The notes beneath the pieces were generated by a model. That model ran no database searches, was not told the origin of the DNA, and saw only the letters and a list, made by a program, of their open reading frames with translations. From the NCBI RefSeq assembly GCF_000246985.2, contig NC_022084.1, positions 429,994 through 493,993 on the forward strand: DNA of 64,000 bases, read 5' to 3'. Both the position numbers and the translations under genes were made by a program. Of this stretch, positions 1-64,000 are shown one piece after another. Numbering within the stretch: position 1 is the first letter of the stretch; each line of letters opens with the position of its first letter. This DNA is from Thermococcus litoralis DSM 5473 (GTDB lineage: Archaea; Methanobacteriota_B; Thermococci; Thermococcales; Thermococcaceae).

Positions 1-962
1 AAGCGAAGGGTTCTTTCAGTAACTTTGAACGTTTTGCTCCTTATAGGGAGTCCCCTTTTTACCTGACAAACAATATCTCCAGGTAGTGCTTCATTAAGAG
101 GTAATCCTTCCTCAATTCTCCTCGAGAGCACTTTGTTAAAGAGATAAGACTGATAAGAGTGAATGAATATTCTCACTATTGGCCTTGGGAGAACTGCAAA
201 GGCTTTTTTCCAGCTTTTTGTTTCCTTATATTTATAAAGCATAGCCCTTTCATACCTTAAAAAGTTGGGAAACTCCTCCAATGCCTTTTCAACATCGCCA
301 CTTTTCAAGAAGTTCCTTCTTGCTTCATCGCCCATCATATCACCTGTATATTCTCCCAAAAACTTAAACGCTGCTTCTTCAAAATTTCCCTTCAACAGAA
401 GCTTTCCCACCTCATGATTGATAACCCTTTTCTCACCAAAGCGCTGGTAGCCAAAATAATTTGGAAAGCCCCCTTTGACTTTTAACTCTGCCAAAATCTC
501 CTTAGTACGTTCTAGAGCGGTATCAGGATTAACGTCTCTCACAGTTATCTGGAAATAATTCCCGAGAAGCATGCCAAGTTTTAGCCTTTTTCCATATCCC
601 GCAAACTCCAATGAAATGTCCGAAATCTCTAAAGAGTCAAGACGCTTTTTTATTTCTTCCGAGTTTTCAGTGCAGATGCTGATGTACTGATAAGTTACCG
701 CATGCCTATCCTTAGTACCGGCAAACCCAATCTGCTTGTAATCTATACCAACTCTCTTGGCTATTTCCTTTATAGCAGCCATTGTTTCCCAGTTCCGTTT
801 TTTGAGGAGGTATATCAAGCACTTATTCCCTTTAAAAATGCTCTTTGGAATTTTTTCCTTCACTATGAAATCCTCTGGGTAGGTTTTAATCTTCCCCCCT
901 ATTCCAGGAGACGAGCTTAAATATTTGAAATGACTAAAAAATTCTTTATAGTCCATTTTCAT
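1..962 (-). CDS. truD: tRNA pseudouridine synthase TruD (C-terminus cut by window edge)
   Basis: TruD converts a tRNA uridine (U13 in bacteria) to pseudouridine. About 320 residues are visible before the reading frame runs off base 1. The protein begins MKMDYKEFF; two in-frame ATGs lie at 962 and 956, and 962 sits 3 bases after the pth2 stop, so the two genes are probably co-transcribed. The family motif [10 protein letters not shown] is present at about residues 79-88; its Asp (about 85) is the expected catalytic aspartate. The later block [14 protein letters not shown] also fits TruD. The stop codon and the last part of the protein lie outside the window. Identification is secure; only the exact start is uncertain. 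Confidence 0.93.
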
Positions 963-965
963 CAC

Positions 966-1322
966 TCACACAAGTTTTAGGTTTCCAGTAACCTTATCAA
1001 CTATCTCCTCTGGTGCTGGACCAATTGCCAAACACGTTATCGTTCCCGGCGGAACTTCCGTTAAGCCTGCGTCCCTTATTAATGCCGTTGGAATCCCTAG
1101 ATTCTCTGCTTGAGCCTTTAGCTCAAAAAGCTCTCTTTCGTTCTCCGCTTTTACGACAACTTTCTTCTGCCCCTCGTTGAACCAGGCTTTAAACCATTCT
1201 GGCTTTTCTTTGTAAGCTTTAAAAGCCGCTGTAACTGCTCCATGAGCCACTTGAACTGCTAATTTGCCTTTGCTGAGCTTCAAATCTGACCTAACTACCA
1301 TAACTTGCTTATACTTGAACAT
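966..1322 (-). CDS. pth2: Peptidyl-tRNA hydrolase, archaeal Pth2 type
   Basis: Releases tRNA from peptidyl-tRNA that drops off ribosomes. The 118-residue length is typical for Pth2. The family pattern is clear: an N-terminal strand MVVRSDLKLSKGKLAVQVAHGA holds the conserved KGK/AQ-type active-site region (residues 9-29), and the end has the GPAPEE block after TCLAIG. The start ATG at 1322 is close behind a strong TATA box on the minus strand (about 1352-1360), so the leader is very short. truD follows after only 3 bases, which suggests a two-gene tRNA-related transcription unit. Nothing unusual was seen. Confidence 0.95.
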   Translation of the reverse strand: MFKYKQVMVVRSDLKLSKGKLAVQVAHGAVTAAFKAYKEKPEWFKAWFNEGQKKVVVKAENERELFELKAQAENLGIPTALIRDAGLTEVPPGTITCLAIGPAPEEIVDKVTGNLKLV

Positions 1323-1349
1323 CTCTCATCCCAAAAATAACAAACAAAA

Positions 1350-1363
1350 AGGATATATAAAGG
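1350..1363 (-). promoter_or_regulatory. TATA promoter of pth2-truD
   Basis: On the minus strand the sequence reads CCTTTATATATCC, a good archaeal TATA box. A start about 25 bases downstream would lie near 1328, giving an almost leaderless pth2 mRNA (ATG at 1322). Confidence 0.6.
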
Positions 1364-1380
1364 TTTAAGAAAAAAGAGGT

Positions 1381-3468
1381 TCAAGTTTGTGTCTCTTCAA
1401 CAGCCTTTTCTTCGACTTTTAATGTCTCCTCTTTCTTTGGAAGCCCTCCGGGTCTCCTCTCCCTCCTCCCAAGCTCTTTAAGGGCTTTCTCATATTTTGA
1501 TTTCAGGTCCATGTAGTTGTACGCCAAGACCGCTGAAGCTATAAGGAACAAGATAGCTAAGATTGGCCACCAGTTGATGCCTTTTTCTGATGGTGGCAGA
1601 TAAGAGATAGTTATGTTATTGAGCTTCTCCGCAAGCACTTCCCTTGCTTTGTTGTCCAACTTTGCTAACGTTGAGTTTACGTATTGTGGAAGCTCTTCGG
1701 GAGATGGGTAAACTTTGACTTCCTTAATCTCCACTGCCGGTGGGAGGGAATTAACTACCACAAGATTTCCAAAGTTCTCTTCATGCCACTTGCCAAGTGG
1801 GTCTTGGTAAACTAGCATTGCACTTATTATGGCATTATCTGGCTTTAAGATTGCATACTCACTTTCTAAAGTTTTGGTTTCCCCGGCTTTAAGGTCTCCA
1901 ACAAAGAGCTCTGTCTCCCCATCGAGGCTATCCGGGAGAAGTAATTTAATCGTAGCATTTTTTATGAATTCGTATTTTGCGTCTTTACCTTCGGCAGAGA
2001 CTGTAAACTTAAGCTTGACAGTCTTTTCTTGTGTGTGGACATAGGTGCTCCACGTTCCGTTGAAGGCTTCTCCACTCAAAGAGAGTTTTGGCAAGCCATA
2101 AACGATGATCTGATTTATTGTATTTGATTTTACGACCTTCTTTTCTCCGGCTTCATTGTAATAAGTTACAACTGCTGGTTCAAGTTTATAGGTACCTATT
2201 TGTGTCGGATTTAATGCATATACTAACACTGGCATTTCAGTAAAGGAGTAGAGGGTTTTAAGATTCCAACTTCCAACGTTACTTTTAAGTTCAAATCCAC
2301 TGGGAATCGGGGCAACAACCTTAACATCAAATGCCTTGCCTCTCCCCTGATTTTCAACGTTAATGAAAACTATTATCTCATCCCCATCTAAGAGCACCTT
2401 ATTCGTATTAACACTTAGTCCTATTTTTATCTCTGCTTCTCTAATAAGGGATGGAATCTCAAATCCTTGGGGTGCATATATTCTTAGTTGTATTCGTTTG
2501 TATTCCAAATCAACAGTATTTGGAGGAATTTCTACTCTTAGAGGCACCTCAGAGACTTGATAACTTGCTCCCTCTTTTACTTTGAATGCTTTTACTGGTT
2601 TGTTGTTCTTATCAAATAAGGAGAAGCTTGAATAATAGCCTACAGAATTGAGCTTCAGTTTATACATTGCTGTACCGTTGCTGTTTATCGTAAGAATTTC
2701 CCCTTCATACAATATATCATTATAGACAAGTTCTGTAGCTTCTTGAGTCGTCTCCGAAGAACTTGTTTCTGCCTCAACAGACTCAACTTTAAGGGTAAGT
2801 ACAGGATAAGATGGGAAAAGCACTTCAAAATCAACGTCTTTGGAGCCTACATCTGTAACTAATAGTCTCATAAAATCTTTGTATTTATAATCGCCTATTT
2901 TGACATCAAATTCCTCATAATCGTCATCTTCCAAAGTCTTTTTAACCTTCTGTCCATCGGGCATAGTAACCTCTACGGTCACTTTCTTATCATCCTCATC
3001 TATCTCATCAACTCGAATTTTCACTGAATGCTGAAGAGTTTCACTATCTTTTTCTTCCATAGAAACCTCTTGCTTTTCAGTTAATGGACTCCCTAGAGTT
3101 ACATACATCTTTTTTGTATATGTGGAATAATACGCCTGGATCCAAAACATGACATCTGAACCTTTACAATCATCTCCATGTTTAAGTCTGTCAGTGTAAA
3201 CCTTTTTATCATCTGGATCCTCATAAACTACACAAACTTTTGTGCCAGATGGCACTGTTTTTATTGCTTTAATACCACTTATTTTATACTCTAAGAACTC
3301 ATCTTCATATTTTATTTTTATCTCATACTTTCCCCACTCTAAAACAACTTCTTTTCCATCCAACTCTAGATCGATCGAAGATTGCGGCACTTCTACAGCT
3401 AAAGACAGAGGAACCTGAAGTACTGACCCGATTAATATCGCAATTAATATCAAAGTTAACTTTCTCAT
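1381..3468 (-). CDS. Secreted, C-terminally anchored surface protein with CARDB/COG1361-like beta domains
   Basis: A 695-residue extracytoplasmic protein with a cleavable-looking signal peptide (MRKLTLILIAILIGSVLQVP, then SLAVE). A single C-terminal membrane helix (NWWPILAILFLIASAVLAYNYM) is followed by a basic, Lys/Arg/Glu-rich cytoplasmic tail. The middle is rich in Thr/Val beta strands and includes blocks such as VFINVENQGRGKAFDVKV, typical of NEW3/CARDB/COG1361-type repeats in archaeal envelope proteins. I place the start at 3468 because GGAGG sits 5 bases upstream; an adjacent in-frame ATG at 3471 would leave only 2 bases. Exact function is unknown; an envelope or S-layer-associated role is inferred. 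Confidence 0.75.
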   Translation of the reverse strand: MRKLTLILIAILIGSVLQVPLSLAVEVPQSSIDLELDGKEVVLEWGKYEIKIKYEDEFLEYKISGIKAIKTVPSGTKVCVVYEDPDDKKVYTDRLKHGDDCKGSDVMFWIQAYYSTYTKKMYVTLGSPLTEKQEVSMEEKDSETLQHSVKIRVDEIDEDDKKVTVEVTMPDGQKVKKTLEDDDYEEFDVKIGDYKYKDFMRLLVTDVGSKDVDFEVLFPSYPVLTLKVESVEAETSSSETTQEATELVYNDILYEGEILTINSNGTAMYKLKLNSVGYYSSFSLFDKNNKPVKAFKVKEGASYQVSEVPLRVEIPPNTVDLEYKRIQLRIYAPQGFEIPSLIREAEIKIGLSVNTNKVLLDGDEIIVFINVENQGRGKAFDVKVVAPIPSGFELKSNVGSWNLKTLYSFTEMPVLVYALNPTQIGTYKLEPAVVTYYNEAGEKKVVKSNTINQIIVYGLPKLSLSGEAFNGTWSTYVHTQEKTVKLKFTVSAEGKDAKYEFIKNATIKLLLPDSLDGETELFVGDLKAGETKTLESEYAILKPDNAIISAMLVYQDPLGKWHEENFGNLVVVNSLPPAVEIKEVKVYPSPEELPQYVNSTLAKLDNKAREVLAEKLNNITISYLPPSEKGINWWPILAILFLIASAVLAYNYMDLKSKYEKALKELGRRERRPGGLPKKEETLKVEEKAVEETQT

Positions 3469-3529
3469 CATTTCCTCCTCCAGCAAATTGTTTCCTAAAA
3501 TCATAAAAAGATAAAATGATATAAAGCTC

Positions 3530-4846
3530 TTATGGTTCTAACCTTCTTCTGTCCCTTGGGAATAGTATAACTTCTCGGATATTGCTCAAGTTAAGCATCT
3601 GCTTGAGCAACCTCTCTGCCCCGAGACCAAATCCTCCATGAGGCGGCATACCGTAGCGGAATGCTTTAAGATAGAACTCAAAGCTTTCCACATTCAAGCC
3701 TTTCTCGGCAATTTGAGCCTTTAATTTTTCATAGCGGTGTTCTCTCTGACCTCCAGAGGTTATCTCCACACCCCGATACTCCAGGTCAAATGCTCTTGAG
3801 ATTTCGGGCTTATCATCATACTTCATTATGTAGAAGGGCTTTGCTTCACTCGGGTATTGGTAGATAAAGTAGAGGTCTTCATCATAGGTCTCTTTGATAT
3901 ATTGCCCTAGCAGCTTCTCTCCCTCTGTATCAATGTCCTCTCCCCAGGGGATCTCTTTTCCAAGGTCTTTAAGTATTTCAAGAGCTTGCGTATAGGTAAT
4001 CCTTCTAAAGGGAAGCTTTGGTTCTTCAAGCTCAAAGTTTAGAATCTTGAGCTCCTTTTCGTTGTGCTCTCTAACGTAATTAATCGCATAGGCAACGAGT
4101 CTCTCAAGGAGCTGCATAACTTCCTTTTCACTCTCTATGAAGGCCATTTCAGCATCAATGCTCCAAGCTTCATTTAAGTGCCTGGTTGTGTTATGTTCCT
4201 CTGCTCTGAAGATAGGGGCTATCTCAAACACTCTGTCCAATCCAGAAGCCATCATAATCTGCTTATAAAGCTGTGGAGATTGGGCTAAAAATGCATCTCT
4301 TTCAAAATACTTCATGGGAAAGAGCTCCGTGCCACCTTCTGTGGCTGTGGCTATTATTTTAGGGGTGTGAATCTCAATGAACCCTTCTTGATAGAAGAAG
4401 TCCCTTACTGCCCTAAAAACACTTGAGCGTATTTTGAATATTGCCATGACTTCAGGCTTTCTTAGATCAATAAATCTGTTGTCGAGCCTTGTATCAAGCT
4501 CGGCCTTAACCTTGCCCGTAGGGTCTAAAGGAAGGGGAGACTCAGCTTTTGCTAGGATTTCAATCTTCTCTGGAATAACTTCAAACCCAAGTTTGGCTTT
4601 AGGGGTAAAGTTGACAACACCTTCAACAGCCACTACATCCTCACTGTTAAGCTTTGGAATAAGAGTAAAAATGTCCTCATTAACCTTCTTTTTTGGAGCT
4701 GTAACTTGAACTATGCCCTCTCTGTCCCTCAACCAAAGAAACTTTATTCCACCGAGATCCTTGACCTCATAAACCCATCCCGCAACTTTCACTTTCTTCC
4801 CGTGTAATTCCTCGGTTATTTGGCTCGAATAATGGGTTCGGTACAT
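3530..4846 (-). CDS. aspS: Aspartyl-tRNA synthetase
   Basis: Charges tRNA-Asp in the cytoplasm. The 438-residue length is the usual archaeal one. An N-terminal OB-fold anticodon-binding domain (residues 1-100, with [18 protein letters not shown]) precedes a class II catalytic domain. Motif 2 is [14 protein letters not shown] and motif 3 is [14 protein letters not shown] near the C-terminus. No tRNA synthetase for Asn is visible nearby, so whether the enzyme discriminates tRNA-Asp from tRNA-Asn cannot be judged from context. The gene lies between a surface protein and a KH-domain protein on the same strand. Confidence 0.96.
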
Positions 4847-4870
4847 GCTTAAACCTCCAAAAATTAGAAA

Positions 4871-5380
4871 TCAGATGAAGGATATCTTAACATCGGTACC
4901 AGCTATCTTTGAAAGGATATTCTCCAAAATCTCCTGCCTTTCGGGAAGCTTTTGCTTGTCCCTTCTTATCACAAGCACTTTGTAATACTGCCCCTGTGGA
5001 GCATAGACGACGTTAACTCCAAAGACTCCCGCAGGATATAAAAGGTCTGTGGCAAGTTTCTTGAGGTCATCGGTGCCTTTAATTTCCCTGCCTTCAATTA
5101 CTCTAACTCTCTTTCCGAGTTCCCTCATGAGAAGCTTGATATTTTTACCGCCTTTCCCTATGACAAGAGGAACGTTTCCTTCTCCGACCATTATTACTAC
5201 CAAATCCCCGGCCTCAACAGCTTTTTTAAACTCAACGTCAGCGTCGCCCAAGAGTTTGTAGAGCATCCTTGAAATCTTAACATCAAGTTCAGAAATCAGA
5301 CCCTCTTGGAGTTTCTTTTCATCTGCCGGGCACAAAATGTCCTCCGTTTTTAAACACACCTCACAGATTGGCGCTTTCAT
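4871..5380 (-). CDS. NusA-like KH-domain RNA-binding protein
   Basis: A 169-residue archaeal protein that begins with a short Cys-containing segment (CEVCLKTEDILCP) and carries a KH domain with the GKGGKNI loop (about residues 76-82), the GxxG signature that contacts single-stranded RNA. A second KH-like half follows (FGVNVVYAPQGQYYKVLVIRR). The family is usually annotated as a NusA-like transcription elongation factor or KH-domain protein. It is distinct from the second NusA-like gene in the RNA polymerase operon at 42306-42743. It lies just upstream of aspS in transcription order. The RNA target is unknown. Confidence 0.82.
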   Translation of the reverse strand: MKAPICEVCLKTEDILCPADEKKLQEGLISELDVKISRMLYKLLGDADVEFKKAVEAGDLVVIMVGEGNVPLVIGKGGKNIKLLMRELGKRVRVIEGREIKGTDDLKKLATDLLYPAGVFGVNVVYAPQGQYYKVLVIRRDKQKLPERQEILENILSKIAGTDVKISFI

Positions 5381-5506
5381 CAGCTCACCTCCCAGTCATT
5401 TGCAAAAATGAACATAAGCTAACACTCTTTTGCAGATGTTATTTAAAAACCTTATCCCATTAACAAAAGAGTCAAAATTAAGAAAACCCAAGCCGAATAT
5501 TAGCCC

Positions 5507-6121
5507 CTAAAGCTCCCCTTCGATCTCCTTAAGAAGCCTTTCAATAAACTCTTCCACAAATTTGTGCCTCTCTTCAGCTAATTTCTTTGCGGTTTTTGTA
5601 TACATTAAATCCTTAAGCTTTAGTATTTTCTCTTCAAAGTGCTTTATGGAAGTTTCTATATCCCTTCCGTGCTCTCCTGAATACATGAAAACCCTCGCAA
5701 CCCCTATGGCCCCTATTGCGTCAAGCTTATCCGCATCACTGAGGATTTTTGCTTCAAGCGTTTTAGGCTCTGGAGGCCTTGAGAACCTATGTGCCTCAAT
5801 TGCGTGAACAACTTCATCAACTTTCGGGTATTTAAGGGAGGTTAAAAACCTGCGAGCAATCTTTGCGCTTTCCTTAGCGTGGTCTTCAACAATTCCTTTG
5901 TCTTCTAGAGGTCTGGCAACATCGTGAAGCAGAGCAGCTAAAGCCAAAACTTCCAGATCTGCCCCCTCTGCTTCACCAATATGCAAGCAGAGGTTGAAGA
6001 CCCTTTTCACGTGGGAAAATCCATGTGTTCCCTCTCGCTCAAAGAAGTTCCTAGCTAATCCTTCGGCCTTTTTGATTAGTTCTATACTCCCTTTGTCTTT
6101 TATGTATTCCTCAAGCTTCAT
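5507..6121 (-). CDS. HD-domain metal-dependent phosphohydrolase
   Basis: A 204-residue HD-superfamily hydrolase. The metal-binding pattern is visible: H in HGFSHVKRV, the HD pair in ALAALLHDVARP, H in DHAKESA and a distal D in LSDADKLDAIGA. Substrate is not predictable; relatives hydrolyse nucleotides or nucleotide second messengers. I choose the ATG at 6121 because GGGTGA sits 6 bases upstream; a GTG at 6130 overlaps the stop of the preceding gene and is possible. It is the last gene of the tightly packed minus-strand run that starts with hps-phi. Confidence 0.85.
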   Translation of the reverse strand: MKLEEYIKDKGSIELIKKAEGLARNFFEREGTHGFSHVKRVFNLCLHIGEAEGADLEVLALAALLHDVARPLEDKGIVEDHAKESAKIARRFLTSLKYPKVDEVVHAIEAHRFSRPPEPKTLEAKILSDADKLDAIGAIGVARVFMYSGEHGRDIETSIKHFEEKILKLKDLMYTKTAKKLAEERHKFVEEFIERLLKEIEGEL

Positions 6122-6126
6122 GTCTT

Positions 6127-6942
6127 TCACCCGATTTTATTCTCAACAATTGAATTAAGCAGAATTAAAAAGCTTTTGTGGACTTCAAGAGGGATGCCGT
6201 CAACACTGAGCTCGGGTTTCTTGGTAACTCCATCTATAATCCCCGAAGAAACCAAAGCCTTCAAAATCTTTTCTTCCTCATTATCCCAACCAGCTATCAT
6301 GTTTTTCCCAAGCTCAATAGATGCCTGAGCGATTAACCCATAAGCCCCCCAGTTGGACACTGCAGAAAGAACTAAAGAATCAACTTCAATAACGCTACCT
6401 ATCTTCTCTCCAAATTTTATATGCTTGCAGACTAAATCCCTTATATTCCCCATCCCTATTTCATTTCCTCCGTCACCGATTCCAATTGTGGGAATGCCAA
6501 GCTCTTTAGCTTTTAAGAATAGCTCATCAAAAGGAGGCACATCTATTTCCAAAGCACTCATTGAGTAGTACTTTCCATCCTTGGCTCTTCCCGGGGTTTC
6601 AACACTTATCAAAAGAGAATAATCCTCAATGGTAGGATTCTTTGCAAAATTAACTTTAAAATCTCTAAGAGCTTCTTGAATCTTTTTACATGTCAATATC
6701 TCGGCTTTTCCCCCTAACTTTTCAACAGTTCTGTAAATTGCTAAAGCTCCTGGTGGACCATCCGTTTCAGCTATCTGCATTGGTGGAATTGGGAAACATG
6801 AAACAACCAAAACTCTATCGAGATTTTCTAAAAATAAGGAAGTAGCTTTTCTCAAAAAATCAAAGTTATCTCTGCGATATTCAAGATAAAGCTTTAAGAC
6901 ATTCCTCCCATAGATGTCGGTGTTTATTAGATGCCCTATCAT
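6127..6942 (-). CDS. DUF4392 / D-glutamate cyclase-like protein
   Basis: A 271-residue protein of the DUF4392 family, related to the C-terminal domain of mammalian D-glutamate cyclase. The key conserved string GIGDGGNEIGMGNI (about residues 154-167) is present, as is the earlier AETDGPPGALAI segment that forms the acidic pocket in this fold. The D-glutamate to 5-oxo-proline reaction is known only for the mammalian relative, so substrate here is inferred. The gene sits between a 59-residue orphan protein and an HD hydrolase, with very short spacings, suggesting a metabolite-repair setting. Confidence 0.8.
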   Translation of the reverse strand: MIGHLINTDIYGRNVLKLYLEYRRDNFDFLRKATSLFLENLDRVLVVSCFPIPPMQIAETDGPPGALAIYRTVEKLGGKAEILTCKKIQEALRDFKVNFAKNPTIEDYSLLISVETPGRAKDGKYYSMSALEIDVPPFDELFLKAKELGIPTIGIGDGGNEIGMGNIRDLVCKHIKFGEKIGSVIEVDSLVLSAVSNWGAYGLIAQASIELGKNMIAGWDNEEEKILKALVSSGIIDGVTKKPELSVDGIPLEVHKSFLILLNSIVENKIG

Positions 6943-6945
6943 CTT

Positions 6946-7125
6946 TCATTCCTCGATTTCATACGCTATGATTTTGACTTTTTTGCCTTTTATTGCCTCT
7001 TTGAGGAGCCACCAAAGTTCCGTTGGAGATTCCTGCCTATGGGTTAGCTTATCACCATTCTCAAGTTCTACAATCTTTTCTTTATATTTTACAAAAATTC
7101 CCTCTTTATTGAATATCTCCTTCAT
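6946..7125 (-). CDS. 59-residue orphan protein
   Basis: A short reading frame (MKEIFNKEGIFVKYKEK..., ending IIAYEIEE) that exactly fills the space between the HAD and DUF4392 genes. Its ATG overlaps the HAD stop codon (ATGA) and its stop is 3 bases before the next gene's ATG. This spacing is good evidence that it is translated. It contains ELWWLLKEAIKGKKVKIIAYEI, probably a helix followed by a beta strand, and has no membrane segment. I do not recognise a family. Confidence 0.75.
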   Translation of the reverse strand: MKEIFNKEGIFVKYKEKIVELENGDKLTHRQESPTELWWLLKEAIKGKKVKIIAYEIEE

Positions 7126-7766
7126 CCTAAACCCCCCAAGATTTTTCTCAGTTGATGAAGGCTCCTAATTTCAAAGTCTGCAAAGTTATAATCCTCCAAC
7201 CCTTCCCTATTGATCCATATTGCAAGCATTCCAACATTTTTTGCTCCGTAGACATCTTGATGCAGATTATCTCCAATCATCATGGCATTTTTAGGCTCTA
7301 CATTTAATTTTTCGCAGGCATATAAAAATATTTTAGGGTCAGGCTTTACAGTTTTTACATCTTCCCTTGTCACAATTACATCAAAGTACTTATCAAGCTT
7401 TGCTATCCTTAGTTTTAGCTTCTGATATTCTGGACCACTTGTTATTACACCGAGCTTATATCCTTCCTCTCTTAGCCATTCCAGAGTCGGCTTTACATCA
7501 GGAAAAACGCGGATCTTGTGGGGATATGCCTTCAAGAGCTCCTCGTATTTAAAATTCAAGCCAAAACTTTCGAAAAAGAAGTTCCAGTCATGCCATTCAT
7601 ACGTATCCCGTTTCTCAGAGAGCTCTCTGAGGAATTTTAACCTAGCATCCCCTCTAGAAATCCCTAACTTCTTTGAGAGCCTTTCATAAACTTGGGGGAG
7701 AAATAGCATCACAAGTGGTCTTTCACTTAAAAGGGTTTCATCTATGTCAAAGAATATTGCATCCAT
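7122..7766 (-). CDS. HAD-superfamily phosphatase (subfamily IA)
   Basis: A 214-residue HAD hydrolase with all four motifs: motif I DIDET (residues 7-11; nucleophile and acid Asp), motif II with ITSGP, motif III Lys in VKPDPKIF, and motif IV GDNLHQDVYGAKN. The helical C1 cap lies between motifs I and II. It probably dephosphorylates a small metabolite; the substrate is unknown. It starts with GGTGGTAAA before the ATG and its stop overlaps the start of the 59-residue gene. It is co-oriented with hps-phi, so a sugar-phosphate substrate is a reasonable guess only. Confidence 0.88.
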   Translation of the reverse strand: MDAIFFDIDETLLSERPLVMLFLPQVYERLSKKLGISRGDARLKFLRELSEKRDTYEWHDWNFFFESFGLNFKYEELLKAYPHKIRVFPDVKPTLEWLREEGYKLGVITSGPEYQKLKLRIAKLDKYFDVIVTREDVKTVKPDPKIFLYACEKLNVEPKNAMMIGDNLHQDVYGAKNVGMLAIWINREGLEDYNFADFEIRSLHQLRKILGGLG

Positions 7767-7767
7767 T

Positions 7768-8523
7768 TTACCACCTCTTAACTAGAAGTGAGAGGATTTC
7801 CACTTGCTCCTCTAAACCCTCCTCCATTTTTATCCCCCATATTATGTCTTTTTCTTTTAAGAGACCTTGAAATGTGCTGAGTATTTTGTGAGCATAACTC
7901 AGAGGGACTTTCTCACCCACTAAAATGTTTACCAAGCCTCTATCCCATATTCCCCAATGCCAGTCGAAATCAACCTTCCTTAAAAGACGGAGTATGCCTA
8001 CGTTGTTCCCCTTTATCATATTAAAGAAATCGGCGTAGTCAACATTCACAAGCATTTGATTTTCCAGGTAGTAGTAGAGCCTAGTGAACATCAATCCAAT
8101 ATTTTTTGCTGCCATTTGAAATGCGGATCCAAGCGAAGAGGATGTGTATTCATCTAGGAATTCCCACAATGAGTCATAAAATACTGTATCAAACTCCTCT
8201 GCCCATTGGGGCTTTTCTTCATTAACAAGCTCCTTCTGAGGAGTAAGGACATAAGCCAACTTAGGGGGTTTTCGTGGTACATATTCAAGAATGACCTGCA
8301 TTATTTCGATATTTATTGGTTTATTCTCAAGTATAAACCATAAAATTGCATCGTCCGGGACATTCCAGAACAAATTCTTAAGATTTTGACGAAAAGACGC
8401 TTTTCCAAGTAGATAATATGTCGGATTTATCACGATCTTTGGAGTCCCTTCTATATCGATGTTTTGAACAACTTTGCCTCCATTATTCCCAATCCCAACA
8501 AAAATATGGGGAAAAGAAGCCAT
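7768..8523 (-). CDS. Divergent FtsZ/tubulin-superfamily protein
   Basis: A 251-residue protein that aligns along much of its length with the canonical FtsZ encoded at 56586-57707. The N-terminal strand-loop FVGIGNNGGKVVQNI matches Fts[17 protein letters not shown]. The segment LVNVDYADFFNMIKGNNVGIL matches [22 protein letters not shown] and keeps the T7 catalytic pattern N-x-D-x-x-D (residues 160, 162, 165). The C-terminal DIIWGIKMEEGLEEQVEIL matches [19 protein letters not shown]. The GGGTGTG signature (T4) is absent: the equivalent position reads ENKPINI. The protein is about 120 residues shorter than FtsZ. Start: ATG 8523 preceded by GAGTGAT; a GTG at 8532 overlaps the hps-phi stop. Role unknown. 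Confidence 0.72.
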   Translation of the reverse strand: MASFPHIFVGIGNNGGKVVQNIDIEGTPKIVINPTYYLLGKASFRQNLKNLFWNVPDDAILWFILENKPINIEIMQVILEYVPRKPPKLAYVLTPQKELVNEEKPQWAEEFDTVFYDSLWEFLDEYTSSSLGSAFQMAAKNIGLMFTRLYYYLENQMLVNVDYADFFNMIKGNNVGILRLLRKVDFDWHWGIWDRGLVNILVGEKVPLSYAHKILSTFQGLLKEKDIIWGIKMEEGLEEQVEILSLLVKRW

Positions 8524-8528
8524 GTGTA

Positions 8529-9749
8529 TCACTCTAAGGTTGCATGTTTTCTCTTCATGTCTTTTTCGGTTTTTTGGAATGTCGCCATTAGTAGTGCTAT
8601 GATACCGTCCAAAAACAGCATCGTTGAGTCTTCAAACAGCGTTCCCATCGGGGCGATCCACTTGTATTCGGTGAGCATTTGCCTTGCAATGTAATCTGTT
8701 GGAATGTCCGTTTTTGTCCTACCTGGGATTTCCACTACAACATCGGCGAGCTTTCCAAGGGTTGAGTCTTTATAGGAGGTTATTGCAACGACTTTTCCCC
8801 CTTGCTTCTTTGCGATTTCAGCTGCATCCACTATAGTTCTTGTTTCACCACTTCCGCTGATGGCGATTAACAAATCACCCTCCTCAAAAGCAGGAGTAAT
8901 TGTTTCACCAACCACGTAGACATTAAAGTCAAGGTGCATCAAGCGCATTGCAAATGCCTTCCCAACCAAACCGCTCCTTCCGGCACCGTAGATGAAGATT
9001 TTATTGGCACCTATCATGGCATCTATCATTCCCCTAACTTGTTCGAGCTTTAAGGAATCAGCAACCATGTTTATGTGTTCGGTAATATCCCTGATCGCTT
9101 TTCTTATGGTAACCATGTACTCTCCCCAGAATAGATCAAGTATTTTCCGAATGACTTCTTCGGGATCCTTTGCCTTTGTTATTGCCCCACCAACGATAAT
9201 AATAGTGGCTCCTGCCTCAATAACCTTTGGAATTGTCTCTAGATTTAAGCCGCCTGCCACAGCAACTGGGACTTTTACAGCCTTTACAACTTTTTCTAAA
9301 TCTTCCAGAGGGTTTTTCCCTTGAGCTTGCTCATCTATCCCAGTGTGAACTAAAATGTAGTGCACACCCATTTTTTCAAGCTCTTTAGCTCTTTTTACCT
9401 TATCTTTAACCCCGATTAAATCAACCATTACCTTTACCCCATATTTTCTTGCAACCATCACGGCATCTTTTATCGTCTTGTCATCTGCAACTCCAAGTAT
9501 TGAGACCACATCGGCACCGTGTCTTGCTGCCATTTCAACTTCAAGAGCCCCAGTATCCATTGTTTTTAAATCTGCCACAATTTTTCTATCCGGGAATCTT
9601 CTTTTCATCAGCTCTACAGCCCTCATGCCTTCCTTCTTTATTAAAGGGGTCCCTACTTCAAGCCAATGAGCTCCACCACGAGCAGCTTTCTCTGCTATAG
9701 AAATTGCCTGTTCGATATCAGTCAGATCAAGCGCTACCTGCAGGATCAT
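8529..9749 (-). CDS. hps-phi: Fused 3-hexulose-6-phosphate synthase / 6-phospho-3-hexuloisomerase
   Basis: A 406-residue bifunctional enzyme of the ribulose monophosphate pathway. In Thermococcales the reverse direction makes ribulose 5-phosphate from fructose 6-phosphate and so replaces the missing oxidative pentose phosphate pathway. Residues 1-210 are the HPS TIM barrel of the OMP decarboxylase fold (VADLKTMDTGALE with the DxKxxD metal/catalytic motif; VAVAGGLNLETI phosphate site). Residues 213-406 are the PHI SIS domain (FIYGAGRSGLVGKAFAMRLMHL; LIAISGSGETRTIVDAA). The start at 9749 has GGGAGGT 9 bases upstream. It is the first gene of a tight minus-strand run. Confidence 0.95.
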   Translation of the reverse strand: MILQVALDLTDIEQAISIAEKAARGGAHWLEVGTPLIKKEGMRAVELMKRRFPDRKIVADLKTMDTGALEVEMAARHGADVVSILGVADDKTIKDAVMVARKYGVKVMVDLIGVKDKVKRAKELEKMGVHYILVHTGIDEQAQGKNPLEDLEKVVKAVKVPVAVAGGLNLETIPKVIEAGATIIIVGGAITKAKDPEEVIRKILDLFWGEYMVTIRKAIRDITEHINMVADSLKLEQVRGMIDAMIGANKIFIYGAGRSGLVGKAFAMRLMHLDFNVYVVGETITPAFEEGDLLIAISGSGETRTIVDAAEIAKKQGGKVVAITSYKDSTLGKLADVVVEIPGRTKTDIPTDYIARQMLTEYKWIAPMGTLFEDSTMLFLDGIIALLMATFQKTEKDMKRKHATLE

Positions 9750-9880
9750 CTTGACTTACCTCCCAATGATCTTCAAATTAACATCAAATTGGGTGCTTTT
9801 AACTTTAACTCCCCTGCAATCAAAGGCTAATCAGCTATAAATTTAAAAGGGATGAGTCGGAAATAGCTCCGGGGAAAGAA

Positions 9881-10609
9881 ATGGTTACATTTATCCCTTT
9901 CGGAGAGAAGCCCAATAAAGAGGGGGTTATGTACACTATAGACTTGCTAAAAAAGAACAAACTAATAGAGGAGTTTATGATTGTTGAATCGAATAATGTA
10001 GAGCTCCTCGCAGACAGAGTACCCCTGGATAAATGCTACATTATTGGGGAGCATTTGGCAACCTATGGAGTAATCAAAAGGATAAAGCCCCCCTCTATAA
10101 TAAGTATCGACGCTCATACTGACTTAATGCATGACTACCTTGATCATGGTTCGTGGCTCGCTTATGCTCTGGAAGAAAAAGTGGTGAACAGAGCGGCGGT
10201 GATTGGGTCTGTATTAATGATACCCACCACTGAGGGGACGAGTTTATGGACGAGAAGAGTTAAAATCTTTCCTGCACTTCCAAGAACCAGAAAAATAAGG
10301 GGAAAATGGAAAGCATACAAAAGCCTAAAAATCTCTCCAACAGAGGAGATAATTGCCGATATGCGGAAATATCTTGGGGAGGAGGTATATCTAACGGTTG
10401 ATATGGACGTTTTAAAGCCCGAATATAAAATTGCTAGATTTCAGCACGGAGAGCTTACCCTAGGGGAGCTGTTAGAACTCATAGAGGAAATCAAGAAAAA
10501 CTTCAAAATAATAGCATGCGACATAGCGGAAATCTCAGATAGGATAAAAAGGTCAAAACTCGGAAAGAAAGCTTTAATTGAAGTCTATACAGCGCTTATG
10601 GGTGAGTAA
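9881..10609 (+). CDS. Ureohydrolase (arginase/agmatinase-fold) family protein
   Basis: A 242-residue protein with the binuclear-manganese signatures of the arginase superfamily: His in IIGEHLATYG (in place of GGDHS), SIDAHTDLMHD (DAHxD), and LTVDMDVLKP (DxDxxxP). It is shorter than typical agmatinases (about 280-310) and the first motif is unusual, so neither arginase nor agmatinase can be assigned. Relatives include formimidoylglutamase and guanidinobutyrase. A TATA box (CTATAAATTTAAAA, 9834-9847) precedes it and the SD is GGGGAAAG. The next gene begins 1 base after its stop, so the two are probably co-transcribed. Confidence 0.8.
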   Translation: MVTFIPFGEKPNKEGVMYTIDLLKKNKLIEEFMIVESNNVELLADRVPLDKCYIIGEHLATYGVIKRIKPPSIISIDAHTDLMHDYLDHGSWLAYALEEKVVNRAAVIGSVLMIPTTEGTSLWTRRVKIFPALPRTRKIRGKWKAYKSLKISPTEEIIADMRKYLGEEVYLTVDMDVLKPEYKIARFQHGELTLGELLELIEEIKKNFKIIACDIAEISDRIKRSKLGKKALIEVYTALMGE

Positions 10610-10610
10610 A

Positions 10611-10931
10611 ATGGCGCTAAGTGATAAGGAGATTAGAGAGATAATAACCCCCCTTCTCTTGTCCGGAGCAAAGATGCTTGACAAGCACTGTCCAAGATGC
10701 GGTTCTCCTCTCTTTGAACTGAACGGAAAGGTTTTTTGTCCGATTTGTGAGCATAGAAAAAGGGAGGAAAGAGTCGAACTAAAGAGTATTGAAGAGAGCC
10801 TTATAGGAAAACTAAGACTATTGGCAAACCAACTCCCCGATGATATAGAGGAGTTAAAAAAGCACCTGGAGGTTATGGGAATGATAGTGGAACTGCTGGA
10901 AAAATACAAGAAAATGGAGGAGATAAAATGA
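10611..10931 (+). CDS. Zinc-ribbon protein, Sjogren syndrome/scleroderma autoantigen 1 family
   Basis: A 106-residue protein with a central zinc ribbon (CPRCGSPLFELNGKVFCPIC) after a helical N-terminus (DKEIREIITPLLLSGAKMLDKH). A helical tail follows. This matches the archaeal members of the autoantigen p27 family, whose molecular role is not established. The ATG at 10611 is preceded by GGTGAG, which itself overlaps the end of the arginase-fold gene. Its stop overlaps the start of the next gene (ATGA), so translation is probably coupled. Confidence 0.85.
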   Translation: MALSDKEIREIITPLLLSGAKMLDKHCPRCGSPLFELNGKVFCPICEHRKREERVELKSIEESLIGKLRLLANQLPDDIEELKKHLEVMGMIVELLEKYKKMEEIK

Positions 10932-11137
10932 AACACCTGAGGATTTTGAATACCTTAACAAGGGAAATGACAACAGAAGAAATTGCAAAAGAAAGTGGTT
11001 TGAGCTTAGCTGAGACCAGAAGATTCTTGCTTAGACTTCTGGAGCAGGGGAAGATAGAAAGCATCGAAAGAGACGGAAAAGTCTTTTGGAAGTTGAAAGA
11101 AAAAAGCAAGGAAGAGGAAGAATTTAAATACATTTAA
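10928..11137 (+). CDS. Small winged-helix DNA-binding protein
   Basis: A 69-residue protein that is almost entirely a winged helix-turn-helix: MTTEEIAKESGLSLAETRRFLLRLLEQGKIE (recognition helix near residues 27-40), then a short wing (SIERDGKVFWKL) and an acidic/basic tail. It resembles MarR/ArsR-like minimal domains. Its ATGA overlap with the zinc-ribbon gene suggests co-expression. Its end overlaps the 3' end of the convergent TrmBL2 gene by 4 bases. Target genes are unknown. Confidence 0.78.
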   Translation: MKHLRILNTLTREMTTEEIAKESGLSLAETRRFLLRLLEQGKIESIERDGKVFWKLKEKSKEEEEFKYI

Positions 11138-11931
11138 GCTTTCTCTGCTTTTTCCCAATATTCGTTGAACTTTCCTTTAAAGAGCTCGACTACTCTAAAG
11201 TCCTTTATCCACACTTGGGTCTCGTAGTTGAAATATCTAGCAGCCAAGTCCTCTAAAGCAAAGAACACTTCCTCGTCACAAATTAACATGGGGAGCTCTA
11301 TTTTGTCAAGTACTTTAAGCTCAAGCTTTCCTTCTTTGTAGTAGTCCATTATCTTTGATGTCTCGATTCTTGGAAGCACGTGTTTGGATACTATTATTCT
11401 TGCATTAACTCCTCTATCGACGGCTTTTGCTATTTCCTCATCGAGGTTCGCTGCAATGTAACCATTGTCTGCCAGCAGTATTTCCTTTTCAACTTCTTCA
11501 AACATTTCTTGAGTCTTGAGGGTCGAATTCCTAATACCTCTGACCACCCAGACTCTTTCTACTCCGTATTTAGGAACCTCTGTTTCTATTAACGGTGTCA
11601 TGAGTTCTAACAGTTCCTCCTTGGCCTTCTTCTTCTTAGCTTCAAGTTCATCTTTTACTCTGACCTGCCAGTCTTCAATAAACTTTTCAAGAACGTTTTT
11701 GGGGTGCACTGGTCTGTACTTGTTGGCCTTTCCGGGCTGGCTTAATGCAAATCCCTTCTTCTCCAAACTCCTCAAAACGTCGTAAGTTCTTGGGGCTGGC
11801 ACTTCGGAAACGCTTGCAAGCTCTGCAGGTGTAAGAACTCCGAAGCCAACTAGTGCAACGTATGCTCTAGCCTCATATAAATTCAGCTCAAAGTGTTCTT
11901 GCAAAAGTTCTACCATTCTTTCTTTCACCAT
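11134..11931 (-). CDS. trmBL2: TrmBL2-like chromatin/transcription protein of the TrmB family
   Basis: A 265-residue TrmB-family protein: N-terminal winged helix (LNLYEARAYVALVGFGVLTPAELASVSEVPAPRTYDVLRSLEKKG, residues 16-60), a coiled-coil linker (EDWQVRVKDELEAKKKKAKEEL) and a C-terminal regulatory-domain remnant. The length and the absence of the extended sugar-binding domain of TrmB fit TrmBL2, the abundant Thermococcales nucleoid protein that forms filaments on DNA. The start has GGTGATTAAAA before the ATG, and a TATA box lies at 11986-11998. Assignment to TrmBL2 rather than another TrmB paralogue is by length and sequence memory. Confidence 0.8.
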   Translation of the reverse strand: MVKERMVELLQEHFELNLYEARAYVALVGFGVLTPAELASVSEVPAPRTYDVLRSLEKKGFALSQPGKANKYRPVHPKNVLEKFIEDWQVRVKDELEAKKKKAKEELLELMTPLIETEVPKYGVERVWVVRGIRNSTLKTQEMFEEVEKEILLADNGYIAANLDEEIAKAVDRGVNARIIVSKHVLPRIETSKIMDYYKEGKLELKVLDKIELPMLICDEEVFFALEDLAARYFNYETQVWIKDFRVVELFKGKFNEYWEKAEKA

Positions 11932-11985
11932 TTTTAATCACCTGTTTTTTCGTAAATAATATTCATCTTGTAAAATAGCCAAAGA

Positions 11986-11998
11986 CCTATATAAATTT
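11986..11998 (-). promoter_or_regulatory. TATA promoter of the trmBL2-like gene
   Basis: AAATTTATATAGG on the minus strand; predicted start near 11965, leaving a leader of about 30 bases with the GGTGAT ribosome-binding site. Confidence 0.55.
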
Positions 11999-12189
11999 TT
12001 TCCTATCGAGTTTAGTTGTCCCTTTTCTAATTGTAATGTTATATCGACTGTATAAATATGCAAATCTGTTACTATTAAAATGGTTAAAAATACATAACAA
12101 AACATGTAACATACATTTACACATACTCTTGTCATAGGATAACGAATTTAAACAAAGTGAACACTTTATAGAGTCCTCACTTCCCAAAA

Positions 12190-12200
12190 CTTTATAATAC
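12190..12200 (+). promoter_or_regulatory. TATA promoter of the TOPRIM gene
   Basis: CTTTATAATAC lies 30-40 bases before the ATG at 12230, so the mRNA should be nearly leaderless. The rest of the 11932-12229 gap is AT-rich, carries divergent promoters and shows no further gene. Confidence 0.5.
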
Positions 12201-12229
12201 TATCGAGCTCTCATCATCATGACGGCGAT

Positions 12230-12610
12230 ATGTACGCCGAAAATTATAAAAGATTCGAACAACTTATAGACAAATTGCGAGAGTTTGAAGGTGTTATCCT
12301 CGTAGAGGGAATGCGAGACGAGGTGGCATTACGAAAATTGGGGGTCGAAACGGAGATAATTAGGCTTTCCCGCTTACCACTGGCGGAGATTGCTCTAATA
12401 GCCTCTCACTATCATGATGTCATGATATTGACAGATTTCGACAGAAAGGGTGAAGAGCTCGCAAAAAAACTAACCCGATATTTGGAAGGGTATAAGTGCA
12501 AAGTAGATACAGAAACACGAAGGGAACTCAAGAAAATAGCAAAAAAAGACATTAAGGGCATTGAAGACTTGTACTCCCTTTACACCCGTGTTAGGGATCT
12601 CCGTTTCTGA
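12230..12610 (+). CDS. TOPRIM-domain protein (UPF0292 type)
   Basis: A 126-residue protein consisting of one TOPRIM fold: VILVEGMRDEVALRKLG supplies the conserved Glu (residue about 25) and MILTDFDRKGEELAKKL the DxD pair. This is the small TOPRIM family related to RNase M5 and DnaG cores. The catalytic activity is not known. It lies just upstream of dnaG, another TOPRIM protein, on the same strand with a 23-base gap, which suggests co-transcription and perhaps a shared nucleic-acid role. Confidence 0.85.
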   Translation: MYAENYKRFEQLIDKLREFEGVILVEGMRDEVALRKLGVETEIIRLSRLPLAEIALIASHYHDVMILTDFDRKGEELAKKLTRYLEGYKCKVDTETRRELKKIAKKDIKGIEDLYSLYTRVRDLRF

Positions 12611-12717
12611 CCCCCGGAAGGGAGGGGTATGGATTGAAGAGAAAAAAGACTACAATCCAGCAGATTTTGCTTGAAAAGCAAAGAATGTTAAAAAAGAAAG
12701 GAATAGAAGGTGATAGC

Positions 12718-14028
12718 ATGGCTGCAAAGGATGATTTTGGAACAACAAAATATGTAATCCACGCAGAATTTGAAGCAAACGGAATTGTTGAAAGGCCTGA
12801 TGTCGTAGGTGCTATTTTTGGGCAGACTGAAGGTTTACTTGGAGATGATCTGGACTTAAGGGAGCTTCAAAAAACTGGAAGGATAGGAAGGATCAAGGTT
12901 GACGTTCACACAAGAGCTGGAAAAAGTTATGGAACAATAACAATACCCTCTAGCTTGGATAGGGTAGAAACGGCAATACTAGCAGCTGCCCTAGAAACAA
13001 TAGACAGGATAGGACCTTCCGAGGCCAGAATTAGGGTAATAAGAATCGAGGACGTCAGGGCAACGAAGAGAAAATACATCATAGAAAGAGCTAAAGAGAT
13101 ACTTGAGACCCTTATGGAGGAAGAAATTCCAGAAACACAAGAGATTACTGAAGAAGTTAAAAAGGAAGTTAGGGCTAAGGAGCTTATTGAATATGGTCCA
13201 GAGAAACTTCCGGCTGGCCCACACGTGCCGTTTTCAGATTCGATAATCGTTGTTGAAGGAAGGGCGGATGTGCTTAACCTTCTAAAACATGGAATCAAAA
13301 ACGCCATAGCCGTTGAAGGAACTTCAGTGCCGGAGACGATAATAAAACTCAGCAAAGAGAGAATCGTAACCGCATTTACCGATGGAGATAGGGGAGGAGA
13401 GCTCATACTTAAGGAACTCCTTCAAGTTGCAGACATTGATTATGTTGCCAGAGCTCCAGAAGGAAAAGAGGTCGAGGAGCTGACAAAGAAAGAAATAATT
13501 AAGTCCCTAAGGAGTAAAGTTCCAGCAGAACAGGTTATAAACGAGCTCTTTGCTAAAGGAAAGAGTTTCTACGAACTTGTTAAGGAGAGAGAACAGCAAA
13601 AAGCTAGCCAGCCCCAACATGTAGAGCCAAAGATAGAAAAAGCCGTTGAACCTCAAAAAGAAACCATAAGAGAAACAAAAGTTGAAGCAAGACCTCCAGC
13701 AAGAGAAGAAAAGTTTGTAAAGCCAATACAGCCGCCTAAGGCCCCTGAGCTTGATGAATTTAAAGAGTGGATTGAAAAAGTGAAAAAGGACTCCACAGCA
13801 ATTCTCCTAGATGAAAACAAGAACGTAATCGCAGAGATACCAGTGAGAGATCTACTTACCTCTCTAAACGACAAAGAAAATGTACACACAATAATATTTA
13901 ACGGAATCATAACTCAGAGGCTAATAGACATAGTGAGTGAGGAGGGAATCAAGTACCTAATCGGGGCAAGAAAAAGCAATGTGGTTAGAAGGCCCATTGA
14001 TCTTAAAATAATAACCTTTGCAGAGTGA
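12718..14028 (+). CDS. dnaG: Archaeal DnaG (TOPRIM, exosome-associated primase homologue)
   Basis: A 436-residue bacterial-type DnaG homologue as found in archaea, where it associates with the RNA exosome. After MAAKDDFGTTKYVIHAEFEANG comes an N-terminal domain, then the TOPRIM domain: IIVVEGRADVLNLLKHG (catalytic Glu) and TAFTDGDRGGELILKEL (DxD), about residues 170-250. A Pro/Lys/Glu-rich linker and a C-terminal domain (ILLDENKNVIAEIPV to IGARKSNVVRRP) follow. GGTGATAGC precedes the ATG at 12718. An in-frame TTG at 12634, itself behind GGGAGGGG, would add 28 basic residues (see findings). A T-rich stretch follows the stop. Confidence 0.92.
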   Translation: MAAKDDFGTTKYVIHAEFEANGIVERPDVVGAIFGQTEGLLGDDLDLRELQKTGRIGRIKVDVHTRAGKSYGTITIPSSLDRVETAILAAALETIDRIGPSEARIRVIRIEDVRATKRKYIIERAKEILETLMEEEIPETQEITEEVKKEVRAKELIEYGPEKLPAGPHVPFSDSIIVVEGRADVLNLLKHGIKNAIAVEGTSVPETIIKLSKERIVTAFTDGDRGGELILKELLQVADIDYVARAPEGKEVEELTKKEIIKSLRSKVPAEQVINELFAKGKSFYELVKEREQQKASQPQHVEPKIEKAVEPQKETIRETKVEARPPAREEKFVKPIQPPKAPELDEFKEWIEKVKKDSTAILLDENKNVIAEIPVRDLLTSLNDKENVHTIIFNGIITQRLIDIVSEEGIKYLIGARKSNVVRRPIDLKIITFAE

Positions 14029-14029
14029 A

Positions 14030-14052
14030 AGTTTCTTTTCTTTTTTAAAACT
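14030..14052 (+). terminator. T-rich terminator after dnaG
   Basis: TTTCTTTTCTTTTTT follows the dnaG stop, typical of archaeal intrinsic poly-T termination without a hairpin. Confidence 0.45.
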
Positions 14053-14080
14053 TCTGACGAAGGTTAAAAAATAAAAAGAG

Positions 14081-14281
14081 TCATTTTTTGGCTCTCTGGA
14101 GCCTTGCTTCTTCAAAAGCCTTTGTCCATTTGAGCTTTCTTGGGTTCCTACCCATAAAGAAGTATCTTTCGCATTTTCTTGAGCAGAAGAAATAGACTCT
14201 CCCATCGTTTCTGACGTACATCTTTCCTGTTCCTGGCTCGAACTCTTTTCCGCAATATGAGCAGACATTCCATCTTGCCAT
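14081..14281 (-). CDS. rpl24e: Ribosomal protein L24e
   Basis: A 66-residue large-subunit protein with the zinc-binding pattern [11 protein letters not shown]...FFCSRKCER (four cysteines) and the family end [15 protein letters not shown]. It lies 5 bases downstream of S28e and belongs to the L7Ae-S28e-L24e run, a common archaeal cluster. Confidence 0.96.
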
Positions 14282-14286
14282 TTACA

Positions 14287-14499
14287 TCACCTTCTTGCTT
14301 TGATCTCTCTTGCTTCTCTTTCTGTCTCTCTGAGGATAACTATGTCACCAATTCTGACTGGCCCCTTAACGTTTCTTCTAATTACCCTACCCTTGTCCAT
14401 TCCTTCAAGAACGCGAACCTTTACTTGAGTAACCTCACCGGTAACTCCAGTCCTTCCTACAATTTCGATAACCTCTGCAGGGTATCCCTCATCTGACAT
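14287..14499 (-). CDS. rps28e: Ribosomal protein S28e
   Basis: A 70-residue small-subunit OB-fold protein. The family core is plain: [26 protein letters not shown], then [27 protein letters not shown] at the end. It sits between L7Ae and L24e on the same strand. Confidence 0.96.
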
Positions 14500-14567
14500 C
14501 TCTCACACCTCTAATTCAATTATAATCATGAAAGCTCGCCTAGTTATGAGAGTGAGGAAAAGGGAGC

Positions 14568-14939
14568 TCACTTGGCGAGCTCCCTTACTTTCATAGCAAT
14601 TTCCTCAACGAGTTCACGAGCCTTACCCGGCTCGATTATAGCAACACTTGCAGCTGGAACTTCAATACCAGCGGCAGCACCAAGTTCTTTTTTGCTTGGA
14701 ACATAGATATAGGGAATCTCCTTCTCCTCACAGAGGGGTGGCAAGTGAGCAACGATCTCCTCCGGGTCAACATCTTCAGCAATTATTACAAGCTTTGCCT
14801 GGCCCCTCTCAACGGCTTTTGTTGTCTCATTTGTACCCTTTCTAATTCTTCCAGTATCTCTTGCAATCTCAACAGCCTCAAGGGCTTTCTCAGCAAGCTC
14901 CTTTGGAACCTCAAACTTCACGTAACTTGGCTTTGCCAT
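14568..14939 (-). CDS. rpl7ae: Ribosomal protein L7Ae (K-turn-binding)
   Basis: A 123-residue protein that binds K-turns in 23S rRNA, C/D and H/ACA guide RNAs and RNase P RNA. The RNA-binding segment [25 protein letters not shown] (about residues 32-56) and the [20 protein letters not shown] block are present. I use the ATG at 14939 ([12 protein letters not shown]), 7 bases after GGAGGG; five extra upstream residues are in frame but lack a site. First gene of the L7Ae-S28e-L24e cluster. The leader has three GATGA repeats (see findings). Confidence 0.96.
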
Positions 14940-14955
14940 TTCACATCCCTCCAAA

Positions 14956-14980
14956 CTTCATCGTTCATCGAGTCATCAAG
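14956..14980 (-). promoter_or_regulatory. GATGA-repeat leader of the L7Ae mRNA
   Basis: Upstream of the ribosome-binding site the minus strand reads GATGACTCGATGAACGATGAAG: three GATGA boxes (centres at about 14975, 14967 and 14960). GATGA is the core of box C, half of the K-turn that L7Ae binds. A TATA-like GATTTAAAAAG lies at about 15000-15009, so most of this repeat should be transcribed. Confidence 0.4.
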
Positions 14981-15048
14981 TTAGGGAAGGATGCTTGCTT
15001 TTTAAATCTTTCCTTCCAAAATAGCAAAAATGAGAAAAGTAGCAAAAA

Positions 15049-17907
15049 TCACCCCTCGTATATTATGTATTCTTTGTCTGTTATAAACACCGGTTCGACT
15101 CTTATTCCCCTTATTTCAACCTTATCCCCATATTCATTCTTGAGCTTCTCTATATAAGGCTGGATAACTTCTGGAAAACTTGCTTGACCTTTGAAGTAAA
15201 GTTCCCTGTTTGATGTGCTTAAGCCACTGGCAATTTTTTCATAATGGATTATATCCATGTGAGGCTCAAATGCGGCTTTTGGATCGTCTCTGTTCTCTCC
15301 CTCGGTTCTGATAAGATATATAACTGTAGCCCTAAGGTAAAGCTCTAAGTTGGAGTAGTCTTTTCTGAACCCAGCCCTTAACTCAAGTTCTCCACTTTGG
15401 CCATCGTTTAAAACTCTTATTGGGCTGACAATCCTGCCATTTAATTTTGGAGCTTCTGTAAGAGCTCCAACGGGGCCTTTCTGAACAAGGACAAGCTGAT
15501 ACTTTGTAGCGTTTGGGACTTTGAGACTAACTTCTATCGGCGTCTCGTTTAAATGATCGATGTTAACGTTTTGCGCTATAATCTGCTCACTTATGAGCTT
15601 ATCTCCATTGTAAGCCCTGAGCTTTATGGTGGCATCTTTAACGTCTCTTCCAAATGCCGATATGTAGAGCTTAGCCTTGTATTCCCCAGGAATAAGCTTT
15701 GACACTGGCGTCCATGTATCATTCTTGTAAACTTCAATCCTATACACTCCAAATGGAACGAATTCATAAGTTGCCAGATCTCCAGTATTCTTCACAAGCC
15801 TAAAGTTTGAGAGCAACTTTTGTGCAAAATCTGCTTCGGAGCTGACAGGTATACCAAACGCAAGCTTTAGGAAGTTGCTTGCTGCAACTTTGTAGTAAAC
15901 TGCCACTGCATAGTTGGGGAAGACATAAGCCACATATGGAAAGTCTCCCTTTCCGTTTATGATCTCCCCAGTTTGCATGATTATTGTCTGCACTGGCTCC
16001 CCTTGTTGGTTGCCAGCTAAGATTATCACCTTTTTCTGTTCCTCTTGTTCCACTATCTGAAGCTGAATGCCATATGGACTGTAAAAAGCATTATCACCTA
16101 TTTTTTGAGTAAATGGAAGTATCATACCACGATGATCTCTTTCGTCTCTTGTTATTGCCCCTCCAAGATAGCTTATGGCGTTAAATTTGGCCCAATCTTG
16201 AATCCAAGCAATAAAATAGTTAAGCTGCCAGCTCTCAAAATCAACTTCACTTTTGCTGCCATCGTTTGCCAAAAAGCGGGCAATTATATAGTCCCTGTCC
16301 CTCGCGTGACCACCGTCCGCACTTGCCCTCCTGTTTCCAAGGAGAGAGCTTTCAATCCAATAACCGTAGTCCCACCAAGAAGTTGCCGTATCGTATTCGT
16401 TTGTGTTCTCTCTAAGCCACTTAAGGGTTTCTTCCCAGCTCGGGCTTACAGCTTCACCGCTAACCTTTGCCGAGTTGTAAGTTGTGTTTGCTCCCACTAT
16501 TGGAATCGGAATAAAGAGGAGGACCAACAAGAAAGCATAGAGGGCTTTTGTTGAAACTTTTTCCTGCATGTTTTCCACTATTTTAAAGAGCTCCCCCACG
16601 AGAATTCCAAAGGTTAGCAAAACTGCGCCCGAGGCAAGGAATAAAAACCTCACCGCTGTCCACATGAGATATACTGAAAGTCCGTAAAACACCAAGAGGA
16701 ACAAATTCTTTGCATCGACTTTGTTTTGGCTTAAGGCTTTCAAAAATCTAAACGCAACTATTGCAATTCCGACAAGTGAGAGGAGAAAAATTATCCCATC
16801 GGTTCCCTTGACCGAGTAATACCTCTGTATATCCTCCCATTCCGTCTTTGCAAGCTCTTGGACAGTTTCATAAACTTGAGTTGATTGGTATGCTCCACTC
16901 ATAAGGGAGAAAAGCTTAGGCCCAACGTAAAGATAAGCTCCAGCAAAGCCTAGGAGTACTATCGCTGCAACAACTCCAAACCTATGTGTTTTGTCGGAAT
17001 AATTTAGATATCTGCCACCGTAGAGCATTATCGTCGTAAGTAGTGCCAGTCCAAGGAAAACTTCAAAGGCGAACTTTATGTGTCCTCCAACCTTCACAAT
17101 CCCACTCGGAGTCAATGCATAGCCAATGAGCAATATTCCAACATAAGCTGGATAAAATTCTATGGCAAACTTCTTGACGTCTTCAACTTTCCCGAAAACA
17201 AATGATACAATCACGTACAGGCTTGCAAAGCCCAAGAGAACCATAAGACCAAATGGGGAGCCGTTCCATACTGAGAGCATCAAAACTCCAAAGAGCACAA
17301 ATAGAGCACCAAAAAGTGATTTTCTCTTGACCTCTTTGGCTTCAAGATAGTAGAACATGAACAGAACTGCGTAGATGAAGAACATCAAAAACGGTCCATC
17401 TCCTCTGGCGTTTCCCGAGAAGGTTCTTGTCCAGTGGGCAACTGAAAACATCATAACCAAAGCCCCCCAAAGTCCTGCCCATTCTGAATGGAGTTTTCTC
17501 CCTAGGAGGTAAACTCCAATTATGCTGAAAAATCCAACAAGCGGAGGCCACATCTTGAAGACCTTTATCACTTCAAACCCAAATGCAGAGAGGAGCTTGT
17601 AGAGTAAAGCTGGAATTATGTACAAACCAAGGGGTTCCCCAATGAGAGAACCAAATGGTGCGTTAGCCAGAGAGTAATACTTGGGAATCCACTCCTTTAT
17701 CGCGAGCTTGTATATCTCAAAATGATAAAAGGTATCCGGGTCTATGAAGTACTTTGTTTGCCCAGTTGCTGCTCTAATCTTATAACCAATAAAAGCAACG
17801 ATAACAACCACGATAGGGAAAAGGTAAAGCCTGATTTTTGAAAAATCTAGAGAGGAAGGCTTCTCACTCTTAGTTTTTGGTTTTTCCTTAACTTTTGTTT
17901 CAACCAT
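15049..17907 (-). CDS. aglB: Oligosaccharyltransferase AglB (STT3)
   Basis: A 952-residue membrane enzyme that transfers lipid-linked glycan to Asn of secreted proteins. About a dozen membrane helices fill the first 500 residues, including the first-loop Asp/His region (FIDPDTFYHFEIYKLA). The signature WWDYG is within TATSWWDYGYWIESSLLGNR, followed by SADGGHARDRDY. The C-terminal half is a globular external domain with beta-rich parts. A stop then lies 10 bases after glmS in the same orientation; GlmS makes the glucosamine 6-phosphate that feeds the glycan pathway, so the two genes fit functionally. Confidence 0.96.
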   Translation of the reverse strand: MVETKVKEKPKTKSEKPSSLDFSKIRLYLFPIVVVIVAFIGYKIRAATGQTKYFIDPDTFYHFEIYKLAIKEWIPKYYSLANAPFGSLIGEPLGLYIIPALLYKLLSAFGFEVIKVFKMWPPLVGFFSIIGVYLLGRKLHSEWAGLWGALVMMFSVAHWTRTFSGNARGDGPFLMFFIYAVLFMFYYLEAKEVKRKSLFGALFVLFGVLMLSVWNGSPFGLMVLLGFASLYVIVSFVFGKVEDVKKFAIEFYPAYVGILLIGYALTPSGIVKVGGHIKFAFEVFLGLALLTTIMLYGGRYLNYSDKTHRFGVVAAIVLLGFAGAYLYVGPKLFSLMSGAYQSTQVYETVQELAKTEWEDIQRYYSVKGTDGIIFLLSLVGIAIVAFRFLKALSQNKVDAKNLFLLVFYGLSVYLMWTAVRFLFLASGAVLLTFGILVGELFKIVENMQEKVSTKALYAFLLVLLFIPIPIVGANTTYNSAKVSGEAVSPSWEETLKWLRENTNEYDTATSWWDYGYWIESSLLGNRRASADGGHARDRDYIIARFLANDGSKSEVDFESWQLNYFIAWIQDWAKFNAISYLGGAITRDERDHRGMILPFTQKIGDNAFYSPYGIQLQIVEQEEQKKVIILAGNQQGEPVQTIIMQTGEIINGKGDFPYVAYVFPNYAVAVYYKVAASNFLKLAFGIPVSSEADFAQKLLSNFRLVKNTGDLATYEFVPFGVYRIEVYKNDTWTPVSKLIPGEYKAKLYISAFGRDVKDATIKLRAYNGDKLISEQIIAQNVNIDHLNETPIEVSLKVPNATKYQLVLVQKGPVGALTEAPKLNGRIVSPIRVLNDGQSGELELRAGFRKDYSNLELYLRATVIYLIRTEGENRDDPKAAFEPHMDIIHYEKIASGLSTSNRELYFKGQASFPEVIQPYIEKLKNEYGDKVEIRGIRVEPVFITDKEYIIYEG

Positions 17908-17917
17908 TTATATCACC

Positions 17918-19723
17918 TCACTCTACGGTTACAGATTTTGCCAGATTTCTCGGCTTATCGGGATCGTTACCCCTCAACACAGCCAGGTGATAAGCAAGCA
18001 ATTGAAGTGGTACTATATACACAACAGGACTTAAAAGCTCATCTATTTTTGGCATCTTCAAAAAGACTTCGCTAACTTTTTCCAGCTCTTCATTGTCTCC
18101 CAAGCTGATTACAAGCCCTTTTCTTGCGTTGACTTCCTGTATATTGGAGACCATCTTATCAAATGTCTTTCCGCTTGGGGCAATGGCAACAACCGGAACA
18201 CCTTCTTCGATCAGAGCTAGGGGGCCGTGCTTAAGTTCTCCAGCAGAAAGACCCTCCGCATGGATATAGCTGATTTCCTTAAGCTTTAGAGCACCCTCAA
18301 GAGCTGTTGCAACGCTTATCCCCCGTCCTATGTAGAAGAAATCTCTTCTGTCTACCAGCTCATCAGCAAGGGATTTTATCTTGTTCTCATATCCAAGCAC
18401 AGCCTCAATGTACCTCGGAAGTTCCAAAAGCTCAGCTTCGAGTTTCTTAAGATAATCCTCATCCACTGTGTTGAGTATCTTGGCTAGTGCTATTGCAAGC
18501 ATTGTCAAAACGGTAAGCTGGGTTGTGTACGTCTTTGTTGCCGCTACTCCTATTTCCGGACCTGCATGGGTGTATATTACAAGGTCGCTCAGCCTAGTAG
18601 CCATGCTCCCAACAACGTTAACAATGCTTAGAACTTTTGCACCCTTCTTTTTAGCCAATCTTATTGCCGCCAGAGTGTCTGCAGTTTCTCCACTTTGAGT
18701 AATGGCGATTACAAGGGAATTTTCGTCAACTATGTTCTCAAACTCATACCTAAACTCGCTTGCCTCCTCAACAAGGACAGGTTTGTTTGCCAGTCTTTGA
18801 AAGAGGTATTTGGCGGCAATTCCTGCATGATAAGAGGTCCCCATAGCCACAACAAATATCTTCTCGTATTTGGCTATCTCCTTAGCAACTTGATCTATTG
18901 TTTCCAAGTTGCCGTAAATTGCTTCCTTCACAGCCTTTGGCTGTTCATGAATTTCCTTAAGCATGAAGTGTGGGTAGCCTTGTTTTTCAGCCATTTCAAG
19001 GGTCCAATTAATTTCATGGATTTCTTTTTTCTTTTCTTTTCCTGTCCCAAGGTCTTTCACTGTAAATGCATCTTTGCTAACCACTGCATACTCTCCATCA
19101 TCCAGGAACACAACTTTATTCGTGTAAGGTAAAAATGCAGGAATATCGGAGGCAGCAAACATCTCCCCGTTTCCAATCCCAAGGACGAGCGGACTTTCAT
19201 TTCTGACAAAGTATAGATGCTCTTTGTCCTCAGCATACATTATGCCAAGGGCAAACGAACCCCTGAGTTTCAACAACGCCTTGCGGAGGGCATCTTCAAA
19301 GGTAGATGAGTCCTTTAAAGCTTCTTCAATTAGATGCGCTATCACTTCTGTATCAGTGTCGCTCTTGAACGTGTGGCCTTTTTTCTCAAGCTCGCTTCTA
19401 AGTTCAAGGTAGTTTTCAATTATTCCATTGTGAACAACCGCTATTTTTCCAGTACAATCGGTATGGGGATGGGCGTTGATATCGTTAGGAATTCCATGTG
19501 TTGCCCATCTCGTGTGCCCAATTCCCCTGTTGCCAGGCATTTCGTGAAGTCTAAGCTTTTCTTTAAGCTCATCTATTTTCCCAGCCCCTTTTTTTATAAA
19601 AAGCTCTCCCTGTTCAGTTACAATTCCAGCTGAGTCGTATCCCCTGTATTCCAGTCTTTTAAGCCCTTCCACTAAAATTTCAGCAGCTTCCCTGTCTCCA
19701 ATATACCCGATTATACCGCACAT
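17918..19723 (-). CDS. glmS: Glutamine:fructose-6-phosphate aminotransferase
   Basis: A 601-residue enzyme that makes glucosamine 6-phosphate. The N-terminal class II amidotransferase domain begins [15 protein letters not shown], Cys2 being the nucleophile after Met removal. Two SIS isomerase domains follow ([60 protein letters not shown]). The protein ends LAKSVTVE, as usual for GlmS. It is upstream of aglB with a 10-base gap, so probably co-transcribed. The 19724-19965 gap holds divergent promoters and no clear RNA gene. Confidence 0.97.
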
Positions 19724-19977
19724 TGTGCTGCCTCCGCTCTTTGTACTGTAAATCGTAATGGTTCAAACTAATTAAAAGGATTTCCATAAAACTGTTACCG
19801 CAACCGTTGTGTTCTTTACTCCGTTTCGGTGTTTCTTTTGAGATATTGTTCAAAACACTTTCTTTTGGTTTTTAAGCCCTGCAGTTATGACTAAATATCA
19901 GAAGAAGTGGAATAGCACAAGAGAGATTTCCAAAAAACCTATATATTCCAAACAACCTTAGTATCTTGGGTGGGTTA

Positions 19978-20181
19978 ATGGAGAAGAAGCTGGATGAATT
20001 CATAAACGGTTCCATTAAAATAAGGAGCGAAAATAAAGCCAAAACCTCCAAGAAAAAGAGACTTAAATCAACTAAACTGGATAATTTTTTACCCGATGAG
20101 CACATAAACTATTTTAAAGCCCTTCGCATCGGCTCAAAAAGGATACAAAGGGCAAAAATAGTCGAAATTCAGGAAGATTAA
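19978..20181 (+). CDS. Small basic hypothetical protein
   Basis: A 67-residue Lys-rich protein (MEKKLDEFINGSIKIR..., SKKKRLKSTKLDNFLPDEHINYF). GGTGGG precedes the ATG at 19978 and a TATA box (CCTATATATTCC, 19938-19949) precedes that, so it is very likely expressed. The C-terminal half (HINYFKALRIGSKRIQRAKIVEIQED) looks like a small alpha/beta unit. I do not recognise a family. Its end overlaps the convergent methyltransferase gene by 4 bases. Confidence 0.65.
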   Translation: MEKKLDEFINGSIKIRSENKAKTSKKKRLKSTKLDNFLPDEHINYFKALRIGSKRIQRAKIVEIQED

Positions 20182-21323
20182 TCGAGGGGCTCAGCTATTA
20201 TTGCTTTGTCTTTGAATTTGAATAGGTAAGCCCTCTTCTCTCCTTTCAGACCTTGTTCAACTCTTCTCCTGAACTGCCAGTATTCTTTGTCAGGAATTGA
20301 AATCTTTAGGGTAACCCTGCCATATCCTTCCCTCTTTAAAAAGTCGTTTATCCTCACTGGATGGAAGTCGAGAACACTTCTTACGATGTAGCGTCTCTTG
20401 AAGTATTCGCTGTTAACTTCTTCATCACTCGTTGCAACTGCTCTGCGTTTTTCCCGAATGAGCATCCATAGGTTGCCTCCTACTGCGTGAAAGAGCTCGT
20501 TTATTAGGTCAGCATAGTCAATGCTCCGCGGAATTTCATACAAATAATCTTTAACTTCTCCACTCCACTCGATGATGTTTTCAAGATTGGGGTTGCTTTC
20601 AAGTCTAACTCCCTTAGGAAGCATAACTGCAGAGCGCTCTGCCTTAGCTAAGGGCTCAAAATAGAAAGTCAGCCTGTTGAGTGCTCCATATAAATCAATG
20701 TACTCAAATTCACCTCTCCACGGGACTTTTTCTCTCCTTATCTGAGGTGGGAGATCAAAGATAAAAGCATCGGTCTTGTGCTTATAAGCCTCATAAACTT
20801 CAAGAGGACTCGGGAGGAGATCCTCAAGTCTCCTTTCAGGCATCTCCGGAGGTCTTGCGGGATCGGAGAATACTACATCAGCATCTATCTGATCAACAAC
20901 TTCCTTACTTAGGCTGTCCCCATGAATGAAGGTTATCTTATCTTTAACCCCATATTTCTCGGCATTTTTCATTGCGTAGAAGAGCTTTTTCTCATCGATG
21001 TCTATAGCATAGGCTTTTTCTGCATATTTTGCGAAGAATATCAGCTGGATTCCAACTCCACAGCTCACATCTGCTATGCTTTTTGGTTTGACTCTCTTTG
21101 CCCTATATTCAGCCACAACCTCGTGAGTGGCGTACCTAAGGCCTTCCAAGTCCATCCACAGATCAGTTCTTGAGAACTTATCCTTTGCCCTTATCCTTGC
21201 CCTCGCTATCTCGATTATCTCGTCAGCTTTTTCTTTAGGAAGTCTCGCCCGTATTTTTCTCTCGTCTAGACCTCGCTTTATCATCTCAACAGTTTGCTCA
21301 ATAAGCGCTTCCATTTCTTCCAT
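20178..21323 (-). CDS. Class I SAM-dependent methyltransferase with THUMP-like C-terminal domain
   Basis: A 381-residue protein. A helical N-terminus precedes the SAM-binding motif I IADVSCGVGIQLIFFAKYAEKAYAID (about residues 93-118). Motif IV is FSDPARPPEMPERR, close to the DPAR motif of the methyltransferase family that carries a THUMP-like domain. The C-terminal 100 residues (RYIVRSVLDFHPVRINDFLKREGYGR...) fit that small domain. The substrate is probably RNA by family resemblance, but this is inference. Nothing nearby gives more context. Confidence 0.75.
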   Translation of the reverse strand: MEEMEALIEQTVEMIKRGLDERKIRARLPKEKADEIIEIARARIRAKDKFSRTDLWMDLEGLRYATHEVVAEYRAKRVKPKSIADVSCGVGIQLIFFAKYAEKAYAIDIDEKKLFYAMKNAEKYGVKDKITFIHGDSLSKEVVDQIDADVVFSDPARPPEMPERRLEDLLPSPLEVYEAYKHKTDAFIFDLPPQIRREKVPWRGEFEYIDLYGALNRLTFYFEPLAKAERSAVMLPKGVRLESNPNLENIIEWSGEVKDYLYEIPRSIDYADLINELFHAVGGNLWMLIREKRRAVATSDEEVNSEYFKRRYIVRSVLDFHPVRINDFLKREGYGRVTLKISIPDKEYWQFRRRVEQGLKGEKRAYLFKFKDKAIIAEPLD

Positions 21324-21412
21324 TCTCTCACCTGTTTTCCATTTTTATTCAATTTTTAAAGGTTTATGGGAAATAATTTAAAGATATCAAGTGAAACTTA
21401 GTGGGGGAGAGC

Positions 21413-22960
21413 ATGAACCTTAGAAAGAAGCTTTATTTTGTAGCAGTAGCTGCAATAATAGTTGGAACCTTCTGGTACTCATATGAGAAAGCTTCCAGTT
21501 CAGAACTCTATGACTACATTGGAGATGAGGTATGGTATATCCCAGCAGCTAGGAACGTCCTCCACAAGCTTGGAGCTGAACTTCATTACGTAAACGATAC
21601 AACAAATTCAGAAGGGGTGAATATAATTGCAAGCGGAGAAATTATTAAGGGGCATGTAAAAGTCTCTGCTTTTGGATTTGAATTCACGAGACCTTATACG
21701 AGAAACGTAAACCTTCAAACGCCAGCAATTCTCTCAAAGTTGGGAATAAGAGTAGAATTTATACCCTTAAACAAAACCCCATCTCCTGATTTTGATGAGA
21801 TCAAGTTTAAAATCGAAACAATAGCGAGAAAATACAACTACACTTATTACAAACCATATTCTAATTTTGACGGCGTTTACTATGAAATCCCCCGCGAAAA
21901 CCTCAAAGCCTTCATAGAAGAAGTCAAAAGCATAGAAGGGGTTGAAGTCGTAAAAGGCTTCCGCTATCCTGATAAGGAGAACATCCAAAACTATCTGAAC
22001 ACGGAGCATCCATTTTTGGGGAAGGATATAATAATGCTTGGAATGCTGATAGAGGACAAGCCTATCTTCTGGCGTTTGCCAGGGCTGATAGAACACGCTA
22101 TAATAAACATTCTCGTCTTCTTAGCTGCATATAAAATCTCAAAGAGTTATCTTGCAGCTTTCATAGCGTTGATATTTTCTGCCTTTGATCCCCTTCTTTA
22201 CGCAACGTCCCTTGCTGCAATGCTTGATATACACGTGGCGTTCTTCACTGCGGTTTTCATGTACTTCCTGATCTCTGAGAAATACAATTCAAGCGGTCTT
22301 TCCATAGGTCTCGCTGCAGCCACAAAACTAAACGGTGCCTTTCCTTATCCAGTTTTGCTCATAAAAAGCTTAAGGGATAAAATTAGGATTAGGGAGATTC
22401 TGCTCTCGGCACTTATTTTACCTGCCCTCGGATTTTTACTACCACAGATCACGATAATAAAGGCAATAGGATTCTTCCCATGGCTTTCTGAGTTCATTGG
22501 AAGCTTTGGATGGCATCTCAGTTACAAAGGAGATCATCCGGCGAATTCACCTTTCTGGGAGTGGTTCCTAAGCCTTAAGCCATTTCCCTTTCACTACAAC
22601 CCAGATATCTTCGCGGCAACAGACCCAATTTTGATGCTCTCCATGGTTGTGTTTATATTCACAATCCCCTATGCTGCAACAAGAAGAAGAAAGCTTTTGG
22701 TGCCTTTTGGGATATTCTGGAGCACAATAGCTTTTTATGCTCTCCAGTGGATTTTAGGTGGAAAAACCCAGTTCAGCTTTTATGCCACTCCGTTAGTTCC
22801 TCCGGGAGCGGTGGCACTTGGAGTAATGGCATACGACATAATAAAGTGGGAGTACTTCGAAAGGTCTATCAGAATGTACTGGGAATGGATGAGAGGCATC
22901 TCAACATGGATAAAGGAAACCTTCGAAAGGATTAAGGCTTTTTTAAGAAGTCCAAGATAG
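21413..22960 (+). CDS. PMT/GT39-like membrane glycosyltransferase
   Basis: A 515-residue membrane protein resembling dolichyl-phosphate-mannose protein mannosyltransferases. The luminal catalytic-type acidic pair is in YIGDEVWYIPAARNVL (about residues 36-51), and EHPFLGKDIIMLGML corresponds to the PMT HPPLGK motif. A long extracytoplasmic loop lies between these; about nine helices follow. Start: ATG 21413 after GGGGGAG; an in-frame GTG at 21401 overlaps that site. Its 3' end overlaps the convergent rnhB by 29 bases. Acceptor and donor are unknown; it could serve S-layer glycosylation together with AglB. Confidence 0.75.
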   Translation: MNLRKKLYFVAVAAIIVGTFWYSYEKASSSELYDYIGDEVWYIPAARNVLHKLGAELHYVNDTTNSEGVNIIASGEIIKGHVKVSAFGFEFTRPYTRNVNLQTPAILSKLGIRVEFIPLNKTPSPDFDEIKFKIETIARKYNYTYYKPYSNFDGVYYEIPRENLKAFIEEVKSIEGVEVVKGFRYPDKENIQNYLNTEHPFLGKDIIMLGMLIEDKPIFWRLPGLIEHAIINILVFLAAYKISKSYLAAFIALIFSAFDPLLYATSLAAMLDIHVAFFTAVFMYFLISEKYNSSGLSIGLAAATKLNGAFPYPVLLIKSLRDKIRIREILLSALILPALGFLLPQITIIKAIGFFPWLSEFIGSFGWHLSYKGDHPANSPFWEWFLSLKPFPFHYNPDIFAATDPILMLSMVVFIFTIPYAATRRRKLLVPFGIFWSTIAFYALQWILGGKTQFSFYATPLVPPGAVALGVMAYDIIKWEYFERSIRMYWEWMRGISTWIKETFERIKAFLRSPR

Positions 22961-23606
22961 TGGGCTGAGTCTTTTTAGCTTTTAGTTTTTCTTCTATCTT
23001 TCTAAGGGTCTTCCAGCTTTTCCTCACTATTGGGGGGAATTCCCCATGAGCCTTGTAATACTCCTCCAGAAACCTCCTTGTAATTGGATCACTTGGATAT
23101 CCTGAGCCTATCTCCCCATAAAGCTCCTTGAGCTTCTCTATTGCCCTGTCACGGGTAACTTTAGCTAGTATTGATGCAGCAGCCACTGGAATGTACTTTG
23201 AATCTGCCTTATGTTCGGCGATTATCTTTGGAGAGAAGGAAAGTCTTTCACCTATAATGTCGCCAAAGCGCTTTTCCTTGACATCGGCCGCATCTATGTA
23301 GAGCACATCCGGCTTAACTTTAAGGGAGTTCAACGCTTTGGCAAAGTTTTCAATTTCAAGCTCGTTCATTGTACCATCTCTGCCGTCTATCTCCTCTGGG
23401 GAAAGCTGAATGATAACGTGGTCATCAACTATTTGCACAATCTCCTCAAATAGCTCTTCTCTTCTTTTTGGTGTTAGCTTTTTTGAATCTTTGACTCCCA
23501 AAGCTTCAAGCTCCTGCATACGGGATTCATCGACAACAACCGCTGCAATTACAAGAGGGCCTATAACTGGTCCCCTGCCGGCTTCATCTATTCCTCCCAG
23601 CTTCAT
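22932..23606 (-). CDS. rnhB: Ribonuclease HII
   Basis: A 224-residue enzyme that cuts RNA in RNA-DNA hybrids and at single ribonucleotides. Catalytic residues are visible: D and E in GGIDEAGRGPVIGP, D in VLYIDAADVK, and D in ILAKVTRDRAIEKL. The C-terminus QPTILDFLKKP is a plausible PCNA-interacting (PIP) motif. Its start is 5 bases after the metal-transport permease stop on the same strand. The overlap with the convergent glycosyltransferase is in the C-terminal tail. Confidence 0.96.
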   Translation of the reverse strand: MKLGGIDEAGRGPVIGPLVIAAVVVDESRMQELEALGVKDSKKLTPKRREELFEEIVQIVDDHVIIQLSPEEIDGRDGTMNELEIENFAKALNSLKVKPDVLYIDAADVKEKRFGDIIGERLSFSPKIIAEHKADSKYIPVAAASILAKVTRDRAIEKLKELYGEIGSGYPSDPITRRFLEEYYKAHGEFPPIVRKSWKTLRKIEEKLKAKKTQPTILDFLKKP

Positions 23607-23610
23607 ATCC

Positions 23611-24432
23611 CTACCTCCTCAAGACTAAGAACCCATAGACAAGCCCCAGCATTATCGTAGCTATTCCGCTTGGAGGGATGTCTGTTAAGTAAGCCAGCAC
23701 TATTGAGAGTACCTGCACTAAGAGAGTTAAACCTAAGCTTATTCCAAGAATCTTTCTCAAGTCATTGCTGAGCATCATGGCTATTGTACCTGGCAAAACC
23801 GCCACAACCTGGAGGGTTATCAATCCAACGGTTCTAACTATTAACGCACCAGTAGCGCCCACGAGAACGTAGAGCAAAGTGAGATAAAACCTCGCATTAC
23901 CTGAATAGGTCTCAAGTCCCTCAGCATCGAAGCTAACGTATAGGAAATCACGGTAAAATGCAAGCATCACAAAGAATATCAAGGCACCTCCTAAGACCAA
24001 AAAAATCAAGTCGTTGAGCGTTATCAGGAAAAGCTCCCCCGTTAAATAGGATACTATGCTTTGGGAGAGGGCAAAATATGGCTTGCTCGCCATAACCTTA
24101 TACAGAACTCCAAAAGCCAGTACAGTAGAGCCAGCTATAAAGCTCGCTATTACCCCTATTGCGGTGTCACTGCTGAATCCTCTATTTTCGAGAAGAGCTA
24201 TTAGGATAACAACAAAAATCGTGATTATTAGAGCCACCCACAGAACCAGAGAAAAGTTTGAAAATATCAGCCCGAGTATCATTCCCAAAACAGCTCCAAA
24301 GAGCAAGGAGTGGAAAGTAGCATGGGTAAGAAAAGCTAAGCCCTTCATGTTTATCAGGGGACTCAGCATACCCAGTAAAACGCTGACCATTACCCCACCT
24401 AAGAGAGCCCTGAGCAAGTACTCGGGGATCAA
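23611..24432 (-). CDS. Metal-type ABC transporter permease (ZnuB/TroC family)
   Basis: A 273-residue integral membrane protein with about eight helices. The ABC-3 family features include FLTHATFHSLLFGAVLG (usually HA.FPG or similar), GFSSDTAIGVIASF and VRTVGLITLQVVAVLPGTIAMML. It forms the channel for zinc or manganese uptake with the ATPase encoded just upstream (ATGA overlap). No substrate-binding lipoprotein is adjacent, so it must be elsewhere. The metal cannot be told from sequence. Confidence 0.85.
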   Translation of the reverse strand: MIPEYLLRALLGGVMVSVLLGMLSPLINMKGLAFLTHATFHSLLFGAVLGMILGLIFSNFSLVLWVALIITIFVVILIALLENRGFSSDTAIGVIASFIAGSTVLAFGVLYKVMASKPYFALSQSIVSYLTGELFLITLNDLIFLVLGGALIFFVMLAFYRDFLYVSFDAEGLETYSGNARFYLTLLYVLVGATGALIVRTVGLITLQVVAVLPGTIAMMLSNDLRKILGISLGLTLLVQVLSIVLAYLTDIPPSGIATIMLGLVYGFLVLRR

Positions 24433-25223
24433 ACTTCTCCCCTCCCGTGAAGGTGAACGTCTCCTATAAAGCAGTACATTCTCTTCCCCACTCTAACCGC
24501 TTTGGATAGAGGTCCGTAGACTTTGGTTATAATTTCATCCCTAAGAACTTCTTCTGGAGCTCCAAAGGCTATAAGTCTTTTATTGATAAGCATTATCTTG
24601 TCCCCTATTTCCGTTAATGGATTAGGATCATGAGTTGTTATTATCATCGTTAACCCCATCTCACGCTTTATTTTTGCAAGGACGGAAACTACCTCAACTC
24701 TGGCACTGGGGTCTAGGGCAGACAACGGCTCGTCCAAAAGGAGAAGCTGGGGTTTTGAAACGAGTGCCCTGGCCAATAGAACCCTCTGCTTTTGTCCGCC
24801 GCTAAGCTCTGCAAACCTTTTGTTTTTTATCTCCCCAAGCCCCACAAAGTCCAAAGCTTCTTCAGCTTCTTTTAGGATTGATTTTGGAATATTGAAGTGA
24901 ATGAGACCCTTTTTGTAAAGGGCCCCCATTGCAACTACTTCAATAGCCTTCAAAGGCACACGTTCGTTTAAAGAATGACTCTGGGGAACATATGAGATTA
25001 AATCCTTCACTTCAACAGGGGGCTTTCCAAAAACAAGAAGCTTGCCTTCATAGGATTTATGAAGCCCTGCAATCGTTCTAAGAAGACTTGTTTTTCCCGC
25101 ACCATTTGGACCCAGCAAAAGAAGAGTCTCTCCACTATCCAGCTTAAAAGTGATATCTTCAACTGCTTTATAGTTGTCGTAGTAAATCGTTAGGTTTTCA
25201 GCTAGTATCAATTTCTCACCCAC
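24429..25223 (-). CDS. Metal-type ABC transporter ATP-binding protein (ZnuC-like)
   Basis: A 264-residue ATPase with Walker A LLGPNGAGKTSLLRTIAG (about residues 36-53), Q-loop YVPQSHSL, signature LSGGQKQRVLLARALV, Walker B LLLLDEPLSALDP and switch His in IITTHD. The C-terminal extension ends in MYCFIGDVHLHGRGEV, where the His-rich stretch could touch metal. It overlaps the permease gene by 4 bases. Uptake of Zn, Mn or Fe is a family-level inference. Confidence 0.9.
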   Translation of the reverse strand: MGEKLILAENLTIYYDNYKAVEDITFKLDSGETLLLLGPNGAGKTSLLRTIAGLHKSYEGKLLVFGKPPVEVKDLISYVPQSHSLNERVPLKAIEVVAMGALYKKGLIHFNIPKSILKEAEEALDFVGLGEIKNKRFAELSGGQKQRVLLARALVSKPQLLLLDEPLSALDPSARVEVVSVLAKIKREMGLTMIITTHDPNPLTEIGDKIMLINKRLIAFGAPEEVLRDEIITKVYGPLSKAVRVGKRMYCFIGDVHLHGRGEV

Positions 25224-25259
25224 AATTAGGGTTCCCTAAAAAATTTAAAAATGTTACTA

Positions 25260-25898
25260 TTAAAGTCCAAAAGCCCCTTTAATTCCGTTGATTACAAGCT
25301 GAACGGCCATTGAAGCCAGTATAAGCCCCATCATTCTCGTAATAAGCCTTATGCCAACCCTACCAAACCTCTGCTGCACTTTTTCTGCGGACATGAGCAC
25401 CAAGTAAACTGAAAAACTTGCCACAAAAATCGCAAGAATCACGGCTATTTTTCCCAAATAGTCGGTGCTTTTTGCCATGTGTATCATTACAGTTGTTATT
25501 GAACCCGGACCAGAGATTAAAGGAATTGCCAAGGGGATTACGGCAATCTCGCTTAAACTTAGAGCCTCTTCCTCCTCTTCATGGGTTATTTTTATAGTAG
25601 AGAGACTACCACTTAGCATTTCCAATGCCATTCTGAAGAGCAAAATTCCTCCTGCGATTGCGAATGCATCTATTGTGGAGCCAAAAAATTTGAATATCCA
25701 CTCCCCTAAGAGTGCAAAGGTTATCAAGGTCATAAAAACGGCCACTGATGTTCTCTTTGCCAGAGTGATCCTTCCTTCATAAGATCTGCAGTGCTGGGCA
25801 ATAGAAAGAAACACCGGGACAGCTCCAATTGGATTCATCACTGCAAAAAGCGTTCCAAATACATAAAAAAATGTCTTAAAAAACAAGAACATTTTCAC
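25260..25898 (-). CDS. snatA: MarC/SnatA-family membrane transporter
   Basis: A 212-residue membrane protein with six helices. It begins [24 protein letters not shown], the MarC signature (NPxGxxPxF), and has the second half-repeat [19 protein letters not shown]. The founding archaeal member, SnatA from Thermococcus sp. KS-1, moves small neutral amino acids such as glycine and alanine; assignment of the symbol rests on that similarity. The gene overlaps the ftsY stop by 4 bases, so translation is probably coupled. Confidence 0.85.
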
Positions 25899-26797
25899 TC
25901 ACCAAAAATTTTCTCCAGCATCCATTTTTCATCAAAGGGCATTAAATCGTCATATCCTTGACCAACTCCAACAAAAAGTATTGGCGCGCCAATGGCATGG
26001 GCTATGCTTAATGCGGCACCTCCCCTTGCATCTGCGTCAAGCTTTGTTAGAATAACTCCGTCAATCCTAACCGCCTCATTAAACTGCCTCGCCTGCTCTA
26101 TTATTGCATTTCCGGCAAGTGCATCCCCTACAAATATAACCAGATCCGGCTTTGTAACCCTGACTATTTTTTTCATTTCATCCATGAGATTTCTGTTAAG
26201 CTCGTTTCTTCCGGCTGTATCAACTAAAACCACGTCGATTCCTCTCGCTTTTGCATGCTCTATGGCATCGTAAGCCACAGCAGCTGGATCAGATTTGTAA
26301 CCGTGTTTAATGAGCTTAACCCCCACTCTCTTCGCATGTTCCTCTACCTGCTCTATTGCTCCTGCCCTAAAGGTATCGCTAGCGGCTATAACAACGCTTA
26401 AGCCATTTTTCTTAAGCCAGTTGGCAAGCTTAGCTATTGTAGTGGTTTTTCCACTTCCGTTAAAGCCAACAAAAACTATCACGAACGGCTTTTCTTTTTT
26501 TGATTTGATCATCTCTAAGAGGTCTATATGTCTTTCATGTGTTAAAACTTCAAGAACAGCCTCTTTAACAGCTTTTTCTACAATCTCCCTCTTGTTTGTG
26601 CCTATTTTAACCTTTTGTCCAACAAGCTTCTGTTTTATTTTTTCCTTAAGCTCATCTACAACTTCTAAAGCCACATCCGCCTCTAAAAGCTCCAACTCAA
26701 GATCCCAGAGTGCATTCTCAACGTCTTTTTCACTTATTTCAGTCTGAGCAACCTTATCAACAAATGAGCTTAATTTTTCCTTGAGTTTCCCAAACAT
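25895..26797 (-). CDS. ftsY: Signal recognition particle receptor FtsY
   Basis: A 300-residue SRP receptor GTPase. A short helical N domain (residues 1-90) precedes the G domain: G1 [17 protein letters not shown], the [10 protein letters not shown] insertion-box motif, G3 LVDTAGRN, G4 [12 protein letters not shown] and the final [12 protein letters not shown]. The protein has no long acidic A domain, as is common in archaea. GGTGAGGGCAA precedes the ATG. A TATA box lies at 26828-26838, immediately downstream of the C/D guide RNA. Confidence 0.96.
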
Positions 26798-26827
26798 TTG
26801 CCCTCACCGGGGTTATGATCACTAAAC

Positions 26828-26838
26828 GAATTTATAAA
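26828..26838 (-). promoter_or_regulatory. TATA promoter of ftsY-snatA
   Basis: ATTTATAAATTC on the minus strand; a start near 26806 would leave a leader of about 10 bases plus the GGTGAGGG site. Confidence 0.5.
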
Positions 26839-26843
26839 TATGA

Positions 26844-26902
26844 GCCTCAGCGATAGCTGGTTACATCACCCTTCAGCTCCGAAACCGTTCTTCATCGGCT
26901 AT
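26844..26902 (-). ncRNA. C/D box guide sRNA
   Basis: On the minus strand all four boxes of an archaeal C/D sRNA occur in order: box C CCGATGA (26892-26898), D' CTGA (26873-26876), C' GTGATGT (26863-26869) and D CTGA (26847-26850). AGCC and GGCT at the two ends form the closing stem. The D' guide is AGAACGGTTTCGGAG; the D guide is AACCAGCTATCG. The D guide is complementary to GATAGCTGGTT, a strongly conserved 23S rRNA string, so it should direct 2'-O-methylation there (the A five bases from box D by the N+5 rule). It lies between the IS607 element and ftsY. Confidence 0.8.
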
Positions 26903-26946
26903 TGAGCATTACGCTTTGCCACTTAAGGACTTTTTGATAGGGGTCT

Positions 26947-27016
26947 GTCCGTCGTGAGCTTTTATGAGTGAGCGTGAGTAAACCTCCGCCCATTCAAATC
27001 AACCCTCACGACGGAC
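26947..27016 (-). ncRNA. Putative TnpB guide-RNA (omega/reRNA) scaffold hairpin
   Basis: A perfect 12-bp inverted repeat (GTCCGTCGTGAG at 26947-26958 and its complement at 27005-27016) brackets the tnpB stop codon. TnpB guide RNAs are known to start within the tnpB 3' end and run to the right end of the element, so a strong structure here fits such a scaffold. The RNA limits are not determined. Confidence 0.5.
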
Positions 27017-28174
27017 TTGGGCTTCATCACGCTCAGCCCCGCTCAGGGCGACCCCAAGTCCCCGCATGAAAACGTTGAAAGCACCAACAAACTGCCTATC
27101 AGCCCCAAAACCACAATTAAAACACTCCACCAGCCCGTTTCGGGACTCCAACTTACTCCCACACACCGGGCAGGTGGATGAAGTATAAGCAGGATTAACA
27201 AACTCAATCGGAACACGGTAAGAAAGCTTTCCAACGATTTTCTTCCAAGTGGCACGGGAAAGCTTCCTGTTGAACTTCCTCGAACCATTCTGGAGCATTT
27301 TGAACTTGTCCAAATCCTCGAAGACGAAAACAGCATCGGGAAACTCCCTCGAAAGCTGGACTGCAAGCTTGTTCAGGTAATCCTCAATCCTGTTTCTCCT
27401 CCTAGTCCAGTATTTTTTAAGGAGAACTCCAATCCTCTTTGGAGCTTTCCGCTGAACGCTTTTTAGCATATCAATAATTCTGTCGTAAGTCTCGGCAATC
27501 CTGTGTAGCTCGCTCAAGTCTACTCTAATCCAGCCCTTTTCAGGGTGAAAGATGTCGAGGCTCGTAAGGTTGCTGTCAATGCTGATTTTGATTCTTCCAG
27601 AGAACTCGACTTCCTTTGAGAAGGTTAGTAGGACATCGTCCTCCCTGATTATCAGCTCACCAACATTCCAGTCCTTAACCCTCTCATAGAACCACTCCTT
27701 CGAGAAGTCCAGCTCAAGGTATTCTTCCCTCGGCTTGATGGTTACCCTTATCTTCGAGCCTTTAACCTTCATTAGTGTTGTTTTAACTCGGATAAACTTT
27801 CTCTTAACGACTGGCTTTGCTCTTCTTCGCTTCCCCTTGAGGTAGTTCTTCCTCCAGCTTTTGAGGATTGAATAAGCGGTCTTTATTGCAGAATCAACGT
27901 AGTGCTTGGCGAAAGGCCACTCTCGGAGGAGTTCGTCCCTCAGTTCTCGCTTGAACTCATTAGACTGCGGAAAATAAGGGATTAGGCGGGTTGTCGTGTA
28001 GTAGCGATAATTTTTTCTTCCGAGAGAATATCTATGCTTAACTCTCTTCTCTCTCCAAGTTGTATTTTCCCATATTTCATCAATTGCCCTCTGGAGTAGT
28101 TTCTGGTATTCCTTGAGGAAGGGATTAACGTTCCAGTCGTGTTGCATTCTGTATGTTAGAACGACTTTAGTCAT
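26999..28174 (-). CDS. tnpB: TnpB RNA-guided nuclease (IS607-associated)
   Basis: A 391-residue TnpB. RuvC catalytic positions are present: D in [15 protein letters not shown] in [11 protein letters not shown] and D in [16 protein letters not shown]. The zinc finger is [20 protein letters not shown]. The N-terminal part is rich in Lys/Arg, fitting RNA binding. It overlaps tnpA by 8 bases, so the two are translated together. TnpB cuts DNA next to a short motif under guidance of the RNA from the element's right end, and so helps the element persist. All motifs are intact, so activity is plausible. Confidence 0.92.
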
Positions 28175-28796
28175 TCTCGACCTCCTCGATTAGTTTTTTC
28201 ACGCTTTCCTTGAGCTTTTTGTATTTGTGGGAGCGCATTCCGTAGAGTTTCCCAGCGAAGTGCGAGATTATTGTTATCAAATCTTCAATGAGTTCTTCTC
28301 GTGGAGATTTTTCTTTCTCGTTGATTACTATTATCTCTGCACCGTTCTCCTTGAAGAAGAATTCGAGAGTTTTGAAACCGAAACGAGTGAGCCTGTCTGG
28401 ATAAGTGATGATGACTTTTGAGACTTCTCCATTTGTCACGAGTTCGAGGAGTTTGCAGTAGTTCTTCCTGTTCTCGTTCAATCCTGAGCCAATGTCTTTG
28501 AGTATTTGGACTTGCCAGCCTCGTTCTTTTGCGTATTGGTCTATTGCTTTGACTTGTCTTTCTAAGTCGTCTTTTTGTGTGTGGCTTGATACCCTTGCGT
28601 AGCCAATGATTAAGCCTTTCTCCTCGGTTATTCCGAGAAGTCTTTTTATTTCGCTTTCTGGTATTCTCCTCCTTCCGCCGGGTGTTCTAATGGTTTTGAT
28701 TTTCCCTTCTCTGTCCCATTTTTGGATTGTCTTTGGGTGGACGCCGAGTATTTCACTCGCTTGCTTCACCGTGTAGAGCTTCTCTTTCACTACCAT
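28167..28796 (-). CDS. tnpA: IS607-family serine recombinase TnpA
   Basis: A 209-residue transposase. Residues 1-55 are a MerR-like HTH ([28 protein letters not shown], then [14 protein letters not shown]). The resolvase catalytic domain follows, with the nucleophilic Ser in [15 protein letters not shown] and the conserved [11 protein letters not shown] choose the ATG at 28796; a GTG at 28814 would add six residues. IS607 TnpA catalyses recombination through a circular intermediate with little target preference. It overlaps tnpB. Confidence 0.92.
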
Positions 28797-28910
28797 ACAC
28801 TCACATTTATTCACGAAAATATTTAAAGCTTTCGATTAAAAAGAACTGTTAAGCAAGACAACCAAAGGAAATATAAAAGAGTATCGACAAACTAAGAGAG
28901 GGGAGGTAAA

Positions 28911-30427
28911 TTGATCAGGGCTTTTGTAAACGGAAAAATATACGTCTCTTTTAAGCCAATAAAAATTGTAGAAGCGATTGTGGTAGCCAACGAAAAGATT
29001 ATTTACGCAGGAGAGAGCGAGAAAGCCCAAAAATTGCCAAAGAGCTTGGAGGAGAAGTAGTAGATTTGGGCGGAAAAACTGTTCTGCCGGGCTTTATTGA
29101 TTCACACATGCATCTAAACTCCCTTGGGCAGTCTTTGAAAATGCTTAATTTAAAGGGAACAAAAAGCATAGAGGAACTAAAGACGAAGCTCAAAGGATAC
29201 GCAGAAAAAACAAGCACAAGCTGGATTCTTGGCTTTGGATGGGATCAGGAAGAACTCGGAAGATATCCTACGAGAGAAGATTTAGATGAAGTTGTTAATG
29301 ACAAACCGGTGCTTTTGTATAGAACCTGCTTCCATGCGGCTGTACTGAACACAAAAGCTATAGAAATTGTAGGTTTGGAAAAGGATGAAGACGCAGACCC
29401 TGAAACCGGGATAATAAGAGAAAACGCCCTAGAAAAGGTGAGAGAGGTTATCAACAAAACTTTAACCCTCGACGACTACAAACACTTTATCGAAGAAGGG
29501 GCCAAGTTCGTTCTTTCTCAAGGCGTCACGGCTGTTGGCTTTGTGAGTGTAAATGAGAAAAGCCTCAGGGCTCTCGTAGAGTTAGACAGCGAAGGAAGGC
29601 TTCCCATTAGAGTTTTTGTGTATCTGAACCCCTCCCTTCTCAAGGAGTTAAAGGGCTTGGGGCTTACTAAAAAGGTTGGAAGTAATAAGGTAAAGATCAT
29701 GGGAATAAAAGTTCTTGCAGATGGGAGCCTCGGAGCTAGAACGGCATGGCTTTCTAAGCCCTATGCAGACGCTTCAACAACTGGACACCCTAACATAAGC
29801 AAGGAAGAGCTTGAAGAGATAGTGAGAGAAGCCCACCAGCTGAATCTCCAGATGGCAGTCCATGCAATAGGCGATAAAACCACTGATATGGTCTTAGACG
29901 TTTATGAAAAGTTCAGAGGAGAGAGAAACCGTATAGAACACGCATCAATTTTGAGGGAAGATCAAATAAAGAGGATGAAAGAGCTTGGGGTTGTTGCCTC
30001 GGTTCAGCCGAGGTTCGTAATAAGCGACTGGTGGGCAGTGAAAAGGGTCGGAAAAGAGAGGGCAAAGTGGATTTACCCCTTCAAGAGCATGCTTGAGCAA
30101 ATCGTGATAGGCTTTGGAACTGATGCACCAATAGAGCCCGTAAATCCATGGGAAACAATCTACGCTGCAGTCACCAGAGGAAAATTTGAGAATGTTGAAG
30201 CCTATCACTATACAAAAGATGAGCGCCTATCCCTAGAGGGAAGCCTCCACAGCTACACATATGGCTCAGCTTACATAATGCATGCCGAAAATGAGCTTGG
30301 AAGCCTCGAAGAGGGCAAATTCGGAGACTTCATTGTAGTAGACAGAGATCCGTTTGAAGTTGAAGAGAAAGGGTTGGAGAACATAAAGGTTCTCGGGGTC
30401 TACGTAGGAGGTTCAAAGTATTATTAA
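28911..30427 (+). pseudogene. Amidohydrolase (YtcJ-like), frameshifted near the N-terminus
   Basis: A metal-dependent amidohydrolase of about 505 residues if restored. TTG at 28911 behind GAGGGGAGGT starts IRAFVNGKIYVSFKPIKIVEAIVV. In the run of five A at 29029-29033 the frame is lost; skipping to the next frame gives KIAKELGGEVVDLGGKTVLPGFIDSHMHLNS without a gap. The metal ligands are intact: HMH in FIDSHMH, His in AVHAIGDKTT, His in RIEHASI and Asp in GFGTDAPIEP. Adding one A would repair it. It may be a true pseudogene, a slippage-expressed gene or a sequencing error. Confidence 0.8.
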
Positions 30428-30546
30428 CTCCCTTTCGGCGTTTGTAAGCCTCTTTCCTTTTTTCTTCACAACCACATCGTCTTCTATTCTCACGCCTCCG
30501 ATATCGGGGATGTAAATGCCCGGCTCAATGGTAAACATGACCTCCT

Positions 30547-31408
30547 CCCCGCCCTAAAGGACGGGGTTTCCGTCAAAGAAACCCCTACCCTAAAGGCAGA
30601 GAGGTTTGAGGGGCTTCATTAAAGCCCCAACTAAAGCGGGCTTTCAACCCCTCTGGGGTGGCCACACCCCAATTACCCCTACCTCCCGACAAACCCGAGA
30701 GGCTCGGGGTTATCGTTTTGGCAACCTTCTTTAAAATATTAAACGCTCCAACGAGGTCAGCATTCATTACAACGCCCTCCCTATGGCACTTAAACAATCT
30801 TCCGAGTCTCATCATAGGTTATTTCCAATCTTCCTTGCTTGCCTTTGAGGTAGATTCTCCCCTTGAACTGGATTCTAAGCTTTCCAAACTTCCCAAGTCT
30901 TCTAAGCTCCAAAACGTTTCCATCAATCTTATACTGGTCGTTCCTTAGGAGGATTACGAAGAGCTTTTTGCCATTCCTTTCCCTTATGAACGCTGGTGGT
31001 TTTGGTTTTAACCAACTGGGTAATTCGCCAGACTTTTTCTTCTTCGAAAGGGTGAAGAAACTCCTCCAGCTTTCAGAGTTCTTTCTGGAAATCTGCTGGA
31101 CTGTTGAGCCACCTATCCAGTCTTTGAAATTGTGATAGGCTTCTTTTTCTGTTCCAGCGAAGTCTATTTTTCCGAAAGCTCTAAATTGCTTTAGCCTTTC
31201 ATAGTTTATTTTATTCCATACGATAGCGGTAGCTTGGGCCAATTCGAAGAGTGCTTTCTCTTGCTCTTTCGAGGGTTGTAGTTTTACTGTTATTGTCCGC
31301 TTCATCTTAAGATATGGTATGATTTTTAGGCTTTAAAATAGTTTTTGCTTTCCTGATTTAGAGCTAAGTTTTAGAACTCTTTACCCCGCCCTAAAGGGAC
31401 AGGCTTGA
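30547..31408 (-). mobile_element. Decayed IS200/IS605-type TnpB element inside pepQ
   Basis: Both edges carry the 14-base string CCCCGCCCTAAAGG in the same orientation (30547-30560 and 31384-31397). At the 30547 end it is part of a hairpin (CCCCGCCCTAAAGGACGGGG). The other flank holds TTTAAC on the minus strand (31409-31414), the known IS605 target motif. Only a truncated tnpB is inside and there is no Y1 transposase, so the element cannot move by itself. Confidence 0.7.
30585..31305 (-). pseudogene. tnpB: TnpB with internal deletion
   Basis: The first 165 residues are a normal TnpB N-terminus (MKRTITVKLQPSKEQEKALFELAQ to GRLEITYDE). After 30790-30815 the frame changes and continues directly into the TnpB C-terminal end (FKCHREGVVMNADLVGAFNIL). 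About 180 residues, including the first two RuvC motifs and most of the zinc finger, are gone. The string GGAAGATTG occurs twice around the junction, about 29 bases apart. The product cannot be an active nuclease. Confidence 0.8.
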
Positions 31409-32099
31409 GTTAAAGAGAAAGTCAAGTATCACGAAGTCTCCGGGTCTTATTTTTCTGTTACCTGGCGTATGGTGAGGATTTGCAGCGTTTTCGCCAGATG
31501 CCACTATAGGAGAGAAAGAGACACCGTCTGCCAGTTCTCTAATGAGAAACTCAATTTCCAGTGCAACCTGCTTTTCACCCTTCCCGATCAATTCCCTGCT
31601 TATTATTTCGTAGAAAACTTTATCTGCAATTTCAGCGGCTTTCTTCATCAGGCTTAGTTCCTTTTCGTCTTTGCGCATTCTTAGTTCTCTTGTAATACCA
31701 CTCAGCGGATAGAGAGTGCAGTCCTCCAAAAGTCGCTCAATGTGGATTAGAAAGCTCGCCCTCATTGTATCTTCCACCAGGATCTTACCGCCCTTCAAAT
31801 TCAGAGAAGCTAACACCCTTTCAAGGATTTCATAGGGGTTCTCTTCATCGCTCCAGAATACTGAATTTTCCCATTCAACCTCGTTTTCGTAGAGCTTGGG
31901 CGCTATTAGAACGCTTTCTCCTTCTTTATTGACTACAAGGAGAAAAAGCCTTTCTTCAGTTGCTTGAGGAGCCATTCCAGTCAGGTAATAGAGGTTGCTA
32001 CTGGGAGTTATTAATGCACCATCATAATCATCTTCCCGAAGAAACTCCAAGAATTTCTTCATCCTGTCCACATATACCACCATGAAGAAACTCGCGGGC

Positions 32100-32112
32100 A
32101 AAATTTATAAGG
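32100..32112. promoter_or_regulatory. TATA element readable in both directions (pepQ remnant and tRNA-Arg)
   Basis: AAATTTATAAGG. On the plus strand it lies about 30 bases before the tRNA-Arg 5' end; on the minus strand CTTATAAATT lies about 20-25 bases before the likely start of the pepQ message. Confidence 0.5.
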
Positions 32113-32136
32113 CCTCTCCCAAAGTTTTCTTGGGTT

Positions 32137-32214
32137 GCCCCGGTGGCCTAGTCTGGATAGGGCGCGAGGCTGCGGACCTCGAGGTCCGGGGTTCAAATCC
32201 CCGCCGGGGCGCCA
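32137..32214 (+). tRNA. tRNA-Arg (anticodon GCG), CCA encoded
   Basis: Acceptor GCCCCGG pairs with CCGGGGC; the anticodon stem CGAGG/CCTCG closes the loop CTGCGGA, giving anticodon GCG. The T arm holds GGTTCAAATCC. Discriminator G, then an encoded CCA. Confidence 0.95.
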
Positions 32215-32351
32215 CATCTTATTCTCATATTCCACAATAATAAAAACGACCAAAAATTTTTAAATAACGCCTAGTAATTAAAATACAGAGCGTTTCTCAT
32301 ACGCCGCATTTCCCCACTCCGAAACAAAGTAGTATTCTGGAGGTGGTAGAG

Positions 32352-32441
32352 ATGATAGAGGACGCGTTGATGCTCTATCTGCTCAGCAATGCAGGAACCA
32401 ACCAAAAGAAGAAAAAGAAAAGAAAGCTCCTGGTTCTTTGA
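32352..32441 (+). CDS. 29-residue protein with Lys-rich tail
   Basis: MIEDALMLYLLSNAGTNQ followed by six K/R residues, then KLLVL and stop. GGAGGTGGTAGAG, a perfect ribosome-binding site, precedes the ATG, and a TATA-like ATTTTTAAATAACG lies at 32256-32268. The N-terminal half would form an amphipathic or membrane-surface helix. No larger gene uses this stretch between the tRNA and the phosphoesterase-fold gene. I know no family for it. Confidence 0.55.
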   Translation: MIEDALMLYLLSNAGTNQKKKKKRKLLVL

Positions 32442-32516
32442 TCCTTCCGAATTTCGAAAAGCTTAAATACTCCTTTTTAGTAAAATAAAGTTAGAAAAAT
32501 TGGGGGGGTGGTAGGA

Positions 32517-33272
32517 ATGGCATACGTGGCAGTACTGGCGAACATCAACGGAAACTTCCCAGCCCTCATGAAAGCCCTCGGAAAAATTGAGGAACTCAAA
32601 GAAGAAGGCTACGAGATTGAAAAATATTACATCCTCGGAAACATAATTGGATTGTTCCCCTATCCAAAGGAAGTTCTTGATGCTCTTGATGACCTGATAA
32701 AGACCAACAATGTAAAGATAATCAGGGGAGAATTTGACCAGATAATAGCCATGAGTGATCCCCATGCCGAAGGGCCGGATTATATCGATGAACTTGCAAT
32801 CGAGCCGTATGTAAAGAAGGCATTAAAATACACCTGGGAAAAGCTTGGCCATGAAGGAAGGGAGTTCATAAGAGATTTGCCTATATACCTAGTTGATAAA
32901 ATAGGCAAGAACGACATTTTCGGGGTCTACGGAAGCCCATTAAACCCCTTCGAGGGCAAGGTTCTTCCAGAGCAGCCTACCTCATACTATGAAGCCGTCA
33001 TGAGACCGGTAAAGGACTACGAACTTCTATTAGTAGCATCACCAAAACTCCCGGTCAATGCCATGACAAGGTACGGAAGGGTAGTATGTCCCGGCAGCAT
33101 TGGATTCCCACCGGGAAAAGAGCACAAAGCAACTTTTGCCATCATAAACGCTGATAACCTGCACACAAAATTCGTAGAAGTTGAATATGACAAGAAGATC
33201 ATAGAGGACAAAATAAGAGCAGAAGGATTACCAGAGGAGCTCATTAAAATCCTCTATCACGGAAAGGTTTAA
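32517..33272 (+). CDS. Calcineurin-like phosphoesterase fold with lost metal ligands
   Basis: A 251-residue protein with the layout of MJ0936/YfcE-type phosphodiesterases, but the metal motifs are changed. DxHGN is now NINGN (residues 9-13), the GD of motif 2 is GN in YYILGNIIGLFPYP, GNHD is GEFD in KIIRGEFDQI, and GHTH is replaced by ASPKLP. The structural string PGSIGFPP (normally NPGSVGxPR) is kept. It is therefore predicted to be non-catalytic. It has its own TATA (AAGCTTAAATACTCC) and an SD (GGGGGGTGGT) before the ATG at 32517. Function unknown; a binding role is inferred. Confidence 0.75.
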   Translation: MAYVAVLANINGNFPALMKALGKIEELKEEGYEIEKYYILGNIIGLFPYPKEVLDALDDLIKTNNVKIIRGEFDQIIAMSDPHAEGPDYIDELAIEPYVKKALKYTWEKLGHEGREFIRDLPIYLVDKIGKNDIFGVYGSPLNPFEGKVLPEQPTSYYEAVMRPVKDYELLLVASPKLPVNAMTRYGRVVCPGSIGFPPGKEHKATFAIINADNLHTKFVEVEYDKKIIEDKIRAEGLPEELIKILYHGKV

Positions 33273-34567
33273 ACAGCTCGAACACCCTTTTTATTTCTTT
33301 TCTGAATATTCCAACGTATGCCACAAAAGCTAATAACAGGAGAGTTTTTGAGAGAAATACAGTGAACTGCAGTAAAAGAGCTACAGCAAATTGAGTATAA
33401 GAAGTGAGCGAAACTCCCAGCTTCTTGTTTGCCACAACTAATGTGCCAGTTAGTATCGTTAGATATCCCAGAAAGAGCCCGAAAACAGCCCCATATTCTC
33501 CAAAAGGGCTTATCGAGAATATCCAAGCAGCGAGAGAAACCACAGCGCCCAGGAGTGAAATTATGGTCCCTTCTTTTACATATTTTGTCGAGTTCAGCGC
33601 CACTATGCTGGGGGTTGTACGCTATATACGTTTCTACCGCCATGAGAGTTAGGTAGAACTCTCTACCCAGATTAAACCCAAAGAGTAGCGATAAAATTTC
33701 TCTTCCGACAAGCATAAGGATAAAAACCGCCAAAGCCACTATAAAGGACAGCAGCTTCGTGGAGTCTTCAGCAAGTCTCTTCACGTATTCCATCTCATTT
33801 TTCCCATATTTGTAAGAGTATAAGGGCATTATCGCAGATTGAAGCACCTGAGGCAGGTAAGTCAACAAAAATGCCGCCGAAAGAGAAGCCGAAACAATGC
33901 CTGCAGCTTCGGGAGAAGCAAGCTTCTCGGTTAGGAAGTATGGGGCTTGAATAAGAAAAACCCCCGAAACTGTCCCAAGAAATGCAAAGCTGGAATACCT
34001 CAAAAGAGGTTTAAGGGTCTCCAAGGAGGGTTTTCCAAACAGCCTCTCCCTAAAAAGGTACAAAAATCCAAAAATGGCCACGCCAGAAAGAAGGCCAATG
34101 TAGGGGAGGTAGTAATTTTCCGACAAAAATCCTCCAATAAATAGCACAAACGCTCCAATCATTGTATAAGCGTAAACCTCACCTTTGTGAAGGCCATAGA
34201 TAAAGCTGCGAAACGTCAGCTGGAGAGCCCTCAAGACTGCCAGGATGGCCAGATAAAAGTTAAAAGGAACTAAAACCAAGCCAGCTAAAGGGAAAGAAAA
34301 TCCCAAAGTTGCTATGGACTTTATTTTTTCCATTTCTCCCCTCCCTAGAAACTCGGAGGCATACTTCCCCAGAGCAACTGCAAAAAAGCTTAGGGGAACT
34401 GCCAGTAAAAATGCCTGTGATATAAGTGAATTTACTTTTCCCAAAACTTCGACACCGAATCTTCTTGAGATAACTATGCTGTAAATAAGCCTGCTGAGGC
34501 CAAAGAGAGCAAGGGCAACTATACTCGCTATTGAATGCCGAAGCATAACTTTTCTCTCATAACTCAT
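33244..34567 (-). pseudogene. Polysaccharide flippase (MOP/Wzx-like), frameshifted
   Basis: A membrane protein of about 440 residues with 12-14 helices, similar to O-antigen/polysaccharide exporters. The frame is broken in a run of five C (minus strand; 33610-33614). With one C removed the sequence reads AYNPSIVALNSTKYVKEG and continues without a gap to the end at 33244 (FELFKPFRDRGF). The lineage pattern GKVNSLISQAFLLAVPLSFF near the N-terminus and YLPQVLQSAIMPLYS fit the family. It would flip lipid-linked sugars outward. It lies just downstream of FUN14 on the same strand. Its last 29 bases overlap the convergent phosphoesterase-fold gene. Confidence 0.8.
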
Positions 34568-34591
34568 AAGAGAAAATAAATAAAGCAGAAT

Positions 34592-34891
34592 TTAACCTTT
34601 GCGGAAGCCCAAATAAAAGCCCGCAACAAATGCCCCTGTTCCGGGTAAAATCCCCACTACTTTATCAGCCAAGCTTAAGGTTGATGTAGTTGCACTTTCC
34701 GCAAAGTTAAAGAGGGCATCGGTGTTTATTGTTATAACTCCTTTTTGCTGGAGCCAGAAAAGGCTTAAAATGTATGCACCTATCAAAGTGAGTACTATTT
34801 TTATGAACTTTTTAAGCGCATAACCTGTGATAAACCCAACAGCAGCCCCTATACCCATATCACCCATTATTCCGCCAAAGTCGAAGTTCAT
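34592..34891 (-). CDS. FUN14-family membrane protein
   Basis: A 99-residue protein with the FUN14 layout: GGIMGDMGIGAAVGFITGYALKKFIKIVLTLIGAYILSLFWLQQKG (two glycine-rich helices), then a further helix near the end (VGILPGTGAFVAGFYLGFRKG). Archaeal members are small and of unknown function; the eukaryotic ones are mitochondrial outer-membrane proteins. It is transcribed away from padR and its stop lies 24 bases before the flippase start, so it may form an operon with it. Confidence 0.85.
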   Translation of the reverse strand: MNFDFGGIMGDMGIGAAVGFITGYALKKFIKIVLTLIGAYILSLFWLQQKGVITINTDALFNFAESATTSTLSLADKVVGILPGTGAFVAGFYLGFRKG

Positions 34892-34985
34892 AGTGACTCA
34901 CCATTTGTCTTTAGGTTTCTGCAATTAAAACCCTTTTGCTTTTGGATTTTACAGTGGCAAAATGTTTAAATTGTATAAAAACTAT

Positions 34986-34996
34986 CTTATATAAGC
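34986..34996 (+). promoter_or_regulatory. TATA promoter of padR
   Basis: CTTATATAAGC, with an expected start near 35018. A second candidate (GTATAAAAAC) lies at about 34972-34981. Confidence 0.5.
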
Positions 34997-35019
34997 ATAA
35001 ATGTTTTAAGAGCAAATAA

Positions 35020-35044
35020 TATGTGTCATTGAGGGTGATACATA
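35020..35044 (+). promoter_or_regulatory. Dyad over the padR leader and start codon (probable operator)
   Basis: TATGTGTCA (35020-35028), seven bases, then TGATACATA (35036-35044): an inverted repeat with 8 of 9 positions paired. The right arm covers the ribosome-binding site and first base of the ATG. PadR-type regulators bind ATGT...ACAT dyads, so autoregulation is likely, although the spacing here (15) is larger than the classical 8. Confidence 0.5.
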
Positions 35045-35367
35045 TGGCAACACCTATGGAAAGACTCAAAGAGAAGATGACAAAAGAAGTTATGTGGATC
35101 TACATACTGAGACTGCTAAAAGAAAGGCCTATGTACGCATATGAGCTCAAAAATGAGATAAGGGAGAGATTTGGATTTGAACCCGCCACCGTGAGCAGTT
35201 ATGTAGTGCTTTACAAGCTCGAACACGAAGGCTACGTCACTTCAGAATGGCACGAAAGCGAAACCGGAAAACCCTCAAGGAAATACTACAAGCTTACAGA
35301 AAAAGGAGAGAAACTCCTTGAAGATGGAATAAAATTTATAGAAGAAACATTAAACAAGCTTAAGTAG
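35044..35367 (+). CDS. PadR-family transcriptional regulator
   Basis: A 107-residue winged-helix protein of the PadR family: VMWIYILRLLKERPMYAYELKNEI (helices 1-2), ERFGFEPATVSSYVVLYKLEHEGYVTSE (recognition helix and wing) and GKPSRKYYKLTEKGEKLL, the family wing signature. A C-terminal helix would make the dimer. GGTGAT precedes the ATG at 35044. It is divergent from the FUN14-flippase pair, which may be its targets. A near-perfect dyad covers its own leader. Confidence 0.92.
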   Translation: MATPMERLKEKMTKEVMWIYILRLLKERPMYAYELKNEIRERFGFEPATVSSYVVLYKLEHEGYVTSEWHESETGKPSRKYYKLTEKGEKLLEDGIKFIEETLNKLK

Positions 35368-35369
35368 CT

Positions 35370-35528
35370 CTAACGTCCTGCTCCTCCTCTTGGTTCTTTA
35401 GCTTTTGGCCTTAGTCCCTTGTATCCGCACTTCCTGCACTTCTCTGCTTTCCATGGGTTAGTAGCACCGCATCTCATACATATGTACTTCCTAAATATTC
35501 TTGCCTCAGCTTCAGGAAACCTCGCCAT
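35370..35528 (-). CDS. rpl40e: Ribosomal protein L40e
   Basis: A 52-residue zinc-binding protein ([40 protein letters not shown]...), with the two CxxC pairs. I choose the ATG at 35528, which gives the normal length; an upstream in-frame ATG at 35570 is not supported. Its end is 2 bases from the convergent padR stop. Confidence 0.95.
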
Positions 35529-35640
35529 TTTAATCCCTCCATGATCTTGACTGTGTTCACTTACAAGCATTTCTTTTTAAGCTTTACCTTTTTTGAATTA
35601 CCGAAAGCTTTTTATTCGAACTTTGCTCTTTCACTTATGA

Positions 35641-35728
35641 GCGGGGGTGCCCGAGCCTGGCCAAAGGGGCCGGACTTAAGATCCGGTGCCGTAGGGCTAC
35701 GCGGGTTCGAATCCCGTCCCCCGCACCA
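35641..35728 (+). tRNA. tRNA-Leu (anticodon TAA), CCA encoded
   Basis: Acceptor GCGGGGG pairs with CCCCCGC; stem CCGGA/TCCGG closes the loop CTTAAGA. The long variable arm (TGCCGTAGGGCTACG) marks a class II tRNA. Discriminator A and CCA are encoded. Confidence 0.95.
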
Positions 35729-35804
35729 CTTTTGTAAAATCATACTCCCTTCTGAGAAACTTGTCTTGAAAAATAGATTCTTCCAACAAAAATTAAATAA
35801 GAAA

Positions 35805-36638
35805 TCAAAGCTTCCTCAAACTTGGAAACCAGTATTTTTTACCCTTCTTCTCTTTCTCTTCGTCCCATTCGTGTAAGATTTTGACAGCTTCACTAGCAAC
35901 CAATGCTGCTTCTTTTTCACCGGCTTTTCCAAACTCATTGGTTATTCTGTTCGCAAAAACCGCACAAACACAGCCTGCCCTAAGACCATAAATGTTTGCA
36001 AGGGTGTAGAGTGTAGCCGCTTCCATCTCAAAGTTCGTGACTTTGGCTTGTCTCAGGTCATCTATGAGGTGCTTTGCAAAGCTCGGGAAGTAGCCGTTCA
36101 ATCCAGGCCTTGCTTGGCCCACATAAAAGCTGTCAGTAGAGGCTGTAATTCCAACGTGGTACCTAACTCCCAATGTTTCCGCAGCTTCGATTAAGGCTAA
36201 GGTAACCTCAATATCAGCGCTTGCTGGGTATTCAACTCTAACATACTGCTTCGACGTCCCTTCAAGTCTAACAGCTGCTTTCGCTATTATCAAATCACCA
36301 ATCTCTATCCCGGGCTGGATTGCTCCCGTCGAGCCTACCCTAATGAAAGTGTCAGCACCTATTGCTGCTAATTCCTCTATTGCTATTGCCGTTGAAGGCC
36401 CTCCTATTCCCGTTGAGGTTACGCTTATGGGAACACCTTTATACTTACCCGTGTGGGTTCTGTACTCCCTGTGGAATGCTATTTCCTTTGCTTCATCCCA
36501 CAGAGAGCTTATCTTGGGCACCCTCTCAGGATCACCTGGGAGGAGAACGTAGCGAGCAACATCACCGGGCTTACAGGCTATGTGGTATTGGTACCCCTCT
36601 TCCGTTTGAGGCCTATCAGCGGGCATAAACTTTTTCAT
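35805..36638 (-). CDS. udp: Uridine phosphorylase
   Basis: A 277-residue NP-I family nucleoside phosphorylase. Signatures include GDVARYVLLPGDPERVPKI, the family motif STGIGGPSTAIAIEEL (residues about 75-90) and FEMEAATLYTLANIYGLRAG, whose Glu-Met-Glu binds ribose. It splits uridine to uracil and ribose 1-phosphate in nucleoside salvage; purine specificity is less likely from the sequence but not excluded. ATG 36638 follows GGTGAGG; a GTG at 36647 is possible. The gene is divergent from threonine synthase with a shared TATA region (36670-36683). Confidence 0.88.
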   Translation of the reverse strand: MKKFMPADRPQTEEGYQYHIACKPGDVARYVLLPGDPERVPKISSLWDEAKEIAFHREYRTHTGKYKGVPISVTSTGIGGPSTAIAIEELAAIGADTFIRVGSTGAIQPGIEIGDLIIAKAAVRLEGTSKQYVRVEYPASADIEVTLALIEAAETLGVRYHVGITASTDSFYVGQARPGLNGYFPSFAKHLIDDLRQAKVTNFEMEAATLYTLANIYGLRAGCVCAVFANRITNEFGKAGEKEAALVASEAVKILHEWDEEKEKKGKKYWFPSLRKL

Positions 36639-36668
36639 TTCCCTCACCCCTACATGAATTTTGGAAAA

Positions 36669-36683
36669 GGGATATATAAATGA
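36669..36683. promoter_or_regulatory. Shared divergent TATA region, udp / thrC
   Basis: GGGATATATAAATG on the plus strand for thrC and CATTTATATATCC on the minus strand for udp. One AT core seems to serve both directions. Confidence 0.5.
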
Positions 36684-36708
36684 AATCCCTACTGCAAAAG
36701 GTGAGAAG

Positions 36709-37755
36709 ATGCTAAAGTGTCTAAGATGCGGAAGGACTTACGAAGGATTTAAAATTATGTGCGAATGTGGAGGGGTTCTTGAATACATCGGGGAAAGAGA
36801 AGGTAGTTTTAAGGGGTTGCTGAGAGAAGAATTCCTAGACGTAAGGAGGTACCTCAGTTTCTTACCTCTAAAAGAGGAGTTTTTGCCAAAGTTGACGCTC
36901 CCAATAACTCCAATACTTGGGAGAAAAATCGAAGGGGTCAACGTTTTCTTCAAGCTTGAATACCTAATGCCCAGCGGCTCCTTCAAGGACAGGGGCACTT
37001 ACGTAACCCTCGCAAAGCTGAAGGAAGAAGGTATAAGAGAGGTAACACTTGACTCTTCAGGAAATGCAGCGTTAAGCTTGGCGCTCTTCGCAAAAAGTGA
37101 AGGGATACATGCCCATATCTTCATTCCAAAACACACAAGTGAAGGAAAAAAGAGACTTCTAAAACTATTAGAGGCAGAGGTTCATGAGGTTGAGGGATCA
37201 CGAATGGAAGTGCATGAAAGGGCAAGAAGCTTTCGGGAGGGAATTTACATATCGCACTGGTACAACCCCTATTTCATCGAAGGTACAAAAACAACAGCTT
37301 ATGAGGTTTATGAGCAGATAGGAAATGTGGACTACGCGTTAGTACCCACCGGAAGTGGGACTCTATTTTTGGGTCTCTATAAGGGATTTAAAGATTTGGA
37401 GGCACTTGAAGGAGCAAGAATTCCAAGAATGATCGCCGTCCAAGGAAGAGGATATGAAAGCCTATGCAAGAGAAGTAAAGAAAAAAGCAGACTTGCAGAA
37501 GGGATAGCTATTCCAGAACCCCCCAGAAGGGAACAGATGCTCAAAGCCCTAAAAGAGAGCAATGGAGCATGTGTTTCTGTGGGAGATGAAGAGATAGCAG
37601 AGGCTATAAAAGAGCTTATTTCTATGGGCCTTTTAGTCGAACCAACGTCAGCAACAGCCTATGCTGCATTTAAGTTCCTATTAGAAGAGGGTTATTTTGA
37701 AAAAGGCACAAAAGTGCTCATTCCCCTTACCGGTTCTGGGCTGAAAAGCGTTTAA
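36709..37755 (+). CDS. thrC: Threonine synthase
   Basis: A 348-residue PLP enzyme that makes threonine from O-phosphohomoserine. The N-terminus is a small zinc-ribbon-like segment (CLRCGRTYEGFKIMCECGG), common in archaeal ThrC. The PLP lysine is in LMPSGSFKDRGTYVTL (about residue 104). The phosphate loop is GSGTLFLGLYKG and the late STAT-type motif is EPTSATAYAAFKFL. Start: ATG 36709 after GGTGAGAAG. A related cysteate synthase fold cannot be fully excluded. The stop codon directly abuts the convergent tRNA-Cys. Confidence 0.88.
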   Translation: MLKCLRCGRTYEGFKIMCECGGVLEYIGEREGSFKGLLREEFLDVRRYLSFLPLKEEFLPKLTLPITPILGRKIEGVNVFFKLEYLMPSGSFKDRGTYVTLAKLKEEGIREVTLDSSGNAALSLALFAKSEGIHAHIFIPKHTSEGKKRLLKLLEAEVHEVEGSRMEVHERARSFREGIYISHWYNPYFIEGTKTTAYEVYEQIGNVDYALVPTGSGTLFLGLYKGFKDLEALEGARIPRMIAVQGRGYESLCKRSKEKSRLAEGIAIPEPPRREQMLKALKESNGACVSVGDEEIAEAIKELISMGLLVEPTSATAYAAFKFLLEEGYFEKGTKVLIPLTGSGLKSV

Positions 37756-37830
37756 TGGAGCCGGGAGGGGGATTCGAACCCCCGTAAAGCGGATCTGCAG
37801 TCCGCCGCCTCACCTCTAGGCTATCCCGGC
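37756..37830 (-). tRNA. tRNA-Cys (anticodon GCA), CCA encoded
   Basis: Minus-strand GCCGGGA pairs with TCCCGGC; stem GCGGA/TCCGC closes CTGCAGA. Discriminator T, then CCA, which directly follows the thrC stop codon. Confidence 0.95.
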
Positions 37831-37852
37831 ATTTTACCCGAAGAAGATATTT

Positions 37853-37939
37853 TGGCGCCGCGGCGGGGATTTGAACCCCGGAGGGACCACGCCCACCGGC
37901 TTAGCAGGCCGGCGCCCTACCAGGCTAGGCTACCGCGGC
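37853..37939 (-). tRNA. tRNA-Ser (anticodon GCT), CCA encoded
   Basis: Acceptor GCCGCGG pairs with CCGCGGC; stem CCGGC/GCCGG closes CTGCTAA. A long variable arm (TGGGCGTGGTCCCTC region) is present. Discriminator G and CCA. Confidence 0.95.
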
Positions 37940-38003
37940 ACGTCCAACATTAAGGAGTTTGGGAGGGTATTTAAATCTTTCGCAAAAGGCAACGCCGAGG
38001 ATA

Positions 38004-38014
38004 GATATAAATAC
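38004..38014 (+). promoter_or_regulatory. TATA promoter of nre (leaderless)
   Basis: GATATAAATACC ends about 23 bases before the ATG at 38037, so translation should begin at or next to the first transcribed base. Confidence 0.55.
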
Positions 38015-38036
38015 CTCTGCTCTCTATTTAAAACTG

Positions 38037-39266
38037 ATGGAGCTCTTTAACTCAAAGCTGTGTGCTTTATGCAAAGGGAGGAAACTCCTGTGTGGAAGGC
38101 CTACGTGTCCAATTCTCGAACGCTTTAGGGTAGTCAAGAGTGTAGAACATAAGATAAACCGCAGAGAGATTTTTGGCTCATCCCCCCCAAGCATATTTGT
38201 TGGCGAATACGGCTATCCCAAAGTCCGTATCGGGCCTCTAGTTCCTCCAATAGAGGGAAACACTTCCCATCTCGACAGTCCTCTAAAATGGGAGAACAAA
38301 ACAATAAGGGATATCCTCTACTATCGCTCTCTTCTCGTCATGGGGGAGATGAAAGCAGACGTTAACGTGAGAAAAAGCGAAAGAATTCTTGAAGAAGTTC
38401 AAGAGCTGGCAATGTCAGTAAAGCCCGTGGACAGCGAGATTCTTCTTAAGAAGAGACCAGTTCTAAAGGTTCTTCCAAGTGAATTTGCTCCCCCAATAGG
38501 ACCAAAGGCAGAGCTCCTAGACTTTGAGCTCACGGAAAACCCAAAAATACCGAGGAAAACGGATTACGTAGTTAGTGATGAACTAAAAGCCGAACAGGCA
38601 ATAATGCGACTCTACAACTGGGGCTTTGATGAGTACTACATAATAAGACTCCTCTCTGCAGGGCTTTTGGGCATTAACAGAAAGCTCGTTCCGACAAGGT
38701 GGAGCATCACAGCTGTGCAGGATACTATAGGTAAAAAACTAAGGAAAGAAATCCTGCATTATGAGCCCATAAACGAATTTGAGCTCTACTTTTACGAATT
38801 CTTGGGGAACAGATATGCTGTGCTTTTGATGCCCGAAACTTACGCCTTTGAACTTTTGGAGGTCTGGCTCAAAGGCTCTTTGTTTGGAAGCGACGAACCC
38901 GAAGTAATCCATGACTATGAGGACTTTCGCGGAATTAAGGGGTACGCTGAAGAGACCACAGGAGCGTATTATGCCGCCCGTTTGAGTGTTCTTGAAAGCC
39001 TTAGGAAAAGAAGAAGGCAGGCAAGAATAATAGTGTTCAGAGAAGTAACCCCAAAGTACTATGCTCCCGTAGGTGTGTGGCAGATAAGGGTGGGAGTAAA
39101 GAAAGCCATGGAGAACCCAATAGGGAGATTTAACACACTTCAGGAAGCCTTCAATGAACTCAGAAAATTCCTTGAGCTGAAGCTTGAGAAATACCTAGAA
39201 AAAAGCTGGATTCTGAGGATGAGAAAACAGAGGACACTTGATTACTATCTCAGCTCATCGCCCTAA
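38037..39266 (+). CDS. nre: Nre-family DNA repair protein
   Basis: A 409-residue archaeal protein. It begins with a Cys-rich zinc-binding segment (LCALCKGRKLLCGRPTCP), then the conserved core with GSSPPSIFVGEYGYPKVRIGPLVPP and RWSITAVQDTIGKKL. The C-terminus QRTLDYYLSS is a PCNA-interaction (PIP) motif. Haloferax NreA, in the same family, acts in DNA damage repair with PCNA. I choose ATG 38037, which has a TATA at leaderless distance; in-frame codons before it include no better start. Confidence 0.85.
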   Translation: MELFNSKLCALCKGRKLLCGRPTCPILERFRVVKSVEHKINRREIFGSSPPSIFVGEYGYPKVRIGPLVPPIEGNTSHLDSPLKWENKTIRDILYYRSLLVMGEMKADVNVRKSERILEEVQELAMSVKPVDSEILLKKRPVLKVLPSEFAPPIGPKAELLDFELTENPKIPRKTDYVVSDELKAEQAIMRLYNWGFDEYYIIRLLSAGLLGINRKLVPTRWSITAVQDTIGKKLRKEILHYEPINEFELYFYEFLGNRYAVLLMPETYAFELLEVWLKGSLFGSDEPEVIHDYEDFRGIKGYAEETTGAYYAARLSVLESLRKRRRQARIIVFREVTPKYYAPVGVWQIRVGVKKAMENPIGRFNTLQEAFNELRKFLELKLEKYLEKSWILRMRKQRTLDYYLSSSP

Positions 39267-39297
39267 ACTTTTTAACCAACCTTCCGTAGCTCATTCT

Positions 39298-40416
39298 ATG
39301 AGAAAAAAACTCATACTCATAAGCATCGACGGCAATGGAGTTTACAATTTAAAACACATGCCGTTCTTAAGTGAGCTAGTGGATGAAGGATTCTTTGAAG
39401 TTGTGGATTCAATATTTCCTACACTCACGGATTTGGTTCACACGAGTGTAGTTACTGGAGTTCCTCCGAGAATTCATGGAGTCGTGGAAAACGGCTATTA
39501 TGATAGAATAGCCGACAGAAAGGTAAACTTCTACGACTACGAAGTTGCTTTTAATCCGCACAAAGTTATAAAGGCAAGAACGGTAGTTGACATCCTAAGG
39601 GAAAAAGGAATAAGGAGTGCTTCCGTTAGCGGCTATACAATGCCTCCCTTCAGCGGTACCCATGTTAGAATATTTCCCCCGTTTTTCAGCGACGATAACC
39701 TCTATAGAGAACACGGAAGAGACTGGAGAAAAGATCGCTGGGTCTTGAATTCGGCTCTGTATCTATATGAAGAGTGCAAACCGGATTTGCTTCTAGTTCA
39801 CTTCTGCTCGATTGATGGTATGCAACACGATTATGGGCCCCTGAGCGATGAAGCCATGAAAGCTGTTGAAACTGTGGATACAGCATTAAACGTTTTGTGG
39901 GAGAGGCTCAGGGATGAATACGCATTTATAATCTTTGCAGACCATGGACAGGAAAAAGTCCACACGTGGGTAAACCTCAAGGCTTATCTCAAAAAACACG
40001 GCATTGAAACACTAAGGGTCTCATCTGGAGGGGGAGTGCACATTTATCTAAAAGACCCAAAAGAAGCAGAGGAGGCTTATTCACTATTAAGGAGGGCTCC
40101 TGGTGTAAAGTACGTCTTTTTTAGAGAAGACTTGCCGCACCTAAATATTCCAAACAGCGGAGAAATTATAGTCTCAGCCAAGGAAGGCTACTGGTTCTGC
40201 TCTCACAGATTCTGTGATGGAATAAAGGGGTCAAGCTACTGGGTAAAAGGTATGCACGGCTCGATGAATGAGCCAGTGATGAAGGTACCTCTTGTCCTCT
40301 GGGGTTTTGAGGATGTGGACACTGAAAATGCCAGCCTTTACGATATTGCACCTACTATCCTGAAATTCTTCGGTGTTGAAAAACTTGGAAATATGGCGGG
40401 AAAGAGTTTACTATGA
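39298..40416 (+). CDS. Alkaline-phosphatase-superfamily phosphodiesterase/nucleotide pyrophosphatase
   Basis: A 372-residue enzyme of the alkaline phosphatase fold. The first metal Asp is in KLILISIDGNGVYNL; the nucleophile region is IFPTLTDLVHTSVVTGVPPRIHGV (Thr). Later metal ligands are in DLLLVHFCSIDGMQHDYGP, AFIIFADHGQEKVHT and MHGSMNEPVMKVPL. The layout fits NPP-type phosphodiesterases; phosphoglycerate mutase would be longer. Substrate unknown. TATA (CTTTTTAA at about 39269-39276) lies inside the previous gene's end, so the message is probably leaderless with ATG 39298. Confidence 0.85.
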   Translation: MRKKLILISIDGNGVYNLKHMPFLSELVDEGFFEVVDSIFPTLTDLVHTSVVTGVPPRIHGVVENGYYDRIADRKVNFYDYEVAFNPHKVIKARTVVDILREKGIRSASVSGYTMPPFSGTHVRIFPPFFSDDNLYREHGRDWRKDRWVLNSALYLYEECKPDLLLVHFCSIDGMQHDYGPLSDEAMKAVETVDTALNVLWERLRDEYAFIIFADHGQEKVHTWVNLKAYLKKHGIETLRVSSGGGVHIYLKDPKEAEEAYSLLRRAPGVKYVFFREDLPHLNIPNSGEIIVSAKEGYWFCSHRFCDGIKGSSYWVKGMHGSMNEPVMKVPLVLWGFEDVDTENASLYDIAPTILKFFGVEKLGNMAGKSLL

Positions 40417-40640
40417 TAGCACGAACCTTGTAGATTAAAACCAAGCTCCTTCTAGTATAAACCCAAAAGCGTATATACGTGGAGGTTTGTCTTACCAAAA
40501 GCTCCTGGATTGCCGCCCATTTTAACAATAGTCGCGCTTGCTAAGTGGCTTGGAAAAGCTCTATCCCACTGACTTTTCTTTTAAACTTTATAGAGAAAAG
40601 CATAAATAACTCAAAAACATAATACTCTCAGGGAATAGGT

Positions 40641-41192
40641 ATGAAAAGAATACTTAAACTGCTGGCACTTCTAATATTATTGTTCGCAATTTGCACATTA
40701 GGTGTTAAAGCCTTTTCAGTCGAGAATCTTAGAGGTGAAAAGATAGCAGAGACTGATGAAGTTCATTCCAACTTTTATAATTCAAAAGGCAAGAGAGTTG
40801 CAACTTTTTCTCTTATGGAACAAGGCTATTACGCAGAGGATGTATTCTCTTTTCGTATTCATGTATGGCATAGGGAAGGTGGAAAGACCAAAAGCTTAAG
40901 ACTCGTAATAACTCCAAATGTCAGTGCAGAAGTTTATTTAAAGACTCCAGACGGCTACCCTTGGAATCCTATAAAATTGCAGAGAAGTAAAGAAGATCTA
41001 AATTCTGTCGTATTAGAAATCCCTGATCTTGGCTTTCAAGGAGTGGGGAGTACCAGATTAGATTTTGTTGTGATCCCCTTAAAAAGAGCTGATGCAATTT
41101 CAATTACTGTAAAAGCTGAATTTGAGCTCTCTGAAGGAATTAAAAGATACAAAGGAGAGACCGTGCTTAACACACAATTGAAAAAGAAATAA
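40641..41192 (+). CDS. Secreted hypothetical protein
   Basis: A 183-residue protein with an N-terminal signal peptide (KRILKLLALLILLFAICTLGVKAFS) and a beta-rich body (TFSLMEQGYYAEDVFSFRIHVWHREGGK; LRLVITPNVSAEVYLKTPDGYPW). No C-terminal anchor. It carries its own promoter (ACTTTATAGAG, about 40588). It reads toward the convergent rps7 with a 6-base gap. I do not recognise a family. The 224-base gap before it shows no other certain feature. Confidence 0.7.
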   Translation: MKRILKLLALLILLFAICTLGVKAFSVENLRGEKIAETDEVHSNFYNSKGKRVATFSLMEQGYYAEDVFSFRIHVWHREGGKTKSLRLVITPNVSAEVYLKTPDGYPWNPIKLQRSKEDLNSVVLEIPDLGFQGVGSTRLDFVVIPLKRADAISITVKAEFELSEGIKRYKGETVLNTQLKKK

Positions 41193-41198
41193 AAGAGC

Positions 41199-41846
41199 TC
41201 ACCTTGAGGACTGTGCAATCCTCTCGATTTCTTCCTTCTTGCTGTATGCGAAGCTCTTTGTATCCTTGTTTGCTGCTGCAATAATCTCTTCAGCCAATGC
41301 CTCGGCATAGCTGATCTTGTTGCGGTAGCACTTTGCTGATGCACCGAGGGCGATGTTTCTCAAGGCAACATCAAGCCTTCTCATTGGAGAGATATCAACT
41401 GCGAGGTGGTATCTAACTCCACCGAACATGATGTTTGTGGTGTCCTCCCTCGGGGCGGAGTTTTCGATTGCCTTAACGAGAACCTGGATTGGGTTCTGCT
41501 TTGTTCTCTGTTCAATGATCTTGAAAGCCTCTTTTACGACCTCATAAGCCTTCATCTTCTTGCTCATCAATGAGCGGTGCTCTCTTCTCATGAAGTGTCC
41601 ACCGATCTTGTAGCTTGAAGCACCGCTTCTCATTACCTTGTTTATTAGCCTCTCAACAATATGTACATTTGCCTTACCGAACTGCTTCTTAGCATGCCTT
41701 CCGTGGCTGTGGGGAAGAATTCTTGGTTCAAGATTAATGTAAGGTCTGAGGGATGGGTCTTCAACGACTACTTCCTCAACACTCCATCTCCCGAAAACCT
41801 TGAGATCCTTTGGGATAAAAAATCTCTCTTCTAGTGGTTTGGCCAT
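41199..41846 (-). CDS. rps7: Ribosomal protein S7
   Basis: A 215-residue small-subunit head protein. The conserved core [26 protein letters not shown] and the [22 protein letters not shown] block are present. ATG 41846 follows GGTGATGCTC. It is the last gene of the RNA polymerase operon seen here, 5 bases after S12. Confidence 0.97.
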
Positions 41847-41851
41847 GAGCA

Positions 41852-42295
41852 TCACCTTCTTGGCTTTTCTTTTCTACCCTTAACTATCTCTTTAAGGGAA
41901 GTTCTGTTAACGATGACAACCTTGTATCTAATTCCTGGAATGTCACCCATAGATCCACCTTTTGGACCGCCAATTCCCTCTATGATGACCTCATCGTGTT
42001 CGTCAATGTGCTTGATAGCACCGTCACCGGGGGTGAAAGCGGTAACTACCTTACCGTTCTTGATGAGCTGAACCCTAACCGCTTTTCTCATACCTGAGTT
42101 TGGCTGCTTAGCTTCAACTGCAATCTTTTCAAGAACGATTCCTCTCGCCTGTGGTGCACCTTCAAGTGGATCGCTCTTCTCCTTGAGCCTAAGTACCCTT
42201 CTCTTGTAGGTTATGTCACTCCACCTAAACTTCTTTCTCTTAAGCTTGAGCTTTCTTCCAGCAAATTCACCGTAAGGAGCCTTCTTTCCAGCCAT
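41852..42295 (-). CDS. rps12: Ribosomal protein S12
   Basis: A 147-residue decoding-centre protein. The universally conserved loop [20 protein letters not shown] and the [22 protein letters not shown] segment are present. ATG 42295 follows GAGGTGATGATC. It lies between nusA and rps7 on the same strand, as in most archaea. Confidence 0.97.
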
Positions 42296-42305
42296 GATCA
42301 TCACC

Positions 42306-42743
42306 TCAAATTACCACAACTTCCTCAATCCCGTGATGCCTCTCCATTAATTCTTTGACGAGGTTTATATTTTGCCCCCCTTTACCTATTGCCCTAGGCT
42401 TATCCCTTTGATTCACATCAAGGAGGGCAACTTTTTTTCCATCTTTCTTTTCAGTTATGTGAACTTTTTTAATCCTTACGCCCATTGTTTTATAAATGTT
42501 CTTGAGGAATTCTTCCGGATTTTCTGAATGTTCTATGAGCTCAATGTCCTTTCCTAACATCCCTTGTATCCTTTTAACGTTGCTGCCTCTTTTGCCTAAT
42601 GCCAGACCCATTTCTCCCTTCTTGATGACGAATATTAGGCGATTCCTTGGTGAGTCGATTAAGCAATCGAGCACTGTTGCTCCTGTAAAGCTCTCAAAGA
42701 GTGCTATATACTTTATCTGGTCAGTGTTTAGCTTGAGTGGCAT
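42306..42743 (-). CDS. nusA: NusA-like transcription factor (KH domains)
   Basis: A 145-residue archaeal NusA consisting of two KH domains: the first with [17 protein letters not shown] and the second with [18 protein letters not shown]. It lacks the bacterial N-terminal polymerase-binding and S1 domains. ATG 42743 is 8 bases after GGAGGT; a GTG at 42749 would be only 2 bases away. It sits in the typical rpoA2-L30e-nusA-S12-S7 order. Confidence 0.95.
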
Positions 42744-42745
42744 GC

Positions 42746-43048
42746 TCACTTACCTCCGGCCAGTGCAAGTATTTTGCTCTCTCCAGGCTCTACTATTGCC
42801 AGTGATGCGATTACAAAGGGCTTACCGAGCATTGTGCCTAACTCAACGCTTGTCCCCTCGAACTCATAAACCGGAATATTGCTGAGCTTTGCATAATAGT
42901 TGATGTCATCCTTAAGCTCTTTTGGTGCGTTTTTGGCTATGATAATGAGCTTTGCACCCCCGACCTTGGCAAGCCTAACTGTTTCGTTTGAACCAATGAT
43001 AACTTTTCCTGTTTCAAGGGCTTTTCTAAGCTCAAATGCTAAATCCAT
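42746..43048 (-). CDS. rpl30e: Ribosomal protein L30e
   Basis: A 100-residue L7Ae-fold protein: [33 protein letters not shown] and the later [21 protein letters not shown]. It lies between rpoA2 and nusA, overlapping the region of the nusA ribosome-binding site. Confidence 0.96.
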
Positions 43049-43061
43049 TACCTACACCTCC

Positions 43062-44246
43062 CTACTCTTCTATGGATTTTTTAATCGGTAACTTCATTGC
43101 CAGCCTAACGATTCCCGTTCCAACTGGAACGGGCTGACCGATTAATACGTTTTCGACCACACCGTTGAGGGGATCAACCTCTCCCCTTTCGGCAGCTTGG
43201 AGTAAGTGTTGAACGGTAATCTCGAATGCAGCTCTAGCGAGCACACTTGCTTTTGTACCAACCACACCGTGCCTTCCAATAGGTCTCACAATACCATCAA
43301 GGGTCATCATATCAGCGACGAGCATGATATGCCTGACATCTACTTCAAGACCCTGCTCCTGCATCGTTCTTGTTATTTCTTCAATAATAGCATTTCTTGC
43401 CGCCTCAATGCCAAGTACTTCAGCTATTTCATGGATATTGTTCGTCCTTGTTCTTGTTGGATCAACGCCCGGAACCTTGAGCACCTGTTTGAAGTTTGAT
43501 CCCTCTGTGTAGATGACGTACTCGTCTCCCTCTTTTCTGATAATTGTTTTTCCCACGCCTGACAGTCCTTTTAGACGATGCTTTTTAACTTTATCGGCGA
43601 GTCTTCTTAATGTTGAAACACCCTTAACCTTTTTCATTCTGATTATCAATGTGTTTCCATCAACCTCTATTTCCGCCGACTTGAATGAGCGTTCGAGCTT
43701 TGCTTGAATCTTCTCCATTGTTAAACCGCTTTTCTCAAGGCGTTCTGGGTCAACATCAACCACGAATTCCATGTTGAGTATATCAAGCGTCATGCTTCTG
43801 GCAAGGCTTTCGAGAGTTGTTCCCTCAATTCTCCTCGCAACCTCACGAGCCTTTTCTGAGTCGTATCTATGCTCCTCGTCGAGATAAACTGTCATAATTG
43901 GAGTTGATGGGTTCTTTCTTGCATCAACAATTTCAATGATTCTTGGAAGACCAAGGGTAACGTTAATCTCAGCAACACCTGCATAGTGGAATGTGTTAAG
44001 TGTCATCTGTGTGGAGGGCTCTCCAATCGACTGGGCGGTAACAGTTCCTACAGCCTCTCCAGGCTCTATTAGAGCTTTTTCGTATTCGCCCACAACTTCA
44101 TCAATTATTGCCTCAATTTCTGCCTTCTTCAGCTTGTACTTCTCGTTATAAGTGAGGAGCTTCTCCAAGAGCTCTTCTTTAAGTCTCTCCGGCAGATTGG
44201 AGGCTTTACTCTCTACAAGCTTTTTAATAGTTGAGCTTGATACCAT
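43062..44246 (-). CDS. rpoA2: RNA polymerase subunit A'' (Rpo1C)
   Basis: A 394-residue C-terminal part of the split largest subunit. It holds the trigger-loop region GEAVGTVTAQSIGEPSTQMTLNTFHYAGVAEINVTLGLPRI (residues about 62-102) and the late GVVGTKASVLARAAFEITVQHLL. The gene starts 6 bases after rpoA1. No intein. Confidence 0.97.
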   Translation of the reverse strand: MVSSSTIKKLVESKASNLPERLKEELLEKLLTYNEKYKLKKAEIEAIIDEVVGEYEKALIEPGEAVGTVTAQSIGEPSTQMTLNTFHYAGVAEINVTLGLPRIIEIVDARKNPSTPIMTVYLDEEHRYDSEKAREVARRIEGTTLESLARSMTLDILNMEFVVDVDPERLEKSGLTMEKIQAKLERSFKSAEIEVDGNTLIIRMKKVKGVSTLRRLADKVKKHRLKGLSGVGKTIIRKEGDEYVIYTEGSNFKQVLKVPGVDPTRTRTNNIHEIAEVLGIEAARNAIIEEITRTMQEQGLEVDVRHIMLVADMMTLDGIVRPIGRHGVVGTKASVLARAAFEITVQHLLQAAERGEVDPLNGVVENVLIGQPVPVGTGIVRLAMKLPIKKSIEE

Positions 44247-44252
44247 AACATC

Positions 44253-46970
44253 TCACCCCTTTTCCCTGAGCTTTATTAAAGTCCTCATTATCACTCTATC
44301 AACGTCTACTGTTTTTCCGCCCCAGCTCTTCATTGGATCTACTCCATCTTCACCGTAGCGGAACTGCACTATAATTCCAGTTGGATCCCTTACCGTTCCA
44401 TCGTAGTCTACCTTGAGGTCTTGGAGTGCGTTGATCAATCTACGTTGCATGTAACCGCTCTGGGCTGTTCTAACAGCTGTATCAACGAGACCTTCCCTAC
44501 CACCCATTGCGTGGAAGAAGTACTCTTGTGGAGTCAATCCACTCTTGTAGGAGTTCACAATGAAGCCCTTTGCCCTCGCTCCAAGATCTCCAGGCTTGAA
44601 GTGGCTTAACACCCTGTTTCTGTAGCCTCTATAAAGTCTCTTACCTCTAATCGACTGCTGTCCAAGCATAGCGGCCATCTGAGTGATGTTAAGAATTTTA
44701 CCTCTTGCTCCAGTTTTGGCCATTATAACTGTATGGTTGTTCATACCCAGATACTTTTCGGCCACCTTACCTGCGTTATCTCTCGCTTCAGAAAGTACGG
44801 CCATTATCTTGCTCTCAAGGGTCTCTTCGAGGGTTTTACCGGGCAATGGTTCAAGTTCACCGTTCTTGTATGCCTCTATTAGCCTTTGAACCTTGTCCTC
44901 TGCCTCCATTATTATCTCTCTAATTCTTGCCTTCGCCTCATCGGGAAGGTCTTCGTCATCTATTCCGGTTGTGAACCCTTTGTGAGTGATGACCCATATC
45001 GCAAGCTTTGTAACCTGATCCAAGAACTGCCTAGCCCTCTCGACACCGTACTCTCTAACTATGATGTCGAGGATCTTTCCATCCTCCCTACCGTAGGCCT
45101 TTTTGTCTATTGCACCGCTCAACAGTTTTCCGTTGCGGATGTAGACAAAGCCATCTGTGGCAACCTCTCTAATCTCTTCTTCACTGGGCACCAGCTTCTC
45201 TTCAATGAGCTTTTCAATGGGCTCACATTGAGATGGATCATCACAAAGCTTGTTGCGGTACCAGATTGTTAGGTCATCCGGCAATAAGAGGGAGAATATA
45301 GTCTTTCCACTCCAGTACTCAACGCCGTTTTCTACCTTATCTGGTTTTGGAAGCTCCTTCACATCAACACCTGCAAACATCAACATCTGCTCAACTTCGT
45401 ATTTTGTGAAATACGCTCCTTCCCTAGTCAGCAGATAGCCACCGGATATGTGATCTTGAATTCCACCTATTATTGGCCCTCCGTATCTTGGGGAGAGAAT
45501 GTGATTTTGTACTTCCATAAGGATCTTAGCCTCAGCCTGTGCCTCTTCAGTTTGTGGGACGTGGAGGTTCATCTCGTCTCCATCGAAATCAGCGTTATAT
45601 GGAGGACAGACTGCCAAGTTAAGCCTAAATGTCTTGTAGGGCATAACCCTAACCCTGTGGGCCATAATGCTCATTCTGTGAAGGGATGGCTGTCTGTTGA
45701 AGAGAACTATGTCTCCATCGAGAAGGTGTCTCTCAACTGTCCATCCAATATCAAGCATGTTGGCTATTGTTCCCCTATTGCTTTCCATAAGGCGGATTCT
45801 TCTTCCCTGTGGGTCTATTACATAGTTGGCTCCCGGATACTTCTCCGGACCATTGAGGATCATCTTTCTAAGCTTTTCAATGTTGAACTCGGTTACCTTT
45901 TCTGGGACTGTGAGCTCCATCGCAACGACCAGCGGAACACCAACTTCGTTTATACTTATCATTGGGTCTGGGCTGATAACAGTTCTTGCAGAGAAGTTAA
46001 CACGCTTACCGCTAAGGTTCTTCCTGAATCTTCCCTCTTTACCCTTAAGTCTTTGAGCGAGCGTCTTGAGTGGTCTTCCGCTCTTGTGCTTTGCAGGTGG
46101 AATTCCGGAAGTTTCATTGTCAAAGTATGTGGTCACGTGATATTGAAGGAGATCCCATAGGTCTTCGATAATGAGCTGCGGAGCTCCAGCTTCTATGTTT
46201 TGTTTCAAACGAGCGTTAATTCTTATTATGTCAACAAGCTTGTGAGTTAAGTCGTCTTCAGCCCTTATACCGCTTTCAAGCGTAATTGAGGGCCTTACCG
46301 TAACCGGGGGAACTGGCAAAACTGTCAAAACCATCCATTCCGGTCTTGATTTCTCGGGATCAAGACCAAGAAGAGGTAAATCCTTATCCGGAATCTTTTC
46401 CAGTCTGTCTCTAATTTCACTTGGCATCATTCTATGCTTATACTCATTTCCTTCCTCGTCTCTTCTTATCTCCCAGTATATTGTGGGTCTTTCGAACTTT
46501 ATCTGGTATTGGGGAGCACCACAGTGTGGGCAGACCATTCTTTCCCTTGCCTTCTTGTATATCTCAGTCACCAGGGCATCTATCTCGCTCTTCCTAGCTT
46601 CATTTACACTGAACTTTGTCATATATTCCTCTATTTCTTCATCGGTTAGCCTAATTCTTCCGCATTCCCTACAAGTACTTTCAAGGATTCTGTATATCGT
46701 CTTTGCAAACCCTACGTGAATGACGGGCCTCGCGAGTTCTATATGTCCAAAATGTCCAGGACATTCTTTGTAATTTGCTCCACAGGTCTCACATCTGAGG
46801 TTTGGGTCTATAACACCAAGCCTTCTATCCATTAGTCCACCGTCAATTGGATAACCGTCCTCTGAGTATGTATCTGGCACAGTTATCTCAGCAGCGCTCA
46901 TCTTCCTAATCTCTTGAGGAGACAATATACCAAATTCAATGCTTCCGATAACCTTTTTCATTGAGTGCAT
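44253..46970 (-). CDS. rpoA1: RNA polymerase subunit A' (Rpo1N)
   Basis: A 905-residue subunit with the catalytic Mg-binding motif NADFDGDEMNLHVP (about residues 454-467). N-terminal zinc sites (CETCGANYKECPGHFGHIEL and CRECGR...CPHCGAPQ) and the bridge-helix region (GGREGLVDTAVRTAQSGYMQRRL) are present. The start may be 46970 or the second ATG at 46961. It is 4 bases after rpoB. No intein is present. Confidence 0.97.
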   Translation of the reverse strand: MHSMKKVIGSIEFGILSPQEIRKMSAAEITVPDTYSEDGYPIDGGLMDRRLGVIDPNLRCETCGANYKECPGHFGHIELARPVIHVGFAKTIYRILESTCRECGRIRLTDEEIEEYMTKFSVNEARKSEIDALVTEIYKKARERMVCPHCGAPQYQIKFERPTIYWEIRRDEEGNEYKHRMMPSEIRDRLEKIPDKDLPLLGLDPEKSRPEWMVLTVLPVPPVTVRPSITLESGIRAEDDLTHKLVDIIRINARLKQNIEAGAPQLIIEDLWDLLQYHVTTYFDNETSGIPPAKHKSGRPLKTLAQRLKGKEGRFRKNLSGKRVNFSARTVISPDPMISINEVGVPLVVAMELTVPEKVTEFNIEKLRKMILNGPEKYPGANYVIDPQGRRIRLMESNRGTIANMLDIGWTVERHLLDGDIVLFNRQPSLHRMSIMAHRVRVMPYKTFRLNLAVCPPYNADFDGDEMNLHVPQTEEAQAEAKILMEVQNHILSPRYGGPIIGGIQDHISGGYLLTREGAYFTKYEVEQMLMFAGVDVKELPKPDKVENGVEYWSGKTIFSLLLPDDLTIWYRNKLCDDPSQCEPIEKLIEEKLVPSEEEIREVATDGFVYIRNGKLLSGAIDKKAYGREDGKILDIIVREYGVERARQFLDQVTKLAIWVITHKGFTTGIDDEDLPDEAKARIREIIMEAEDKVQRLIEAYKNGELEPLPGKTLEETLESKIMAVLSEARDNAGKVAEKYLGMNNHTVIMAKTGARGKILNITQMAAMLGQQSIRGKRLYRGYRNRVLSHFKPGDLGARAKGFIVNSYKSGLTPQEYFFHAMGGREGLVDTAVRTAQSGYMQRRLINALQDLKVDYDGTVRDPTGIIVQFRYGEDGVDPMKSWGGKTVDVDRVIMRTLIKLREKG

Positions 46971-46974
46971 AGCT

Positions 46975-49900
46975 CTACACCCTCTCCTTGAGTTTTAATG
47001 ATGGTCTAATAACCATTGCCTTTATCTCATCCAACAACAACTTGAAGGCATAGCTTATCTCTACCTTGCTTATCTTCTCCTCTTCTCCACAGACTGGACA
47101 GTAAACCTTATCCCTACGCTTGTCCTCGACTGCCAAATGTCCACAGCTCTCACATACCCAGACCTCTGTTTTATCGCTCTCCTCCAGTAATCTCTCCACT
47201 AGGAGCATCGATGCACCGTGTCCAATGAGAACGTCACGCTCCATTTCACCGAATCTGAGACCACCCTCTCTTGCTCTACCCTCTGTTGGCTGCTTGGTGA
47301 GAACCTGCACCGGACCTCTTGAACGTGCGTGCAGCTTATCTGCTACCATGTGGTGGAGTCTCTGGTAGTATATAACACCAACAAATATATCCGCCTCAAG
47401 CTTTCTTCCGGTGATTCCATCGTACATGACTTCTCTTCCATTGTGCCTAAAGCCAAGCTCCTCAAGTTCTTTTCTAAGCTTCTCTTCCGGCTCTCCAATG
47501 AAAGCTGTTCCGTCTATTCTTCTTCCTTTTAGTGAAGCAACTTTTCCGCCTATTGCCTCGATAAGCTGTCCGACAGTCATACGGCTTGGGATACCGTGTG
47601 GGTTAACTATTAAATCTGGAACTATTCCGCTCTCTGTCCATGGCATGTCCTCTTGAGGCACTATAAGCCCGATAACACCCTTCTGTCCGTGCCTTGAAGC
47701 AAATTTGTCACCAAATTCTGGAATTCTGAGGTCTCTAACCGTTACTTTAACAAGTTTTGTTCCATCTCCTGTTTCGGTTAATATGACCTTATCGACTATT
47801 CCTTTCTCCCCAGGTCTCATAGTTATGCTAGTTTCTCTCCTTCCCTGGAGTATGCCAGCACCTAAGCCAGCCTGCTCTTCAAGGAACCTCGGTGGAGAAG
47901 TTCTCGCAACCAGAACGTCCTTCCCTTCCACCTTTGATTCTGGGAATATTATACCATCTTCGTCAAGGTGTCTATAGTATTTTTCACCAAGGAATCCTCT
48001 AACAGTTGGATCTGGAATTTCGAACTTATCGGTCTGCCCACCCATGTATTTCTTTTCTTCAGCCTCATAAGTTCTAAAGAACGTTGATCTTGCTAATCCC
48101 CTCTCAATGGAGGCTTTGTTCATGATAACTGCGTCTTCCATGTTATATCCACCATAACTGAGAACTGCAACTACAAAGTTTTGACCTGCTGGTCTCTGCT
48201 CAAAACCTACTGCCTCCATAATCCTCGAATTGACGAGAGGAATTTGCGGATAGTGCATTAAGTGACCCCTTGTGTCCACCCTTATTCTAAAGTTTGCCCA
48301 GCCCAAACCAAGGCTCTGCTTGGCCATACCTGCCCCATAGGTGTTTCTTGGAGCGGCGTTGTGCTCTGGATAGGGAACGAGCGATGCTGGCAATCCAAGT
48401 ATTGCAGCTGGCATTATCTCAAGGTGGGTGTGTTCTTTAGTAACTTCCCATGGCCAAGTTGCCACGTAGGCATTTTCCTCTTCCTCAGCATCAAGATACT
48501 CAATAACCCCCATCCTCACAAGATCGCTCCATTTGAGAGTTCCTTTCTTTATTGCTTCAACATGCTCTCTTGTAAGCTTTGGAATGCCGTCTTCAACAAT
48601 GATGAGAGGTCTCCTGACTCTACCATCATCGCTGTTAATGTATACTTCCCTAACGTCTTCATAATAAGCAACGTTTATCACATCGCTAATTCTTCCAGCC
48701 CTTCTGTCGCTTTTTATCTTGTTTACCAAAGAAATACCATCTTTGTACGTCCCAATGAGAACCCCATTTAGATATATCCTCCAGTCCTCTGGCTCCGGTC
48801 TCTTCTCCTCAATGTGCACTATGCCAAGGCTTTCCAGATACTCCAAAACTTCCTCCTCTGGGATCGCGGTTGTTATTTGAGACATTAATGCAAGATTCTT
48901 AACCAGACCACAGTTGGGACCTTCAGGGGTTTCCGTTGGACAGATTCTTCCCCAGTGGGTACCGTGAAGGTCTCTCGCTTCAAAGTGGGGCTGCTCTCTG
49001 CTTAATGGAGAAGTAACCCTTCTCAAATGAGAAAGAGTCGACATAAAGTTAGTTCTATCCAAGAGCTGACTGACACCGGTTCTTCCTCCAGGCCAAGCTC
49101 CAGTTGCCAAAGCGTGTTCAATTCTCTCCGTTAGTACATCCGGTCTCACGGAATTTCTCACAAACCTCTGAATATCTTGGAAGGTGTATTTCTCACCCTT
49201 TCTCTGGTAGGTTTTGGTGAGCTGATACTGCATATCCTTAACAAGCTGACCAAAGGCAACTCTAAAGAGATCTCTTAAGAGATCTCCAGCAAGTTTGAGC
49301 CTCTTGTTTGCATAGTGGTCTTTGTCATCTTCCCCTCTAAGCCCAAGGGAAAGTTCGATAACCTTAAGAGCCATCATTCCAAGGTAATAGGCTTTTCTTA
49401 TTCTGTCTTCTGGAGAAACACCCATATGAGGGAGAAGGTTGTTGTCAATTATCGATTGAGCTCTTCTCAACCTATACTCCTTTGGCTGTCCTGGCATAGC
49501 TTTCTTTCCTATGTAATCCAACGCTTCTTCTTGAGTCTGTATATCACTTGCATCCTCTAAATTGTCAAAGAGGACTTGTTGGATCTCAGGGTTGTTGCTC
49601 ACAGCATCTACGATCTCTTTATCACTCTCAAGTCCAAGGGCCCTCATGACGTAAACGAACTTTATGACACCAGGTACGTTTGGAATAGAAACGTAAAGCA
49701 AACCATCTTTTCTTCTTTCCACTGTTATCAAAGCTCTATATCCGTGTCTGTAGGAGAAACACTTCGCTATATATCTGTTCTGTCTTTCATCAATCTCTAC
49801 AAGTGTTCTGTTCGGTGCTAAATCCTCGATAGAGACGATAACCCTTTCAGAACCATTGATTATGAAATATCCTCCTGGATCCTTGGGATCTTCTCCATGG

Positions 49901-50331
49901 GCAATTAACTCTTCATCACTTAATCCATAAAGTCTGCATATTTTTGACTTAAGCATTACCGGCAGTTCTCCAATTCTGACCTCAACAGGCTCTTGCTCAA
50001 TCCCCTTGACAACGGGTATCATTTCCAAGAAAATCGGTGCCGAGTAAGTAAGGTTCCTAATTCTTGCATCCATTGGGTAGAGTGGCTTCCTCTGCCCGTG
50101 GGCTTCTTGAAACTCTGGCTCACCAAGCCTTATCCTTCCGAATTTGACCTCGAAGTCTGGGATGTCTGGCTTGACTCCACCGAATTCGTTAACTACTTCT
50201 TGCATTCCATGATCAATGAAAGCGTTGTAAGAATCGAGATGCTGTCTTACAAGTCCCTTTTCGTCCCAGTAGCTTTTCATAACTTCCCAAAGATCGTCCG
50301 GAGTAACCTCAACAACAGTAGGACCTCTCAT
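46975..50331 (-). CDS. rpoB: RNA polymerase subunit B (Rpo2)
   Basis: A 1118-residue unsplit second-largest subunit. Conserved blocks include [44 protein letters not shown] and the [20 protein letters not shown] switch region. The C-terminal zinc ribbon is [23 protein letters not shown]. No intein. It follows rpoH by 18 bases. Confidence 0.97.
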
Positions 50332-50349
50332 TTTCTCACCTCAAAAACT

Positions 50350-50598
50350 TCAGTCTTCCACAACAATCCTATAATAGTAATAAACCCCCGCAGTAGGGCT
50401 TTTCCTCTTTATTTCTATAACATCCCCAGGCTTAGCTCCAAGAGCCTGAACCGCTGGATCGCTTGCTTTGATTTGGGGTAGCTGAGAAAGCTTAATCCTG
50501 TACTTCTTAAGCAGCTCTTCTTTTTCTTCTTCGCTGAGGATTCTATGCTCAGGAACTAACACGTGATCAAATATTGTAAAGGTTTTTTTCGCCGTCAC
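50350..50598 (-). CDS. rpoH: RNA polymerase subunit H (Rpo5)
   Basis: An 82-residue subunit homologous to the C-terminus of eukaryotic RPB5. The core [28 protein letters not shown] and [16 protein letters not shown] is standard. The start codon is GTG at 50598, preceded by GGGGGC 8 bases upstream. It heads the polymerase operon. Confidence 0.96.
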
Positions 50599-50664
50599 AG
50601 AGAATTGCCCCCTTTAAAATTTTTAGAAGGTACACCCTCTCACTACCTCCAGCTTTCAATTGGA

Positions 50665-50674
50665 GTATATAAGC
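50665..50674 (-). promoter_or_regulatory. TATA promoter of the RNA polymerase operon
   Basis: GCTTATATAC on the minus strand with purine-rich GAAAA upstream; predicted start near 50644 and a leader of about 45 bases to the rpoH GTG. Confidence 0.55.
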
Positions 50675-50780
50675 TTTTCGTGAGTTTAGTCTGAAAGAGG
50701 GTTTATATTGTTTGCGTAAAGTTTAAGAACTCTTCTGAACGCCTTAACATTCCATCGATGTACTTACGTGATCATTATTA

Positions 50781-50858
50781 TGGTGGGGCCGCCGAGATTT
50801 GAACTCGGGTCACGGGCTCCCAAAGCCCGCAGGATAGACCAAGCTACCCCACGGCCCC
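50781..50858 (-). tRNA. tRNA-Pro (anticodon TGG), CCA encoded
   Basis: Acceptor GGGGCCG pairs with CGGCCCC; stem CGGGC/GCCCG closes TTTGGGA. Discriminator A and CCA. Confidence 0.95.
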
Positions 50859-50865
50859 ATTGCAA

Positions 50866-50942
50866 TGGAGCCCCGGGCGGGATTTGAACCCGCGGCCTGC
50901 GGATTACAAGTCCGCCGCCCCACCAGGCTAGGCTACCGGGGC
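50866..50942 (-). tRNA. tRNA-Thr (anticodon TGT), CCA encoded
   Basis: Acceptor GCCCCGG pairs with CCGGGGC; stem GCGGA/TCCGC closes CTTGTAA. Discriminator T and CCA. A TATA box (GTTTATATAC, about 50969-50978) lies upstream, right next to the IS insertion. Confidence 0.95.
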
Positions 50943-50981
50943 ACCGAATGAAGAAAGGCTTAAGTTAGTATATAAACTTTT

Positions 50982-50991
50982 CGCCTAGAAC
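50982..50991 (+). repeat. Left copy of 10-bp target site duplication
   Basis: CGCCTAGAAC, identical to 51860-51869 on the other side of the IS. Confidence 0.85.
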
Positions 50992-51859
50992 GGGCGTGTT
51001 TATAGTAACCTTTATTAGGGTTTTTGCTGAATTCTTTCAGGTGGTTGTCGTGATCCCCAGATGGGATCACAGACTCAAAGACCCTGAAAGCGTGGCATTC
51101 ATAATCCTCGACGTTTTAGCAGACTTTGAATCAGAAGGAAAGCTGAAGAACCTGCCAAAATCCAAAAAATTTCCAGTAAAAACAATACTGGCAATACTCC
51201 TCTTTAAACAATACTACAACCTACCCCTCAGAGACGCCCAGCACTACGGCAGAAAATTCTTCGGAGCAAACATTCACTACTCAACCCTCCACAACTGGGA
51301 GAAAAAGCTGAACCTCGAAGAACTGACAAACCACCTCCTGAAAAAACTCCAGAAATTACCCTACGCCAGCACTCAAGCAGACTCAACCATTATCACAAAT
51401 AAAAAAGGACAGAATAGAAGTTCAGGCAATAACGAGAATCCTGCCGGGTTTACTGTATCCGGTTGCTGTGAAGATCACAACTTCTGAGAACGAGCTGATT
51501 GAACTCCTGCCGGAGGGTTCTGGGAATTTTTATGCTGATGGGGCTTATGATTCAAAGAAAGTTCTGAACACTGTGGTGGAAAAGGGTTATCGGCCGATTG
51601 TTAAGAAGACTAAGAACCCTCCAGGTGGTTTTGGTAGTAAGAAGAGAGATAGAGTGTTTTCTGAAGAAGAGTACGGGCATAGGAATCCTCATGAGGGGTT
51701 CTGGGGTGCGTTTACAACTTGGTTTGGCAGTAGGATCCCCTGTTTTCTGAAAAAGACTACTGTAACCCGAATTTTGCTTGGGGTAATGTGTTATGGTCTG
51801 AAAATCCTCCTCAGAGTCAAGTACTGTTTAAATAACAGGAGGTGAAACTAAACACGCCC
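50992..51859 (+). mobile_element. DDE-type insertion sequence (868 bp) with perfect TSD
   Basis: The ends are 11-bp terminal inverted repeats (GGGCGTGTTTA at 50992-51002 and its complement at 51849-51859). The flanks are a perfect direct repeat of CGCCTAGAAC. The element lies between the promoters of tRNA-Thr and tRNA-Asn. It is filled by one transposase split over two frames. The exact duplication indicates recent insertion. Confidence 0.9.
51041..51845 (+). pseudogene. IS4/IS5-superfamily DDE transposase, frameshifted
   Basis: The first frame reads VIPRWDHRLKDPESVAFIILDVLADF to QADSTIITNK, the second continues KDRIEVQAITRILPGLLYPVAVKITTSEN to RVKYCLNNRR. The change occurs in a run of six A (51401-51406); one A fewer would join them as TNKKDRIEVQ. 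DDE residues: D in STQADSTII, D in FYADGAYDSKK, E in YGHRNPHEGFWGAF, which fits Y-2-R-3-E of the IS4 group. The true start is unclear (GTG/ATG-poor; 50996 to about 51053). It may be dead or expressed through slippage. Confidence 0.78.
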
Positions 51860-51869
51860 CGCCTAGAAC
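51860..51869 (+). repeat. Right copy of 10-bp target site duplication
   Basis: CGCCTAGAAC directly after the right inverted repeat. Confidence 0.85.
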
Positions 51870-51917
51870 CACCGTAAGCTTTATAAATTCACTCATACTC
51901 CCTATGATTGGGTTTGT

Positions 51918-51993
51918 GCCGCCGTAGCTTAGTCGGTAGAGCGCCGGACTGTTAATCCGGTGGTCGCCCGTTCAAGTCGGGCCGGCGGCGCCA
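51918..51993 (+). tRNA. tRNA-Asn (anticodon GTT), CCA encoded
   Basis: Acceptor GCCGCCG pairs with CGGCGGC; stem CCGGA/TCCGG closes CTGTTAA. Discriminator G and CCA. A TATA (CTTTATAAATT) lies near 51879-51889. Confidence 0.95.
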
Positions 51994-52001
51994 GTCTTCG
52001 T

Positions 52002-52079
52002 GGGCCCGTAGCTCAGCCTGGTCAGAGCGCGCGGCTCATAACCGCGTGGTCGGGGGTTCAAAGCCCCCCGGGCCCACCA
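52002..52079 (+). tRNA. tRNA with anticodon CAT (elongator Met, or Ile2)
   Basis: Acceptor GGGCCCG pairs with CGGGCCC; stem CGCGG/CCGCG closes CTCATAA. It lacks the three G-C pairs next to the loop and the A1-U72 pair of archaeal initiators, so it is not the initiator. Elongator Met and C34-modified Ile2 cannot be separated from sequence reading alone. Confidence 0.9.
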
Positions 52080-52365
52080 CTTCTCTCTCAATAATAAGCC
52101 ATTCTTCTTTGGACTCCAAATCCAGCAGAAATCCACGAAGGATATTTCCTCTAAGTTCCATCTTTAGTATGCACTTTCGCTTGATTAACAGCTTTTTATG
52201 AACCCACTCGGGGAGGATATTTGGTTCTATTGGGACAAAGGTATTCTCGACATAGATTCCTATCAAACGATGGTTCTTGAATAAATAACCGTCAATATCT
52301 ATCACTTCGTAGTACCCAACCCTACTAAATTCCTCAGCAGGAAGAGATTTTAACTCTGATGCCAT
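52036..52365 (-). CDS. Hypothetical protein whose C-terminal tail is antisense tRNA
   Basis: A 109-residue protein (MASELKSLPAEEFSRVGYYE..., LLDLESKEEWLIIEREV) behind a GGTGAT site, so it is probably translated. The last 14 residues VVGPGGFEPPTTRL are read from the antisense strand of the CAT-anticodon tRNA (52036-52079), where the first stop is met. The first 95 residues look like an ordinary soluble alpha/beta protein. I do not recognise a family. The 52366-52508 gap after it has a small hairpin (GAAAC-GAAA-GTTTC) and nothing else clear. Confidence 0.6.
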   Translation of the reverse strand: MASELKSLPAEEFSRVGYYEVIDIDGYLFKNHRLIGIYVENTFVPIEPNILPEWVHKKLLIKRKCILKMELRGNILRGFLLDLESKEEWLIIEREVVGPGGFEPPTTRL

Positions 52366-52508
52366 GAAAGATCACCAAAAATATGTTAGAAGTCAATAAT
52401 TTTAGGAACTCGGTGAAACGAAAGTTTCATGAATGATTTCCTTGTATTATCAAGTTTTCAGGAGTATATGCAGTTATTCTCACTCAAGGAACAATTAGAA
52501 ACATTATT

Positions 52509-52584
52509 TGGCGGGCCCGCCGGGATTTGAACCCGGGACCTTCGGCTCCGAAGGCCGACGCCCAATCCCCTAGGCCACGGGCCC
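52509..52584 (-). tRNA. tRNA-Arg (anticodon TCG), CCA encoded
   Basis: Acceptor GGGCCCG pairs with CGGGCCC; stem TCGGC/GCCGA closes CTTCGGA. Discriminator G and CCA. Confidence 0.95.
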
Positions 52585-52630
52585 TCAAAAGAGTTATAAT
52601 GCATGCATACATAAAAGTTGCGGTGATAAA

Positions 52631-53104
52631 ATGATACTGCCAGACCATAAAATTAGAAAGGAAATATTAATAGAACCATTTAACGAAAAATCTCTCCAAC
52701 CAGCGGGCTATGATTTAAGGGTCGGAAAAGAGGCCATGGTCAATGGAAACTTTATCGACGTTGAAAAAGAAGGAAAAGTGGTCATACCCCCCAAAGGGCA
52801 CGCCTTGATACTGACTCTAGAAAGAGTAAAGCTTCCAGATGATGTTATGGGAGACATGAGATTAAGGAGCACTTTTGCAAGAGAAGGCCTCTTGGGGAGT
52901 TTTGCATGGGTTGACCCTGGGTGGGATGGGAACCTTACGTTAGCATTGTTCAACAGTTCCGAAGAAGAAGTAGTCCTCCACTACGGAGAAAGGTTTGTGC
53001 AGATAGCATTCATAAGACTTGAAGAGCCATCAAGCAACCCCTATAGGGGTAGCTATCAAGGAAGCCAGCATTTAGTTTTATCCAAGAGAAAGTCCAAAAA
53101 ATAG
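52631..53104 (+). CDS. dcd: dCTP deaminase/dUTPase family protein
   Basis: A 157-residue trimeric-fold protein, SLQPAGYDLRVGKEAMV at residues 21-37, MRLRSTFAREGLLGS and WVDPGWDGNLTLALFNSS. The last block is where dCTP deaminases have a catalytic Glu (LEFYN-type), but here the position appears to be Ala. The overall match to the Dcd family is good and such genes are annotated dcd in Thermococcales. The missing Glu raises the option that it is a dUTPase. GGTGATAAA precedes the ATG. A T-rich stretch follows the stop. Confidence 0.78.
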   Translation: MILPDHKIRKEILIEPFNEKSLQPAGYDLRVGKEAMVNGNFIDVEKEGKVVIPPKGHALILTLERVKLPDDVMGDMRLRSTFAREGLLGSFAWVDPGWDGNLTLALFNSSEEEVVLHYGERFVQIAFIRLEEPSSNPYRGSYQGSQHLVLSKRKSKK

Positions 53105-53120
53105 CTTCTTTTCTTTTATC
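53104..53120 (+). terminator. T-rich terminator after dcd
   Basis: GCTTCTTTTCTTTTATC follows the stop, in keeping with poly-T termination; the convergent rpl12 ends 50 bases further on. Confidence 0.35.
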
Positions 53121-53170
53121 TTCCACAACAAAAGCCGGTTATAAAACAAATATAAAGAAATGAAGGGAGT

Positions 53171-53485
53171 TCAGCCGAAGAGAGCTCCAAGTCCAGCGAG
53201 AGCCTCTTCTTCCTTCTCCTCTTCTTCCTCTTCCTCTTCTGCTGGAGCTTCCTCTGCAGGAGCCTCAGCAGCTGGGGCTGCAGCTGGAGCAGCTGCAACT
53301 GCAACTGGCATTGCAGCCTTTTCTATAACCTCATCGATGTTGACTCCCTCAAGGGCTGCAACGAGAGCCTTTACTCTTGCCTCATCAACCTCTACTCCAG
53401 CAGCTTGGAGTACGGCCTTTATGTTCTCTTCGGTTATTTCCTTACCAGCGGCGTGTAACAATAAAGCAGCATATACATACTCCAT
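53171..53485 (-). CDS. rpl12: Ribosomal stalk protein L12 (P1)
   Basis: A 104-residue archaeal P1: N-terminal dimerisation domain ([30 protein letters not shown]), Ala/Pro hinge, Glu-rich stretch and the tail [12 protein letters not shown], which recruits elongation factors. The same tail ends L10 next door, as expected for P-stalk proteins. Confidence 0.97.
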
Positions 53486-53532
53486 CTCCTTACACCTCCG
53501 AGTTATCTTTATTTTTTGTTATTTGATGCGCA

Positions 53533-54552
53533 TCAACCAAACAAAGCTCCCAATCCAGCGAGAGCTTCCTCTTCTTCCTTCTCCTCTTCTTCCTCCTCTT
53601 CCTCAACTTTCTCCTCAGCCTTTTCAGCTGGCTGAGGTTGAGCCGCTATAACTTGTGCTTGTTGGTTTAAAAGTTCTTTGGTCTTCTCATCAAGCAACTC
53701 CTCTGGTAGCTCCTGGGCTATGAGCAATGCAACTCTGAATGCCTTGCCAAGTATGTCTCCAGCAGTCTCTTTGGTAATGTATCCCGCTTCCACAGCAACG
53801 TTCTTTGCACCAAGGAATGCCTTTTGGATGATTGCCTCGATTGTTTGCTTTGTTGGATATGCTACGTTTACGGACAAGTTGAACGCGTGCATATAAGCCT
53901 GTTGAATCATGCTGATGTATTGCTCCTCATCAATTGCAAGGACTTCCGGTGTGTAAACAATGCCATCTTCGTAAGCGGCGAGCAACTTAAGTCCCACTTC
54001 AAGAGGTTCAATTCCCAACTGGTTGAGAATGTTAGCAAGCTGAGGAGTTATAATCTCGCCAGCTTTAAGAACTACGGTGTCTTTTTGAATCGAAACTTTA
54101 CCTTTCTCAATTCTTGCGGGAATTCCTAAAGCCTGCATCTCACCTACGAGAGGTCCTGGCGAGAGAGGTGTTGGTCCTGCAGGAACTACAATGTCTCTTG
54201 GAGCTAGAACTCCAGGCTTAGCTGGAGCTGGCTTTTTACTCTCTTCTAAGAATTTGTAAAGCTTAAATGGGTTCATTTCTGTAACAAGGATACCTGCTCC
54301 ACCCTGGATGTGATCAACAAGCTTTTCAAGGTCTGGACTATTGAGCTCCTGAGCAGCTTTTTTAATTGCAAGCTCGATTAAGGTGTTTCTTGAGACCCTA
54401 AGCACGGCTTTGCCCCTAAGGCTTTCTCTCATCTTTGATAAGGGATAAGCTGGAACATCTGCCACGTCTACAAGGGCAACCACTGGGTAGCTCTTGATAA
54501 GCTTGGCAAGTTCTTCAACTTCCTTTTTCTTCCACTCAGCAACATGAGCCAT
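53533..54552 (-). CDS. rpl10: Ribosomal stalk protein L10 (P0)
   Basis: A 339-residue P0 with the N-terminal rRNA-binding domain ([26 protein letters not shown]), the P0 insertion, helical spine for three P1 dimers and the terminal acidic tail [12 protein letters not shown]. It starts 5 bases after rpl1. Confidence 0.97.
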
Positions 54553-54557
54553 TTATA

Positions 54558-55208
54558 TCACCCCTCTATTTTTACAGCTGGGCCCATTGTTGTTTTGACG
54601 TATGCTGACTTAACTTGGTTCTCTCCTCTTTCGAGCTTTCCTATTATTGCATTAAGCACTGTTTCAATGTTCTCTGCAAGCTTTTCATCGTCCATGTCCT
54701 CTGTGCCAACTGGAGCATGTACTACTGGATTGTTCTTGAGCTGTATCCTTACAGTCTTTTTAAGCCTTTCAACAAATGGTGTAAGATCGGTTACTGTGGG
54801 TGGAACTACCACGGGCATCTTGTTTCTTGGACCTAAGTACCTACCAAGGTATCTACCAATCTTTGGCATTAGCGGAGCAGCTGCTATGAAAAAGTCATAC
54901 TTCTTAGCTATCTTTCTCGCAGCCCTTGGGTTGCTCCCCAATTCCTCCAATTCCTCACCACTAATCACATCAAGCCCGAGCTTTTTAGCCGCCTCGGCAA
55001 CGGCACCATCAGCGATGACCGCGATTTTTGGCTCCTTCCCGCGACCGTGTGGCAGAACAACCTCAAGCTTAAACCTGTTTTCAGGTTTTTTAAGGTCAAT
55101 ATCCTTGAGGTTTACTGCCACTTCGACGGTCTGTGTGAAGTTACGCGGCTTAGCCCGGGCTTTAGCCTCCTTCACCGCTTCCACGATTTTTTGCCTGTCA
55201 AAGGCCAT
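54558..55208 (-). CDS. rpl1: Ribosomal protein L1
   Basis: A 216-residue L1-stalk protein. It contains [38 protein letters not shown] and [10 protein letters not shown]. In some archaea L1 represses its own operon. An 82-base gap separates it from rpl11 and holds a TATA-like AGTTTAAAAATC, so a second promoter is possible here. Confidence 0.97.
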
Positions 55209-55290
55209 TTTTCTGACCTCCTTCTTTTTTTATTTAAGCCGGAAGGAAAAATCAAAAGTTCGTAAAAGGAGAGATTTTTAAACTTTTCCC

Positions 55291-55782
55291 TCACTCTGCC
55301 TTTGCAAATACTTCATCATAAACTCCTTCGTCTATTTCCTTCTGCACTTCTCTTGGATCTTTACCTTCCACGGTAACTCCCATGCTCAGTGCCGTTCCTA
55401 TGACTTCTTTGGCAGCAGCTTTTAGATCAGCTGCAAGCATTTGCTGCTTCTTTGCCTTTGCTATCTTGATAACCTGTTCCATTGTTAAATCTCCCACAAT
55501 GTTTCTTGTTGGCTCGCTTGAGCCTTTCTCAAGGCCAAGCTCCTTCTTTATAAGCTGGCTTACTGGAGGAGTACCAACCTCAATCTCAAATTGTCTCGTC
55601 ACTGGGTCTACAATGATCTTAACTGGAACCTGCATTCCCGCAAAATCCTTTGTCGCTTCGTTTATCCTATCAACTACTTGCTTAACGTTCAATCCTAGTG
55701 GACCAATTGCTGGACCCAATGGAGGACCGGGAGTAGCTTTACCACCTTCAACCAACACTTCAACAATTTGCTTTTTTGCCAT
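55291..55782 (-). CDS. rpl11: Ribosomal protein L11
   Basis: A 163-residue protein of the factor-binding centre: [20 protein letters not shown] near the N-terminus and [17 protein letters not shown] in the rRNA-binding C-domain. ATG 55782 follows GGGGTGAAGAG. It is 13 bases after spt5. Confidence 0.97.
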
Positions 55783-55795
55783 TCTCTTCACCCCT

Positions 55796-56251
55796 CTACT
55801 CCTCTGAGCGTTTGCTTATAAGCCTAACGTATTCCCCTCTAACTGTAACGGGGATTGGTACTATAGCTCCGATGAGCTCAACAACAATCTCATCTTTTGC
55901 TTCATCAACTCTGACAACCTTAGCCTTTTCTCCCTTAAACGGACCGGCAATAAGCTCGACAATATCTCCAGGTTCAAATCCGCTAACTGCGGGTTTCTCT
56001 TCAAGGAAGTGCTCTATCTCGCTAAAGGCTATCTCACCAGGTAGGGTCCCTTTTGCATGCCTGATGCCCCTGATTGCCTCATCCACCGCTGCTTTCTCTG
56101 CAGCTTCAACAAAGATGTATCCTCTAACCTTGGAAGGAGCTAAAATTGCCCTAATAGGCAGGTTGTAGGTCTTTGCCTTACTGTAAATGAGCTTGGCAGT
56201 GTTCTCTTCCTGTCCAACTGTTACCCTTACTGCAAATATCTTCGACTCCAT
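55796..56251 (-). CDS. spt5: Transcription elongation factor Spt5 (NusG)
   Basis: A 151-residue archaeal Spt5: NGN domain ([28 protein letters not shown]) and KOW domain ([32 protein letters not shown]). It binds the polymerase clamp with Spt4. ATG 56251 is preceded by GGTGATAGAG. It lies between secE and rpl11, the conserved order. Confidence 0.96.
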
Positions 56252-56268
56252 CTCTATCACCAAGGGAG

Positions 56269-56460
56269 TTATGCCCCACCTTCTATCAATGCACCAATAA
56301 TGTGAATAAGCATGCCGATAAGGCCTATTAAAATAATCCCAACGCCCGTTATCTTAGCAGCAAGCTTATACTCCTTCCAACTTGGCTTTTTGGTCACGAG
56401 GAAAACTCTCTTCGACTCAGATATGAAGTTTTTAAACTTTTCTGTGTAGCTCTCTGCCAT
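56269..56460 (-). CDS. secE: SecE/Sec61-gamma translocase subunit
   Basis: A 63-residue protein with an amphipathic N-terminal helix ([32 protein letters not shown]) and one membrane helix ([21 protein letters not shown]). It clamps SecY. ATG 56460 follows GGGGTG. It sits just upstream of spt5. Confidence 0.95.
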
Positions 56461-56585
56461 TTTTAACACCCCTCACGACTCTCAGACTTGACTATTCCCC
56501 GACTATTTAAAAGTTATGCTTATATCCTCTCAGTTTATTTATAAAGTTAAGGGAGAACAAAAAGCTAGAGGAATTAAAACAAAAT

Positions 56586-57707
56586 TTAAAGCTCGGTTAA
56601 GTCGAGCTTAATAACTTTCTTTTCTTCCTCTGGGGAATATGAGATCTCAGATTCTTCAACTACTGCATATGGAGAGCTGACTCCAGTCACAACGACCATT
56701 ACTCTGATAGCCTTTTCGAGTTCTGGATCAAGCTGTATTCCCCATATCACCTGAGCCTCTGGATCAAGCTTGCTTGTCACGAGTTCAATTATCTGTTGTG
56801 CCTCCTCAAGTTTAACATCACTTCCCGCAATGCTTATTAAAGCCCCTTTAGCACCGCTTATGTCGACGTCGAGCAATGGGCTGTTTAATGCCTGTGTTGC
56901 TGCTTCCAAAGCCCTCTTTTCACTATCGCTCTCACCAATGCCAATCATTGCAACGCCGCCGTCTTTCATGACCGCCTTCACATCCGCAAAGTCAAGGTTA
57001 ATTAGACCTGGCTTTGTAATTAGTTCTGTAATGCCCTTAACAGCCTGAACAAGAATTTCATCAGCAACTTTGAATGCCATATGAATTGGCAAATTGGGCG
57101 CAACTTCCATAAGCTTGTCGTTCGGAATGACTATAACAGTGTCGCTGTTCTTTCTAAGCCTCTCAAGGCCATATTCAGCGTTTTTAATTCTTCTTATTCC
57201 TTCAACAGTAAACGGAAGCGTTACTACAGAAACCGTTAGCGCCCCCATTTTCTTTGCTAGCTCCGCAACTATTGGAGCGGCACCAGTTCCAGTTCCCCCT
57301 CCAAGACCGCATGTTATGAAGACCATGTCGGCTCCTTCAAGAGCATCTCTAATATCTCTCTCGCTTTCTTTTGCAGCCTCTTCGCCAACTTTTGGATTGT
57401 TTCCAGCACCAAGCCCCCTTGTAAGCTCTTTACCAATAAGTATCTTTTTGTGAGCTTTTATCTTTAAAAGATCCTGAGCATCAGTGTTAACAGCAATTAT
57501 TTTGGCACCTTGAATTCCAACTTCCATCATTCTATTAACGGTGTTACAGCCCGCACCACCGACACCGATGACATATATCTTTGCCTGCACTTGTTCTAGT
57601 ATTTTCTTAAGCTCCTCATCAATGTCAGAAGATGGGGCTTGTACTTCAACTGAAGCATTTGTCTCGGCGGAGGTTCTTTCTATCGCGTTTTCAATTAGTT
57701 TCAACAT
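56586..57707 (-). CDS. ftsZ: Cell division GTPase FtsZ
   Basis: A 373-residue canonical Fts[15 protein letters not shown], the T4 signature [21 protein letters not shown], the T7 loop [17 protein letters not shown] and the C-terminal domain with [17 protein letters not shown]. It ends with a short acidic tail ([12 protein letters not shown]). I choose ATG 57707 (GGGAGGGTGAAAAG before it); an upstream in-frame ATG at 57752 would precede this site. Compare the degenerate paralogue at 7768-8523. It heads the secE-spt5-stalk gene run, with a 125-base gap before secE. Confidence 0.97.
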
Positions 57708-57761
57708 CTTTTCACCCTCCCATATCGATAACAGTTCTAAATGTTTTTTCACATTCTCTAC

Positions 57762-57770
57762 ATATATAAA
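57762..57770 (-). promoter_or_regulatory. TATA promoter of ftsZ
   Basis: TTTATATATG on the minus strand, predicted start near 57738 and a leader of about 30 bases with GGGAGGGTG. Confidence 0.5.
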
Positions 57771-57840
57771 CCTTAGCCAAATTAGTTCAGCCGATATTTA
57801 AATGTGTACTTTTAAAGCTTTAAGCATTTCGCTTCTTTTG

Positions 57841-58659
57841 TTAGTCTTTGATAAATTCCAAGCCTAGCTCTTCAGCTAAATTCCTTGCAATTTGCTTGGT
57901 TTCCCCTTTACTGCCCTTCCAATCAACGTAAATTGCATCAACGTTCCCTGATGTTCTTTCTATGGCTTTAACAAGCATTTCCCTCGATAAGGGATGTGCG
58001 TACTTTGCGGCTATATGGGAAAAAGCAATATCCGAAGTCAATGCTTTTTTTGTTTGTTTGGGAGCGTAATGGCCCCCACCAATCCCAATTGCAGTTTTGA
58101 ATTTGCTTTTTTGATAATTTTCCAACACGTATAAAATCGTCTCTGCAACTATCTCTCCCGCTTCCTCGTTTTTCCATTCCTCTTCGCTGGAGCCAATCTC
58201 TATAAAAAGAGAAGGCACTTCAAGCTCACTCGGACCGTGATGTGTTGCCTCGTAGCATACAGTCCAACCCAGAGTATTTAATTCATGCAACTTTAGAAGT
58301 GCAAGCTTCATTGCCCTGGGTTCTGCAATAGCTAAGCTTTCATCTTTTCCTCCGTACATAGCCTTTCCCCAGTTTCCAGTTACATGGGTCGTTAAAGCTG
58401 GGAGCTTTTGCTGACTTGAATGCCTAGATGCGAAGATTATTATCTCCGGGGTTACGTTAAGCTGCTTTGTTATCGCTCTGTCTAGATTATCATAGTATAT
58501 CATTTCCCTATTTGTTGTCAGGAGGAGAGCATCTCCCCAACGATAAACCCGATTCTTATCGAATTCCTGCTCTGTCTCTTTGAATCCAAAATGTTCAATC
58601 AACTTATGCTTAATGTTCATGGACGCTAAATCAACACTGGTTGTCATTATAACCTTCAT
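57841..58659 (-). CDS. dtdA: D-aminoacyl-tRNA deacylase (archaeal DtdA)
   Basis: A 272-residue proofreading enzyme that removes D-amino acids from tRNA. Family motifs are [21 protein letters not shown] at the N-terminus, [49 protein letters not shown] and the [10 protein letters not shown] block. The start ATG is at 58659. The 58660-58972 gap holds its TATA (GGTTTTTATGCC, about 58690-58701) and the TRAP promoter; otherwise only AT-rich sequence is seen. Confidence 0.95.
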
Positions 58660-58858
58660 CCTTATCCCCTATGAGGCATTGAGTTTTGGCATAAAAACCT
58701 TAACGTTCTAGCATCAAAATCATTCAGCTCTACATATGACATAGAAAAAGATGTAGATTCTTTCAAAGATAATCTCTCTCAAATGTGTTGCCTTGATTTA
58801 AATAAACATATTTCCAGAAAATTTTCAATCATAGCCCAAAATAATCAAAAACTAATGA

Positions 58859-58890
58859 TTTACGGATAAGTAAAAGTTTACGACCGTAAA
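58859..58890 (+). promoter_or_regulatory. Tandem TTTAC/GTAAA operator upstream of the TRAP operon
   Basis: TTTAC (58859-58863), GTAAA (58870-58874), TTTAC (58877-58881), GTAAA (58886-58890): two inverted repeats (6- and 4-base spacers) that end directly at the TATA box. A regulator bound here would touch the TFB/TBP site. Confidence 0.55.
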
Positions 58891-58900
58891 GTATATAACG
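58889..58900 (+). promoter_or_regulatory. TATA promoter of the TAXI-TRAP operon
   Basis: AAGTATATAACG; predicted start near 58920 and a leader of about 50 bases with GGAGATG before the ATG at 58973. Confidence 0.55.
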
Positions 58901-58972
58901 AGACATAAATACAAAACAAATACTGTAATGTATATGAAATTATTTGGATGTACAAAAAAGGAGATGTGAAAA

Positions 58973-59965
58973 ATGAAGTGGAAAGCAATTGGTTTGATAT
59001 TGGTTCTGGCCCTTGGTTTGATTGTTTCGGGCTGTACACAACAAGGAACACAAACTCAGACAACAACCCAAGCCCAAGAAATAACCATCTATACCGGTGG
59101 AACTGGAGGAGTTTACTTCCCCCTTGGTTCCAAGTATGCAGAGATCTTAACTAAAAACGGTGTCCCCGCTAAGGCCGTTACAAGCGGTGCAAGCGTGGCA
59201 AACGCAAAGGCAATTGAAGATGGAACCGCCCAAGCGGCAATTCTCCAGAACGACGTAGCTTACTATGCCTACAACGGTCTCTACATGTTCGAAGGGCAAG
59301 CAATAAAGAACATTAGAGGAGTTGCCGCCCTTTATCCAGAAACAGTCCAATTTATTGTTAGGGCAGACAGTGATATTAAAACACTTCAAGACTTGGCTGG
59401 AAAGAAGGTGGCCATAGGTGCCCCAGGAAGCGGAACTGCTGTTGCTGCAGAACAAGTACTTAGAGCAGCTGGTGTATGGGACAGCATTGAAAAGGTGAAC
59501 CAAAAGTTCAGCGAGGCTTCACAAAGCCTTAAGCTCGGCCAAGTTGATGCGGCCGTTATAGTCTCCGGAATTCCAACCCCGTCAGTTAACCAAATAGCCG
59601 TCCAGACACCGGTTAGAGTCCTTCCAATTCCAGATGACATTCTTAACAAGCTCAAACAACAGGGGTACATATTCTACGTTAGACAGGTCGTTCCAAAGGG
59701 AACCTACAATGGTGTTGAAGAGGACACTCCAACCCTAGCCGTTAAAGCAATGCTTGCCGTGAGTGCTGATCTTTCAGAAGACACAGTTTACAAGATGACT
59801 AAGATATTGTTCGAAAACGTCGACCAACTTAGGGCAGTTCACCAGAAAGCCCAACTTATAAGCCTAGAAACAGCTCTTGACGGTATGAGCATACCACTTC
59901 ACCCCGGAGCAATAAAGTACTATGAAGAGAAAGGCCTAAGTGTTCCAGAAGAGCTTAAAGGGTGA
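58973..59965 (+). CDS. TAXI-family TRAP transporter substrate-binding lipoprotein
   Basis: A 330-residue extracytoplasmic binding protein. The N-terminus is a lipoprotein signal (LVLALGLIVSGCTQQGTQ, Cys at about 21), followed by a Thr/Gln linker. The TAXI start ITIYTGGTGGVYFPLGSKYAEIL and LAGKKVAIGAPGSGTAVAAEQVL are typical. Dicarboxylates or glutamate are known ligands of some relatives; here the substrate is open. It overlaps the next gene by context (GGGTGA serves as its end and the next SD), and the TRAP permease follows. Confidence 0.92.
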   Translation: MKWKAIGLILVLALGLIVSGCTQQGTQTQTTTQAQEITIYTGGTGGVYFPLGSKYAEILTKNGVPAKAVTSGASVANAKAIEDGTAQAAILQNDVAYYAYNGLYMFEGQAIKNIRGVAALYPETVQFIVRADSDIKTLQDLAGKKVAIGAPGSGTAVAAEQVLRAAGVWDSIEKVNQKFSEASQSLKLGQVDAAVIVSGIPTPSVNQIAVQTPVRVLPIPDDILNKLKQQGYIFYVRQVVPKGTYNGVEEDTPTLAVKAMLAVSADLSEDTVYKMTKILFENVDQLRAVHQKAQLISLETALDGMSIPLHPGAIKYYEEKGLSVPEELKG

Positions 59966-59970
59966 ATCTT

Positions 59971-60411
59971 TTGAAGAGGTTTCTTTTTTTGCTTCCTTTT
60001 CTTATAATACTTCTTTTTCCCGCAAATGTTCTTATAATAAGCGATGGGACTCACTCGTATGTGAGCCTTCTTGGTGAGAAGGACATAAAGATCGCCTACA
60101 TCCACAGTGTTCAGAGAAGTGAAATCATAGAAGAGCTCAAAGCCAACAAAACAGGCTTATACGTCACTGGAATGTGGTGGAAGGACTTCGGAGCGGGTCT
60201 TCCAGAGGACATCCAATACTCAGAAGATGGATACTATGTCAAAAAAGTCAATATTCTCCTTGGGAAGAGTCTCAGCTTTTGGTTTATTCCCTTGAATCAT
60301 GCAAAAATTAGCGTGAACGAAGAAGTTATATTGTCTCCAACCAAAGAAACCCTTGTGAATTTTAATGTGAAGAAATGTCCACTTATACTTGTAATAATGA
60401 GGAGGTGCTGA
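59971..60411 (+). CDS. DUF1850 protein of the TRAP operon
   Basis: A 146-residue DUF1850 protein with an N-terminal membrane segment (KRFLFLLPFLIILLFPANVLII) and the family string IKIAYIHSVQRSEIIEEL. DUF1850 genes are commonly found between TAXI binding proteins and fused TRAP permeases; their role is unknown. I choose TTG 59971, 5 bases after GGGTGA; a GTG at 59962 would overlap the lipoprotein stop. The stop is 1 base before the permease ATG. Confidence 0.82.
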   Translation: MKRFLFLLPFLIILLFPANVLIISDGTHSYVSLLGEKDIKIAYIHSVQRSEIIEELKANKTGLYVTGMWWKDFGAGLPEDIQYSEDGYYVKKVNILLGKSLSFWFIPLNHAKISVNEEVILSPTKETLVNFNVKKCPLILVIMRRC

Positions 60412-60412
60412 T

Positions 60413-62713
60413 ATGGAAATCGAAGAAAAATTTGAAAAAGCAGAGGAGATAGTGCTAGAAAAAACAAGAACCCTCCCTCCAAAACTTGAGAACGTGATAA
60501 AAATAGCCGCAATCTTAATAGGTATCTACGAGATCCTCTTCATATTTAACTTCAACTATACCCTCTATGATCTCTTCTCAAAAATAGGGATAAGCATTTC
60601 TCCATTAAAAATAACCTTCCAGACAAAGCAGGGAGAAGCCTTCGTCCTAGCAATGATCCTTTTGATAACATACCTTCTCTATCCAGTAAAGAAGAAGGAG
60701 CAATATCTCAAAAAAGTTCCATGGTATGACTATATCCTAGCAGCACTTGGGGTTGTCTCTTCAATGTATTTGTTCTTTGTGTATCAAAGGTACGCCACAT
60801 ACGCAGAGGTATACATGACCGATGTTGTTTTTGGCGTGATGGCAATAATATTGGTGCTGGAGGCAACAAGAAGAGTGCTTGGGTGGGTTCTTCCGCTTGT
60901 TGTAGTTGTGTTTTTGCTTTATGGAATAAACAATATAGGGTTTAACTGGATCAGATTTACCCAGCAGCTGTATTTTGATGAGGGAATCTTCGGAATCCCA
61001 TTCTTTGTTATGACAATTTATGTCTTTGCTTTTGTGTTTTTTGGAGCATTTTTGCTAAAAATTGGGATAAGCGATTACATAACGGAGTTCATGATATCTC
61101 TTTTTGGCTCCCGTCCAGGAGGACCAGCAAAATCTGCAGTTGTCTCAAGTGGATTGATGGGAACCGTAAGCGGATCAAGTGTTGCCAACGTTTTAACTAC
61201 GGGAACTTTCACTATCCCCCTAATGAAAAAAGCCGGCTATCCCCCCGAAGTTGCCGGAGCCGTCGAGCCTGTTGCCTCCACTGGTGGACAGTTAATGCCC
61301 CCTATAATGGGTGCAGCCGCGTTTATTATGGCTGAATTTCTTGGAATTCCCTATAACAAGTTAATCATAGCAGCCGTGCTCCCCGCTTTGGTCTATTATT
61401 CGGGCGTTTATCTGTTCATAGACCTAGAGACAAAGAGACTTGGACTAAAAGGAATGCCGAGGGAGAAATTCGCACCTCTTAACTATTTCATTAGAAAGCT
61501 CTACATACTACTCCCAATAGCCGTTATTACAGTGGCGTTAGTTTGGGGAATTCCCCCACACATCTCCGCAATTTCTTCCCTGGGCATAGCAATCTGGGTT
61601 GCCTGGATATCAAAGGACAACATCAAAGGGCATGAGGGAATTTACGTAGCTTCAGTAATAATAACCACGATCCTTATGTTTACCGGCAGAGAAATAGCAT
61701 TGCCGGTGACAATAGTCCTTATTTTGCTTGCATTATCCTTAATAGTATTGTCTTTTTCAACCAAACTGCTGGAATTTAACGAAAAGCTGTACATAAGCTT
61801 GCTCTTCATTCTGTTTATAGCTCTAACCAAGTACCTGGGAATGAGAAAAGAGCAAATACTGCTGATGAGTGGCGTAATGGGGATAGTTTTCTCGTTAATA
61901 GTTGGATATATCTCAAAAAGCGAGGATGGCAAGAAAATGTACTCAGCCACCTACGAATCCATGATCGATGCCGGAAAAACAAGCACAAGTGTAATGCTGG
62001 CAGCAGCAAGTGCTGGACTTATCCAAGGGGTACTTACAATGACGGGACTTGTAACAAGCTTGGGGTACAGATTAATCGACTTAACGGCAGGAAATCTTTG
62101 GCTTTTACTTGTATTAACTATGATATTCAGCCTAATCTTGGGAATGGGAGTGCCAACAACGGCAAACTATATAATAACATCTCTTGTAGCTGCTCCAGCA
62201 ATATATAATGCAGTCTTAGGATTACAGCCCTATAGCTCTCCCGTCCCTGGATTTACAACTCCAATAGCCTTGCTAGCGGCACATTTCTTTGTATTCTACT
62301 TTGGAATACTTGCCGATGTTACTCCACCAGTGGCTTTGGCATCTTATGCAGGTTCAGCTTTAGCGGGAGGAGATTTCTGGAAGACAGCAATAAATGCAGT
62401 GAAATATGCCTTAGCCGGATACATTGGCCCATACATTTATTTCAACCATCCAGAAATGTTCTTAATAACTGTGGAGAAGTGGACAGCAACAACGGCCCTT
62501 CAAGTACTTTACGATTTCGGAGCTACACTTTTAGTCATGTATCTCTTGGCGATAGCACTTACCGGCTGGTTCCAGAAAAACCTCAGAAAGGGGATAAGAG
62601 TAGTTATTGGAGCAATAGGATTTGCCGCAGCAAGTCTTCATATAGTTCCGGTTGCAATTGGGGTAATAACTGTCGTAGGGCTTAGGCTTTTTGGGAAAAA
62701 GCTCATGGGCTGA
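60413..62713 (+). CDS. Fused TRAP transporter permease (small and large membrane subunits)
   Basis: A 766-residue membrane protein with about 18-20 helices. The N-terminal part corresponds to the 4-TM DctQ subunit, the rest to the DctM subunit: FGSRPGGPAKSAVVSSGLMGTVSGSSVANVLTTGTF and MGVPTTANYIITSLVAAPA are signatures. It works with the TAXI protein for Na-driven solute uptake. GGAGGT precedes the ATG. The end overlaps the convergent pilin-like gene by 11 bases. Confidence 0.95.
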   Translation: MEIEEKFEKAEEIVLEKTRTLPPKLENVIKIAAILIGIYEILFIFNFNYTLYDLFSKIGISISPLKITFQTKQGEAFVLAMILLITYLLYPVKKKEQYLKKVPWYDYILAALGVVSSMYLFFVYQRYATYAEVYMTDVVFGVMAIILVLEATRRVLGWVLPLVVVVFLLYGINNIGFNWIRFTQQLYFDEGIFGIPFFVMTIYVFAFVFFGAFLLKIGISDYITEFMISLFGSRPGGPAKSAVVSSGLMGTVSGSSVANVLTTGTFTIPLMKKAGYPPEVAGAVEPVASTGGQLMPPIMGAAAFIMAEFLGIPYNKLIIAAVLPALVYYSGVYLFIDLETKRLGLKGMPREKFAPLNYFIRKLYILLPIAVITVALVWGIPPHISAISSLGIAIWVAWISKDNIKGHEGIYVASVIITTILMFTGREIALPVTIVLILLALSLIVLSFSTKLLEFNEKLYISLLFILFIALTKYLGMRKEQILLMSGVMGIVFSLIVGYISKSEDGKKMYSATYESMIDAGKTSTSVMLAAASAGLIQGVLTMTGLVTSLGYRLIDLTAGNLWLLLVLTMIFSLILGMGVPTTANYIITSLVAAPAIYNAVLGLQPYSSPVPGFTTPIALLAAHFFVFYFGILADVTPPVALASYAGSALAGGDFWKTAINAVKYALAGYIGPYIYFNHPEMFLITVEKWTATTALQVLYDFGATLLVMYLLAIALTGWFQKNLRKGIRVVIGAIGFAAASLHIVPVAIGVITVVGLRLFGKKLMG

Positions 62714-62885
62714 CTTCTTCTTTTGTTTTTTGCAGTTCTTCAATTATTGATTGGGTGAGGTTTTGAATGTTTTGGGCAGCATTTAAGACGGTTCTTCTAA
62801 TGAGTTGAACTACGACAAAGATTATAATCATGACAATGGCTATCATCATTAGGTACTCTATAGCTGCCTGGGCCTTCCTCTTCAT
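62703..62885 (-). CDS. Small class III signal peptide (type IV pilin-like) protein
   Basis: A 60-residue protein starting MKRKAQAAIEYLMMIAIVMIII: the class III signal peptide pattern with a basic leader, QAAIEYL at the cleavage/assembly site and a hydrophobic helix. Such pilins are processed by the archaeal prepilin peptidase. The rest (RRTVLNAAQNIQNLTQSIIEELQ) would be a short helical body, so it may be a minor or adaptor pilin. GGAGGATGAAAGG precedes the ATG. It follows a 49-residue membrane protein. Confidence 0.8.
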   Translation of the reverse strand: MKRKAQAAIEYLMMIAIVMIIIFVVVQLIRRTVLNAAQNIQNLTQSIIEELQKTKEEVSP

Positions 62886-62889
62886 CCTT

Positions 62890-63039
62890 TCATCCTCCGA
62901 GAGCTTGGGCTATCTGCTTAGCAACAAAGCCTGAGGCTATTATAAAGCCAACTGCGACTGCAGAGGTTATTATCACAAACTCAATTATCTTATCCAAAAT
63001 ATACACGAGCACCTTCTTCTCTTTTTCACTGAGTTCCAT
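62890..63039 (-). CDS. 49-residue membrane protein upstream of the pilin-like gene
   Basis: MELSEKEKKVLVYILDKIIEF, then a hydrophobic helix VIITSAVAVGFIIASGFVA, ending KQIAQALGG. The stop lies 4 bases before the pilin-like ATG, and the final codons contain that gene's SD (GGAGG). Same strand and spacing suggest one operon. No family recognised; it could be a pilus-assembly or membrane partner. Confidence 0.65.
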   Translation of the reverse strand: MELSEKEKKVLVYILDKIIEFVIITSAVAVGFIIASGFVAKQIAQALGG

Positions 63040-63111
63040 ATGACCACCGCTTTTAAAATATGTATAAAGAACTAATAAATCTTTAGCTAAAGCTAAAGAA
63101 AGAAGGGAAGG

Positions 63112-64000
63112 TTAATAAAGCATGACTTCAAAGCCGAGCTCACTTAGCAAATCAGCAAGCTCTTCACTGTCTACATACGCAAGGAGATGATGATTCCCAA
63201 GGGTTCCATCGATGAAATCTTTTGCTTCCATGATTTTGAGTTTCATTTGAGTTCTGCACCTGTGCTCGCTCTTTTCCTGTTCCACAACTTCAACACCTGC
63301 CACTACAACTTTTCTACCTCTAATTTTCAGGAGAGATGCTTTTCCTCTGGGAAGGCTTACTGCTACTCCAACCCCCTTTCCGCTCTCAAAGTGAGACCTA
63401 AGAATGTAATCGCTTATCAAGGGTGCTGTGCAGTGAGCCAATATTATATGATTTTCTCCATAGTCTGCTATATTGCCCATAAACGCAGGCTTATCAAAGA
63501 ATTTCCTTATTAACACCATCCCCAACAATGAGTTTAGTTCTCCCTCACATGCAGCAGGAATTCCTTCAGCGTTAAACATTGCCAGAGCTAAACATGGGGT
63601 AGCTTTAAGCTTGTTCAGCATCTCAAAGCATCCTATTGCAAATCCATCCAAGTTATAGTCGTCAATTATCTTTCTGAGGGCTACATACATCCTACCTGCT
63701 TTCACGAGGTCTTCTCTCTGAGGTTCCTTGATTTCCTTGGCTTTTGCGATTATTTCTTCAATGGCTTTCCATCCTTCAGCTTCCGTTGTCGATTCGTAGT
63801 ACTCGTAGAACTTCTTCAGGCTTATATGCACGTAAGGAAGCTCAAACTTTTCGTTTATGAGCCATACGGAGGTTCTTCCAATCAATCCTAACCTAAGGTT
63901 TAGGAACTTACTCAACATCTCTTTCATGTCATCATAACCAAGAATAGCGGCTTTAAGCTCATCAAAGCTTTTCACTAATGTTGCTGGGATTAACCTGTCC
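63112..64000 (-). CDS. L-fucose/arabinose isomerase-like protein (N-terminus beyond window)
   Basis: The frame is open to the right edge (DRLIPATLVKSFDELKA before the first internal GTG at 63975), so only the C-terminal 295 residues or so are visible. The blocks DGFAIGCFEMLNKLKATPCLALAMFNAEGIPAACEGELNSLLGM and ILAHCTAPLI resemble the C-terminal domains of fucose-isomerase-fold proteins, including the acidic and His metal residues. Whether it isomerises a sugar is unknown. It ends 5 kb beyond the stalk operon and has no helpful neighbours in view. Confidence 0.65.
   Translation of the reverse strand, partial: DRLIPATLVKSFDELKAAILGYDDMKEMLSKFLNLRLGLIGRTSVWLINEKFELPYVHISLKKFYEYYESTTEAEGWKAIEEIIAKAKEIKEPQREDLVKAGRMYVALRKIIDDYNLDGFAIGCFEMLNKLKATPCLALAMFNAEGIPAACEGELNSLLGMVLIRKFFDKPAFMGNIADYGENHIILAHCTAPLISDYILRSHFESGKGVGVAVSLPRGKASLLKIRGRKVVVAGVEVVEQEKSEHRCRTQMKLKIMEAKDFIDGTLGNHHLLAYVDSEELADLLSELGFEVMLY

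Follow-up and report, generated by a model that had tools for sequence, protein, structure and literature searches.

A predicted FtsZ-fold family of the Thermococcaceae with a half-kept filament interface

The window analysed here, a 64,000-nucleotide stretch of the Thermococcus litoralis genome, encodes a canonical FtsZ1 and, apart from it, a 251-residue protein with an FtsZ-like T7 loop and no T4 loop. Is this protein, here called pseudo-FtsZ, a genuine relative of FtsZ, and what might a relative of this kind do in the cell?

The gene, its fold and its homology to FtsZ

Translation of pseudo-FtsZ from the ATG at 8523 (Table 1) is likelier than from the GTG at 8532 (254 aa), which overlaps the stop codon of the upstream HPS-PHI gene. 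The downstream HAD gene begins one nucleotide past the pseudo-FtsZ stop. Given this overlap and the 1-nt junction, pseudo-FtsZ lies within a tight gene cluster that is probably an operon. At 251 aa the protein is ~137 residues shorter than the FtsZ1 of the same window (388 aa), close to the figure of about 120 given in the original prediction, which had been drawn from the letters alone. The FtsZ2 and CetZ genes of T. litoralis are located outside the 64-kb window.

Table 1. Coordinates (window numbering) of pseudo-FtsZ, its sequence elements, the adjoining genes and the FtsZ1 used for comparison.
Feature	Position	Strand	Remarks
Pseudo-FtsZ gene	7768..8523	-	251 aa from ATG 8523; stop at 7768-7770
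T1-like loop GIGNNG, residues 10-15	8479..8496	-	G 48/48, G 48/48, G 47/48
Lost T4 site, NKPIN, residues 67-71	8311..8325	-	FtsZ counterpart GLGGGTGTG
S6/T6 strip TVFYDS, residues 113-118	8170..8187	-	most conserved element of the family; FtsZ T6 Asn lost
Long central helix H7, residues 131-155	8059..8133	-	from the AlphaFold2 model
T7 loop MLVNVDYAD, residues 157-165	8029..8055	-	N160, D162, A164, D165 invariant, 48/48 each
Tryptophan-rich loop VDFDWHWGIWDRG (WHWGIWDRG), residues 184-196, tightest 185-196	7936..7971	-
S9 strip EKDIIWGI, residues 224-231	7831..7854	-	second conserved T7-side contact element
Fused 3-hexulose-6-phosphate synthase / 6-phospho-3-hexuloisomerase (HPS-PHI), upstream	8529..9749	-	NF041755, 551 bits
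HAD-type hydrolase, downstream	7122..7766	-	TIGR02253 family, 183 bits
D-glutamate cyclase-like C-terminal domain protein, next gene	6127..6942	-	PF14336
Canonical FtsZ1, same genome (comparison)	56586..57752	-

The proposal that the protein has an FtsZ fold agrees with structure prediction. The AlphaFold2 models of the window protein (pLDDT 86, pTM 0.87) and of a distant orthologue (pLDDT 89, pTM 0.88), which are not fully independent since their alignments have members in common, both show tubulin/FtsZ topology, with two domains and the long H7 helix between them. For both orthologues, the best 50 fold matches in the PDB are FtsZ throughout, with E-values from 4e-12. The TM-scores of these matches (0.61-0.77) and their rmsd (~5-7 Å) support a shared predicted fold and not an identical placement of the domains.

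Profile-profile comparison gives E 1.7e-12 against Thermococcales FtsZ2 (residues 109-244) and E 7e-9 against Thermococcales FtsZ1, in a collinear match over residues 8-246. For residues 109-246, the score is 91, as against 12-21 in 20 column shuffles and 16 with the reversed profile, and the reversed-profile control against FtsZ2 gives E 0.32; with the controls at background, the similarity of this region to FtsZ is far above chance. The N-terminal half is weak by sequence alone, its 104 residues giving E 0.015 (residues 8-39, in register with T1-S2), and its identity as the FtsZ N-terminal half is drawn from the collinear order of its elements, the presence of GxGxxG and the fold predicted for it. 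The three FtsZ-like blocks that had originally been matched by eye, namely the T1 loop, T7 and S9, are indeed collinear in the alignment. A fold unlike tubulin or a profile similarity at chance level would have spoken against the original prediction, and the analysis returned neither.

The window protein matches no Pfam family, scores 13.6 bits against TIGR00065 (cut-off 295), and finds only weak FtsZ matches when used singly as a query. Across the family, the NCBIfam ftsZ model is matched at E<=0.01 by 36 of the 48 members (best 1.9e-8) and FtsZ_C by eight, and no member reaches the curated cut-off of the ftsZ model (295 bits). In the PDB, the family profile finds the FtsZ of M. jannaschii at 1.2e-7, and in the genomes of relatives it finds FtsZ at down to 1.8e-10.

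With a pairwise identity to FtsZ of only ~13-22%, the reading frame could be decaying or meaningless, or its resemblance to FtsZ fortuitous; we consider this extremely improbable. Chance resemblance is ruled out by the reversed and shuffled profiles, and the predicted fold also matches FtsZ. A pseudogene is ruled out by a dN/dS of 0.05-0.14 between close species, indicative of strong purifying selection, and by retention of the gene in all genera.

That retention is close to complete. Pseudo-FtsZ was found in 89 of 94 Thermococcaceae genomes, covering six of six genera, and in 72 of the 74 near-complete ones; the members from this search are 48-100% identical and nearly always full-length. Genuine absence from the other five genomes was rejected, and assembly gaps are the best reading of them, because HPS-PHI is missing or cut in the same genomes: three (G050, G057 and G036) are without an HPS-PHI orthologue, and in two (G062 and G064) a contig ends within HPS-PHI. 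In G057, the HAD gene is present with its first 16 residues missing. Among the 396 genomes searched (216 genera), the 302 outside the Thermococcaceae yielded no match at E<=1e-12, and in other members of the class the profile matches ordinary FtsZ only. No relatives were found in viral contigs or plasmids, and fold comparison with viral proteins brought up ordinary phage FtsZ/tubulin; a viral or plasmid origin was rejected on these grounds. We conclude that pseudo-FtsZ is a lineage-specific core gene of the Thermococcaceae, normally present in single copy. In one genome (G070 C2:360947-361853), a second, broken copy, split and with an internal TGA, adjoins 32 codons from the end of an HPS-PHI-like gene and looks like a decayed segmental duplication.

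Motifs and contact faces kept and lost

Motif counts were taken from a joint alignment of 48 pseudo-FtsZ members with FtsZ1, FtsZ2 and CetZ. The loss of the T4 motif GGGTGTG, first noticed in the window protein, extends to every aligned member: in 48/48 sequences, eight of the nine T4 positions are deleted (the last one remains), the canonical signature GGGTG(T/S)G is absent, and T3 is deleted entirely. Furthermore, the whole family has other residues in place of T2 Asp and Gln, T6 Asn and H7 Asp, and the alignment shows gaps where FtsZ has the T5 Glu-Gly and the H5 Arg. The T5 Pro is retained in nearly all members, and the invariant E98 near it may be the counterpart of the T5 Glu. The T1-like GxGxxG is the sole nucleotide loop whose pattern is preserved (GIGNNG in the window protein versus GVGGAG in FtsZ). 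A GxGNNGGK loop had originally been read here; the loop is present, but that wording is valid for close relatives only, the family pattern being F-x-G-I-G-x-x-G. Judging from these sequences, we infer that pseudo-FtsZ is unable to bind GTP in the manner of FtsZ.

The T7 synergy loop of canonical FtsZ, NxDxxD, is found in pseudo-FtsZ with N, D and D in 48/48 members (VNVDYAD in the window protein, VNIDFAD in FtsZ2 and INLDFAD in FtsZ1). The survey of the Thermococcales that the original prediction called for thus returns the same combination, T7 kept and T4 lost, in the whole family. The S9 block of the window protein, EKDIIWGIKMEEGLEEQVEIL, aligns to the S9 of FtsZ. The tryptophan-rich loop is specific to pseudo-FtsZ, nearly invariant, and occupies the place of FtsZ helix H9; most members terminate at S10, without a C-terminal tail of the FtsZ type. 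Many aromatic residues are invariant as well. Since TVFYDS, the element of highest conservation, is positioned on the nucleotide side of the fold, the pocket may accommodate a new ligand or play a part in the core, and its sequence suggests that it is still functional in some way.

These observations can be set against the geometry of the FtsZ filament. Structures of S. aureus FtsZ filaments show four contact regions, with H10, S9, H8 and T7 on the upper subunit and the H6-H7 loop, T5, T3 and H1/H2 as their counterparts on the lower one; T7 residues N208, D210 and D213 complete the active site of the neighbour, and in current models monomers join the T7-exposed growing end via their GTP face (PMC8936486). 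In pseudo-FtsZ, none of the 41 positions in the T7-side contact elements is missing, and their mean conservation is 1.12 times the average. On the nucleotide side, defined as its contact elements together with T1, T4, T6 and the start of H7, 33 of 80 positions are missing and the remainder stands at 0.96 times the average. The contrast has a permutation p of 0.005, in a test whose elements were chosen according to PMC8936486 but which was run after the pattern had already been noticed; the same test in FtsZ2, FtsZ1 and CetZ gives no contrast (p 0.66, 0.86 and 0.88). A homopolymer of pseudo-FtsZ is disfavoured, as it would require the eroded nucleotide face. It should also be noted that only 12-13 of the 41 T7-side consensus residues are identical to FtsZ, and that the conservation of T7 and S9 may be due to folding or to another partner.

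Place among tubulin-superfamily proteins

In nine Thermococcales genomes, PF00091 identifies exactly three proteins per genome, FtsZ1, FtsZ2 and CetZ, and the pseudo-FtsZ family lies below Pfam detection. As each tested genome also has those three, pseudo-FtsZ would be a fourth tubulin-superfamily protein. It is not a canonical FtsZ, given the missing T4 signature, yet its predicted fold and its profile place it in the superfamily. A published survey reports one CetZ per Thermococcales species and one further divergent protein in two strains only (PMC9856176), and some archaeal FtsZ paralogues have long been known to be without key motifs (PMC2875224). We found no description of the pseudo-FtsZ family in the open-access literature, and it is apparently undescribed so far.

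With Thermococcales FtsZ2, its closest profile match, and FtsZ1, pseudo-FtsZ shares the fold, the order of elements, the T7 NxDxAD, the IWG of S9 and the T1 GxGxxG. It differs from both in the deletion of T3/T4, the replaced guanine and phosphate contacts of T2, T6 and H7, the tryptophan-rich loop in place of H9, the missing C-terminal tail, and its length (251 aa versus ~390-440). In the tree its branch, a very long one, is next to Thermococcales FtsZ2; placement with FtsZ1 or CetZ is less probable, though the tree test does not reject it. The best explanation of the alignments and predicted models is a Thermococcaceae-specific, degenerate FtsZ paralogue.

CetZ belongs to the same superfamily and is likewise found once per Thermococcales genome. 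However, it retains T4 and has Thr at the T7 position where pseudo-FtsZ keeps Asn. Assignment of pseudo-FtsZ to CetZ was rejected, since these patterns differ and comparison of its profile with Thermococcales CetZ gives no significant similarity (hhalign probability 1.2%, E 0.042). The families FtsZl1 and FtsZl2 (Makarova and Koonin 2010, PMC2875224) are, like pseudo-FtsZ, divergent and FtsZ-like, but their pattern is the opposite one: both retain the T4 GTP loop, and FtsZl1 is without recognisable T6-H7 and later elements. FtsZl1 carries a coiled coil and a helical region, and FtsZl2 a C-terminal alpha/beta region of ~300 aa (PMC2875224). With no T4, 251 aa and no extra domains, pseudo-FtsZ is set apart from both by their published description.

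In other archaeal groups, clusters of three to five adjacent tubulin-superfamily genes were seen (G150 C1:900648-905695, G170 C54 and G115 C37; L140-L149). Other members of the class have additional, fast-evolving FtsZ2-like paralogues beside ordinary FtsZ1 and FtsZ2 (L067 in G112 and L118 in G110).

Gene neighbourhood and possible roles

At all loci examined, in six genera, HPS-PHI lies directly upstream of pseudo-FtsZ and the HAD gene directly downstream; the glutamate-cyclase-like gene is the next one in most genera and was not found in the g2 and g6 loci. In these archaea, HPS-PHI produces ribulose-5-phosphate for nucleotide synthesis (PMC12628685). Elsewhere in the window, on the minus strand, are an IS607-like element (26999-28814) with a serine resolvase bearing a MerR-type HTH and a TnpB/Cas12f1-like protein, and a run of damaged-looking genes (30790-34567) comprising a short OrfB (30790-31305), a truncated M24 prolidase (31391-32101) and a polysaccharide flippase (33269-34567) whose C-terminal part is apparently out of frame.

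The conserved flanks, with their overlapping or 1-nt junctions, support a reading in which pseudo-FtsZ is an accessory or regulatory subunit of sugar-phosphate metabolism, its FtsZ fold serving as a scaffold or sensor with HPS-PHI and HAD and taking no part in division. Its changed pocket, with the invariant aromatics and TVFYDS, would then have a sugar phosphate, or some other small molecule, as its ligand. Nevertheless, the HPS-PHI enzymes of P. horikoshii and T. kodakarensis are described as performing the reaction unaided (PMC12628685), operon sharing often reflects shared expression only, and the invariant NxDxAD and the better-kept T7 face are left unexplained. We regard this role as rather unlikely, though it is the foremost alternative to an action on FtsZ.

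Because pseudo-FtsZ has apparently lost its own GTP pocket and kept the surface that triggers the GTP of a neighbouring FtsZ, it is a possible unrecognised regulator of division. By sequence and predicted fold it has the FtsZ body, H7 and an intact T7 side (T7, H8, S9 and H10). We propose, with a probability of roughly 45%, that its T7 docks onto the GTP face of FtsZ, so that subunits are sequestered or discharged or filaments are capped, and that pseudo-FtsZ itself is not extendable. As it would bind no GTP in the FtsZ fashion, its upper face could not join a filament. Its N160, D162 and D165 would come to lie against the GTP-carrying face of a subunit of FtsZ1 or FtsZ2; occupation of this face would sequester GTP-loaded subunits, and the docked protein might trigger GTP hydrolysis in them. 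Alternatively, it would cap the top end of an FtsZ filament. In each of these cases the division ring would be restricted or remodelled. The direction of the original suggestion, a cap or regulator of FtsZ filaments, is favoured to this extent, as the one-sided conservation of the interface fits a putative cap or regulator that uses its T7 face only.

In favour of such docking, the T7 NxDxAD is invariant in 48/48 members even though Thermococcales CetZ has lost the Asn, and both FtsZ1 and FtsZ2 are present in the Thermococcales as possible targets. Against it, the neighbouring genes belong to metabolism rather than to division, and TVFYDS, the most conserved element, is on the nucleotide side. 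The latter, together with the nearly universal T1 GxGxxG and T5 Pro, is more in line with a protein that forms no cap but joins FtsZ1/FtsZ2 assemblies laterally, or another partner, as a co-polymer or scaffold, its shortened pocket still binding a nucleotide or ligand; the tryptophan-rich loop in the place of H9 may form a new contact surface. The deletion of T3/T4, the family-wide replacement of T2 Asp/Gln, T6 Asn and H7 Asp, and the lack of an FtsZ-type tail past S10 speak against such a co-polymer, which we judge unlikely.

There are precedents for the proposed action on FtsZ assembly. ARC3 of plant chloroplasts is an FtsZ1/FtsZ2-binding inhibitor of Z-ring assembly with an FtsZ-derived part (PMC5855766), but it is a eukaryotic chimera with a MORN domain and serves as a functional precedent only, not as a demonstrated relative. 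MciZ, which caps filaments (PMC8936486), and SulA, which sequesters subunits (PMC5832921), both act on FtsZ assembly, as is proposed for pseudo-FtsZ; unlike the latter, they are not described as FtsZ relatives, and MciZ binds the bottom (T7) face of FtsZ, whereas pseudo-FtsZ would sit on the GTP face. More weakly, the shared operon with an HPS-PHI that makes ribulose-5-phosphate suggests that the action of pseudo-FtsZ is tied to sugar-phosphate supply. A more specific form of the idea, which we hold to be doubtful, is a GTPase-triggering cap in trans that would lend its T7 without having a GTP face of its own, and so couple division to the supply of nucleotide precursors via the HPS-PHI operon.

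Taken together, the sequence comparisons and predicted models indicate that pseudo-FtsZ is a new family of a known superfamily with an unusual, half-kept interface. It can also serve as a natural experiment, to see which elements of the tubulin fold outlast the loss of GTP binding. A core, family-wide FtsZ relative that retains a single interface makes a good candidate regulator, and its role is approachable in Thermococcus kodakarensis, which is genetically tractable.
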